Position numbers and translations under genes: made by a program
The notes under the pieces: model-generated
The model's database searches: none
What the model was told of the DNA's origin: nothing
Seen by the model: only the letters and a program-made list of their open reading frames with translations
Source: a virus
Strand: one strand, 5' to 3'
Length of the DNA stretch: 33,297 nt
Virus record (IMG/VR): IMGVR_UViG_3300010399_000067
Location: 1 to 33,297 of that record
Shown: piece after piece, positions 1-33,297 of the stretch
Position numbering within the stretch: position 1 is the first letter of the stretch
Layout of the letters: every line of letters begins with the position of its first letter

Positions 1-986
1 AAGACTCCCATCGCAACGAGACTCAGATCGTCCTTCAAAAACTTCTTGCTGATCGTCATTTCGTTGTCGCGAATCGGAGCGCGGGAAGTAATGGCCCTCG
101 AAGTTGCTGAGTCGAAAATCACGATGCCGCTCGAAGACCACCAAATGAGACGGCCGAAATGCGAAGTCACTGCCCGATTCGAGGAACAACCGACCTGCAA
201 AATTTCCTTCTGAAATCCCGGAACGGCGGGCCATACGCTTCTGTCGCGTATATCAGCTTGGATCAATGAGACATCCTCATCAGTATAAACTAATAACTGG
301 GGAGAATCTATGCTCGGTGTTTTTGCCATCGCGGTAACGTCCCTAGAAAAGTTGAAGCTTACGGTTCCCCCGAGGTAAACCTGTTCAACGAAAGAAAATG
401 GATTGGATATGTCGCTGGCAAAAACTTGATTTCCATAAGATACCCACAGCCTATCGCCGACCCATTGCATTGCTCCACCAAGGGGAGTCTGAAACGGAAA
501 TCCTTTGATGTGACCGGATGTTGAACCGTCGTAAAATGCCGGTGCGCTAGATCCGCCGTCCTGCATTATCATTACAGCTTTCGGAAGAATCAACTCGATG
601 GCGGAAGACAGATCTCCCGGAGTAATCCGGGTAGCGGCCTGAACCGTTTGGGAGAAAAACACCTGTTTTGCATGAGCTGAAAATTGAATGTTCGGAACTT
701 GAACCAGTTCTCGAAAAGGCCAAGTGGTGACATACACCAGCCCGTCCACGGCAATCAACATTTGTTCGAGGCCGACCTGAGGACGAAAAATTGCGGCTCC
801 CTGAAGGTTTCCCTTCGGGAGTTTTATCAAACACTTGTGACCGGGTCGGCACGAAATCACGCCGCCGATATTGATTGTGTTAATCGCGCTCCAAACCTGA
901 CCGACCGGAAGCTGGCTCGGATCGATGGATGAGTTACATCCACCGATAAACGAAGCGTCGAAATCGATGAGTTGCGGGGCTGGCAT
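1..986 (-). CDS. Partial virion protein, possibly beta-propeller head-completion/tail protein
   Basis: An open frame begins with MPAPQLIDFDASF and runs off the left edge without a stop, giving about 328 residues of an incomplete protein. The N-terminal part (FIGGCNSS, QVWSAINTINIGG, SCRPG) resembles the start of phage proteins that are built of repeated beta blades, in which an early GG...N...RPG segment is followed by repeats such as LIAVDGLVYVT and DRLWVSYGNQVFASD. That kind of protein serves in podoviruses as tail tubular or packaged-DNA-stabilising component; this assignment is from pattern only. The start overlaps the upstream stop as TAATG, so it is translated from the same message as the preceding gene. 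Real coding is near certain because of the sustained open frame and operon position; function is uncertain. Confidence 0.75.
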   Translation of the reverse strand, partial: MPAPQLIDFDASFIGGCNSSIDPSQLPVGQVWSAINTINIGGVISCRPGHKCLIKLPKGNLQGAAIFRPQVGLEQMLIAVDGLVYVTTWPFRELVQVPNIQFSAHAKQVFFSQTVQAATRITPGDLSSAIELILPKAVMIMQDGGSSAPAFYDGSTSGHIKGFPFQTPLGGAMQWVGDRLWVSYGNQVFASDISNPFSFVEQVYLGGTVSFNFSRDVTAMAKTPSIDSPQLLVYTDEDVSLIQADIRDRSVWPAVPGFQKEILQVGCSSNRAVTSHFGRLIWWSSSGIVIFDSATSRAITSRAPIRDNEMTISKKFLKDDLSLVAMGV

Positions 987-1993
987 TATCGGATATCGTA
1001 ATCAGATTTGTCTCTCGGGTTTGAGCGGTCGATGACTTGAATCGGCGTGTAAGTCGGCGGCTCAAGTTTCATCTGCGCTTCGAGTTCGAGTCTCGCGGCG
1101 TCAGCTTCCGCCTGATGCGCCGTCGCCCAATCGAGCGCGGCATAGAATTTTCTCGCCTGCATACCGAGGAGAAAACCGAGTCGGCTATTCAACGGAACAT
1201 GGTCCCATCGGCTCTTGAAAGTCGGAGACGTTTTGATATACGCGACCCTCACCCAGTTACATGACCGATTGAGAATGATCCGCCTCAGTTGAGGGAGACG
1301 TTCGTCTGGTTCATAGACTCCAAGATTGACGCCGCTTTGACCGTTACTATCAATCGTTGCAAGACGAGCACTACCGACAAACTCATCTTTGAAAAGTCCT
1401 GTGATTCGAGCCACCTTCGGCGCTGTTGCCTCAGGGACGGCAACTCCGTAGATGGTGGGAAGCTGAAGACCATCAAGCCACTGTCCCCCAACCTCGCGAC
1501 GTAATTTGTTGCCTTCGGAGTCGTATCCATAGACGATAAATTGCTTGTTGTTGTCTTCCGGAGTTTGTAAGTGAACAACGAGTTGAGCCGGGGTAATCAA
1601 GTCACGGTAGGTGACATGCCAGTTGCCTTGGTCTTGCCACGACCACTCGCAACTTTGTCGGCAGTCGCCCGGGCCGTTGAGATGGAAATTAAAAAGCTGT
1701 CCAAATCCGAGGGTCGGTTGTCCCCCGATGTTTACACCGATGACCGTGGAAACTTCCCTCGGCATCGTCACACAACGTTTGCCGCAACACGCCCCGAGAT
1801 TACAATTTCCGCCAGTGGAACAACTGCCGCTACAGCCCGCAGTGCAGATGTCGATCCACCCTTTCCACCCTTCGAAATCCGCCTTGTTCGCAATCATCGT
1901 GACCACGTCGCCGCACCAAGCAAAAAATTTCTCGTCGGAACAGATTCCAACGATTTTCTTGGCCTCGTCGTAGATGTCGTCAACCAAAAACAC
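986..1993 (-). CDS. Virion structural protein with Cys-rich segment, possible head-tail adaptor
   Basis: 335 residues starting at GTG placed directly after the upstream stop (TAAGTG) with the purine-rich ribosome-binding site AGGGAGAGGA in front. The N-terminus (DDIYDEAKKIVGIC, followed by FFAWCGDVVTMIANK) looks like the helical start of head-tail connector or adaptor proteins. Residues about 48-75 hold seven cysteines among Gly and Ser, and further cysteines follow at GDCRQSC. The remainder appears beta-rich, and the last 60 residues are helical and charged (a Glu/Ala-rich stretch before a proline-rich tail). It sits between small virion-operon genes and the propeller-like protein, matching a structural role. 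The adaptor assignment is inference; no catalytic motif is visible. Confidence 0.75.
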   Translation of the reverse strand: MFLVDDIYDEAKKIVGICSDEKFFAWCGDVVTMIANKADFEGWKGWIDICTAGCSGSCSTGGNCNLGACCGKRCVTMPREVSTVIGVNIGGQPTLGFGQLFNFHLNGPGDCRQSCEWSWQDQGNWHVTYRDLITPAQLVVHLQTPEDNNKQFIVYGYDSEGNKLRREVGGQWLDGLQLPTIYGVAVPEATAPKVARITGLFKDEFVGSARLATIDSNGQSGVNLGVYEPDERLPQLRRIILNRSCNWVRVAYIKTSPTFKSRWDHVPLNSRLGFLLGMQARKFYAALDWATAHQAEADAARLELEAQMKLEPPTYTPIQVIDRSNPRDKSDYDIR

Positions 1994-2353
1994 TTAGTAG
2001 TCCTCTCCCTCTTCGTTTTCCTTCGACTTCTCGGCCGCGAGTGCGTCGAGAGATTCCTCGGCGGATTTGTCGCGCTGCGCCGGAGCAACCACGCCGCCTT
2101 TCTTCGCGGACACAATTTCCTCAACACAGATCGTGCAGGAATATTGACTGTCCTTGTCCCGTCGAACATCCTTGTCGGATTTGATAACCCGATACTTGAT
2201 CGTCATCGTGCCGGTCTCGGGAAATTCCCGTTCCTCGTCGTAATAGAAAACAAAAGACGGGAACCCACCCTCGCCGCCTATACCCACTGGGACAGCATTG
2301 CCAAATTCGCTTTTCGGATGCGCCCGGCCTTCGAGTTCGATGTTTACTTTCAT
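1994..2353 (-). CDS. Small acidic phage protein of unknown function
   Basis: 119 residues. The first 60 residues look like a compact beta domain (MKVNIELEG, FPSFVFYYDEE, GTMTIKYRVI), while residues 85-119 are low-complexity, charged and probably disordered (AQRDKSAEESLDAL, KENEEGED). It ends exactly where the GTG of the next gene begins, so the two are translationally coupled. A short AAGG precedes its ATG by only one base, which is a poor ribosome-binding site and suggests coupling to the gene before it. I do not recognise a family; a minor virion or assembly function is implied only by location. Confidence 0.7.
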   Translation of the reverse strand: MKVNIELEGRAHPKSEFGNAVPVGIGGEGGFPSFVFYYDEEREFPETGTMTIKYRVIKSDKDVRRDKDSQYSCTICVEEIVSAKKGGVVAPAQRDKSAEESLDALAAEKSKENEEGEDY

Positions 2354-2372
2354 ACCTTAAACAGTGACCGCT

Positions 2373-2678
2373 TTAGCTTGTTTTCGCCACGACTTTTCCG
2401 TCAATTATTACCGGGCTCCCATCCGGGTTCCGAAGCACGTCATCAGGCGGGTTTTCCACCGTAACAGTGAATATCGGGGCTCCGATTGTCTTGTCTCCGC
2501 ACACCGGCCGCTTGCAGTTGTGGGAGACGATGTGATGCGGATCTCGGACGAGGGGAACACAGTCGCCCCTCGAATCATCGACCGGGACGTGAACTGGCTT
2601 CGCGTTGTTTAAACAGGGAACACACCCGCAGCCACAGCCGCATTCTCCAGTTTTGAAAGAGTCTATGCAATCGTTCAT
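2373..2678 (-). CDS. Small Cys-rich protein
   Basis: 101 residues with a striking N-terminal cluster of alternating Cys and Gly (ECGCGCGCVPC at about residues 12-22) and more cysteines further on (GDCVPLV, HNCKRPVCGDK). The C-terminal half reads like a small beta domain (APIFTVTVENPPDD, GSPVIIDGKVV). The Cys cluster could bind metal or form disulfides; the neighbouring connector-like protein also carries a dense Cys/Gly segment, so the two may share this chemistry. Nine bases separate its start from the upstream stop. Function unknown; coding is supported by operon position and by the natural composition of the frame. Confidence 0.65.
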   Translation of the reverse strand: MNDCIDSFKTGECGCGCGCVPCLNNAKPVHVPVDDSRGDCVPLVRDPHHIVSHNCKRPVCGDKTIGAPIFTVTVENPPDDVLRNPDGSPVIIDGKVVAKTS

Positions 2679-2687
2679 AAAAGGATT

Positions 2688-3350
2688 TCAACCGATTATA
2701 CATCCGAAGCAGTAGCTTTTAGCCGAGACGTTAAAAAGCGGCACATTGAGTTGAAACGGGTCGAACTTCCACGCCGAAGGATCGGTTAAAATCATGTCAT
2801 TGTCAAAGTGCGGAACGCGCATCGAATATGCACCACCACCGGTCTTCTGATGGTGCCCTATATTATTTCCCATTATCGGCCAATGACCGCGCTTTGTGCA
2901 GCGACGGTTGAAACGTTTGGTGATGGCTTCATTGGATTCGATCCACAAACAGGAAAGTGAACTGCTAGAGGTGTCGTTCATCGCTGTAACTACTGCCTCG
3001 TTCGTGGTGTGAGCACTCGGCGAATATCGTCTCGGGAATATGAGGGAAAAGTGGGAGAATTCGGCAATCGCCAAGGCAACCAGAGAGACATAAGTTGCAC
3101 CCCCGTCCTGAGAGTTTCCGTAACTCTGTATAGCCGCCCCTGATCGAGTGTTGACCTTCTCCGGAGTCTTCGGAGTCACATTGACCGTGAAGTTAGTTCC
3201 GTTGTTGACGACGTGTCTTGCGGAGGTCGCAGTTGCTAGTTCACCAAAAAAGCGAGCACTGCCCAACCATCCTGTAGGAGTGTCCGTAGTCGCCCACAGG
3301 AAGTTTTGTGTTCCCCCACTACCAACAAGTGCTAGAGAGTAACTTGGCAT
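2688..3350 (-). CDS. Fibre- or decoration-like virion protein, paralogue of next gene upstream
   Basis: 220 residues from MPSYSLALVGSGG. I chose this ATG, three bases after the upstream stop, rather than the 54-codon longer reading that would run over the upstream gene and has Arg-rich shadow-like sequence. Residues about 63-95 (TPEKVNTRSGAAIQSYG, then SQDGGATYVSLVAL) align with TPEKFNSRSPAAAGTYG and KAQTSALLAGWAL of the protein encoded immediately before it, so the two are homologous. The first half is rich in Gly, Thr and Asn as in beta-structured fibre or capsid decoration proteins. The C-terminus diverges (FNVSAKSYCFGCIIG). Function inferred from position next to fibre genes. Confidence 0.7.
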   Translation of the reverse strand: MPSYSLALVGSGGTQNFLWATTDTPTGWLGSARFFGELATATSARHVVNNGTNFTVNVTPKTPEKVNTRSGAAIQSYGNSQDGGATYVSLVALAIAEFSHFSLIFPRRYSPSAHTTNEAVVTAMNDTSSSSLSCLWIESNEAITKRFNRRCTKRGHWPIMGNNIGHHQKTGGGAYSMRVPHFDNDMILTDPSAWKFDPFQLNVPLFNVSAKSYCFGCIIG

Positions 3351-3352
3351 TT

Positions 3353-3946
3353 TTACAGTTCCTCGAATATCTCCGTGGCGCTGACGACGCTGGTTCCGCT
3401 GAGTGAACGGATGCCAATAACTTCTCCGTTGACGTAATACATTTCTTCTCCGGGCGCGGCAACCCATCGGATGAATCCTCCAAATGCGTTGAAAGCGAGA
3501 ATTAGCGCCCACCCTGCGAGAAGGGCACTGGTTTGGGCTTTTCCGTAGGTGCCCGCAGCGGCGGGCGAGCGTGAGTTGAATTTTTCCGGCGTGATGGCGC
3601 TGTTAGAAACGAGTGTGGCGTTAAGCTGCCCAACACCAATGCGATTCACGGCGGATGAAGTGGCTTCACCTCCTATGATAATTTCGAGGATGCGCCCTTG
3701 GCCGGATGCTGCGGCTTTAACGGTGAGGAGGTCGGCAGTCGTGGACAACGTCGCGCCAGCATTGACGATGGAGTAAACCGGGTCATCGGGGCAAAAGTCG
3801 CGGTTGACTTGTTCGTATTTGGGCCAGAACTTCATTGCTCGTTCGCGTGCCTCTTCGAGACAACGTGATGGCGCACGCATGTCGTGCATCCAATTCTGAC
3901 GGCGCATTAGTGTTTTAACTTCGCATGGGTCGATTAGATTTTTCAT
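3353..3946 (-). CDS. Fibre- or decoration-like virion protein, paralogue of the downstream gene
   Basis: 197 residues. The start codon overlaps the stop of the repeat fibre gene as ATGA. The first 55 residues are helical and charged (EVKTLMRRQNWMHDMR, EEARERAMKFWPKYE), then a beta-type domain begins (VNAGATLSTTADLLTV, GRILEIIIGGE). The segment TPEKFNSRSPAAAGTYG is shared with the following gene's product, which indicates a tandem duplication of the domain, here with an extra N-terminal helical module that could attach it to the virion. No enzyme motif is visible. The assignment to the virion is by context. Confidence 0.72.
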   Translation of the reverse strand: MKNLIDPCEVKTLMRRQNWMHDMRAPSRCLEEARERAMKFWPKYEQVNRDFCPDDPVYSIVNAGATLSTTADLLTVKAAASGQGRILEIIIGGEATSSAVNRIGVGQLNATLVSNSAITPEKFNSRSPAAAGTYGKAQTSALLAGWALILAFNAFGGFIRWVAAPGEEMYYVNGEVIGIRSLSGTSVVSATEIFEEL

Positions 3947-5028
3947 GTGCGTGTTGCTTTCATTGTTATAGTTAGTCGGGTGATGGTAGATACGCTATCG
4001 ATGTTGTAGGAAAGAATATCACCAGCGGCGATTGATGTTGTCCAGCCAGTGAGGGTAGTGTCTTGATACTTCTGTGCGGAGGACAAAGTGGGCTTCGCTG
4101 CGGCTGTAATAGTGTCGGCGACGGTGGGAGGAAAATTGGCGAATGTATCCTTCCAAATGTCAACTACTACAGAACCGGTCTGATCGGCGTAGAGATCGGC
4201 TTGGTTAATAGTGCAAGCGAACGGAATCTTGATGTGCCCTTTCTGTCCGGTGGTGATGGCACTTCCACCACCATCCACGATAAAGCAGATTTCAACGACC
4301 TTGAGCGTGGAAGACAAGAGAGTAGCGTTAGAACCTGCGGAAGCGGTCACGTCACCTGTGAGGGCGGCTCGTTGCAGATTCCCGGCCCCGTCCATTGCCA
4401 GAGTCTCATTGAGCAGGATGGTTTCAGGATCTCCTGTGCCAGCCGTATCTCGACCAATGAGTGAATCGGTCGCGATGTTCTGCATCTTAGCGAAGGTGAC
4501 GGCATCGTTAGCGATAGTCTGTGCCGTTCCTCCTGCTGCTTTGGTAACATCACCCGTGAAAGCACTTGTTTGAATTCCCGGCCCTCCAGTGAACTCGACG
4601 CCTCCACCAACGCTGATTTCTTCCGGATCGCCGCTGCCTGCCGTGTCGCGCCCAAGCAATCGGTCGGTGGCGATGTTCTGCATCTTCGCGAACGTCACCG
4701 TGTCATTGGGAATTGTAGTAGCATTGTTTCCAGCGGCGGCTGTTACGTCGCCAGTCAAAGCAGATCGCTGGATTCCACCCGCCCCCGTAAATTCCACACC
4801 TCCGGAAACGGTCAACTCCTCGGTATCTCCTGCCCCGGCTGTATCTCGTCCAAGCAAGCGGTCGGTCGCCGAGATATTCTGCATCTTAGCGTAAGTAACG
4901 GTGTCGTTAGGGATGGTCGCAACTTGAGAACCACTACCGGGACCGGCAGTCACATCGCCAGTAAGTTCGGTAATACCGGTCGAGGAGGTAGCAACCTTGA
5001 GACGACCTTCGTTATCGTAAACTTTCAT
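3943..5028 (-). CDS. Tail-fibre-like protein with three and a third 66-69-residue repeats
   Basis: 361 residues. After 21 residues, units starting with LTGDVT follow one another: each has LTGDVTAAAG, then IPNDTVTFAKMQNI, then a TDRLLGRDTAGSGDPEE-like stretch and a Gly-rich turn. Three full copies and one partial copy are visible, then a distinct C-terminal domain of about 115 residues (from VVEICFIVDGGGSAITT) that may be the receptor-binding or trimerisation head. Repeats of this LTGDVT...AKMQNI kind are common in phage tail fibres and related adhesin-like proteins, where they form an extended trimeric shaft. Both ends overlap neighbours as ATGA. The fibre assignment rests on the repeat pattern and on position. 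Confidence 0.82.
   Translation of the reverse strand: MKVYDNEGRLKVATSSTGITELTGDVTAGPGSGSQVATIPNDTVTYAKMQNISATDRLLGRDTAGAGDTEELTVSGGVEFTGAGGIQRSALTGDVTAAAGNNATTIPNDTVTFAKMQNIATDRLLGRDTAGSGDPEEISVGGGVEFTGGPGIQTSAFTGDVTKAAGGTAQTIANDAVTFAKMQNIATDSLIGRDTAGTGDPETILLNETLAMDGAGNLQRAALTGDVTASAGSNATLLSSTLKVVEICFIVDGGGSAITTGQKGHIKIPFACTINQADLYADQTGSVVVDIWKDTFANFPPTVADTITAAAKPTLSSAQKYQDTTLTGWTTSIAAGDILSYNIDSVSTITRLTITMKATRT
4303..4965 (-). repeat. In-frame tandem repeat of the fibre shaft
   Basis: Units of about 207, 198 and 198 bases plus a partial unit of about 60 bases lie head to tail inside the fibre gene, each beginning at an LTGDVT codon run (coding positions roughly 4965-4759, 4758-4561, 4560-4363 and 4362-4303). 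The copies differ by substitutions, and the first has a 3-codon longer reading, so the array is not a recent amplification. Such arrays can change copy number by recombination. Confidence 0.85.
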
Positions 5029-5342
5029 GTTTGTTCTACACCGAGAACGGTGTAATCAACGCTCGCTGCATCAGTAGTTTCGCCCTCAATTTCGTCGCCC
5101 GCTTCAAGCGTCTCGATGCCTTCCTCATGGGCAAACTCGCCGGTGTCGATCTTAGCCTGACCGATCTTGCGGCTCGTGCCACCAAATTTCTTGATGTAGA
5201 GCACAACGGTCTGTATACCACTTGCGACATGAGCAAGAGTCACGTTTCGGATGATTGCGCGAGTCGCCGCAGGAACCGTATAAAGCGTGGCTTTGGCGGC
5301 TGGTAATTGACCGTTAGCAAGAATTTTTCCGGTGGTTGCCAT
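5025..5342 (-). CDS. Small beta-rich virion protein
   Basis: 105 residues (MATTGKILANGQLP...). The sequence alternates hydrophobic and polar residues (ATLYTVPAATRAIIRNVTLA, TVVLYIKKFGG) with a clear jelly-roll or fibre-domain flavour: this arrangement, with YTVPA followed by IIRNVTLAH, is frequent in small phage tail or capsid-associated proteins. The C-terminal part is acidic (EEGIETLEAGDEIEGE). Its stop overlaps the start of the repeat fibre protein as ATGA, so the two are probably made in fixed ratio. Likely a minor structural protein; exact role unknown. Confidence 0.75.
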   Translation of the reverse strand: MATTGKILANGQLPAAKATLYTVPAATRAIIRNVTLAHVASGIQTVVLYIKKFGGTSRKIGQAKIDTGEFAHEEGIETLEAGDEIEGETTDAASVDYTVLGVEQT

Positions 5343-5348
5343 GTTATA

Positions 5349-5600
5349 TCAAAGGGTCAACCATATTAAAGTATCGTCCGATGGTCCGGCAGGCCCTTGC
5401 GGTCCCGTCGCTCCTGTTGCTCCCGTAGATCCCGTTGCTCCTGTTTCACCTTTCGGACCCGGGGGTCCATCAGACCCTTTCAAACCTACCGATCCCGGTG
5501 GACCCGGTGGACCCGATGGACCGGGTGGACCCGGGGGGCCGTCAGAACCTCCCGTAGATATTCCAAATCTTCCTCCTGCGGTATATGTTACTCTACCCAT
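5349..5600 (-). CDS. Short collagen-like Gly-X-Y protein
   Basis: 83 residues. From residue 18 to about 72 there are some 18 consecutive Gly-X-Y triplets with many prolines ([16 protein letters not shown], then [17 protein letters not shown]). Flanking segments are short ([13 protein letters not shown] and DDTLIWLTL). Collagen-like triplets form extended trimeric stalks in phage fibres. It follows the larger collagen/beta-helix fibre gene with a single-base spacing (TAATATG) and may be a linker or a small fibre partner of it. Repetitive DNA of this kind is prone to length change. Confidence 0.8.
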
Positions 5601-5601
5601 A

Positions 5602-7455
5602 TTAAGTCAGAAGCCCGTAGTCCCTGAGAGCGTCATTAACCTGTTTGAGTTTTCTCGCAAGCTGATAAATGTCGTTCCGAATAGCCGCTGCATCGACCGA
5701 GTAAGTATTCAGGTCCGTGAAATTCGCAATGGTCCCGTCGGTTCCACCAACCGTCACATTGTTTGTCAGATCCTCTCCGCTGGTCTGTTTCACGACAGGC
5801 GGCACTCCGGGGAAAAACGCCTGAACATCGAATTCGTTGTCGAGGACTGTTCCAGACACAACCGACCACGCTGGATTCGCCCCGCCGCAACCGCGTATCG
5901 ATCCGCTGAGAGTTGTCCCCCAAGCCGCGAATCCATTTTTCGCAAGACAGTTTTCGAAAACTCCGGACAAAATTCCTGTCGTCCCACCGAACATGCCGGA
6001 TGTGCTACCACTCGAAGCGGCATATCGGCAACGAAGGAAAACGCCTGAAAGTGTCGGAACATTCCCTCCTCCGTGACTCCAACCCCCGCCGTCAGCTTCG
6101 CAGTCGATGAAAGTTCCAGTGATCGATGAGTCGGCACTATCCGCGTAACCGAATGAAAGACCTGCGGCTTTGCACCTCAGCCAAAAACCCGCGACTGTGA
6201 CGGCTCCCGCAATCGCAACACCGAATGCGCGGCTGGTGTCCCAAGCACGAACGTCAGTCCAAGTGCCGGAGAAATTCTTGTCCCAAGGGGTAATCCGATT
6301 TCCGCCACCGGTCTTTCGAAGCAATACATTCGTGACCTTGAGTTTTATTCCGAACCCTGTTTGAGTCGTGTTGATCGCGCTTTCGTTACCCGCAGACACC
6401 GATTTGATGCAGAGGTTCGAAATGGAAATATCGTGTGACCCTGAGTCGGCGGCGGAATTGATGTTGATCGGATCGACTGTTGAGACGATAACGGTCTCGC
6501 CCTCGTCCTCGACAACTCCGCTGCGGAAATTCATTTGACCTGAGTTTTGCGACACTCCGGCCAGATCTATGTATAGAGTGTCGAGCGTGAGCGTTCCCGC
6601 TCCGAGATCGTATATGCCCGGGAGCAAGAAAATGGTAAACCGATTAGCGGTTGCGAGCGCGGCTCCGTTCGGAGTGGATGCCTTCGCGAAAACATAAGCG
6701 TCCTGCAACGCGGTGCCGTTCACCAAAGGATCGGCATCACCACCGATGAAAATATATGCGCTTCCGGGATTCGGAAAACCACCTGTGCCGGGAATTCCTT
6801 GCGGTCCCTGCGGTCCTGTGGCTCCGGGTGTTCCGGGCTCTCCCTGCGCTCCTGTCGGTCCCGGTGGGCCTTGAATCGCCGATCCCCCGGGCGGGCCTGT
6901 AGGGATGACGAGTTTACCGGCCGGTATGGTTCCAGAGGCACCGGGAACGGCTTGGACGAGAGTCAAAAAAAGCAATCCGCTCGGATCTGTTGCCGTGACG
7001 AGATACCATCCGGACGTGTCGATGAACACATACGAATTCACCAACATTGCCGGGGTCGGCTCCGTGAGAACGGACATGCTGAGGTTTCCCTCGGTCGGTT
7101 GGGTGAAACTTTGGAGAGTTACAGTGTAGGCATTGAACCCATCCTGACCGGGATCTCCCTCAGGCCCCTGAGGACCGGTAAGTCCTATAATTCCTTCATT
7201 GAACAGCCGAAGAAAATAGCAAGCGAGACCTTCATCGGCTCCTCTCGGATTATTCGGCAGACCAGTATCGAGATCGCATGGAAGAGTCCAGATGACTTCA
7301 CCATTGATCTCAGTCTTGATTACCTCTCCGAAAAACTGCATCGTAAAATTCGAGATCTGCGATGGCAGGGACTCGCACGCAGCCGTATTTTGCTGCGTCA
7401 CCGCGCACGGATTGTTCGAGCATCCGCTCGGGACGTTAAAGGAATTACACGACAT
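5602..7455 (-). CDS. Tail fibre/spike with collagen-like segments and beta-helix
   Basis: 617 residues in modules. Residues 1-90 hold a Cys-containing head and a beta domain; collagen-like triplets occur at about 91-104 ([16 protein letters not shown]) and again at about 185-225 ([16 protein letters not shown]); between them is a beta domain ending in [12 protein letters not shown]. From about 235 onward the pattern is of a right-handed parallel beta-helix of pectate-lyase type ([20 protein letters not shown], then repeated turns such as [12 protein letters not shown] and [12 protein letters not shown]). The last 30 residues are helical ([19 protein letters not shown]), a likely trimerising coiled coil. 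A good ribosome-binding site (GGAAAGG) precedes the start. This suggests a receptor-binding spike; enzymatic activity cannot be judged. Confidence 0.85.
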
Positions 7456-7456
7456 G

Positions 7457-8026
7457 TTATTTGTCCTTTCCGTTTTTAAGAACCTTCAGTTCCGAGTGAA
7501 CTGTGGCATGACGATGAACGAAAAACCAAATTGCGACAACTCCTCCGGCTACTCCCATAATCAGGATTTCGTTTCCGACCACGAGGGACGGGAGAACGAT
7601 CAAAGCGAGTCCAGCCACACAAGCCACCGCGCTAGTGGTAACACTTCCAACAATGGCCTTGAGGGGCGGATAAAAAGCACTGGCTGCGCCGAAGACGAAA
7701 AGCAAAATCCCAACCCAAACAATCGGCCGCATGGCATTTAGTTTCGCTCCGATTTCCCTCGCAGCGTCTTTTTGTGCCGCGCCGATTGTGGTGTCCACCC
7801 TTTCCGTAACCGTAATTTTCGCCGGTTTCGACTGGACCGGTTTATCCTCCGGCAGAGCAAAAACCGTCTCGGTGGTCTTCTCATACTTTTGAGTAGATTC
7901 CGATTTAGGATTCTCCGACTGCTTGAGTAGAGTTTTGTTCGGAGACACGAGGCTGCTTCCCGGCTTGAGAGCCACGAGAGAACATCCGGTCAGACCAGCG
8001 ACTAGGATTAAACTTGCGATTTTCAT
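7457..8026 (-). CDS. Membrane lipoprotein with three predicted transmembrane segments
   Basis: 189 residues. The N-terminus has a lipoprotein signal with lipobox LTGC (Cys15), followed by a polar linker of about 80 residues, then three hydrophobic stretches at about 101-120 (VGILLFVFGAASAFYP), 125-150 and 154-170 (GVAGGVVAIWFFV), and a basic C-terminus. A lipid anchor combined with several membrane spans is unusual. It directly follows the holin-like gene (ATGA overlap) and precedes the spike gene, a place where lysis or host-membrane functions such as spanins are often found, but it does not look like a typical spanin. Role unknown; lysis or superinfection exclusion are possibilities by context only. 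Confidence 0.75.
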   Translation of the reverse strand: MKIASLILVAGLTGCSLVALKPGSSLVSPNKTLLKQSENPKSESTQKYEKTTETVFALPEDKPVQSKPAKITVTERVDTTIGAAQKDAAREIGAKLNAMRPIVWVGILLFVFGAASAFYPPLKAIVGSVTTSAVACVAGLALIVLPSLVVGNEILIMGVAGGVVAIWFFVHRHATVHSELKVLKNGKDK

Positions 8027-8262
8027 TTTACTAAGAACCGTGATACAAACTCGATGACGGCAATTCCGCCGAGAGACACATAAACGAACCTCTCCACATG
8101 CCGCAGACGGTCGTCGAGTCTTCCAGCGATCTGCTTGAGTTCTTCGATCATCACCCGCCGAGTTCTTTTCTCGCTCTCGGCATCGGCAATGAATCTTTCA
8201 AATTGCGCTTCCACTCTGACCAGCCTTTCATGTAGTTCGATTTCCGTGCATTCTGCTGCCAT
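8023..8262 (-). CDS. Holin-like small membrane protein (XhlA-like arrangement)
   Basis: 79 residues: a charged helical region (EIELHERLVRVEAQFERFI to about residue 55) that reads as a coiled coil, then one transmembrane segment near the C-terminus (YVSLGGIAVIEFVSRFL) and a final Lys. This order matches haemolysin XhlA-type holin-associated proteins, which sit with their helical domain in the cytoplasm and help in lysis. A strong ribosome-binding site (AAAGGGG) stands in front of the ATG. The stop overlaps the lipoprotein start. The XhlA comparison is by topology and length, not by a decisive motif. Confidence 0.65.
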   Translation of the reverse strand: MAAECTEIELHERLVRVEAQFERFIADAESEKRTRRVMIEELKQIAGRLDDRLRHVERFVYVSLGGIAVIEFVSRFLVK

Positions 8263-8296
8263 GTTTCCCCTTTAAGACGGTGAGCGTCATTGGTTT

Positions 8297-9145
8297 TTAT
8301 ACCTGTCTCCCTAAAGTTGTTTGGAAAGCCTGCCACGCATTGTAAAGATTCGCTTGTTGAGTAGCGTCGAAATCTGTGGATAGTTGGTATCCCGCGTGCG
8401 CTCGATTGTCGGGAGCTACCCCGCCACCTCCGTTATTATTGTTTACCGTATTAACATAGATTACAATCGCTGAACTTGTAAGACTCCCGGGAGTGACTGT
8501 GGTTGCGAGTTGGGAACCATTCTTATACAATTTCATGCTCGTGGTGCTGAGACGAACCCCTAAATAAAATCCGTTCCCGTTTGAATCGGAAACCGGTCCT
8601 ATTCCCGCCCCATTATCCGTCATGGAATAATAACTATTCCCCAAATTCGCGACAGATAAATAGCTGAAGTTCGTTCCGTCGTATGTTCCCATATTCAAGG
8701 AACTGAAATTTGAAGCTGTCCGAACATACAACCCATACGACATCGCATGATTCGTTGCATCGATGTTGTAAAGATCGGCAAGGGTAGCGCCCGTAGATAT
8801 CCATTTACTCGCTCCGTCCCCAGTGAGCCCGGTCGATTCGGAATAATCTCCCGAAACGAAATTAGCATTCGTCTCGGAAGCAGATCCGATGTCTTTTATC
8901 AACGGGGTGAGACAGGCCGCGAGACCTGTCCCCGCATACAAATTCAATCGGTAAATTTTGCTCCGAATGTTGGCCGCTTTAATCGCCAACATAAAAGTGT
9001 TGGCCGCGTTCTTAGTGCTTGCGGATACACTCCCCCCGTTTGCTTCCACTCGACTCACCCAATCGAGAACTTCTGCGTCATAAACGAATCCCCCGGAAGA
9101 TATCGCTACTCCGGGGGCTCGCCGGTTGATGATCGGATTCGGCAT
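8297..9145 (-). CDS. Phage structural protein with LamG/concanavalin-like domain
   Basis: 282 residues. The first 60 residues contain a helical module (VLDWVSRVEANGGSVS, NAANTFMLAIKAANI) and the rest is a beta sandwich typical of LamG-like carbohydrate-binding domains: YSESTGLTGDGASKWISTG, then AMSYGLYVRT, FYLGVRLST and SMKLYKNGSQLATT, the last being the classic strand-turn-strand for these folds. The C-terminal helix (QQANLYNAWQAFQTTLG) follows. Such proteins are frequent beside tail and capsid genes and may bind host glycans. The start overlaps the upstream stop as TAATG. Fold inferred from pattern only. Confidence 0.72.
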   Translation of the reverse strand: MPNPIINRRAPGVAISSGGFVYDAEVLDWVSRVEANGGSVSASTKNAANTFMLAIKAANIRSKIYRLNLYAGTGLAACLTPLIKDIGSASETNANFVSGDYSESTGLTGDGASKWISTGATLADLYNIDATNHAMSYGLYVRTASNFSSLNMGTYDGTNFSYLSVANLGNSYYSMTDNGAGIGPVSDSNGNGFYLGVRLSTTSMKLYKNGSQLATTVTPGSLTSSAIVIYVNTVNNNNGGGGVAPDNRAHAGYQLSTDFDATQQANLYNAWQAFQTTLGRQV

Positions 9146-9996
9146 TAGTCCTGAAGAATTCCGTAAATGAGTTGCAGATCCGTGGTGGCGACGTAGTCCG
9201 GTGCGCCGGTCGTCACGAGGGCCGCGAACAAACTTGTGTTGCCGTTTGCGCCCTTCAGGGTGATGCCAAGACCCTTGAGTGTAGCCACCGCTTTGCTGTC
9301 GATTGTAATGTAGTCCGTCGCTGCAATCGTGATGTGCGCGAGGACTTTCAAATCGTCGGTGCTGAAAACGAATGCTGAGTTATCGGTGATCGTCGCTGCG
9401 CTCGGGTCGGCATCGAAAATAAAAAGTTCCATCGCCGCCTTCTGATTCGCCCGGTCGAGGATCGTGATCGATTCGAGGATGCCGGAACCGTTCGAAGTGC
9501 GGAGTGCTCCTGTGATAGTCCTTTTGCCTCCCACTGCGTCACCGGCAGTGTAAACGGAAGTGCTGACTGCCGTGGTGTCCTTCAAAGCGACGGAATATCC
9601 GCCGACATTGTTGTTCGTGGTCGTCAATGACAACAGACCTTTGAGAGCTGCGATGACGGAAGCATTCGATGCCGGATTCGTCACGGCTGCGTCTGCCGGG
9701 GCTCCGACACCTGTTACAGTGCTGCCGGTGTTCGTGCCGATAGTAGCGAGGGTCGAAGAGTTGAGACTTTCAAAAGACAAAATGCCTTTCAAAAGCGCAA
9801 TCTGGCTCGCACTCAAAACTGGGTTCGTCACGGCTGCGTCAGCTTTCGCGCCTTCCGCGACATCCGCGCCGTCCGCAATAGCTACGTTGGATGCCGGGCC
9901 TGTGCCGCCTCCGGCATTCAGGAGGGTCATCAAAATTTTTCGAAGCAGATTATTATCTGTGTCTCCGGGTTTGAATGTAGTTTCGTCAGCAGCCAT
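9145..9996 (-). CDS. Probable minor virion protein with internal repeat
   Basis: 283 residues. A disordered Ala/Gly-rich N-terminal third carries a duplicated motif: DAAVTNPVLSASQIALLKGI and, about 50 residues later, DAAVTNPASNASVIAALKGL. The C-terminal 140 residues look like a beta-sandwich domain (GALRTSNGSGILESITILD, AAMELFIFDADPSAAT, THE last part ending LQLIYGILQD), a pattern seen in phage head decoration or tail proteins. An AGAAAG element eight bases before the ATG is the probable ribosome-binding site. It is the first gene after the HNH endonuclease and would be the gene next to the capsid gene if that insertion were absent. Confidence 0.7.
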   Translation of the reverse strand: MAADETTFKPGDTDNNLLRKILMTLLNAGGGTGPASNVAIADGADVAEGAKADAAVTNPVLSASQIALLKGILSFESLNSSTLATIGTNTGSTVTGVGAPADAAVTNPASNASVIAALKGLLSLTTTNNNVGGYSVALKDTTAVSTSVYTAGDAVGGKRTITGALRTSNGSGILESITILDRANQKAAMELFIFDADPSAATITDNSAFVFSTDDLKVLAHITIAATDYITIDSKAVATLKGLGITLKGANGNTSLFAALVTTGAPDYVATTDLQLIYGILQD

Positions 9997-10013
9997 AATT
10001 TTTTCTTTCTGAG

Positions 10014-10520
10014 TTAAGTGGTGAGCACCTTATGGGGATGCTCACCACTATTACCTACCCCCATGACAACGGGCTGGAATCCCGTTGACAAATTGTTTGG
10101 ACCAAGAGATCCTTCGTTCGCGTGCTGCTCCCGATGACACCGGCAGCAAATCAAATCGCATTTTTTCGCCTCTTCCAAAGCGACTTCAAAATTACCCGTG
10201 AGGAGATCTGAAACAGACTTGTCTTTTTCGCTCGGGTTTCGATGATGAAAATCTAGGGCATCATCGCATCCGTGATATCCGCATTCCCGGCAACACCCAC
10301 CCAAAAATTGAATGAGGATGTATTTTACTTTCCGGCCTCTTTGTTTCTGCCAGTTTCTCCTCCACTCTTTTCGGGAATCCGATGCCCCTCCGTTCACCCA
10401 AATCGAAATTGACTTTCTATGAACCCCAAACGATTTCGCAATTTCAGTGTAGCTCAAACGAGGGTTGTCTTGAACGAATTTTCGAACTTTTTCTTTAACC
10501 TCTTCAGAGATATTTTTCAT
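10014..10520 (-). CDS. Free-standing HNH homing-type endonuclease
   Basis: 168 residues. The N-terminal 50 residues form a helix-turn-helix (LSYTEIAKSFGVHRKSISIW) for DNA binding. The HNH core follows: CRECGYHGC, then DFHHRNPSEKDKS with the paired histidines, then the second zinc pair in CDLICCRCHREQH. The two CxxC pairs and the DFHH motif are those of zinc-finger HNH nucleases. It lies alone between the capsid gene terminator and the next structural gene, the usual place for a mobile endonuclease gene in phage; no flanking intron boundary is evident. There is no good ribosome-binding site at this ATG, so expression is probably low. Confidence 0.88.
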   Translation of the reverse strand: MKNISEEVKEKVRKFVQDNPRLSYTEIAKSFGVHRKSISIWVNGGASDSRKEWRRNWQKQRGRKVKYILIQFLGGCCRECGYHGCDDALDFHHRNPSEKDKSVSDLLTGNFEVALEEAKKCDLICCRCHREQHANEGSLGPNNLSTGFQPVVMGVGNSGEHPHKVLTT

Positions 10521-10556
10521 CCAGAAACAGTGATCCGTTCTAGTCTGTTTTGCTTA

Positions 10557-10591
10557 CTAAAAAGGCGGTCGAGGGTTTATTCCCGACCGCC
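10557..10591 (-). terminator. Rho-independent terminator after the capsid gene
   Basis: Read on the minus strand, the arms GGCGGTCGGG and CGACCGCC form a GC-rich stem with a small loop and are followed by TTTTT. It lies about 33 bases past the stop of the capsid candidate and before the HNH gene, so it would end the abundant capsid message and limit expression downstream. Confidence 0.85.
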
Positions 10592-10624
10592 TCGAATTTT
10601 CAACGTAACCCGTTGATCTCCAAG

Positions 10625-11923
10625 TTAATGGATCACCGGGGTTTCATCGTCGCCACAGACCCCGATGGTCGCGAAGCTGTCAGCTCCAGTGAAGCTGGAC
10701 GAGTCCGTGTCCGCACAGCTCACCAGACCGAGGTCGGCTTGGCAGCGTTTGTAGAGGATCGGGATGATGTGCTGAGGGCGTAACGGCCTGTAAGCACGAG
10801 TGATTTGGTATTTGTGCCATCCAAAATCCCCCCATTGGTTACACTGGTTGTCGATCTGGTAGTGCCATTCGAGTTCGCCCATGTGAAGCTGAGGCGCGAA
10901 TTTGAACGAGCCTTCGCCCACATACTTCTCGGGCACCAGACGCTCAAAAGAGCCGTCCGCAATCAGCACGCCGATTTCGTAATCAGCATTCAACCACGCC
11001 GGATTCGGCTTGGCGAAAGCAGTGTTACGCGCCGGGTTGCTAACGATGGTGACAGGGTCAACAAGGGCCAGCGAACCGTCCGGGTTGAAGCCGGTGGCAC
11101 GCAGAGGCCGTTGATCGACACCGAAGGCGATTCCCCGGTAAGCCGGAGACTGTTCGAAGCTGTAGGCCGTGAGGGACACTTCGCCGAGTTTGTATCCGCC
11201 AGTCGTGAGGCCGATCATCACGTTCTGGACACCAACCTCGGATCGAAAATACTCGACCTGATCGGACCCGCCGATGAAACGGAAGTGCGGCATCCCTTGA
11301 TCTTGGGAATACCACTCGCCGAACAAAACTTCGCGCAGGTAACGCGCAATGTAATGCAGGGCCTTGAAGGTCATCGGGCCGGTGGGAAGCAACGGAGCGA
11401 ACTGGACACCGAGATCGGTTTCAAGTCCACCCGTAAACAGGGAGTTGAAGTCGTAGCCAGCGTTCGCCGTGAACTTCGAGGCGGAACGGAGATACAACTG
11501 TGCGCGAACGTCAGCGTTCACATACTGAGTGACCAGCTTTTTCAGCGAGTCCTCGGCCATGACGTAGCTGCCTTTGAAGGCCGAATAGCCTTTCTTCACG
11601 CAGATGTTCGGACCCCGGCCACGGAACGATTCAAGCCGGAGCGTGAATTCGACAGTGTCGGTGAGATCCTGAATGCCGGTGTTGCCGCAGATCTCGGTAT
11701 CACACAAGAAGGTTGGGATCGCGAGCGAGTCGCCGGGAGCGGCCTGCATCTGAACCACAGAACGAATCGCGTCAGAAGTCCCACTCGGAAACGTTCCACC
11801 CGATACAACGTTCATGTAAGGTGAATTTGCCGCGAGTGCTTTCGCAATCGATCCGACAATCCGATTTGTGTCCTTCGAAGCGATATCAGAGATATCCGAG
11901 GGCGAGTCACAGAAGAATGCCAT
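10625..11923 (-). CDS. Major capsid protein candidate
   Basis: 432 residues, the length expected of an HK97-fold capsid protein. It lies after terminase, portal and scaffold in the transcription order, has its own structured leader and is followed by a strong terminator, all fitting a very highly expressed virion protein. The sequence is mixed alpha/beta with few charged runs and no enzyme motif; it has a helix-rich N-terminus (IVGSIAKALAANSPYMNVV), a run reading FTLRLESFRGRGPNICVKKG and a C-terminal Cys/Ser-rich tail (CQADLGLVSCADTDSS). The ribosome-binding site is an AGAAAG about 11 bases before the ATG. The assignment is from position and size; another abundant structural protein is the alternative. 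Confidence 0.72.
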   Translation of the reverse strand: MAFFCDSPSDISDIASKDTNRIVGSIAKALAANSPYMNVVSGGTFPSGTSDAIRSVVQMQAAPGDSLAIPTFLCDTEICGNTGIQDLTDTVEFTLRLESFRGRGPNICVKKGYSAFKGSYVMAEDSLKKLVTQYVNADVRAQLYLRSASKFTANAGYDFNSLFTGGLETDLGVQFAPLLPTGPMTFKALHYIARYLREVLFGEWYSQDQGMPHFRFIGGSDQVEYFRSEVGVQNVMIGLTTGGYKLGEVSLTAYSFEQSPAYRGIAFGVDQRPLRATGFNPDGSLALVDPVTIVSNPARNTAFAKPNPAWLNADYEIGVLIADGSFERLVPEKYVGEGSFKFAPQLHMGELEWHYQIDNQCNQWGDFGWHKYQITRAYRPLRPQHIIPILYKRCQADLGLVSCADTDSSSFTGADSFATIGVCGDDETPVIH

Positions 11924-12211
11924 AACTTGTAAAACTTTCTATTCCAGAAATTCCGATTCTGGACCGGTCACAGAAAAAATCCTCTGTGCAGAATTAGTTT
12001 TACGTTGAGGCCAACAACGAAGAAAATTTAGGCCGTCCTAGGTGAAGCGACCGAGGAAGTTTTTAAGCTTCGAAGAAGAAGTGACTCGGAAAACCGAAAA
12101 CGTCAACTGCGATTTTTTTGAAGATACTTAATCGCTTTTTTCTTTACCGCAAACAGAGCAAATCTTCGTCATACCACAGAAGATATCACAAAAGATTTTC
12201 GAAGATAACTC
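11924..12211 (-). promoter_or_regulatory. Capsid gene leader with two tandem hairpins; rest non-coding
   Basis: A 288-base gap separates the epimerase stop from the capsid start. Close to the capsid ATG are two small perfect hairpins in the transcribed strand: arms CACAGA/TCTGTG (11969-11988) and CCAGAA/TTCTGG (11944-11962), the second ending about 14 bases before the AGAAAG ribosome-binding element. Such hairpins commonly protect or process abundant messages. Further upstream the strand is A/T-rich. I could not identify a convincing -35/-10 pair. A 14-codon frame (start 12172) reading MTKICSVCGKEKSD is present and is discussed as a possible remnant. Confidence 0.5.
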
Positions 12212-13198
12212 TTATTTTTTCGTCTCAGACAACTCCCTCAACGCCCAGTCCCACCACCACGACCACGTCCTGCGGAGACCGTCCTCCAGAGTAGTGCTCG
12301 GTTCCCAACCTAGTTTTTCCCGAATCAGGCTGTTATCACTGAATCGGCTATGCACCCCCACCACTCCGGGAACGTAGTTCACCTGTAGCTCGGTCCCCGC
12401 TATTTCTTGGACGATAGCCACCATGTCCTTGACCGTCGCAAATCTCGGGCTGCTGAGATTGACCGGAACCGTTACGCCGGAATTCATCAAACGCTGCGTG
12501 CCTTCAACACAATCGTCGATGTAAAGCAGAGATCGAATCTGTGTCCCGTCACCCCAAACATCGATAGATTTGTGACCGAGAAGTTTTGCCGTCGCAATTT
12601 TCTTGCAGATCGCGGCGGGAAAATGATTGTGCTTCTTGTTGTCGCCCGGGCCATACAAGGTGAAATACCTAGCCACTCGGGTATCAACGTTTCCGTCCTC
12701 CCGAAATTCCCGGCAAAGTTGCTCGCCGAAAAACTTTTCCCAACCATAGCCGCGCTCCGGAATCTCAAGTCCACCGGACTCGTATTGCTCGATTTTTTGG
12801 CTTCCATACACGCACGCGCTCGAAGCGAAAAAATACCTCTGCGCTCCGACTGCTTGGCAGGCTTTGAGAAGGTTGATGTTAATCTGAGCACTCAACATGC
12901 AACTCGACCGATTGCTCTGAATGTAGTCGATTCCTCCGACTGAGGCCGCGAGGTTGTAAACGAGTCGGGCATTCCGAACCACTCCGAGGGCCTGATTCTC
13001 GTTACTCAGGTCGGCACTGACATATTCCACTCCGTCACGCTCCTCCCATCGTTGGTTGTGAAATTGTTTCCACTCAACCTGCTCGTCGATACTCCGGGAT
13101 ACTGACCGAATTCTCTTGATGCCTTGATTCTTCAAATCCGCAATCAGAGCGCGTCCGACAAATCCGGTTCCTCCGCAAACTACAATCCAATCATTCAT
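12212..13198 (-). CDS. NAD-dependent sugar-nucleotide epimerase/dehydratase (extended SDR)
   Basis: 328 residues from MNDWIVVCGG; the start overlaps the upstream stop as ATGA, which favours it over a 15-codon longer reading. The Rossmann nucleotide-binding motif GGTGFVG is near the N-terminus, the active-site region has SSACVYG followed by the Tyr-x-x-x-Lys pair in YGWEK, and VGGIDYIQSNRS resembles the loop seen in GDP-mannose 3,5-epimerase-like enzymes. ARYFTLYGPGD and LLYIDDCVEG are also typical of the family. It would convert an NDP-sugar in the cytoplasm. It closes a cassette of four glycosyltransferase-like genes, so it probably supplies their sugar donor. The exact substrate cannot be read from the sequence. 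Confidence 0.87.
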   Translation of the reverse strand: MNDWIVVCGGTGFVGRALIADLKNQGIKRIRSVSRSIDEQVEWKQFHNQRWEERDGVEYVSADLSNENQALGVVRNARLVYNLAASVGGIDYIQSNRSSCMLSAQININLLKACQAVGAQRYFFASSACVYGSQKIEQYESGGLEIPERGYGWEKFFGEQLCREFREDGNVDTRVARYFTLYGPGDNKKHNHFPAAICKKIATAKLLGHKSIDVWGDGTQIRSLLYIDDCVEGTQRLMNSGVTVPVNLSSPRFATVKDMVAIVQEIAGTELQVNYVPGVVGVHSRFSDNSLIREKLGWEPSTTLEDGLRRTWSWWWDWALRELSETKK

Positions 13199-13887
13199 TT
13201 TATGTCCTCCGCTTTTATTCCGAGTGTCCTTCCATATCGACAAACCATTTGCGGTTGGTCGTTCTCATCAAAAACTTCTCCGACAAAAGATCCGTCCGTC
13301 GTGTCCCCGGCCGGGAACGGAATCGATCCGGGATATTTGTCCCGAAAAAAAGTATCGTGCTGCATGACCGAGTGATTCACCTTCGGCCAGATTACCTCCT
13401 CCAAAAAACGTTGATCGACCCTCTCGCGATTCGCTCCCTGTCTCAACCAATTCACGACATCGTCGAAAATCCGAAGTCCGAGTTGTCTTTTGCAACCCCA
13501 CATGCCGCCCATGATCGGAACGTCGTGCGCCGGGTAATCCCGCATGACGTGGAAAAGTTTGTCCGACTTGATCCACTGCTCGACCGCTTGAGATTCCCTG
13601 TCGGAGAACCGGGAGTCGGCGTCACGGATCAAAACCACGTCGGCATTCGGTTTTTCAATAGCCATAAAACGCCACATCATCAGATTGCTCACCTGACTGT
13701 TCGACATGTAAGACAACTTTGCCCCCCGATCCACGAGGGTATCCACGCACTCTTTCGGAACGCCCGGCCCGATGTAAAACAACGGAACGAAATCCGGGTA
13801 GAATTTTTTGATCTGCTCCGCGTTACGAATCGCGCCGATGTGATATTTCGGGTTCGTCCCGTAAAGGGAAAACGAAATGTAATTCAT
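13195..13887 (-). CDS. Glycosyltransferase-like protein (GT-A type)
   Basis: 230 residues. It opens with a beta-strand and a SLYGTNPKY motif, then has MMWRFMAIEKPNADVVLIRD and the acidic motif RDADSR (about 88-93), which is of the DxD kind that binds the metal and NDP-sugar in GT-A enzymes. GGMWGCKR and HDTFF follow, features that recur in a phage- and bacteria-borne family of small glycosyltransferases. Start overlaps the upstream gene as TGATG, and the stop overlaps the epimerase ATG. It probably transfers a sugar within the capsule/virion-modification cassette. Donor and acceptor unknown. Confidence 0.75.
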   Translation of the reverse strand: MNYISFSLYGTNPKYHIGAIRNAEQIKKFYPDFVPLFYIGPGVPKECVDTLVDRGAKLSYMSNSQVSNLMMWRFMAIEKPNADVVLIRDADSRFSDRESQAVEQWIKSDKLFHVMRDYPAHDVPIMGGMWGCKRQLGLRIFDDVVNWLRQGANRERVDQRFLEEVIWPKVNHSVMQHDTFFRDKYPGSIPFPAGDTTDGSFVGEVFDENDQPQMVCRYGRTLGIKAEDIK

Positions 13888-14588
13888 CAGAAGGGCCTGA
13901 GTTTTTCAATCCAGTCGGCTTTCGGCCAATATCCGGCATGGTGCATTTGAAATCCGTAATGAACGAGTGGAGCGGTCTTCCAATGCTCCCGGCTCGGCTC
14001 GAAAATCGCCTGAACGTTGCTGACCTTAGTCGCCCATTCCGGTTTCTCGTGCGTCCGAGACTCGAACATCCGGACAAGCATACTCAGGTCGGAACAATGA
14101 AAAAGTTTCGCCTTTTTATTCCAATCGTGCTGCGGGTGCGGAACCCAGTTCATAAAAAGGTTGCAGAACCATTCATAGTGGTGACGCGCTCCCGCGACAA
14201 CGCCCATGCTGATAGTGTTGAAAGGTTCGTAGTCGCACAGAAAATACATCTTGTCCGCGTCCATCACTCGATCTGGCTTCGGAGTGAATTTGTAGTTGAT
14301 AACGTCATAATCCGTCATCACGCCGCCGCCACCGTCAGTTTCTTGAGAAGCCATCGCGAGCCACCGAAGAAAACACGCGCCCTCATATTCGTGACCGTAT
14401 TCGGTCGGCAGATTCCAAACGTATTTTTTGAATCGCTCGTATTGCGGGTGCAACATTGCATCGCCCTCATTCAAAACGATTGGTTCCCAACCGAGTCTCG
14501 ACCAGCTTCTCGACCAGACATCAATCAGTCTGCGCTGAGAGTCCTCGGAGTAAAGCGGAGTCGGTGTGTAGTAGGTATAGACTCTCAT
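13887..14588 (-). CDS. Glycosyltransferase-like protein with TDYDV motif
   Basis: 233 residues from MRVYTYYTPT. This start overlaps the upstream stop as ATGA; the longer upstream reading (65 residues) lies in another gene and is Arg-rich, so it was discarded. Features: WSRSWSRLGWEPIVLNEGDA, the conserved E..C.LRW segment (ACFLRWLAMAS) and TDYDVIN (about 92-98), the acidic DxD-type site of Gly_transf_sug-like enzymes. Later come FLCDYEPFNTISMGVV and the C-terminal helical region. It is part of the coupled four-gene glycosyltransferase run. Confidence 0.75.
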   Translation of the reverse strand: MRVYTYYTPTPLYSEDSQRRLIDVWSRSWSRLGWEPIVLNEGDAMLHPQYERFKKYVWNLPTEYGHEYEGACFLRWLAMASQETDGGGGVMTDYDVINYKFTPKPDRVMDADKMYFLCDYEPFNTISMGVVAGARHHYEWFCNLFMNWVPHPQHDWNKKAKLFHCSDLSMLVRMFESRTHEKPEWATKVSNVQAIFEPSREHWKTAPLVHYGFQMHHAGYWPKADWIEKLRPF

Positions 14589-15343
14589 GTGGTTTGTCCG
14601 AGTAAATATTTCCGGCAAAGTTTCACTCCGTCGTCGCCTTTCGCTCCGTGCCACCAAATTGTTTTCTCCTCGATCTGACGGAGAAAAATTTCCTCGGTGA
14701 TCGGCTGACGCCATACACTTTTCATCTTCGGAACGTCGATCCAGCCCCGATCCCGGAACTGTGGCGCTAGAATGTAGTCCCATCCGACATTTACGTGAAC
14801 GTCACTGACTCGAACAACGAGCCACTTCAAAAAATTCAGGTCTCCGGACATCATGCAGTTGCCGTTGATATGTCCGCAGTCCGGAATTGGTCCGTTTTCA
14901 AGCCAAGGACCGGCAACGCCGACCGGTCGGCCGGAATTCGACTCGTCCCACTGCTTGTTGAGTCGTTCGATCCAGTCGAGAGACAACGGAATGCCGTCTG
15001 CCTCGCAAAGAAAGATCGCTTTGTATGGTAAAATCTGTTTCAGATTTTTCTTGTGGTAAAACCACTCCATTGTTCCGAAAAAAGTCCCGTTGCAGCCTGC
15101 GGGCCAGCCTGTGCCGCGCCTTTTGCTGATGTGCGTGAACGTTTTGAACTTTCTCGCGACGTATTTTACCGTTCCGGGGTCGTGATCGCAATCGAATCGG
15201 CAAACGAACAGAAAATCCGCGTATTCGCACATCTTCGGCTCGATATCGGCGAGCAATCGGGCCAATTTGCAAGCTTGTTCCTTGTCTCCGGCCCAATATT
15301 GGAGCGCGATGAGTATTTTGTTTGTTTTTGGTGCTTCTCTCAT
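14585..15343 (-). CDS. Glycosyltransferase-like protein (GT-A fold inferred)
   Basis: 252 residues starting MREAPKTNKI with ATGA overlap at both ends. A first Rossmann-like half (ILIALQYWAGDKEQACKLAR, ADFLFVCRFD) is followed by GTGWPAGCN and then the acidic CEADG (113-117) in a hydrophobic strand (AIFLCEADGIPL), a plausible DxD-like metal site. Another characteristic stretch is GPIPDCGHINGNCM. This looks like a phage and bacterial family of predicted nucleotide-sugar transferases. It is the second gene of the cassette in transcription order. Donor sugar unknown. Confidence 0.72.
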   Translation of the reverse strand: MREAPKTNKILIALQYWAGDKEQACKLARLLADIEPKMCEYADFLFVCRFDCDHDPGTVKYVARKFKTFTHISKRRGTGWPAGCNGTFFGTMEWFYHKKNLKQILPYKAIFLCEADGIPLSLDWIERLNKQWDESNSGRPVGVAGPWLENGPIPDCGHINGNCMMSGDLNFLKWLVVRVSDVHVNVGWDYILAPQFRDRGWIDVPKMKSVWRQPITEEIFLRQIEEKTIWWHGAKGDDGVKLCRKYLLGQTT

Positions 15344-16257
15344 TTTAGGGGTCGTTGAAAGGTGTTCCGAGGGCCATAAATGCAGTATCCCGCGTGACCG
15401 GCGACGAGTCCGAAGTCAACAAAAACCTCGTGACCACACTCGCGGGCGCGTCGGCAGAAAATTACGTCCTCTCCGACACCGAGATTGCTTGAGTGTTTCA
15501 TTTTCGCAGAGAGTCCCTCAACCATTTCGTAGGCTCTCATCGCTTTTTCGCCGTCCATCGGTCCTGTTGAGAGCATTTTTCGCATTTGATCGATGCCCTC
15601 CATCAAATTGTGCTCACTGGAGGTGAACCACTGACCATATTTTCCGCTTGAGTCACGCGCAAGCCGAGGGAAACGCTTCTCTATGTCGAGAAAAACCTGC
15701 CGGTGAATCAACATGCAGCCGGTTCCGACCCAGTTCGTCGGAAAAATCCGGTTGATAGGCGCGGATCTCGCAACTTTCGCCATTTCCGCGTTGACGCCCT
15801 CGGAAAAAACCGGTGGACCGAAGAAATACTTCCCGAAATACAGTGCTCCGACAACGCTTTTCTTGTGCGACATGAGTCTGTCGAGAGTATTGAGCCCCGC
15901 GAATTCATCCGGCATCCACTCAAAGCCTGAATACGCCTTGAACCAAGCAGCATTTCCGATTGGCAACACCATGTCATCGTCAATCGTCAGCAAGTAGTCG
16001 AGCCCGGACTTCAGAAAAGCGTCCGCAATCGAATTTCGCGAGTGCGCGACGAAGGCGTCACCGAAGTTCAGGACACTTGAGGTGCGCCGTTTGTCGAGTA
16101 ACTGTGCCACACAAAAGGAAGTGACTGGGTGCGCCGACTTATACCAAGGCAGCGCCACCATGACTTTCTTATCGAAGAGTTGTATCGTCTTCGGAGGATC
16201 AACGGCAACTGCCGGGATTCCTGCGTGATGTTCAGCAACGGCGATTTCGGGAATCAT
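15340..16257 (-). CDS. Glycosyltransferase (GT2-like, IDDDM motif)
   Basis: 305 residues. A beta-strand KVMVALPWYK followed by TSFCVAQLLDKRRTS and HSRNSIADAFLKSG leads to LLTIDDDMVLPIG (about 90-101), whose DDD acidic triplet is the expected metal/NDP-sugar site of a GT-A, family-2-like enzyme. GTGCMLIHRQVF and LGVGEDVIFCRRAR are later conserved-type segments of this family. It is first of the glycosyltransferase run; its stop overlaps the next start as ATGA and its start overlaps a 78-residue gene by 26 bases. The reaction is likely transfer of a sugar to a glycan or protein. Confidence 0.82.
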   Translation of the reverse strand: MIPEIAVAEHHAGIPAVAVDPPKTIQLFDKKVMVALPWYKSAHPVTSFCVAQLLDKRRTSSVLNFGDAFVAHSRNSIADAFLKSGLDYLLTIDDDMVLPIGNAAWFKAYSGFEWMPDEFAGLNTLDRLMSHKKSVVGALYFGKYFFGPPVFSEGVNAEMAKVARSAPINRIFPTNWVGTGCMLIHRQVFLDIEKRFPRLARDSSGKYGQWFTSSEHNLMEGIDQMRKMLSTGPMDGEKAMRAYEMVEGLSAKMKHSSNLGVGEDVIFCRRARECGHEVFVDFGLVAGHAGYCIYGPRNTFQRPLK

Positions 16258-16468
16258 GCAATTCTTGTGCTAGTTTGTCGAGTGCATCCTCAGTTGCTTT
16301 CCATGCCTTCGGATTCTCCCATGTTGGATACATAGGGCCAGAATATTTTCCCCATGACGGATCTCGAAACCAACACCAATTTGGTTTCTTCAGAACGTTG
16401 GTTGCAAATCGAGCCCACCAACCGTGCGGGCCGAAAATCCGTCTCTTCCGGGGGTAGAGAGCGTTCAT
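16232..16468 (-). CDS. Small protein of unknown function between scaffold and glycosyltransferases
   Basis: 78 residues, rich in Trp, Lys and Arg (MNALYPRKRRIFGPHGWWAR, NWCWFRDPSWGKY). The start overlaps the scaffold stop as ATGA, and the end overlaps the first glycosyltransferase by 26 bases, so it is embedded in the operon. No motif recognised. The unusual density of Trp suggests a protein or glycan contact surface. Its place at the entry of the sugar cassette may be meaningful, but no function can be assigned. Confidence 0.6.
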   Translation of the reverse strand: MNALYPRKRRIFGPHGWWARFATNVLKKPNWCWFRDPSWGKYSGPMYPTWENPKAWKATEDALDKLAQELHDSRNRRC

Positions 16469-17805
16469 ACGCCAGCGGCTTGACGCTTCTCCATGATCCC
16501 GCGAGCGAGATCATCGAGGGCCTGAGTTGCTGGTGTGGTGAAAAGTTTTCCTTCCTCCGTTTTTTGAGTCGGAAGCTTTCCGTCGCTCGGTGCGCCGGTT
16601 TCCCGGATTCGATTGACGCTCACGTTTTTGAACTTCGCGAGGCTCGCCGTCGCCTCCGCGAGTTTCTTTTTCGTTTCGTCCAGTTCCGCAACGACTCCGT
16701 CATAGAGTGGTTGCAGATACATCAGTTGAGCCATCCCGAGGATCGTGAGAGCCCGCATGTCTGCGCTGTCGTCCTTGATCGCTTCTTCAACACTCGCGTT
16801 GATCCCGGCGACGAGTTTGTTATGCGCCTCCGTGGACTTTTTCACAGCCTCGTCCGCCTTCGGATCGATTGGCTGTTCCTTCATGTATTCGAACTTGCCC
16901 CGGAGTTCCGCGAGTTTCGATTTCGTCGTCTCGGATCGTTCCGTGAGAGCCTTCGTCGATGCGGATTGCCGGTCGGCAATGTATTGCTCCACGTTTTTCT
17001 TCGCGGTCTTGACTGCTTCCGCTTTCAGGAACTTCGTCTTCTCGATCTCCGAAATGCTCGACTCGATGATCCGGACGAGAGTCTGATCCTTCAGTCCCTC
17101 GAAAATCTTCGTCCATTCAATCATCTCCGGGCCTCCGTGAGCCTTGATTTTTTCGATGACTTTGTCCGCGTTAATATTCGGGGACTTCCGGAGCTGGTCG
17201 TAAATGAATTCCCGCGTCTGCTCGACCGACTGGTCAAATTCCTTGAACTTCGGATCTGTGTCGATGTCGAGTTTCGCACGCCACTCCCTCAGATCCTTGA
17301 TCTCTTTTTCCACCTCGGGCGGGACGGGGTTTTTCAGTTTCTCGTCTCGCTCGGCGATTTCTTTCCTGAGTTTTTCGATCTCGGCTTCCTTCGCAGCAAT
17401 TTCCTGCGCGGCCCGGATTTTGATGCCGGTAAAGGCTTCCGTCGATTTCGGACTGGCGTTCGGTGGCAGCTTCGGTGAGTCCTTGAAATACTCGTTCGCC
17501 CGGTCTTCTGCGGCTTTGCGTTCCGCTTCAACCTTCGCGGCTTCCGGATCTGCTTTCGCCTTTTCTGCCGCCTCCGCAGCCGCTTTGTCGGCCGCTTCTT
17601 TTTCGAGCCGTTCCTTTTCCTCCGGATCGTTTTTCTTGGTGATCTGTTCCGCGAGGGCATCGAGCCCCTCAGATACACCGCGAAAATCCTCGGCGGTAGC
17701 GGGCCGTGACAAGTCGCGTCCTTGTTCCGCTACCTTGCGAGCGGTTTCTTCATTCTGTTTCGCCAACTCCTCGGGAGTTTGTGCTGGCTTGGTTTCTTCT
17801 GGCAT
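16465..17805 (-). CDS. Scaffolding protein candidate (long coiled coil)
   Basis: 446 residues, almost wholly Glu/Lys/Ala-rich and predicted helical: KEAADKAAAEAAEKAKADPE, KEAEIEKLRKEIAERDEKL, DETKKKLAEATASLAKF. Charged helical proteins of this size between portal and capsid genes are the typical internal scaffold that guides capsid assembly and leaves or is degraded at maturation. The C-terminal 50 residues are basic (QALDDLARGIMEKRQ), as expected of a capsid-binding tail in this class. The GC-rich coding strand makes a long antisense open frame, which is a shadow. Position and composition support the call; direct proof of capsid contact is absent. Confidence 0.75.
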   Translation of the reverse strand: MPEETKPAQTPEELAKQNEETARKVAEQGRDLSRPATAEDFRGVSEGLDALAEQITKKNDPEEKERLEKEAADKAAAEAAEKAKADPEAAKVEAERKAAEDRANEYFKDSPKLPPNASPKSTEAFTGIKIRAAQEIAAKEAEIEKLRKEIAERDEKLKNPVPPEVEKEIKDLREWRAKLDIDTDPKFKEFDQSVEQTREFIYDQLRKSPNINADKVIEKIKAHGGPEMIEWTKIFEGLKDQTLVRIIESSISEIEKTKFLKAEAVKTAKKNVEQYIADRQSASTKALTERSETTKSKLAELRGKFEYMKEQPIDPKADEAVKKSTEAHNKLVAGINASVEEAIKDDSADMRALTILGMAQLMYLQPLYDGVVAELDETKKKLAEATASLAKFKNVSVNRIRETGAPSDGKLPTQKTEEGKLFTTPATQALDDLARGIMEKRQAAGV

Positions 17806-17821
17806 ATTTTACTTGTGGGGT

Positions 17822-18055
17822 TTATGGATTGCGTTTGACTCTCTGATATTGAACATGGCATCTAGTCTCTCCATTTTTCAATACCCGATAAAAAACTCCC
17901 CGAATCGGGGAATTGTTTTTTGCCGTAACTGACCGAAATTTTTTAAGCGCATAACAAAGGTCTTCAAACTCTTTGTTTATCGCTTCAACTTCTGAATCAG
18001 AAATATTATGTTTATCGGCGGTATCGAGACGCGCTGGTTTAATTTTGTCTGCCAT
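17822..18055 (-). CDS. Small protein of unknown function
   Basis: 77 residues (MADKIKPARLDTADKHN...), helical first half (SEVEAINKEFEDLCYALKKF) and a basic beta-like end (GVFYRVLKNGETRCHVQYQ). An AAGAAAG element precedes the ATG, which follows the upstream stop by three bases. A hairpin with T-tracts on both sides sits inside it (see the entry at 17890). Function unknown; it lies between the portal-side gene and the scaffold, where small assembly factors occur. Confidence 0.6.
   Translation of the reverse strand: MADKIKPARLDTADKHNISDSEVEAINKEFEDLCYALKKFRSVTAKNNSPIRGVFYRVLKNGETRCHVQYQRVKRNP
17890..17920. terminator. Weak bidirectional terminator-like hairpin inside a small gene
   Basis: TCCCC and GGGGA pair around the five-base loop GAATC. 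On the minus strand the stem is followed by GTTTTTT and on the plus strand by AATTGTTTTTT. The five-base-pair stem is short, so termination would be partial. It lies within the 77-residue gene, where it encodes IRG, and could reduce transcription into the scaffold and later genes. Confidence 0.4.
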
Positions 18056-18058
18056 AAC

Positions 18059-18364
18059 TTAGTCTTTCTTCGGGGGGTTGAGTTTTTCTCCGTCGTTCCA
18101 CGCGTCATCGTCGCCGATGTCGGGATACGCTTTCGTTTCCTTCGGAAGTTCCGGAGGGGGGTATGCGAGGTTGTAGATTTCTCGCAAAGCCATTTGATAG
18201 CCGCGCAATTCGCCATTGCGAACCAGCGTCTTGTTGGCATGAGCGCCGTCTAGCAATGTGGGGGCGGCTTCAGACAATCTCGGAACAAGCTTTCCGCCTG
18301 TTCGTGTTTCGATAAATTGTCTGAAAAGTGCTACGTCATCCGAGTTCCACTCCAGAATTTCCAT
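18059..18364 (-). CDS. Small protein of unknown function, overlapping portal end
   Basis: 101 residues (MEILEWNSDDVALFRQFIET...). The start lies 29 bases before the portal stop, in another frame, so it is coupled to the portal. A helical hydrophobic part (LRGYQMALREIYNLA) is followed by a proline-rich acidic tail (YPPPELPKETKAYPDI, DDDAWNDGE). Such a tail could mediate binding to a partner. Small proteins in this place may act as adaptors of the portal or in scaffold function. No family recognised. Confidence 0.7.
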   Translation of the reverse strand: MEILEWNSDDVALFRQFIETRTGGKLVPRLSEAAPTLLDGAHANKTLVRNGELRGYQMALREIYNLAYPPPELPKETKAYPDIGDDDAWNDGEKLNPPKKD

Positions 18365-20435
18365 TTGGGGGTTGTTGGTTGAGGGTTGCGGCGGCTGCTT
18401 GATCGATCTGTGCCGCCTCTGCTTCCATCTGCTTCAACTGTGCGAGCGCGGGTGCGGCATTTTTCAAAAATTCTTCAATCGGCTTGAGCTGTTCCTTCGG
18501 CACGCCTTGTTCCTGCGCCCGGGAGACGTGCTCGGCAATATGTGCAACAACCGCTTCCAGCGTAGAGGACGGCTGGCCTTGTTCCATCATGCCCGCGCCG
18601 ATTTGTTCCGCGAGCGGCATCAGGGTTTGCAAGTGAATCATGTGATTGTCACGCGGAGACACCGGCACTGCCTGCCCTTGAACCAAAAGACTCGACTCCA
18701 TTTGCTGAAGCCGGTGCTGCTCCGCTTCAACCGTTGGATCGTTATCCGGCAACAGCACTCGATTTGCAAAGTCAGTTCCGATTCTCGCATTCAAGTCTTC
18801 CACTTCGAGGGCTCGCTGGTTGTAAAAAGGGTTCCCCTTTTTCTCGGTCGCCACCATCGCAATCATCTGCCGTTCGAGAGGTGTGAGGTCGCGGATCGTT
18901 CCGGCAACAGGGTATTGAGAGATCTCATCGATCTCCTCCTGCGTCATAAACTCCAGCAATTCCTTTTGCGCGGCCTTCGCATCGTCCTCGATTGTCTCCT
19001 TGTCGCAAATCCTGCGCTGCATGGTTTGAACCATGTTTACAAACTGCGTCATAAACCTTCCGATGCGCGAGTCTTTGCCTTCCTCTTCTCTCGCAGCAAG
19101 AAGATTCCACGCAGCGGGCGAACGAAAAGCTTCTCCGGCCATTTGTGGCGGGCTGGTGTTACCGATGAGTTGATCCACGAGACCGGAAAAATATGCATCG
19201 AGTTTGAGGCTCGGTTCAACATTTCCATCGAGGCGCTGCTCCAATATGGTCCAGCCGCTCGGAAAAATGCACGTCATCCCAACGACAGACATTTTGAATG
19301 TATGGATTCTCTTTACGTCACCTTGCACCGGTATCTTGCCTGACAAGATAGATCGATCAACGATTTCATTACGGTTCCGGTCGATCATCCCGGCGAGTTC
19401 GTAGATGTCCCGGCCGACACCTTTGCTACCATGCAGGGTTCCGTTTCCTTTCTGGTAGGTGAAAAACGTCAGGGCCGATTCCATGCTCGGAAACCTGTCG
19501 TCCTTCGAAAAAATAGCTGACAATCCTTGGCCCGCGAATTGGTAGTGACTGACTTTGCCGGTGACTTCCCTTGCGAGGAGGTGATACACCACGACGACGT
19601 TCGCGCCCGCCATGTAGGAGGCTCCGATTGTCAGTTCCCGGATTGCATTCTGATACCAAAATTCGAGAGTGCCGCCGACATTGAGCCGGTCGCGAATCTG
19701 CACCGGACTCGCATTGTTGATCTCGTTCGTGGTCTCTTTGATATTGTATCCAACAGATGACGCCACCTCGCGGTCCTTGATCTTCGCGAAAAGTTCATAC
19801 GGCATCATCGTTTCTTTCAGGATCATCACCTGACAATAAACGGAATCCTGTTTCGTGCCGTCCGGAGCGAAAGCCTCGTCGAACTTGAAGTGATTCGGGA
19901 ACCAAGTAAACTCGTCGAGCCATGCAACGGTTGAGTATCCGAAAAGCGCGTTGTTGAAGGCGATATCCTCTACAAGAGTCGTCCAACCCTTCCGGCCGCG
20001 AATCGTTTTGGTGATGACTTCTCTGAACTTCTCAGTTTTCTCCGGAGCGTTCTGCCACTTGTGGCTTAGGCTCGAACTGGTAAGATATTTGAGTGAGTCA
20101 ACCGCTTGCGTGAATCTCGGGGCAACCTTGTCAATCATGCTCGGAAGCGGCTTAGTGGTGAAGTTCTGCTTCCAACCGAGACCTTCCGCTTCGAGTTTAT
20201 AAGAATCGTATGGCCTCTCCGCGTTGTATTTCGCGAGGATGCGCGAGCCGACAATCGAACGGTTGCGGCCTGCTTGGATAATCAGCTTGACCACTTCCCG
20301 GCCCATATTCGCGTCCCGGATCGATCTCTGAGTAGGCTCGCCTGAGGAGTCGATTTTCGGGGACTGGATTATGTTGCCGTATCCGTCCGGGTAGGTGCCG
20401 GGTGTTCGGACAGTGGTATCAGTATCAAAAGGCAT
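18336..20435 (-). CDS. Portal protein (large, podovirus-like)
   Basis: 699 residues, a length close to P22-type portals. The N-terminal half is helical with IVGSRILAKYNAERPYDS and the long run of charged helix/strand segments expected of a portal wing, then TFKMSVVGMTCIFP and a loop with MIDRNRNEIVDRS. From about residue 500 it is all helical (KAAQKELLEFMTQEEIDE), and the last 100 residues form an Ala/Gln-rich helix plus disordered tail (LKQMEAEAAQIDQAAAATL), reminiscent of a barrel domain that can project into the capsid. Position after terminase and before scaffold supports the portal call. Role: dodecameric ring for DNA entry and exit. No direct catalytic motif expected. Confidence 0.82.
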   Translation of the reverse strand: MPFDTDTTVRTPGTYPDGYGNIIQSPKIDSSGEPTQRSIRDANMGREVVKLIIQAGRNRSIVGSRILAKYNAERPYDSYKLEAEGLGWKQNFTTKPLPSMIDKVAPRFTQAVDSLKYLTSSSLSHKWQNAPEKTEKFREVITKTIRGRKGWTTLVEDIAFNNALFGYSTVAWLDEFTWFPNHFKFDEAFAPDGTKQDSVYCQVMILKETMMPYELFAKIKDREVASSVGYNIKETTNEINNASPVQIRDRLNVGGTLEFWYQNAIRELTIGASYMAGANVVVVYHLLAREVTGKVSHYQFAGQGLSAIFSKDDRFPSMESALTFFTYQKGNGTLHGSKGVGRDIYELAGMIDRNRNEIVDRSILSGKIPVQGDVKRIHTFKMSVVGMTCIFPSGWTILEQRLDGNVEPSLKLDAYFSGLVDQLIGNTSPPQMAGEAFRSPAAWNLLAAREEEGKDSRIGRFMTQFVNMVQTMQRRICDKETIEDDAKAAQKELLEFMTQEEIDEISQYPVAGTIRDLTPLERQMIAMVATEKKGNPFYNQRALEVEDLNARIGTDFANRVLLPDNDPTVEAEQHRLQQMESSLLVQGQAVPVSPRDNHMIHLQTLMPLAEQIGAGMMEQGQPSSTLEAVVAHIAEHVSRAQEQGVPKEQLKPIEEFLKNAAPALAQLKQMEAEAAQIDQAAAATLNQQPPNGNSGVELG

Positions 20436-20441
20436 ACGTCA

Positions 20442-20741
20442 TCATTGATTAACAGTGACTCGTCGCTCCCAAATTGGCCCCCATTTCTTTTTTGGGCATC
20501 CTTCCGTCGCCAGAATCACTTTGTAATCGACATAACATGTGCAAACGGCACACTGCCGGGCCTCTGTAAACTCCTCGCACGCTTCACATGTGTTTAAACG
20601 GTGCATCCGCTCATCGATGGTCGTAAGAGTCCGGAAACCGAAAAGTTTCGCCAATAGCAATCTCCCACTAGCGAACATCACCCGAAAGGGAGACGAAAGC
20701 CGAAAAGTGTGGACCGCTCGACTGAGGCAGTAGATTCTCAC
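20442..20741 (-). CDS. Small zinc-ribbon-like protein with CxxC and CxxCxC motifs
   Basis: 99 residues beginning at GTG (20741), which overlaps the upstream stop as GTGA; a longer frame upstream to 20882 is in fact the neighbouring 32-residue gene read in another frame and was rejected. The second half has CEACEEF, RQCAVCTCYVDYK and CPKKKWG, i.e. three pairs of cysteines in the spacing of small phage zinc-binding proteins. It may be an accessory to packaging because it lies between terminase-side and portal genes. No reaction can be inferred. Confidence 0.65.
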   Translation of the reverse strand: MRIYCLSRAVHTFRLSSPFRVMFASGRLLLAKLFGFRTLTTIDERMHRLNTCEACEEFTEARQCAVCTCYVDYKVILATEGCPKKKWGPIWERRVTVNQ

Positions 20742-20836
20742 CACGGCAGTCTCCACTTGGTAATAAAATAGATGCAGAGCCCGGTGATCGCGGCAACACA
20801 AATGCCGATACCGATGATTATTCCAATCCAGATCAT
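20738..20836 (-). CDS. 32-residue single-span membrane peptide
   Basis: Reads MIWIGIIIGIGICVAAITGL and ends with a short basic/aromatic tail (KWRLPW). It is too short for usual gene-length cut-offs but has strong support: the start overlaps the upstream stop as ATGA, the GGAGG/AAGGA element stands just before it, and its own stop overlaps the next start as GTGA. Nearly all of it is a single transmembrane helix with N-terminus out by charge, or a lysis-type helper peptide. Function unknown. Confidence 0.6.
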   Translation of the reverse strand: MIWIGIIIGIGICVAAITGLCIYFITKWRLPW

Positions 20837-21411
20837 AATGTCCTTTTCCTCCAGCAATGCGCTGGCAAATCCGTGTTTTCAACTGTGGGTTGGTCTATCC
20901 AGACAGATGCCGCCAGATCTGAGCCGAGGACGTTGCAACCGTGCTGCACCAGCCGAGGGTCTGCTGGCCGACTGCCGATAATCTCCGAACGCAACTCAGC
21001 AACGGCCGCACGGCAGCTCGAACAGCCGTCCGGTAGTTCCTTGTTGTGCGGGCAACCGGCGCAAACGTTCGCCCGGTTCGTGGCGTTAATCTGATCTCCG
21101 AACTGGAGAGGCTCGCGGGAGTTGAGAGACTTAATCCTCGCGAACCATTGCAAAATTCTGCCCTTCAGTGTCGCCACCTTCACCAAAGCGGCGTGCTGGC
21201 CGTCGTCGTTCGTGCAGATGACCGGGTCTCGCTCGCACGCCTGCGCCCGGACTTCATTCTCGGGATCTCCGGGCTCGAAGTTGTTTCGCTTGCGATACGC
21301 ACGAACACGCGCAACGACCCCGGACCAAGTGTTCCCGGCAATCGTGGTGCCGTCTCGCTCCTTGAAAATGAATCCGGATTTCGGAAATAAATTGACGTTA
21401 ATTCTTTGCAT
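20833..21411 (-). CDS. Cys-rich protein next to the terminase
   Basis: 192 residues. The first 60 residues carry a phage-typical fold (SGFIFKERDGTTIAGNTWSG, VRAYRKRNN), and a middle segment has CERDPVIC. The second half has CAGCPHNKELPDGCSSC, four cysteines in a zinc-ribbon-like CxxC...CxxC, and a further Cys near the end. It begins only five bases after the terminase stop. Proteins of this build are commonly found beside terminase genes in phages; I infer a packaging-side role, but none is shown. The end overlaps the 32-residue membrane peptide. Confidence 0.7.
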   Translation of the reverse strand: MQRINVNLFPKSGFIFKERDGTTIAGNTWSGVVARVRAYRKRNNFEPGDPENEVRAQACERDPVICTNDDGQHAALVKVATLKGRILQWFARIKSLNSREPLQFGDQINATNRANVCAGCPHNKELPDGCSSCRAAVAELRSEIIGSRPADPRLVQHGCNVLGSDLAASVWIDQPTVENTDLPAHCWRKRTL

Positions 21412-21416
21412 TCAAA

Positions 21417-23363
21417 TTAAAGTATCGCTTCCTCTGTCGGCCGGTTTCCGTCGTCGAGAAACTGCGTTCTATTAGATTCATCGATCCTCGCGCCTCCGCG
21501 AAGTTGGATCTCGTCGAGCCAGCCGTCGGTATCGTCGCCGCCTCCGGGCATGTCGGAAGTCGCGTCGAGATTCATACTCAGAGTCACACCGGAACCTTTC
21601 CGGGCGGCATGAACGAGGAGTGTCAGACTGTCGGCCTCGTCCGGTGACTCGAACCCGCGAGAGATGTAATCCCGCTTTTGCTCGACTCGGGTTTTTCCCC
21701 CGGTGATCCGAAACTTTCGCTGCGTGAGTTGCTGCGTGAGTTTCGTCATGTCAATTTCCGGGGAGATGAGAAAATATTGAAACTCGCCCCACTTCTTGAG
21801 TGCGAACCAGAGTTCCGTGTTCATCCGTTCGTATTCCTCGAAACATGGCTTGCTGTCTTCGACCATGATTTTGTCCTTGCTGCACGCCTCCGAAAAATTC
21901 ACGTCATGGATGCTCGGGCTCCATTCGTGTTTTATCAAGTCGGCAACTCCCGCGCCCGCGCCCGTTCGATCACAAGCGAAAAATTCCCCGCGAACGCCAG
22001 CTTTGCGGTTCACTTCAACGGTTCGGTCGGTTTGCTGACGGGTGTCTCCCTTTGGGATGGTGAATTGCTGGTCTGCTTGGAGTGCCCATCTGACGATTGA
22101 GTGTCCGTTTCGGTCCTTGAACATGACCTTTCGCCCGGTGGGAAACTCAATAGAAGGAGGAAATTGAATACCAGTTGCTCGTCCCCATTTTCCGAGTGTA
22201 TATATAGCAGCGGCCCCGCCTTCGAGTGCCAGATCCTCAGATCCGATGGGTTTTGGGTCGTCATACCAGATGAATTTTCCCCGCCATTTTGCAAGCATAC
22301 CGGGCGGAATGACTGTTAGTTCGATTCCTTGAGGCGGGTATGCTCCGCGCCCCATTGTGTAATACCCCGCACTGCCTCTGCCTCCGGCGTTCTTTGCGAT
22401 GTTCTCAAGTCCGGATCGAGTTTGCAGGCCGTTGAAAACGATTCGCCCCTCGGTGACGTTCTCCGATCTCTCTCCATCGAGACGCAACACATCCCAGTCG
22501 CGTTTCGATTTCCACTTGTAGTGGTTCTCCACATCGAAACCTTCCCAACCGAACGGTGGCTCAACTCGCTTCGCCAATTCGTCTCCCTGATTCGTCGGAT
22601 TGAACGCGCCGAAAAGTTTGAATCCGCTCGTGTCGCCTTCCTCTTGAATGTTCGAGAGGATGTTATCAATATCTGACCAAAGTCCCCCGGGGACGTTTTC
22701 GATTTCGTCCACGAAAATAAACAGCCGCGACAACGCGCCGAAAATATTGTGCGGGTTCGGTCTCGGCTTCCGCTTCACACCTTGAAGCCGACCGGCTTTT
22801 TTCTTCTGGCCCACAGGGATGATAATCCCTTTGATACTCGAAAGCTGATTGCGCCGGTCGAGCCCGATGAAAAGTTCCCCCACTTCACCGGGCATCGGCA
22901 GACTCGCGGACTTGTGCAGGCCGACAAGATGGGAAAACAAATTCTGTTCGAGGTGATCCTCGCTCGGGCCGAGGACTCGAACCGTCGTCCATTCCGGATC
23001 TCGAATCCATTCGAGAAAAAGCCGCACGCCGACACCGTAGGATTTGCTGCACGACGCCGCGCCCATTATCAGACCGTGACTGGATGTCTCGAAAAGGCTC
23101 CAAAGGTCTCGGGTGAACTTCGGCTCCGGCGTGAACTGGTTTGCGGTCCAGAGAACCTGCGCGGCGGCTTCCGGTGCGTTTGCGTTCAGGAGATAATGAA
23201 CGTAGTGCATCAGCACCGGCAGGTATTTCTTCGGGTCGTCCTCCAGACGCAAGTTCAGCCGCAGATAATCATCAATCGATTTCGCGGCCTCAAATTTCTT
23301 GTCGGAGTGAACAAGCTTCGCGACGTATGCCGCGAGTGCAATTTCGGTCTTATCGGTGAGCAT
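21417..23363 (-). CDS. terL: Terminase large subunit (ATPase and nuclease)
   Basis: 648 residues from MLTDKTEIAL. I prefer this ATG because longer reading runs over the tRNA-like gene just upstream. Walker A-like GAASCSKS is at 101-108, in a non-canonical form lacking the usual G-K-T/S consensus in full but keeping Lys-Ser. Walker B is LFIFVDE at about 214-220, and the coupling-type TNP motif follows in GAFNPTNQ (about 252-259). The nuclease domain shows acidic residues in a RNase H-like order: EDLALEGG (about 376-383), FFACDRTGAG (Asp465) and SPDEADSL (573-580). It docks at the portal and translocates and cuts DNA. No ribosome-binding site precedes the ATG. Confidence 0.95.
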   Translation of the reverse strand: MLTDKTEIALAAYVAKLVHSDKKFEAAKSIDDYLRLNLRLEDDPKKYLPVLMHYVHYLLNANAPEAAAQVLWTANQFTPEPKFTRDLWSLFETSSHGLIMGAASCSKSYGVGVRLFLEWIRDPEWTTVRVLGPSEDHLEQNLFSHLVGLHKSASLPMPGEVGELFIGLDRRNQLSSIKGIIIPVGQKKKAGRLQGVKRKPRPNPHNIFGALSRLFIFVDEIENVPGGLWSDIDNILSNIQEEGDTSGFKLFGAFNPTNQGDELAKRVEPPFGWEGFDVENHYKWKSKRDWDVLRLDGERSENVTEGRIVFNGLQTRSGLENIAKNAGGRGSAGYYTMGRGAYPPQGIELTVIPPGMLAKWRGKFIWYDDPKPIGSEDLALEGGAAAIYTLGKWGRATGIQFPPSIEFPTGRKVMFKDRNGHSIVRWALQADQQFTIPKGDTRQQTDRTVEVNRKAGVRGEFFACDRTGAGAGVADLIKHEWSPSIHDVNFSEACSKDKIMVEDSKPCFEEYERMNTELWFALKKWGEFQYFLISPEIDMTKLTQQLTQRKFRITGGKTRVEQKRDYISRGFESPDEADSLTLLVHAARKGSGVTLSMNLDATSDMPGGGDDTDGWLDEIQLRGGARIDESNRTQFLDDGNRPTEEAIL

Positions 23364-23373
23364 CGATAAAAAG

Positions 23374-23449
23374 TGGTCGGAACGGCAGGACTTGCACCTG
23401 CGGCCTCCCGGTTCCAAGCCGGGCCGTCTGCTACTGACATTACGCTCCG
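23374..23449 (-). tRNA. tRNA-Pro(UGG) with CCA encoded, divergent D and T loops
   Basis: 76 bases fold into a cloverleaf: acceptor CGGAGCG/CGTTCCG (one G-U), anticodon stem CCCGG/CCGGG with loop CTTGGAA (anticodon UGG after U33), T stem GCAGG/CCTGC with loop TGCAAGT, variable loop of 5, A73 and CCA. C1-G72, A73 and the GG of the anticodon are those of proline tRNA. Odd points are A37 instead of G37, a D stem of TGTC/GACG with loop AGTAGCA that lacks the usual GG, and G55 instead of U55 in the T loop. It ends 10 bases before the terminase start. Confidence 0.75.
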
Positions 23450-23457
23450 ATTAAAAA

Positions 23458-23530
23458 TGGCCGGGATGAGAAGGGTTACGAGCCTTTCCTTCCGAGTGAT
23501 CTTCTCGGCGTGCCCAAACACTGCATCCCG
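23458..23530 (-). tRNA. tRNA-like gene of uncertain identity (anticodon region GAU-like)
   Basis: 73 bases with a perfect seven-pair acceptor CGGGATG/CATCCCG, G73 and encoded CCA. A D-arm candidate GTG/CAC and an anticodon stem CCGAG/CTCGG with a seven-base loop AAGATCA are visible, but position 33 is A rather than U, so the anticodon (GAU) is only nominal. The T arm pairs as GGAAAGG/CCCTTCT around CTCGTAA with a mismatch, longer than usual. It is set between two other tRNA-like units with 2- and 8-base gaps, which supports a real array. It may be functional in an unusual form or degenerate. Confidence 0.45.
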
Positions 23531-23532
23531 AT

Positions 23533-23605
23533 TGGTAGCGGGGGTGGGAGTCTCACCCACGGAAGCAGAGCTTATGAAACTCGCTTGAAGATCCTTCTCC
23601 CCGCA
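23533..23605 (-). tRNA. tRNA-Met(CAU)-like gene with short D arm
   Basis: 73 bases. The acceptor GCGGGG/CCCCGC is paired from position 2 with a mismatched 1-72 pair, and A73 plus CCA follow; this 1-72 mismatch is the hallmark of initiator tRNA. The anticodon loop is TTCATAA (CAU), with an anticodon stem that may extend through AAGCGAG/CTCTGCTT with one bulge. The T stem is GTGGG/CCCAC with loop TGAGACT. The D arm is shrunken to a GAAG/CTTC hairpin. Total length and D arm are below standard, so automatic callers may miss it. Confidence 0.55.
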
Positions 23606-23623
23606 GTAGGAAACAGTGACTCG

Positions 23624-23672
23624 AAAAAAGAAAATCGGCCACTCTGAGTTGTGCCGAAACAGAGTGGCCGAT
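23624..23672 (-). terminator. Strong rho-independent terminator before the tRNA array
   Basis: Two perfect 13-base arms (ATCGGCCACTCTG and its complement CAGAGTGGCCGAT) enclose a 13-base loop. Read on the minus strand they are followed by TTTTCTTTTTT. It lies directly after the small gene at 23694, ending the recombinase-containing message before the tRNA-like genes and terminase. Confidence 0.92.
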
Positions 23673-23693
23673 GCGGGACCGGAGCTGGTAGGA

Positions 23694-23864
23694 TTATGCG
23701 CCGGTTTTCTCCCTGTTCTTGGGGTGTCCGTTCTTGTAGTCGGGGTGGGAATTGTTGGCTATTCTGGCGATACGCAGTATCGCGTCTTCCTTGAATTTGC
23801 GAGCTAGACTCTGAACCACACAGGTTCGGTCTCCTGACTTGAATGCTTTAAACTGTCCGTCCAT
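23694..23864 (-). CDS. Small basic protein of unknown function
   Basis: 56 residues (MDGQFKAFKSGDRTCVVQSL...). A strong ribosome-binding site, GAAAGGAG, lies eight bases before the ATG and decides this start over a longer reading upstream inside the recombinase gene. It overlaps the recombinase end by 17 bases. The sequence is Lys/Arg-rich (ARKFKEDAILRIARIA) with a helix in the middle and could be a small DNA-binding or accessory factor; no family recognised. A terminator follows about 20 bases after its stop. Confidence 0.65.
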   Translation of the reverse strand: MDGQFKAFKSGDRTCVVQSLARKFKEDAILRIARIANNSHPDYKNGHPKNREKTGA

Positions 23865-24642
23865 TTTGTTGCTCCTTTCGTTGTTGGTTGATGCGAAAAA
23901 TATTCTCCGCATGGTGATCTTTCGGTTTGCGCGTCCAAACTCCTGCAACGCGCATAATTTGAAGAGTGTTTTTCTTGTTCCACTTGTTCCCGCGACGGGT
24001 AAGAAAACCCTCCGCGTTCAGAAAATCCGCAACCGAGTCGATGGTCATCGTCGGATTAACATAGATTTTCAAGGTTTGGAGTATCGCCCGCTCTTGCGGT
24101 GTCTTGCCGTAGGGCACACCGCCCTCGCAACGGCCGGTCTTGCGCTTCACTGCGAGCCGTGCTTTCCGCAGCTTCAGGACCGTTTGCGCCTTCTCCCACT
24201 GCGCGAGTGCGCCCATGACCTGACGAATAAGTGTCCGAGTCGGATCTCCGTCATCGGAGGCGAGATCGATTAGTTCCCCCCGGTCGGCCGCATAAACTTT
24301 GATTGATCTCTCTCGGCACTGTTTCAGCAAAACTTCCTGAACCATGAGGTCACGCGCAAGCCGGTCCATTCGCTCGACCACGATGCCAGCGACATCCTCG
24401 CCGTTTTTCCGCCTGCATTCGATGGCTTCAACCATTTCGCTGAACTTCGGCCGGTCCATGCCTTCAACGGTTCCGCTGACGCCCTCCTCGAAAAATTCTC
24501 CCCCGTAAACGAGGCGACTGCCGCAGAATTCGCGGATGGTCTCCCTCTGACGATCCGGGCCTTCACCGGAGATCTGGCCCCGGCCGCTGACGCGAATGTA
24601 GCCGTAAACTATCGGCAACTCAATGATTTCGTCTTCGTTCAT
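23848..24642 (-). CDS. Serine recombinase (resolvase/invertase family)
   Basis: 264 residues. The catalytic domain has YGYIRVSGRGQ with the nucleophilic Ser19, the second segment EGVSGTVEGMDRPKFSEMVE, and VVERMDRLARD with the conserved arginines. A recombinase domain follows (RCEGGVPYGKTPQERAILQTL and a helix-turn-helix-like ADFLNAEGFLTRRGNKW). It is mid-sized: longer than simple resolvases and shorter than large serine integrases, and lacks the long coiled coil and zinc ribbon. It makes a double-strand cut at a crossover site with a 5' phosphoserine link. It could be an integrase, an invertase for a tail-fibre switch, or a mobile resolvase. Start overlaps the previous stop as ATGA. Confidence 0.9.
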   Translation of the reverse strand: MNEDEIIELPIVYGYIRVSGRGQISGEGPDRQRETIREFCGSRLVYGGEFFEEGVSGTVEGMDRPKFSEMVEAIECRRKNGEDVAGIVVERMDRLARDLMVQEVLLKQCRERSIKVYAADRGELIDLASDDGDPTRTLIRQVMGALAQWEKAQTVLKLRKARLAVKRKTGRCEGGVPYGKTPQERAILQTLKIYVNPTMTIDSVADFLNAEGFLTRRGNKWNKKNTLQIMRVAGVWTRKPKDHHAENIFRINQQRKEQQNGRTV

Positions 24643-25004
24643 AAATACTTGGCGGGGTCGTCATCGACGATTCCCCAACACTGGAGACACCATACTCTAT
24701 GCTCCTCCATTTGTCTATCCCAAAACAAAGAATTTTTCACCGCCCATTTCCAAGCCAAAATTTCCTTCCACTCGCGCCGTTGCTCCGGCCGGTGCCGAAG
24801 AAAACAGTGCCCGATCTCGTGCAGCCCGATGCAATAGTCTTCGATGAATCGCACCGGTATCATGTGAACGAGTTGTTCAAGCGGATACGCTCCAACAACG
24901 CATTCCTCGATGAAACGGATGCGAAGGTTATTCACATCGCAAAGCGTTTGCAGGTGATTCGTGAAAATCACCTGCTCATCTTCCGTCAGTCTCTCGTCTC
25001 GCAT
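24639..25004 (-). CDS. HExxH metalloprotease-like protein (zincin), possible ImmA/IrrE-type
   Basis: 121 residues from MRDERLTEDE; the start lies 5 bases past a candidate structured RNA. The zinc-binding helix is HEIGH at 62-66, and Glu81 in EWKEILAWKWA may be the third ligand, a spacing like ImmA/IrrE-related or small phage zincins. It precedes the serine recombinase with an ATGA overlap. In phages and ICEs, such proteins are often paired with a repressor and recombinase and cleave the repressor; no repressor is seen here, so the pairing is suggestive only. The true family is not determined. Confidence 0.7.
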   Translation of the reverse strand: MRDERLTEDEQVIFTNHLQTLCDVNNLRIRFIEECVVGAYPLEQLVHMIPVRFIEDYCIGLHEIGHCFLRHRPEQRREWKEILAWKWAVKNSLFWDRQMEEHRVWCLQCWGIVDDDPAKYL

Positions 25005-25009
25005 AAAAA

Positions 25010-25119
25010 TGTTGTTCGGGCGGGGAGTCGAACGCCGCAACGTGAAGCCGAGTTGTTTTCGCCCGGTTCAGGGGCCTACATTTTACCCGGTGAACCCTTC
25101 ACGCCGAACCGTCCCGAAC
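25010..25119 (-). ncRNA. Candidate promoter-driven structured RNA (tRNA-like ends)
   Basis: From the predicted start base the transcript begins GTTCGGG, which is exactly complementary to CCCGAAC 106 bases along, so the RNA closes on itself with a seven-pair acceptor-like helix. The 3' side holds a T-arm-like sequence GCGTTCGACTCCC. Inside are CGTGAAG/CTTCACG, GGTTCA/TGAACC and a CCGGG/CTCGG hairpin. The 3' strand is followed by AACA, not CCA, and no seven-base anticodon loop with U33 is evident. It may be a standalone RNA, or a folded leader of the HExxH gene that starts just after it. Not a recognised family. Confidence 0.5.
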
Positions 25120-25125
25120 GCGATG

Positions 25126-25153
25126 AATATAGCAGAAACGAGGGGCTCGTCAA
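25126..25153 (-). promoter_or_regulatory. Sigma70-type promoter TTGACG-N16-TATATT
   Basis: On the minus strand TTGACG (25153-25148) and TATATT (25131-25126) stand 16 bases apart. The next six bases lead to the G that opens the structured RNA, as expected for the start site. It also shares the TATATT -10 and 16-base spacing with the two promoters near the right edge. Confidence 0.78.
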
Positions 25154-25185
25154 TACCCTTTTTTCTTACCTTTTTTCTTTGGCAT
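25150..25185 (-). CDS. 11-residue Lys-rich mini-ORF
   Basis: Reads MPKKKGKKKGY with a TGA stop that overlaps the -35 of the downstream promoter. It starts four bases after the stop of the signal-peptide protein. Very short Lys/Gly-rich peptides of the MPKKK type occur in phage genomes. With only 11 residues it could be chance, though composition and placing at the end of a gene chain are suggestive. Confidence 0.35.
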   Translation of the reverse strand: MPKKKGKKKGY

Positions 25186-25189
25186 ATTT

Positions 25190-25531
25190 TTAATTGCTCG
25201 GTCCAAGGTCAATCACCCGGGGCCACAGACCGGCACAGGGATCGACATTGAACGAATAGTAAACATCGTTCAGTGCTCCCTTCGTGGACTTCCGAAAAGG
25301 CTCCGACCAATTCACGCCGTCCTCCGTGACCTGAACGTCGTATTCGTGATTCGGAACAAGTTCGAAGCTGATGTAGAGCGCGAGTTTTCCCGTGACGGGA
25401 TTGCGGAAGTAAACTATCCCGTCGAGCGGATCTTCCTTTTCTTCGTGCGAGGATTTCGGAGTGGCCGCAATGGTGATGATCGCAGCGGTGATGAGTGCTG
25501 TGATGAAGACTACGATGTTCGGCTTTTTCAT
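25190..25531 (-). CDS. Secreted or anchored small protein with N-terminal hydrophobic segment
   Basis: 113 residues. Lysines, then a hydrophobic stretch (IVVFITALITAAIITIAATP) form a signal peptide or anchor. The remaining part looks like a fibronectin-like or small beta domain: VTGKLALYISFELVPNHEYD, VQVTEDGVNWSEPF, VYYSFNVDPCAG. An AGAAAG element precedes the ATG. It probably acts outside the cytoplasmic membrane; phage-encoded examples can alter the host surface or exclude other phages, but that is only conjecture. Confidence 0.7.
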   Translation of the reverse strand: MKKPNIVVFITALITAAIITIAATPKSSHEEKEDPLDGIVYFRNPVTGKLALYISFELVPNHEYDVQVTEDGVNWSEPFRKSTKGALNDVYYSFNVDPCAGLWPRVIDLGPSN

Positions 25532-25604
25532 GTTGTTCTTTCTGTGTGTTAAGGTTTACCCCGCCACACCGAAAAATTACAACACGGTGGGTGCCCGAAT
25601 CAGT

Positions 25605-25820
25605 TTAGGCAGCTACTGCGAGGAGCGCCGTCAGCAAGGTTGAATACGGGGCATCCCGCAGTCCTTCCCTGAAAACAATCTCGGAATCGTATCCGAAAGC
25701 TGCGTGAAGCGGGGAAAGCCGGTCGATGACACCGCCGTCGAGCGGTTTCTCGTAGTTGCCCGCCATGTAATCAATCACCTGTTGGATGATTGCCTTCTGT
25801 GCTGTAGAGAGTGTCGCCAT
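25605..25820 (-). CDS. Small protein of unknown function
   Basis: 71 residues (MATLSTAQKAIIQQVIDYMA...). Two helices flank a YEKPLDGGVIDRLSPLH segment, and the C-terminus is hydrophobic (YSTLLTALLAVAA). It begins inside the overlapping 50-residue frame and lacks a good ribosome-binding site. The coding impression comes from natural residue composition and gene chain continuity. Function unknown. Confidence 0.6.
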   Translation of the reverse strand: MATLSTAQKAIIQQVIDYMAGNYEKPLDGGVIDRLSPLHAAFGYDSEIVFREGLRDAPYSTLLTALLAVAA

Positions 25821-25927
25821 AATATGCGAGAAGAAGTGACGCGAAGAGGCCTAAATGTCAACTGCCTTTTCTCGCAACGATCTTCACTGAGGAATTCGAG
25901 GTGAAAATCGGCCTTCGGGTTTTTCAT
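25775..25927 (-). CDS. Small overlapping gene, low certainty
   Basis: 50 residues (MKNPKADFHLEFLSEDRCEK...). The start overlaps the upstream stop as ATGA, exactly as do its neighbours, which supports it. Its last third runs within the following gene in a different frame and is Arg/Ser-rich, so only the first half may have been under selection. No motif. Confidence 0.45.
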   Translation of the reverse strand: MKNPKADFHLEFLSEDRCEKRQLTFRPLRVTSSRILWRHSLQHRRQSSNR

Positions 25928-26265
25928 AAAAATCCCACGAGGATAAGAATCACCGCGAAAAGTGCGAGCCCGTTCGCGGCTTGTTGCCGCTCGATTTCCT
26001 TCAGTGTGTCGAGAATTGTCGGAATTGTCGGTGCAGATTCCGGAGGAGGCCATTGCCAATTCAAGGGCCTGCCCGCTTTCACGTAAGCAATTCCCTCCTC
26101 TGAGGCGAGCCAATTTTTCTGACTTTCATCCCATGCCGAAGTGTCCCTCCGGGGACTTGGATGAAAACCTCTCGGGACATACGGCAACTGGAGGGAGTCG
26201 AGCCACGCAGCTCGGGCGGCAATCGTCTCAGGCCGTTGCCGGTATGGAATATGTCGAGTGCTCAT
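25924..26265 (-). CDS. Tail-anchored small protein of unknown function
   Basis: 113 residues from MSTRHIPYRQRPETI, whose start overlaps the previous stop as ATGA. The longer upstream reading, which contains a His/Arg-rich leader, was dropped. The body is polar with many Trp and Pro (RGFHPSPRRDTSAWDESQ, GRPLNWQWPPPES), and the C-terminus is a single hydrophobic span (NGLALFAVILILVGFL), so it is a C-tail-anchored membrane protein with the bulk in the cytoplasm. Function unknown. Confidence 0.68.
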   Translation of the reverse strand: MSTRHIPYRQRPETIAARAAWLDSLQLPYVPRGFHPSPRRDTSAWDESQKNWLASEEGIAYVKAGRPLNWQWPPPESAPTIPTILDTLKEIERQQAANGLALFAVILILVGFL

Positions 26266-26465
26266 TCGCCAAAGAAGGTTGAGAGTGCCCCGGCTCCGTA
26301 GTGCAGCGCGGTGAAGGTGAGGGCCGCAATGATGGAACACATTACGCCGAAAAATCCCTTGGGTTTTTCCTCAGGTCGGCCGTTGCAGTCGATGTAAACC
26401 ATCCGCAAAAAGGACGTGATGGTAAGGATCAAAAGAACGATCTGGCAGGCTTGTTTTGGGTTCAT
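26262..26465 (-). CDS. Small membrane protein with two predicted spans
   Basis: 67 residues. Hydrophobic segments are ACQIVLLILTITSFLRMVYI and VMCSIIAALTFTALHYGAGA, with a polar loop containing RPEEKPKGF. Both ends overlap the neighbours as ATGA. The small size and two-span topology are as in holins or phage exclusion proteins, but nothing in the sequence decides this. It forms a membrane pair with the following tail-anchored protein. Confidence 0.7.
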   Translation of the reverse strand: MNPKQACQIVLLILTITSFLRMVYIDCNGRPEEKPKGFFGVMCSIIAALTFTALHYGAGALSTFFGE

Positions 26466-26611
26466 GTTGTTTTTTCGATGACGAGGTTTGGGCCGAATTG
26501 ATAGCCGCGTGAATACATGGTTCGGAAAAGAAATCTCACGCCGAAGATCTCAAAACCCCGGTCGAAAACCGTTGTCTTTCCTACCCGCGATGTTAAGTTA
26601 ATGATTTTCAT
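26462..26611 (-). CDS. Small basic protein of unknown function
   Basis: 49 residues from MKIINLTSRVGKTTVFDRGF. This ATG lies within the end of the previous gene (14-base overlap) and the alternative longer start would read through that gene in another frame. The stop overlaps the two-span membrane protein start as ATGA. A beta-like pattern (GFEIFGVRFLFRTMYSRGYQ) is seen. No family recognised. Confidence 0.55.
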   Translation of the reverse strand: MKIINLTSRVGKTTVFDRGFEIFGVRFLFRTMYSRGYQFGPNLVIEKTT

Positions 26612-26813
26612 GCGGGACACTATCACATGATTTCGGAATTGCAAGTGCTGACTCGATCCGTCCAAGCAGATCCTCGTAATATTCGTTGCCGTCGCAGGAC
26701 TTCTCTGCCGCACGCGCCTTGACGATTGGTCGCAGGTCGGCAATCAGATCCTTCAGGGCGTTGACCTTGACTTGCCAGTTATGCGCCCAAATTTTTTCCT
26801 GTTCTTCACTCAT
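26598..26813 (-). CDS. Small helical protein of unknown function
   Basis: 71 residues (MSEEQEKIWAHNWQVKVNAL...), helical and charged throughout (KDLIADLRPIVKARAAEK, YYEDLLGRIESALA). The start overlaps the HNH endonuclease stop as ATGA. Such small helical proteins are common in phage accessory gene chains. No function can be assigned. Confidence 0.68.
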   Translation of the reverse strand: MSEEQEKIWAHNWQVKVNALKDLIADLRPIVKARAAEKSCDGNEYYEDLLGRIESALAIPKSCDSVPHENH

Positions 26814-27403
26814 GGCGCAATCGTATCAGATCCGGGCTCGGCGCACAACTTTTTGTGCTTTCGAAAGTTGTCTGCTTTCCAAAGCGGTTGAAGGTTAGAG
26901 AAATGAAAAGCCTGCGCCACCTGCGCCGGATCGGAGAGATCGAAGGAACAAATCGGTCTTCGGTGGTCAATGTGCCAGCCGTGAAAACCGTAGTTCTCCC
27001 AAGTCATACCGGGGGCGAATTGCTTTTCGAGGTGCTCCCGAAGTCCCGCGAGACTAATGCCGCACACTCGCAGAATGTAACTCGAAATTTGGTGAAGTTT
27101 AAACGCCTTGTTGAACCTGCGACGAAGCACCCGGGCGAGCTTCGCTTCTAGTGGGGAACGCTTCGGTTTTGGTTGAAACATACGCCGGGCCGCTTTCTCC
27201 AGAGCGAGTCTTCGATCTCGATAAATTTTTTTCAAAATTTTTGAAAGCCGGGTGGGTCCGTTCATGTGATTGTATCTCAACCACCTAGACTCGTTGCGGT
27301 TGTTTTCGTGGTAGTCTTTTAAAGATCTCACCCGATCCCACGCACGCTTAAAGGTTTTGTTTGTCCAATCTATCTGACCACCTCTTTGTCCTAAGTTGTT
27401 CAT
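26810..27403 (-). CDS. HNH-type endonuclease with IDH motif
   Basis: 197 residues. The first 120 residues are strongly basic and helical (RRLALEKAARRMFQPKPKRS, LARVLRRRFNKAFK), as in a DNA-binding region. Near the C-terminus is GWHIDHRRPICSFDLSDPA followed by NLQPLWKADNFRKHKK, the arrangement IDH..P......NLQPLW...N..K of intron- and phage-type HNH nucleases. It is the second HNH gene in this window and belongs to a different subtype (no CxxC pairs in the core). Homing or replication-linked cleavage are the usual roles. A 340-base control region lies before it. Confidence 0.83.
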   Translation of the reverse strand: MNNLGQRGGQIDWTNKTFKRAWDRVRSLKDYHENNRNESRWLRYNHMNGPTRLSKILKKIYRDRRLALEKAARRMFQPKPKRSPLEAKLARVLRRRFNKAFKLHQISSYILRVCGISLAGLREHLEKQFAPGMTWENYGFHGWHIDHRRPICSFDLSDPAQVAQAFHFSNLQPLWKADNFRKHKKLCAEPGSDTIAP

Positions 27404-27744
27404 AACAAATATCTTCTCGATGTATTTTCCTAAAATTTCGAGGAGTTCACTAAGCGGGACTTCCCGACTCCAGCTCCCCCGAAGGCCCCTCCCGAAATTC
27501 TGCCTCCGTTAACGATATTCCTGAGGCCGATCCGCGAGCCGCGACTCGCGTTTCGCCGTGGTCGCATCGATCCGGAGATGGTCGCGACTCGTGGTGTCGG
27601 AAAACCTTACACAAATTGGCTCTTTTTGACCACCCTGTAGCTTTTTGACCACTTCCAGCCCGCGCTCGCTCGCTTTTCGCTTTCACATTGAATAGTTGAC
27701 CATTTAGTAAACTATTCCTTTGGCACGGTAAGTGAATACTTACC
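27404..27744 (-). promoter_or_regulatory. 341-base non-coding control region with repeated and inverted motifs
   Basis: Three TTGACCA elements occur on the plus strand: CTTTTTGACCAC at 27622-27633 and again at 27641-27652 (19 bases apart), and GTTGACCAT near 27695. An inverted repeat GAATAGTT/AACTATTC with a 12-base spacer is at 27690-27717 and surrounds the third element. A perfect hairpin GGTAAGT-GAAT-ACTTACC (27727-27744) abuts the stop of the preceding gene and has no T-tract. These look like protein-binding sites and a short stem-loop. No open frame here is convincing; a frame with a GVGKS-like run is a shadow. Confidence 0.55.
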
Positions 27745-28473
27745 TCAGTGGTCGTCGTTGTCATGGGGGTTGGGTTGGCACTCAGCTTGCTTGATCTGCG
27801 TGGCTGCAACCTCAAGCTTCAGGTCGAATAGCTTGGCTCGGGTGCCGTTGCTGTTCTTCGCCTCGGCCATTGCCTTTGCGATTCGCACGCTCAGTTCACC
27901 TGCGTCGGTCTGGTCGTCAGTCGCCTGTTCCTTGCGCCGTCCTCGGTCCTGCGCCGTGTCGTTCAATGCCAGGTATGTCATGGCTTGGCATTTCTCAATC
28001 GCTGTTGCGAGATCTGCGAGCGCACGAGTGGAAAGTTTCTTCACCTCGTCTTTCACGCTACCGTCCTTGTTGTATCTGGTCTCACCGACAAACAAATACT
28101 CTCTCAGCTCGGCCTCAGACATCCCGGTGATTCGAGCCATGACCTTCTCCAGAAAGATCCACAGGCGGCGAGCCTGAACGAAATTCAGAGCTCTATTAAC
28201 TCCTCGCTCAAAATCTCCGGGGCGATTGGATTTCTTCAGCTCGATGATTGGCTTCAGCTTGTCAACCCAACCCTCATCATCGACCATCCGCAACACATCA
28301 ACGGCTCGGATGTTGAGTGCGTGCGCGGTTCGTTCGATGTCGCCACAGAATGTGGCATAGAGCAAAAAAGCTTGCTCTCGGTCCATGACGTATTCAACGT
28401 CTTCAGGTTTGCGGGGAACTGGGATTGATACTGGGTCCATAGTGTGTTGTGCTGCGGGGGTTGTTGATTCCAA
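27745..28473 (-). CDS. Probable terminase small subunit or DNA-binding helix-turn-helix protein
   Basis: 242 residues with a TTG start; an ATG at 28440 gives 231 residues and is an equal candidate. The first 80 residues include a helix-turn-helix pattern (FLLYATFCGDIERTAHALNI, RAVDVLRMVDDEGW), similar to the DNA-binding head of small terminase subunits. A helical middle (RALNFVQARRLWIFLEKVMA, LREYLFVGETRY) and a charged C-terminal tail (AKLFDLKLEVAATQIKQ) follow, as expected of oligomerising small terminases. It is separated from the large subunit by several kilobases. A transcription regulator of the same fold is the alternative. Confidence 0.6.
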   Translation of the reverse strand: MESTTPAAQHTMDPVSIPVPRKPEDVEYVMDREQAFLLYATFCGDIERTAHALNIRAVDVLRMVDDEGWVDKLKPIIELKKSNRPGDFERGVNRALNFVQARRLWIFLEKVMARITGMSEAELREYLFVGETRYNKDGSVKDEVKKLSTRALADLATAIEKCQAMTYLALNDTAQDRGRRKEQATDDQTDAGELSVRIAKAMAEAKNSNGTRAKLFDLKLEVAATQIKQAECQPNPHDNDDH

Positions 28474-28648
28474 TCATTCCGATTGTGTGTCCTGTCCGAA
28501 CCCAACGTCGGCCGACATGCAGTCGGTCTTCATCGAGCAATTCGCGGCGGTGATACGAACAGGGCCAAGGCAAATCGAAGGCCCACACCTCGGCTGCTAC
28601 TCGGGCGAATTCTGCGTCGGTGTATGACCTTGATTCTGTCTCTTCCAT
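28403..28648 (-). CDS. Small protein of unknown function
   Basis: 81 residues (MEETESRSYTDAEFARVAAE...). A Trp-rich middle (EVWAFDLPWPCSYHRRELL) is followed by GRRWVRTGHTIGMIGINN. The reading overlaps both neighbours, by 71 bases with the following gene and 52 bases with the Arg/Gln-rich gene before it, each in a different frame. A GAGAG element lies shortly before the ATG. Composition is natural for a coding frame. No family recognised. Confidence 0.55.
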   Translation of the reverse strand: MEETESRSYTDAEFARVAAEVWAFDLPWPCSYHRRELLDEDRLHVGRRWVRTGHTIGMIGINNPRSTTHYGPSINPSSPQT

Positions 28649-28749
28649 TGCTCTCGTTGTTTCTGCCTGCGCTCACGTTTTGCTTGGGCGTTCAAACGCC
28701 TGATTGCCTCAGGCGCTCCAGCGAAAAGGTCGGGCTCTCTCTGCTTCAC
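28597..28749 (-). CDS. Short basic, Gln/Arg-rich gene starting at GTG
   Basis: 50 residues (MKQREPDLFAGAPEAIRRLN...), helical and basic (AQAKRERRQKQREQWKRQNQ). It is the first gene of the leftward operon if the GTG at 28749 is used; the frame is open further upstream to about 28840 but with no ATG. A GAGAG element lies 12 bases before the GTG. Its size and charge suggest an RNA- or DNA-binding regulator. Evidence is only composition and continuous frame. Confidence 0.4.
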   Translation of the reverse strand: MKQREPDLFAGAPEAIRRLNAQAKRERRQKQREQWKRQNQGHTPTQNSPE

Positions 28750-28870
28750 ACCGAAAAGGTGATCTCTCGCGGCGAAAGCCGCCTCAACTTTTTGTAGTAA
28801 AGAAAACTGCGCCCGAATAAAAACTGAAACTCTTAAAGTGACTTAAGTGGCGCTACCCAAAGGGGGGGCC

Positions 28871-28898
28871 TTGGTCGTTCTTTAAACATAAATACTAT
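28871..28898 (+). promoter_or_regulatory. Rightward promoter candidate in the left arm
   Basis: TTGGTC (28871-28876) and TACTAT (28893-28898) are 16 bases apart and read rightward through the centre and the right arm to the gene at 29105. The -35 is one base from consensus at positions 4 and 5 and weak; its inverted counterpart strengthens it. A second AT-rich TATAAT in the centre is another possible -10. Confidence 0.5.
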
Positions 28899-28933
28899 AC
28901 CACGCGAAATAGTATATATAATAAAAAGGGATA

Positions 28934-28950
28934 CCCGGCATACAGCCGGG
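28934..28950. other. Small GC hairpin in the core of the control region
   Basis: CCCGGC and GCCGGG pair around the five-base loop ATACA, next to the AT-rich stretch. There is no T-tract of terminator type on either side. It may be a protein or RNA structure element of the control region. Confidence 0.6.
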
Positions 28951-28958
28951 AGGACGGT

Positions 28959-28987
28959 TGTGTATTGCTTGTTAAAGATCCACCAAG
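28959..28987 (-). promoter_or_regulatory. Leftward promoter candidate in the right arm
   Basis: On the minus strand TTGGTG (28987-28982) and TACACA (28964-28959) are 17 bases apart and mirror the promoter in the left arm, one base longer. It would transcribe leftward through the left arm to the gene chain that starts at 28749. The -10 is weak. Confidence 0.4.
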
Positions 28988-29104
28988 GGGGGTGGCTTGG
29001 GTAGCGCCGATTAAGTCACTTTAAGTGTTTCAGTTTTTAACTCTCGACCGGGTTCGTTAAAATAGAAGTTGTGTTCGCCCTCGCGGTTTGCGATACTGCC
29101 GCAG

Positions 29105-29545
29105 ATGAGAACTTCAGAAGCAATGTTCGATAGAGCGAGACGCTTAACGCGGATCGAGTTCCGACTCTGTCCCACCGACACTCCCGAACTTCAGGAGTAT
29201 CAACTCACGAAACACCTCGCCAAACATTCCCCGGTGAATGTGACTTGGTATCACTCAAAGACTATGTGGGCCGCTCGGACACCTGTTATGCGAGGCCGGG
29301 GCAAACTCATCGGTCTCACTCCGAATATTGAGGCTGCGTGCAGGTTCGCGGATATGGGCACGCGATATTTCAATGTCCTCATCGGTCACGAATTCACGCG
29401 CTACAATTTTTCGGAAGCGCAAGCGAACCTTGATCTCCTGTATTACCCGGAAGCATTCGAGTTATTGCGCGACTGGGCAAAGTCATTCGGTCTAAATCCT
29501 AGTCTCTTCGAACTACACTTAAATCTTTATGCCATTCAAACCTGA
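29105..29545 (+). CDS. AP2-like domain protein A
   Basis: 146 residues from MRTSEAMFDRARRL; the longer reading starts at TTG (29069) and was rejected for lack of an ATG. The middle reads VNVTWYHSKTMWAARTPVM, then a LIGLTPNIEAACRFADMGTR stretch and YNFSEAQANLD. This resembles the three-strand/one-helix AP2/ERF module (strand, LG-turn, EAA...AD helix, NF end) found also in phage endonucleases. The next gene has the same ACRFADM and NFS.AQA features, so it is a paralogue. It is first of the rightward operon. DNA binding is inferred from the fold pattern. Confidence 0.68.
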   Translation: MRTSEAMFDRARRLTRIEFRLCPTDTPELQEYQLTKHLAKHSPVNVTWYHSKTMWAARTPVMRGRGKLIGLTPNIEAACRFADMGTRYFNVLIGHEFTRYNFSEAQANLDLLYYPEAFELLRDWAKSFGLNPSLFELHLNLYAIQT

Positions 29546-30146
29546 CGATCCAATTCTCGCCGAGATATGCAAAGACTCCGCGACACTGTTGTTTCAACCG
29601 AGTATCGAACCGAGGGTAATAAACTCGATGCACCACGTTTACTGCCTGCCTGCAATTACACGCAGGCCATACGTGGTGAAGTTTTCAATCGGCGGTCGGG
29701 TTCGCACTCTCGGCTTTTTCTCGCTGAGGGAAAGTGCGTGCAGATTCGCCGACATGGTCACGCTGCGATTCTGGAAATATCGCAAGCGAAACACACCTCA
29801 GCGATTCAACTTTTCTCAGGCGCAGGCAGAGACCGACACCAACACTCACACCGAGGCGGCTTTCATCCTCGCACAGATCGAGAACCATTTGTCCGCGCAC
29901 CTCACGGAGTATGTCAACCGCACACCAATTCCCCGAAAGAAAAAGTTGTCTTTCGATGACCGTGTTGCTACGCTTCGGGAAGATATTGCGAAACTCGAAG
30001 CGCGAATCGCGGATCTCGAATCGAAGTCAGCGCCACACACGGATATTTTCTACGGCACAGAGTCGCCGACCATACAAAATTTCGACTCAATCGACAAACC
30101 AACAATAACGAAGCCAGTAACACTATGGACAACGAAACCAACATAA
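29529..30146 (+). CDS. AP2-like domain protein B with coiled-coil tail
   Basis: 205 residues, overlapping the end of its paralogue by 17 bases. The AP2-like module lies at about 48-105: RPYVVKFSIGGRVRTLGFFS, LRESACRFADMVTLRF, and QRFNFSQAQAETD. A charged helix follows (RVATLREDIAKLEARIADLE), a likely coiled coil for dimerisation, then a Thr/Pro-rich tail. The tandem pair suggests gene duplication. It could be a DNA-binding regulator, which would suit the position near the control region. Confidence 0.68.
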   Translation: MPFKPDDPILAEICKDSATLLFQPSIEPRVINSMHHVYCLPAITRRPYVVKFSIGGRVRTLGFFSLRESACRFADMVTLRFWKYRKRNTPQRFNFSQAQAETDTNTHTEAAFILAQIENHLSAHLTEYVNRTPIPRKKKLSFDDRVATLREDIAKLEARIADLESKSAPHTDIFYGTESPTIQNFDSIDKPTITKPVTLWTTKPT

Positions 30147-30427
30147 AAATCCCACACAACGCACCCGCCTCTCGCGAATCAGTCGTCGCCGCAGTCAATC
30201 AACTGCGCCGGATCACCGAACTTCGACAGAAAGGCTCCGTCTCTATTACCAACGGCGAGACAATCGAACTGAAGGCCGCAGAAAGAGCGTTGTCTGAATT
30301 TTTTCTCAACCATGCCAACGAATTCCTCTCGGTCTGGTTCGCCGTTGTTGACGAATACGAACCGATGATTAACTTTTTCGTCCGTCTCAGTCGCCGGGTT
30401 ACGAGTATCAACACGAAACCACAATGA
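30125..30427 (+). CDS. Small protein of unknown function
   Basis: 100 residues (MDNETNIKIPHNAPASRESV...), mostly helical (VVAAVNQLRRITELRQ, LKAAERALSEFFLNHANEF). It overlaps the AP2-like gene by 22 bases and couples to the next gene by ATGA. No motif is recognised. Its composition, with a helix pair and an aromatic FFVRLSRRV end, is natural for a real protein. Confidence 0.68.
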   Translation: MDNETNIKIPHNAPASRESVVAAVNQLRRITELRQKGSVSITNGETIELKAAERALSEFFLNHANEFLSVWFAVVDEYEPMINFFVRLSRRVTSINTKPQ

Positions 30428-30810
30428 AAACTCGCACACGCACAGTTTACAAAGTCCTGCGTCGGGAAATCGATGGATCACTCGTCTCTTGTTCACCGCC
30501 CGTCGGATGCAGTCAAACTTACCTCCGGCGCAAGCAAATCAATCTGCCGAAGATGCCCGGCTCGAAGATTTTCGCCTTTAATTCACTTGCAAACGCAAGG
30601 GATTTTGTGAATGGAGATACTACTGACAAACTCATTTTCGAGTGCGAGGCAACCGGGGTTCGACCGATCCGAACCCGGCTTTCGGTTTGGGCTGTCGCAA
30701 GTGAAGTTGAGGAATTTTGGACTGGAGTCCACAGAGCGTCTTTCACTATCGGCGCTCCCGTAGGTTGCGTCGGTTGTAAAACGCTGCGAATAATCAAACG
30801 AATCAAATGA
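30424..30810 (+). CDS. Unknown protein, paralogue of the one at 30961
   Basis: 128 residues beginning MKTRTRTVYKVLRREIDG. Its TVYKVL start, SPPVGCSQTY, IFAFNSLANARDF, FECEATGVRP and C-terminal CKTLRIIKRI all match, in order, segments of the protein from 30961 (IVYKLL, SSPTGCGQEY, IFVFDTLAEALAF, FECEATNVRK, CDTLKLLRRL). So the pair arose by duplication, with a 64-residue gene now between them. Family not recognised; a few conserved Cys and Glu residues could be functional. Coupled by ATGA at both ends. Confidence 0.72.
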   Translation: MKTRTRTVYKVLRREIDGSLVSCSPPVGCSQTYLRRKQINLPKMPGSKIFAFNSLANARDFVNGDTTDKLIFECEATGVRPIRTRLSVWAVASEVEEFWTGVHRASFTIGAPVGCVGCKTLRIIKRIK

Positions 30811-31001
30811 ACGAACTAAATCACGGCGCAGGCAAGGGCGACAAGGATCGAAGCCCGGGCTGGCGCAAGAATTACGACGAGATCCGCTGGCCCGGAGTCA
30901 CTGGCTTCAAACGTCGGGACTCACGACTCAGGAAAATCTATGGAACACCAAAACAGAATTATGAAAACCAAAATAGTTTACAAGCTTCTCCACAACCGTA
31001 A
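30807..31001 (+). CDS. Small GKGDKDR protein
   Basis: 64 residues. The start is MNELNHGAGKGDKDRSPGWR and then NYDEIRWPGVTGFKRR, a GKG-D-R...YD pattern like several short phage proteins of unknown function. It is basic with a probably disordered tail (KQNYENQNSLQASPQP), and overlaps the following paralogue by 41 bases. Role unknown; possibly nucleic-acid binding from its charge. Confidence 0.62.
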   Translation: MNELNHGAGKGDKDRSPGWRKNYDEIRWPGVTGFKRRDSRLRKIYGTPKQNYENQNSLQASPQP

Positions 31002-31344
31002 TGGCGAAGGATTTTATTCATGGTCATCACCTACTGGGTGCGGGCAGGAATATTTTCTCAACAAGATAAACCGACCGAAAATCCGAGGATCCGGGATCTT
31101 CGTCTTCGACACACTTGCTGAGGCCCTTGCATTTGACAAGTTCAACGAGCGGTGGAGGGCGGTTTTCGAGTGCGAGGCGACGAACGTTCGGAAGCAGAAG
31201 GTTCGAATGCAGGTCAACGCCGATTTAAAAGAAGTTAAATCCTTCTGGAAAAATTGGCGAAAGACCCGGAAAAACCGGCTCGGCGAAATACAGGATGGAG
31301 TGTCGCTATGCGACACTCTAAAATTATTGAGGAGGCTCCAGTGA
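30961..31344 (+). CDS. Unknown protein, paralogue of the one at 30424
   Basis: 127 residues from MKTKIVYKLL; a seven-codon longer reading starts at 30940. It keeps all blocks of its paralogue (VYKLL, SPTGCGQEY, GIFVFDTLAEAL, VFECEATNV, TLKLLRRL) and has a more basic middle (SFWKNWRKTRKNRL). Its stop overlaps the next GTG start. Function unknown; the strict retention of the GC..Y and FECEAT motifs suggests a binding or structural role. Confidence 0.7.
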   Translation: MKTKIVYKLLHNRNGEGFYSWSSPTGCGQEYFLNKINRPKIRGSGIFVFDTLAEALAFDKFNERWRAVFECEATNVRKQKVRMQVNADLKEVKSFWKNWRKTRKNRLGEIQDGVSLCDTLKLLRRLQ

Positions 31345-31535
31345 AGTTTCACATTCTAATGCGCTACGGCATCGTCCGCATTATCGACGGTGAGCCCGTG
31401 TTGTTATCCGGCCGGGACCAGCAAGGGCCTATTACCTTTTCTGAGCGGTCTCAGGCCGAGTCGCACATCCGGCACGAGGGCCTTTCGGATATCCACATCG
31501 TCACCGTTCAACTCAGATACACACTCGACAAATGA
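31341..31535 (+). CDS. Small protein starting at GTG
   Basis: 64 residues (MKFHILMRYGIVRIIDGEPV...). The GTG overlaps the previous stop as GTGA and is preceded by a strong AGGAGG at a proper distance, which decides this start over a longer reading. The content is a beta strand pair and a helical part (ERSQAESHIRHEGL), typical of a small phage regulator or enzyme accessory. Unknown function. Confidence 0.68.
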   Translation: MKFHILMRYGIVRIIDGEPVLLSGRDQQGPITFSERSQAESHIRHEGLSDIHIVTVQLRYTLDK

Positions 31536-31741
31536 ACAATCCGATATGCCGACCAGACCAACCTGCCTTTACCGCCGAAGGTTACGGAGGCTACGGGCAT
31601 ACTCTGACCAAACGGGAACTTTTTTCTGCACTCATCCTCGCCGCTCTTATGAGCAACGACAAATACGACCTTCGGAACGAGAACGCGAAAATCGCCGTGA
31701 GCCGGGCAGACCAGTTGATCTCCACACTCAACCAACCATGA
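31532..31741 (+). CDS. Small phage protein with TLTKRELF segment
   Basis: 69 residues. GYGGYGHTLTKRELFSALIL, AALMSNDKYD and a helical end with ADQLISTLN resemble a widely met phage protein of unknown function that begins with a Gly-rich stretch followed by a helical G.T.RdyFaa...GLL and ADal motif. ATGA overlaps on both sides. Role unknown. Confidence 0.72.
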   Translation: MNNPICRPDQPAFTAEGYGGYGHTLTKRELFSALILAALMSNDKYDLRNENAKIAVSRADQLISTLNQP

Positions 31742-31800
31742 ACCGACTGATAAAGATTTTCGATGACTTTCTCGCGTGGCTGTTGATTCCTGACAAATGA
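31738..31800 (+). CDS. 20-residue amphipathic peptide gene
   Basis: Reads MNRLIKIFDDFLAWLLIPDK. It starts by overlapping the stop of the preceding gene as ATGA and ends by overlapping the next start as ATGA, so it exactly fills the gap with a continuous chain of translation. The peptide forms an amphipathic helix that could bind a membrane or a partner protein. It would be missed by length filters. Confidence 0.5.
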   Translation: MNRLIKIFDDFLAWLLIPDK

Positions 31801-32015
31801 AAAACATATTCATCCAGACAGTCGCCAACGGATTCGTTGTGCGTGACGCCGATGTGATGCGGTCGGCATTCGGGGCATTCGGGGCCGTCGGCGTGGATCT
31901 CGACACGCATGTTTTTCGGGACTTGAACGACATGTGCAGGGCGCTCCCTCGGTTGCTCGGTGACGAGCATACGGTTTTCGCTGAACCAAATTGTTGCGGG
32001 AAACCCGGCAAATGA
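31797..32015 (+). CDS. Small Cys-containing protein of unknown function
   Basis: 72 residues (MKNIFIQTVANGFVVRDADV...). The sequence has FGAFGAVGVDLDTHVFRDLN, a short alpha/beta segment, and a C-terminal CCGKPGK. ATGA overlaps exist on both ends. No family recognised. Confidence 0.62.
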   Translation: MKNIFIQTVANGFVVRDADVMRSAFGAFGAVGVDLDTHVFRDLNDMCRALPRLLGDEHTVFAEPNCCGKPGK

Positions 32016-32227
32016 AAATCGAAGTTGCGGAATCTGAGAGCATCCATGACGCCATTCGTCGCGCATTCTCGGACGCTTATGAAGTATCTGTTGGTTCGCG
32101 TTACGTGATCGTCACGCAACGCCGCCGAGGGATTGAGAAAGTTTTTCAGATTCCCGATATGCCCGGGATTCTCCCGGCTACTTTTTGTTTCGATCTTCAG
32201 TTGCTTTTTCACTGTTTACCTGAATGA
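32012..32227 (+). CDS. Small protein of unknown function
   Basis: 71 residues from MKIEVAESESIHDAIRRAFS. This ATG overlaps the previous stop as ATGA and is preferred over a seven-codon longer reading. It has a beta strand, a helix (HDAIRRAFSDAYEVS) and a strand (SRYVIVTQRRRG), like small RNA- or DNA-binding folds. The stop overlaps the next start. Confidence 0.62.
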   Translation: MKIEVAESESIHDAIRRAFSDAYEVSVGSRYVIVTQRRRGIEKVFQIPDMPGILPATFCFDLQLLFHCLPE

Positions 32228-32793
32228 AAAAATTACTACGCTGGTTCCTCAACTGGATGAGCGGTGACGCTCTCGATGAAGTTGATCGGTTGCGCGAACA
32301 AAACAAACGCCAGAATGATCTGTGCGCTACACTTGCTCAAGACTCTCTCGCACTGGAGAAACTTCGAATCGAATATCAACACCTGCGCTCTCAGGTCATG
32401 CAACTGCGAGTTGAAAACTCCGACCCGAAGCAACTGGGCCGACTCGGTTGGCAGGTGAGTGCGTTCATTCCCGAAGAAACACTCCGGCATCTTCGAACGC
32501 ATCCGCAAATATATAACGCCTTCGTCAATCGGATTGCGGCCGTCCTCGTCCACAACGCCGTTCAAGGGATCGTGAAGCTCAACTCGGCGGGAAAATCCGT
32601 CGCTTTGATTTTCGAGCCGTTGTCGCTTGAGTCGAAGCAACGAGTTGTTTCTACGTGGCTGGAGACCGACAAGGATCACCCATCGCTAATCTACAGTTGC
32701 GGCGACAATGAATCAGTCCGTAAAGTTCTGCCCGAGGCCGATTTCGGCCCGAAAGCTGATACTATTCAACGACTTATAGATGGTCCAAAATAG
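32224..32793 (+). CDS. Coiled-coil protein with unknown C-terminal domain
   Basis: 189 residues. A short amphipathic N-terminus (KKLLRWFLNWMSGDAL) and coiled coil (EVDRLREQNKRQNDLCATLA to about residue 65) are followed by a compact domain (LGRLGWQVSAFIPEETLRHL, AGKSVALIFEPLSLES). It is last in the chain before a promoter and would oligomerise. No catalytic motif is evident. Confidence 0.7.
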   Translation: MKKLLRWFLNWMSGDALDEVDRLREQNKRQNDLCATLAQDSLALEKLRIEYQHLRSQVMQLRVENSDPKQLGRLGWQVSAFIPEETLRHLRTHPQIYNAFVNRIAAVLVHNAVQGIVKLNSAGKSVALIFEPLSLESKQRVVSTWLETDKDHPSLIYSCGDNESVRKVLPEADFGPKADTIQRLIDGPK

Positions 32794-32806
32794 TTGAAAC
32801 TTTTTG

Positions 32807-32834
32807 TTGCACGTCGGCACGGCTCGTGTATATT
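32807..32834 (+). promoter_or_regulatory. Sigma70-type promoter TTGCAC-N16-TATATT
   Basis: TTGCAC (32807-32812) and TATATT (32829-32834) are 16 bases apart; the core CTCGTGTATATT is repeated at the right edge of the window. A four-pair GCCC/GGGC hairpin follows in the leader of the gene at 32877. Confidence 0.78.
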
Positions 32835-32876
32835 GTCCTCAGTTAGCCCAATAAAGGGCGAAACGGAAAACGAGAC

Positions 32877-33272
32877 ATGACCAGCTCAACCGTCAAGAAA
32901 TACATCCGCGAAACCTTCGGCCTGAAGGTCCGGGTTTCCACCACGCCGACCAAGAATCCGTGGATCACAGTCTGGATTCCTATGGCCCTACGCGCACCCA
33001 CAACGGCCTTCCCTGAGGCTTTTCGGCAGCGTTGCCTCCGGATTATCTATCCGAACGATCCGATTCTCCATAACCAAACGTCGGCAGGTAACGTTACTGA
33101 TTATTCCATCGCCATGACAGCCCGGGAATGGACGAAACTGATCGAGGGCGCGACGATCTACGCCGACATTGGCGGACTCCTCTACGGTGTTCGATGCGCC
33201 GGGATCGACTCCGAATGGATGACTGAGGCGCAGGCAATCGCCTACGCGAAGAAACTTACAGGGGAAATTTGA
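32877..33272 (+). CDS. Phage protein of unknown function
   Basis: 131 residues (MTSSTVKKYIRETFGLKVRV...). The pattern is TKNPWITVWIPM, then FPEAFRQRCLRIIYPND and MTAREWTKLIEGATIYAD. Such an order (a strand, a helix with FR..CL.i.Y, and an R.W..L segment) is met in small phage proteins of unknown function. It has its own promoter and its stop overlaps the next promoter. Confidence 0.72.
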   Translation: MTSSTVKKYIRETFGLKVRVSTTPTKNPWITVWIPMALRAPTTAFPEAFRQRCLRIIYPNDPILHNQTSAGNVTDYSIAMTAREWTKLIEGATIYADIGGLLYGVRCAGIDSEWMTEAQAIAYAKKLTGEI

Positions 33273-33296
33273 CACCGGGCAATCCTCGTGTATATT
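33269..33296 (+). promoter_or_regulatory. Sigma70-type promoter TTGACA-N16-TATATT at the right edge
   Basis: TTGACA (33269-33274), a perfect -35, and TATATT (33291-33296) are 16 bases apart and share CTCGTGTATATT with the promoter at 32807. It overlaps the stop of the gene before and serves a gene beyond the window. Confidence 0.82.
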
Positions 33297-33297
33297 A

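Follow-up and report, generated by a model that had tools for sequence, protein, structure and literature searches.

The window, by which we mean the whole 33,297 bp stretch of DNA analyzed here, is a linear IMG/VR virus record with recombinase, ATPase and structural-type genes on the minus strand. Three CCA-encoding tRNA-like units of 76, 73 and 73 nt, separated by 8 and 2 nt, fill positions 23374-23605 exactly, as the first-pass annotation had stated. Read 5′ to 3′ on the minus strand, these are a tRNA-Met(CAU)-type unit with a short D arm (23605-23533), a middle unit with GAU at the anticodon position (23530-23458) and a tRNA-Pro(UGG) (23449-23374), followed by the ATG (23363) of a terminase-like large ATPase gene (21417..23363, minus strand, 648 aa) that begins 10 nt downstream of the array. 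The 8 nt that separate the Pro unit from the CCA of the middle unit (23450..23457, minus strand) form an A/U-rich spacer, and A/U-rich trailers come after most units in relatives as well.

A serine recombinase gene (23848..24642, minus strand; Pfam Resolvase, E 5e-23; PHROGs integrase/invertase) lies upstream of the array. The idea that the tRNAs serve as a recombinase attachment site was set aside: relatives have different units at the same place. tRNA genes are not the usual attachment sites of resolvase-type enzymes. Just upstream of the array, direct reading revealed a hairpin (CGGCCACTCTG...CAGAGTGGCCG, 23624..23670, minus strand, 13-nt loop) followed by a U-rich run, which is likely a terminator; a terminator scan did not return it, as its loop exceeds the limits of that tool. 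Matches to Twister-sister, archaeal RNase P and CRISPR repeats near the array in a permissive Rfam scan scored far under threshold and were rejected.

The name “terminase-like” is based on Walker-like motifs and gene position, and searches of PHROGs, Pfam and PDB with this protein matched nothing. The portal-like and capsid-like proteins likewise had no match in PHROGs or Pfam. Among named phages, blastn of the region and tblastn of the terminase each gave zero matches, and searching GTDB genomes via the terminase found no prophage relatives. The segment 10625-23363, which encodes these terminase-, portal- and capsid-like proteins, thus appears to represent an undescribed phage lineage. In IMG/VR, terminase-based scans identified well over 100 related loci, some on contigs of 70-75 kb. 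Array content varies among close relatives: the window and L003, whose terminases are 96% identical, have only the Met unit in common, and the hairpin also occurs in L003.

Structure and detection of the three units

The Pro unit (23374..23449, minus strand) comprises, in order, CGGAGCG TAATGTC AGTAGCA GACGG CCCGG CTTGGAA CCGGG AGGCC GCAGG TGCAAGT CCTGC CGTTCCG ACCA. The Met unit (23533..23605, minus strand) comprises TGCGGGG A GAAG GAT CTTC AAG CGAGT TTCATAA GCTCT GCTTCC GTGGG TGAGACT CCCAC CCCCGCT ACCA, and the middle unit (23458..23530, minus strand) comprises CGGGATG CA GTG TTTGGG CAC G CCGAG AAGATCA CTCGG AAGGA AAGG CTCGTAAC CCTT CT CATCCCG GCCA. Several features of the first-pass annotation were recovered in this reading. 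The acceptors are paired (7/7 in Pro, one being G-U; 7/7 Watson-Crick in the middle unit; 6/7 in Met, which has the reported 1-72 mismatch, U1.U72), the minus-strand anticodons of Pro and Met are UGG and CAU, position 55 is G in the T loop of Pro (TGCAAGT) and in that of Met (TGAGACT), and the unit said to lack U33 is the middle one, with A33 in the loop AAGATCA.

Covariance models, proposed there as a check, scored two of the three units. Pro matches Rfam RF00005 at 42.4 bits (E 6e-6), and Met scored 32.0 bits (E about 2e-5) against R1, a model that we built on 23 phage tRNAs with the Met unit left out; no model scored the middle unit. In the first R1 search, all 57 matches ran in the same direction as the terminase gene. 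Standard ARAGORN found none of the three units in the window. The suggestion that an organellar mode would detect them was borne out for Pro and Met by ARAGORN's metazoan-mitochondrial mode, which did not return the middle unit and made one extra call on the other strand. Folding energies relative to shuffles were z = -2.43 for Met, -1.07 for the middle unit and -0.61 for Pro.

In the window, a strict cloverleaf descriptor had a single match, 23458-23530, and 60 shuffles gave none. As it was designed with the middle unit in view, this match supports that unit without proving it. For descriptor searches, scores of 11-12 were background, and we used only scores well above these, or covariance-model matches. 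The middle unit, which has neither orthologs for comparison nor a match in Rfam, R1 or either ARAGORN mode, probably belongs to the array as a tRNA gene that has diverged further. Its D arm, GTG-TTTGGG-CAC, carries GGG in its loop, so the claim that none of the units has a D loop with GG was incorrect, and its 8-nt T loop (CTCGTAAC) keeps UC.

The Met acceptor (TGCGGGG/CCCCGCU with U1.U72) is of the initiator type and fits the unpaired 1-72 of bacterial initiators (NGCGGGG/CCCCGCN). The three G-C pairs that initiators carry by the anticodon loop are absent, the stem being CGAGU/GCUCU, and long-form Met relatives likewise lack GGG/CCC beside this loop. Thus, the window Met is not a standard initiator, and its acceptor and U1.U72 suggest initiator ancestry. 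Its layout resembles that of tRNA-Pyl, in which the linker is one base long, the D loop is small, and both G18 G19 and T-psi-C are missing (PMC7609411). This likeness is one of layout only: a tiny D loop without GG, the one-base linker and the lack of TTC are common to both, whereas the window Met has a longer variable loop, a CAU anticodon and another acceptor, and nothing points to pyrrolysine. The compact tRNA-Met of the crAss-like cr85_1 and of Bacillus phage Goe3 resembles the window Met in its CAU anticodon, its acceptor and the very short loop on its D stem (GAAT/ATTC), but its D loop TGGT and T loop TTC make the standard contact. In three relatives (L045 6349-6427, L046 6386-6463 and L048 854-932), Met-CAU-like units have an extended anticodon stem with an apparent bulge, conserved in all three.

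Joint change of the D and T loops in phage tRNAs

In the standard tRNA elbow, base 18 is sandwiched by 57 and 58 and contacts 55, and the 19-56 pair exposes a flat face that the ribosome, RNase P and processing enzymes read (PMC4810234). U55 (pseudouridine) and its contact with G18 are described as universally conserved hallmarks of tRNA (PMC4810234, PMC7912444). Neither Pro nor Met has the canonical G18 G19 with U55 C56. In Pro, the D loop AGTAGCA and T loop TGCAAGT give A18 G19 with G55 C56; in Met, the D arm GAAG-GAT-CTTC (3-nt loop) and T loop TGAGACT give A18 U19 with G55 A56. The claim that both sides of the elbow contact are changed therefore stands for Met at 18/55 and 19/56, and for Pro at 18/55 only, G19-C56 being intact. 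It does not apply to the middle unit, which fits neither a swapped-elbow nor a contact-lost class.

Orthologs of the Pro unit reveal the direction of the exchange. We discarded the many protein-coding stretches that also matched the search pattern TAATGTCAGNNNNAGACGGC. Four canonical phage tRNA-Pro genes (L121, L138, L140 and L142) share with the window Pro the D-arm backbone TAATGTCAG....AGACGG, the anticodon arm and the encoded CCA, but have G18 G19 and TTC (D loop AGCGGTA, T loop TTCGATC) where the window has A18 G19 and TGC. The ortholog in L046, from the same phage group as the window, is AGCGGAA/TTCGAAT, and those in L045, L047 and L025 combine AGTAGCA with TGCAACT. Comparison of the canonical and swapped loops indicates that G18 to A18 and U55 to G55 changed jointly while G19, C56, U54 and A58 were kept. 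Acceptor pairs 5 and 6 and one T-stem pair differ between the window and L045 with pairing preserved, and compensatory changes in these stems also set the window apart from L047 and L025. The nearest named matches to the window Pro, tRNA-Pro genes of Caulobacter phages, carry G18 G19 and TTC.

For Met, a pattern search of IMG/VR gave, after four matches without tRNA structure were dropped, 17 short-D-arm sequences. They come from several phages that are not related to one another, with contigs of 345, 203 and 136 kb among them. Their D and T loops were GGG with TTCGACT in eight cases, GAG with TGCGACT or CGCGACT in seven and GAT with TGAGACT in two (the window and L003), and none of the 17 was mixed. 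In an alignment of the 16 distinct sequences (A7), 18-55 is A.G in nine and G.U in seven, and 19-56 is G-C in 14 and U-A in two; with 19-56 treated as a pair, 93.8% of the cells of the structure are paired. The covariation score was 0.495. Shuffles scored 0.164 +/- 0.019, with 0 of 500 reaching the observed value, and slid versions did not exceed 0.105. When the Met states were mapped onto a terminase tree of 48 phages, D and T each underwent six changes. All four independent pairs on well-supported branches agree (sign test p 0.125), too few to reach significance by themselves; counting every branch of the best tree gives six pairs.

The pattern extends to other phage tRNAs. ARAGORN gave 262 distinct phage-side tRNAs, 261 with a 7-nt T loop, among which 220 had GG with TTC, 37 had both loops changed and four had one changed (1 + 3). 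The corresponding Fisher p of 3e-40 ignores relatedness and overstates the independence of these related sequences; a separate parse of covariance-model matches gave p 2e-9 for the joint change. The exceptions are L083 237-312, L015 1826-1899, L082 4340-4415 and L101 1292-1368. Other matched states also occur, including G18 U19 with U55 A56 in a Gln of L102 (hand alignment), G18 A19 with U55 U56 in a Met of L083 (included in the terminase-tree count), and A18 G19 with G55 C56 in a Glu of L155, where the rest of the array is standard. The proportion changed reached five of six tRNAs in L215 and 14 of the 15 ARAGORN tRNAs at 2516-9162 of a 203-kb contig (L233, IMGVR_UViG_3300050821_001527), which span many isotypes and are mostly AG/TGC. 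Several T loops in L233 read AGCGTTA, as if the 54-58 pair had been exchanged too.

The proposal that the D- and T-loop sides were altered together is thus strongly supported by relatives. The accompanying view, that the units lack normal contacts like some mitochondrial tRNAs, is not supported: the changes are paired replacements (G.U to A.G at 18/55, G-C to U-A at 19-56). Because they are paired, with U54-A58 and all stems preserved, they point to an elbow that was kept and rewired. On the loop comparisons, the 18/55 contact in the array appears to be exchanged for another matching pair, not lost.

A recurrent CCA-ended, tRNA-Glu-like element was also noted in relatives (L051 6215-6290, L061 2865-2944, L064 112-188, L070 1678-1753, and in L146, L148, L149, L150, L151, L152, L155 and L156). 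Its D arm, TCGTCYAAAAYCYAGGAC, has no GG, its T loop has 8 nt (for instance GGTGAAGT or GAAGAAGT), and the length and sequence of its anticodon loop differ between copies; it is probably unable to decode. The L155 copy had no Rfam match.

The same elbow in bacterial chromosomes

A pattern designed to find AG/TGC tRNAs was searched against GTDB contigs, and the matches listed include many Patescibacteria as well as Endomicrobium, SAR11 and others. Given that design, covariation was counted only in cellular tRNAs that do not match the pattern; among these, 18-55 is G.U in 156, A.G in 32 and other in nine, with the proviso that automatic assignment of 18/19 misreads some long D loops, for example in GT/TC rows where the true reading is GG and then T. 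Taken over both phage and cellular tRNAs, covariation indicates that the 18-55 and 19-56 contact is maintained in some form.

HIMB114 (L267/L398) has one tRNA-His(GUG) among the 30 of 32 Rfam tRNA matches that were read, and its loops (AGTTAGTTA/TGCAACT) give A18 G19 with G55 C56; the two unread matches are 82 and 89 nt long and so not His-like in size. In BroJett034 (Patescibacteria, L417), the one tRNA-Cys(GCA) among the 35 tRNAs read (of 44 Rfam matches) has A18 G19 with G55 C56, and one tRNA-Arg(CCU) has A18 with G55; a second tRNA-Cys may exist among the remaining matches of that genome. These tRNAs, together with an Endomicrobium tRNA-Ile and a Patescibacteria tRNA-Met, have the AG D loop and TGC T loop seen in the window. 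They differ in being chromosomal, with full-length D arms and no U19-A56 seen, whereas the window Met has a short D arm and U19-A56. A bacterium whose sole tRNA-His is of the A18/G55 type must translate with it, and this is the best evidence that the swap is compatible with function. Judging from these genomes, the A18/G55 elbow very probably works in translation.

Elbow function and alternative explanations

We consider it likely that the units of the array are phage tRNA genes lying on the late-gene strand, with Pro and Met having undergone a covarying elbow exchange that keeps the L shape. In both, A18 opposite G55 would replace G18 opposite U55, and in Met U19-A56 would also replace G19-C56. 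The purine at 18 would still fill the slot between 57 and 58, a Watson-Crick 19-56 pair would still present a flat face, and the L shape would be retained although U55, the pseudouridine site, is gone. From the sequences we infer the geometry of the A18.G55 contact, as well as transcription, processing, charging and decoding of the window tRNAs; Pro and Met most likely serve in translation during infection. The simplest cause of the swap would be neutral compensatory change via a tolerated intermediate, and escape from elbow-reading enzymes or defence nucleases is a possible one.

Chance cloverleaf-like folds in an intergenic stretch are an extremely improbable source of the units: Pro and the middle unit do show unexceptional folding energies relative to shuffles, but the covariance-model scores, the covariation and the orthologs that relatives carry at this position argue against it, and for Pro and Met the orthologs and covariation already refute it. 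Decay of tRNA genes under relaxed selection, with loops drifting and stems persisting by chance, would account for A33 and the 8-nt T loop of the middle unit, for the unlike array content of the window and L003 and for the failure of standard ARAGORN. Drift predicts many single changes, yet we observed four single and 37 double ones, and the stems change with compensation while 18/55 and 19/56 change jointly, so that we regard decay as improbable. We also considered resemblance to metazoan mitochondrial type II tRNAs, which have non-canonical D and T loops as in the window (where ARAGORN's mitochondrial mode finds Pro and Met) and whose D/T-loop interaction is described as lost (PMC7609411). 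The loops of the window type covary instead, which rules this assignment out.

A quite improbable alternative is that the units are non-decoding tRNA mimics, such as decoys for host enzymes that cut or modify tRNA, in which the swap avoids or traps an elbow-reading factor. Relatives do have tRNA-like elements with persisting stems and anticodon loops of differing length, the L233 phage changed almost its entire tRNA set, and phage tRNAs are reported to evade tRNA-targeting defences (PMC10264068, PMC11555353). The anticodon arms of the window Pro and Met are intact, though, with U33 and matching anticodons, and the swap also occurs in cellular tRNAs that are apparently single-copy, so no special anti-defence role is needed. 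A broader reading, which we hold to be unlikely though conceivable, is that some phages moved nearly their whole tRNA repertoire to A18.G55 (14 of 15 in L233, some with AGCGTTA), creating a separate structural class that resists TrmH and TruB, host enzymes dependent on G18 and psi55, or elbow-reading defence nucleases, with the window array as a partial case. If true, such a switch would keep phage tRNAs in use while host tRNAs are attacked.

Returning to the reading of the array as functional phage tRNA genes with an exchanged elbow, the natural matched exchanges suggest what the elbow really needs: position 18 would have to be a purine that matches base 55, and 19-56 would have to form a Watson-Crick pair of some kind. 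Matched 18/55 and 19/56 exchanges are seen within individual tRNA families and across nearly the entire tRNA set of a phage, and the swapped tRNAs are ready substrates for separating enzymes that read bases from those that read shape. The Steinberg laboratory reportedly made suppressor-tRNA selections with altered D/T contacts, a likely precedent. In the open-access literature searched, we found no description of A18.G55 in phage or bacterial tRNAs, although one may exist elsewhere. As default ARAGORN misses all three window genes, tRNA counts for phages are probably too low.

Other RNAs were found near the tRNA arrays of relatives. A tmRNA (Rfam 78.7 bits) or a tmRNA-like 3′ end is present in L015 (1038-1423), L016 (681-1066) and L023 (2653-3038), and also in L078 (1584-1661) and L083 (1143-1219). 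Just before the terminase, L002 (5715-5833) and L046 (6712-6826) share a conserved CCA-ended RNA of about 115-120 nt, a length unlike that of a normal tRNA, whose acceptor-like stem differs between the two yet pairs in both (GCGGAGTG/CACTTCGC and GCAGAGTG/CACTCTGC).

Follow-up and report, generated by a model that had tools for sequence, protein, structure and literature searches.

What keeps two DNA arms in mirror image between divergent operons is the question that this locus raises. The window, meaning the whole stretch of DNA analysed, is a 33.3-kb virus record carrying a pair of inverted arms, which the first-pass annotation described as 56 bases long and as part of a divergent control region giving both operons the same leader. 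A repeat search of the window located an inverted repeat (28818-28860 and 28997-29039) with arms of 43 nt, 93% complementary and 136 nt apart, and BLAST recovered the arm-to-arm match within the record (E=2e-13) with no third arm copy there. Mirror-image arms around an AT-rich core are thus present as described, and the three runs said to be shared were found on both outward strands. The length of 56 bases is generous, because the symmetry weakens on the inner side of the 43-mer, where CCAAGG is mirrored and C7 of the left arm lies opposite G6 of the right arm in a centre-outward alignment; weaker symmetry does extend to about 56 nt, but the strong part covers only 43 nt. The element and its neighbouring genes comprise the following features.

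21417-23417, minus strand: large-terminase-like gene, with Walker-like motifs by eye only; query for relatives
27745-28473, minus strand: conserved anchor gene, small-terminase-like by position only (homology alignments)
28597-28749, minus strand: short basic ORF, probably the opening gene of the structural half-genome (ORF call)
28818-28860, minus strand: left inverted arm, reading outward on the minus strand as TTGGGTAGCGCCACTTAAGTCACTTTAAGAGTTTCAGTTTTTA (repeat search and BLAST)
28861-28873, minus strand: imperfect continuation of the left arm on its inner side, C7 against G6 in its partner, then the common CCAAGG
28874-28983, no strand: core between the arms, AT-rich in its left part; candidate bidirectional promoter or unwinding region
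28893-28914, no strand: small dyad TACTAT-ACCACGCGAA-ATAGTA, two mirror-image -10-like hexamers around CGCG (read in the sequence)
28934-28950, minus strand: GC-rich hairpin followed by a T-rich tail inside the core, terminator-like and facing left
28984-28996, plus strand: imperfect continuation of the right arm on its inner side (centre-outward alignment)
28997-29039, plus strand: right inverted arm, reading outward on the plus strand (repeat search and BLAST)
29069-29545, plus strand: first ORF of the opposite operon (ORF call)

Folded as a single strand, the whole 238 nt from 28810 to 29047 reaches -60.9 kcal/mol, compared with -25.3 kcal/mol for shuffles (z -9.9). The hairpin at 28934-28950 breaks up the core and seemingly puts the element of the window off-centre compared with those of relatives. 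A short basic ORF resembling the one at 28597-28749 was also read in L006 and L014.

Relatives were sought with the genes on either side. A search with the large-terminase-like protein returned 24 relatives and one with the anchor gene many more, while the first gene of the right operon, for which no family match was found, returned none. The 'terminase-like' names reflect position and motifs recognised by eye; searches by profile and by structure gave no Pfam, PHROG or PDB identification for the anchor gene and no match for the large-terminase-like gene. The comparison set contained 47 non-redundant relatives, including the window, and the 2 kb upstream of the anchor gene were scored in each with a cut-off of at least 40 bits. 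Quasi-palindromes reaching this cut-off occur in 32 of the 47; among the controls, 5 of 40 downstream 2-kb regions and none of 138 shuffles have one. The best of the upstream ones scores 239 bits, against 38 in shuffles. The other 15 relatives fall below 40 bits; some of these have shorter inverted repeats (for example L135, L119 and L134), and others, L093 and L051 among them, have none. A palindrome-free relative, L028, contains a repeated CATATG(C/T)TGTTTAAACGTTAC at 5346-5380 and 5803-5840, upstream of minus-strand genes.

In all 12 near-complete relatives that carry it (about 68-75 kb), the element ranks first among the palindromes of the genome (tied in G016), and none of these genomes contains a third arm copy. 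Across 35 homologous elements, the median arm is 43 nt long with 93% identity and the median spacer is 70 nt, with a median GC content of 0.30 in the core against 0.44 in the arms. The extremes include arms of 78 nt at 97% (L109), 107 nt at 91% (L115) and 43 nt at 100% (L111), and single-strand folding of the L109 element gives a z of -22. The element is identical across separate assemblies of one species, so an assembly artefact is unlikely. Related phages keep the inverted arms, whose loss there the first-pass annotation had named as a refutation, and the element is a lineage-wide feature; the description of a mirror-image divergent control region is supported in the window and in its relatives. 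The family to which it belongs is a diverse lineage of uncultured soil-type phages, in which the symmetry recurs across the family and the letters of the arms are private to each phage. The terminase-like and anchor-gene queries found no relatives among 50,697 phage and 72,556 plasmid records, and a single MAG contig was their sole match outside viral contigs. An exact search of the arm sequence against 2.9 million viral contigs was also empty, because that sequence is not conserved.

The layout is far broader than the first-pass annotation could show. Several contigs of 72-75 kb have ends that overlap by 50-127 nt and are therefore circular maps. When twelve genomes were rotated to place the element at zero, with coding taken as ORFs of 120 aa or more, 95-99% of the long-ORF coding was directed away from the element on both sides, and the coding halves met at one convergence point 29-49.5 kb from it. 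The element is thus the sole divergence point of this circular-map genome type. One half-genome carries the terminase-like genes and, we infer, the structural genes; the other, in G015, encodes a family A DNA polymerase, a DUF5906 protein, a helicase, an exonuclease and a sigma-70 region-4 protein. Linear genome ends, a hairpin telomere and the inverted repeats of a transposon were also weighed. Inverted arms are what each of these would show, but the element lies inside contigs at varying distances from their ends, most contigs run through it, several of the 72-75 kb contigs are circular maps, and the orthologous position, the differing arm sequences and the lack of a perfect central palindrome all count against such an explanation, which we regard as scarcely credible.

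The position of the element also bears on replication. In 7 of the 12 genomes the cumulative GC-skew minimum lies no more than 0.6 kb from the element, and in the other 5 it is 1.5-5.3 kb away; in 9 of the 12 the maximum is separated from the convergence point by about 3.5 kb or less. This picture agrees with what a bidirectional origin would produce, but transcription-driven skew would give the same, and the two are confounded because almost every gene is read outward from the hub. The earlier suggestion that the AT-rich core fits a replication origin thus gains indirect agreement from position and skew, with that confounding attached. A palindrome that forms a stem and serves as a bidirectional origin, in the manner of herpesvirus OriL or of the intergenic region of geminiviruses, would account for an AT-rich centre at the only divergence point, for the skew extremes in most genomes and for the strong single-strand folding of the window and L109 elements. 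It fits less well with the palindrome being weak or absent in some relatives and with the lack of a conserved initiator site, and we hold it to be a minority possibility.

A sigma70 consensus scan of 28000-30000 gave no site (1.4 expected by chance), so that the promoter-like sequences of the first-pass annotation were not confirmed and rest on inspection. Among the 35 elements, -10-like hexamers show a modest enrichment near the centre (within 20 nt), and the cores have in common only a weak enrichment of CGCG, ACGCG and GCGTA, with ACGCG the most enriched 5-mer (8 occurrences vs 0.8 expected). If transcription begins in the core, both transcripts would carry the same leader, and with two very long divergent gene blocks to be served, a shared structured leader RNA, such as a put/nut-type antitermination element or a riboswitch, has some appeal. 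The arms of the 35 elements, however, have no RNA structure above that of shuffles (mean z +0.16 outward and +0.30 on the other strand), the window leaders are likewise unstructured (z +0.65 and -0.18), Rfam and tRNA scans gave no match, and the sequence is not conserved between relatives. The structured, sequence-specific leader that had been proposed is therefore improbable. More generally, arms that are unrelated between phages, without a third copy and without RNA structure, disfavour both a structured leader and a conserved operator, and the same facts favour a bidirectional promoter or origin hub whose arms are repeatedly re-homogenised.

A comparison of closely related phages is consistent with such turnover. 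The two arms are 80-100% identical within a phage, and between phages their identity is near the shuffled level (12 pairs); short common pieces are limited to the closest relatives. For about 0.9 kb starting immediately right of the element, L126 and L127 match at 94% identity. Within each of them the arms are 97-100% alike, but the inner arms are wholly different between the two, and the only part of the arms in common is an outer stretch of about 17 nt (AGTTGGTTGACTTC[CT]GG), which all four retain. Similarly, GGTTGACT is found in both arms of L111, L126 and L127, AAGGTGC in both arms of L114 and L115, and CCTACCTACC in both arms of L094 and L097. Because the common pieces sit in both arms of each phage, the arms change together while diverging between relatives (L126/L127, L111, L114/L115). 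To the left of the element L126 and L127 are 75-82% identical, and since the left sides differ too, part of the difference between them comes from a recombination border at the element. This border, near position 2776, is sharp and lies beside the hub, with identity of 94% towards the structural genes and 75-82% towards the replication genes; modules may be exchanged at the hub. Strong palindromes are scattered over the anchor-gene tree (11 changes vs 12.9 in shuffles), a pattern that looks like decay and renewal, not simple inheritance.

We give an even chance to a bidirectional promoter hub, probably also an origin, whose arms are homogenised by template switching or gene conversion. From the AT-rich, roughly symmetric core, transcription would start in both directions, and replication, primed by that transcription, would probably begin there too, launching the two half-genomes of a genome of about 68-75 kb, structural genes one way and replication genes the other. 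A fork or transcription bubble would open the quasi-palindrome, and template switching or gene conversion would then copy one arm onto the other. Each phage would have its own arm sequence twice because one arm is copied onto the other, the mirror image being kept by repeated homogenisation and not by conserving a sequence, and both transcripts would begin with the same phage-private leader. Homogenisation of inverted-repeat arms by template switching is published (PMC8604942, PMC8794818, PMC3820800). Short-range template switching in yeast favours shorter spacers, and the spacers of the phage elements (median 70 nt) are long by comparison with those events (PMC8604942). Further points against this reading are the single spacer orientation seen within species, the empty sigma70 scan, the skew minima lying 1.5-5.3 kb off in 5 of the 12 genomes, the 15 relatives below 40 bits and the rather sharp arm ends, which a functional unit would give as well.

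The main rival to the homogenised hub is that the symmetry itself is selected. The promoters of both half-genomes would then show one site to a fast-evolving, phage-specific regulator, or the arms would form one cruciform; we hold this to be a minority possibility, and the corollary, a joint switching of both operons that a co-infecting relative would not trigger, is put forward just as tentatively. Such selection would account for the recurrence of the symmetry across the family and for the short common piece kept in both arms by the closest relatives. The rather sharp ends of the arms would also be expected of a functional unit, and a sigma-70 region-4 protein, present in all 30 near-complete relatives tested (above the curated cut-off in 26), could be the regulator. 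The missing third arm copy in the genomes tested, arms that otherwise resemble structureless, unrelated sequence and the scatter of strong palindromes on the tree speak against it. Homogenised hub and selected symmetry can both hold, and the confidence placed in one does not exclude the other. A further reading, which we offer as speculative, is a self-renewing 'private barcode' hub, in which the two leaders are kept identical by selection or by replication mechanics and their sequence is replaced fast, so that both operons of a phage would bear its own tag, read by its own factor.

An invertible promoter segment, flipped through the arms by a phage serine recombinase and choosing which half-genome is expressed, was likewise weighed. 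Inverted arms do flank a promoter-like core, and a PF00239 recombinase is present in 27 of 30 related genomes tested, but the recombinase also occurs in genomes where the palindrome is absent or weak, and no flipped core or inverted spacer was seen across the same-species assemblies compared (5 L043-type, 4 L119-type and 4 L127-type), which makes such a switch very improbable. On the evidence above, the structured leader, the inverted promoter segment, the telomere, the transposon and the assembly artefact were all rejected, and the homogenised hub is retained as the preferred reading.

Several other observations concern the genes around the hub. The lineage's PF00239 recombinase lies mostly on the structural side, some kb off the hub; that of the window (23848-24642, minus strand) has 'integrase' as its best PHROG. 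The enzyme may serve in integration, in dimer resolution or in inversion. The sigma-70 region-4 protein is mostly of about 210-300 aa (for example L066:12859-13491, minus strand), and some genomes add small ones. The first two right-operon ORFs of the window (29069-30146, plus strand) have a common 'ACRFADM..RF' motif, and their counterpart in L006 (1956-2579, minus strand) has the same motif together with an HNH-like CxxC seen by eye, which suggests that these ORFs encode AP2/HNH-type proteins. Just ahead of the first structural ORF, a T-rich motif resembling CACYNTTTTC, often preceded by a GC-rich stretch, was seen in the window (28690-28755, minus strand) and in L078, L085, L088, L100, L103 and L114. 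It may mark an initiation region of non-Shine-Dalgarno type, or else an attenuator; viewed as a leader terminator, it gave inconsistent hairpins. Two virion-side ORFs of the window (5349-7455, minus strand) contain collagen-like GPP/GPQ repeats. The structural half-genome carries at its far end a gene for a protein of 2466-2621 aa (L066:1004-8869 and L074:7109-14509, both plus strand), which has segments matching phrog_3170 and phrog_3842 (DUF7178) and may be a giant protein of the polyvalent or ejected kind.

Sequence alone has thus located what is probably the master switch, and may be the origin, of an uncultured phage lineage. It offers a naturally replicated case, with two DNA arms changing together at the same site in dozens of phages, and makes it testable whether long inverted repeats are identical since this is useful or since replication keeps rewriting one arm from the other. 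To our knowledge, no hypervariable mirrored control region like this has been described in dsDNA phages, and a literature search turned up no phage paper on an element of this kind, a weak argument for its novelty.

Prokaryotic bidirectional (pseudo-symmetric) promoters are short, with start sites usually 18 bp apart (PMC12825309). The phage element is like them in its AT-rich, roughly symmetric core, from which RNA polymerase might set off in either direction, but it mirrors tens of nucleotides on each flank, and no consensus promoter was found in it. HK022 put is a nascent-RNA element, and putL/putR, like nutL/nutR of lambda, supply two divergent early transcripts with a common leader element (PMC9378689); the phage arms would share that arrangement but lack structure and conservation, and hence the defining structure of put. 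The quasi-palindromes made by template switching likewise have inverted-repeat arms that become identical, but the published switches are described as scattered mutation events, whereas the phage element recurs at one orthologous site family-wide (PMC8604942, PMC8794818, PMC3820800).

A protelomerase site or genome-end repeat differs from the phage element, whose core is not perfectly palindromic and several of whose genomes show circular overlaps. HSV OriL is a palindrome with an AT-rich centre between divergent genes, and the phage element, a candidate origin, resembles it in all three respects but has no conserved initiator-binding boxes, and its arms change completely between relatives. 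In geminiviruses, which infect plants and have ssDNA genomes whose nick site is conserved in the loop, the intergenic or common region combines divergent transcription, a stem-forming sequence and a virus-private repeated stretch, a similar though unrelated layout. By analogy, HSV OriL and the geminivirus intergenic region appear to be the nearest layouts to the phage element.
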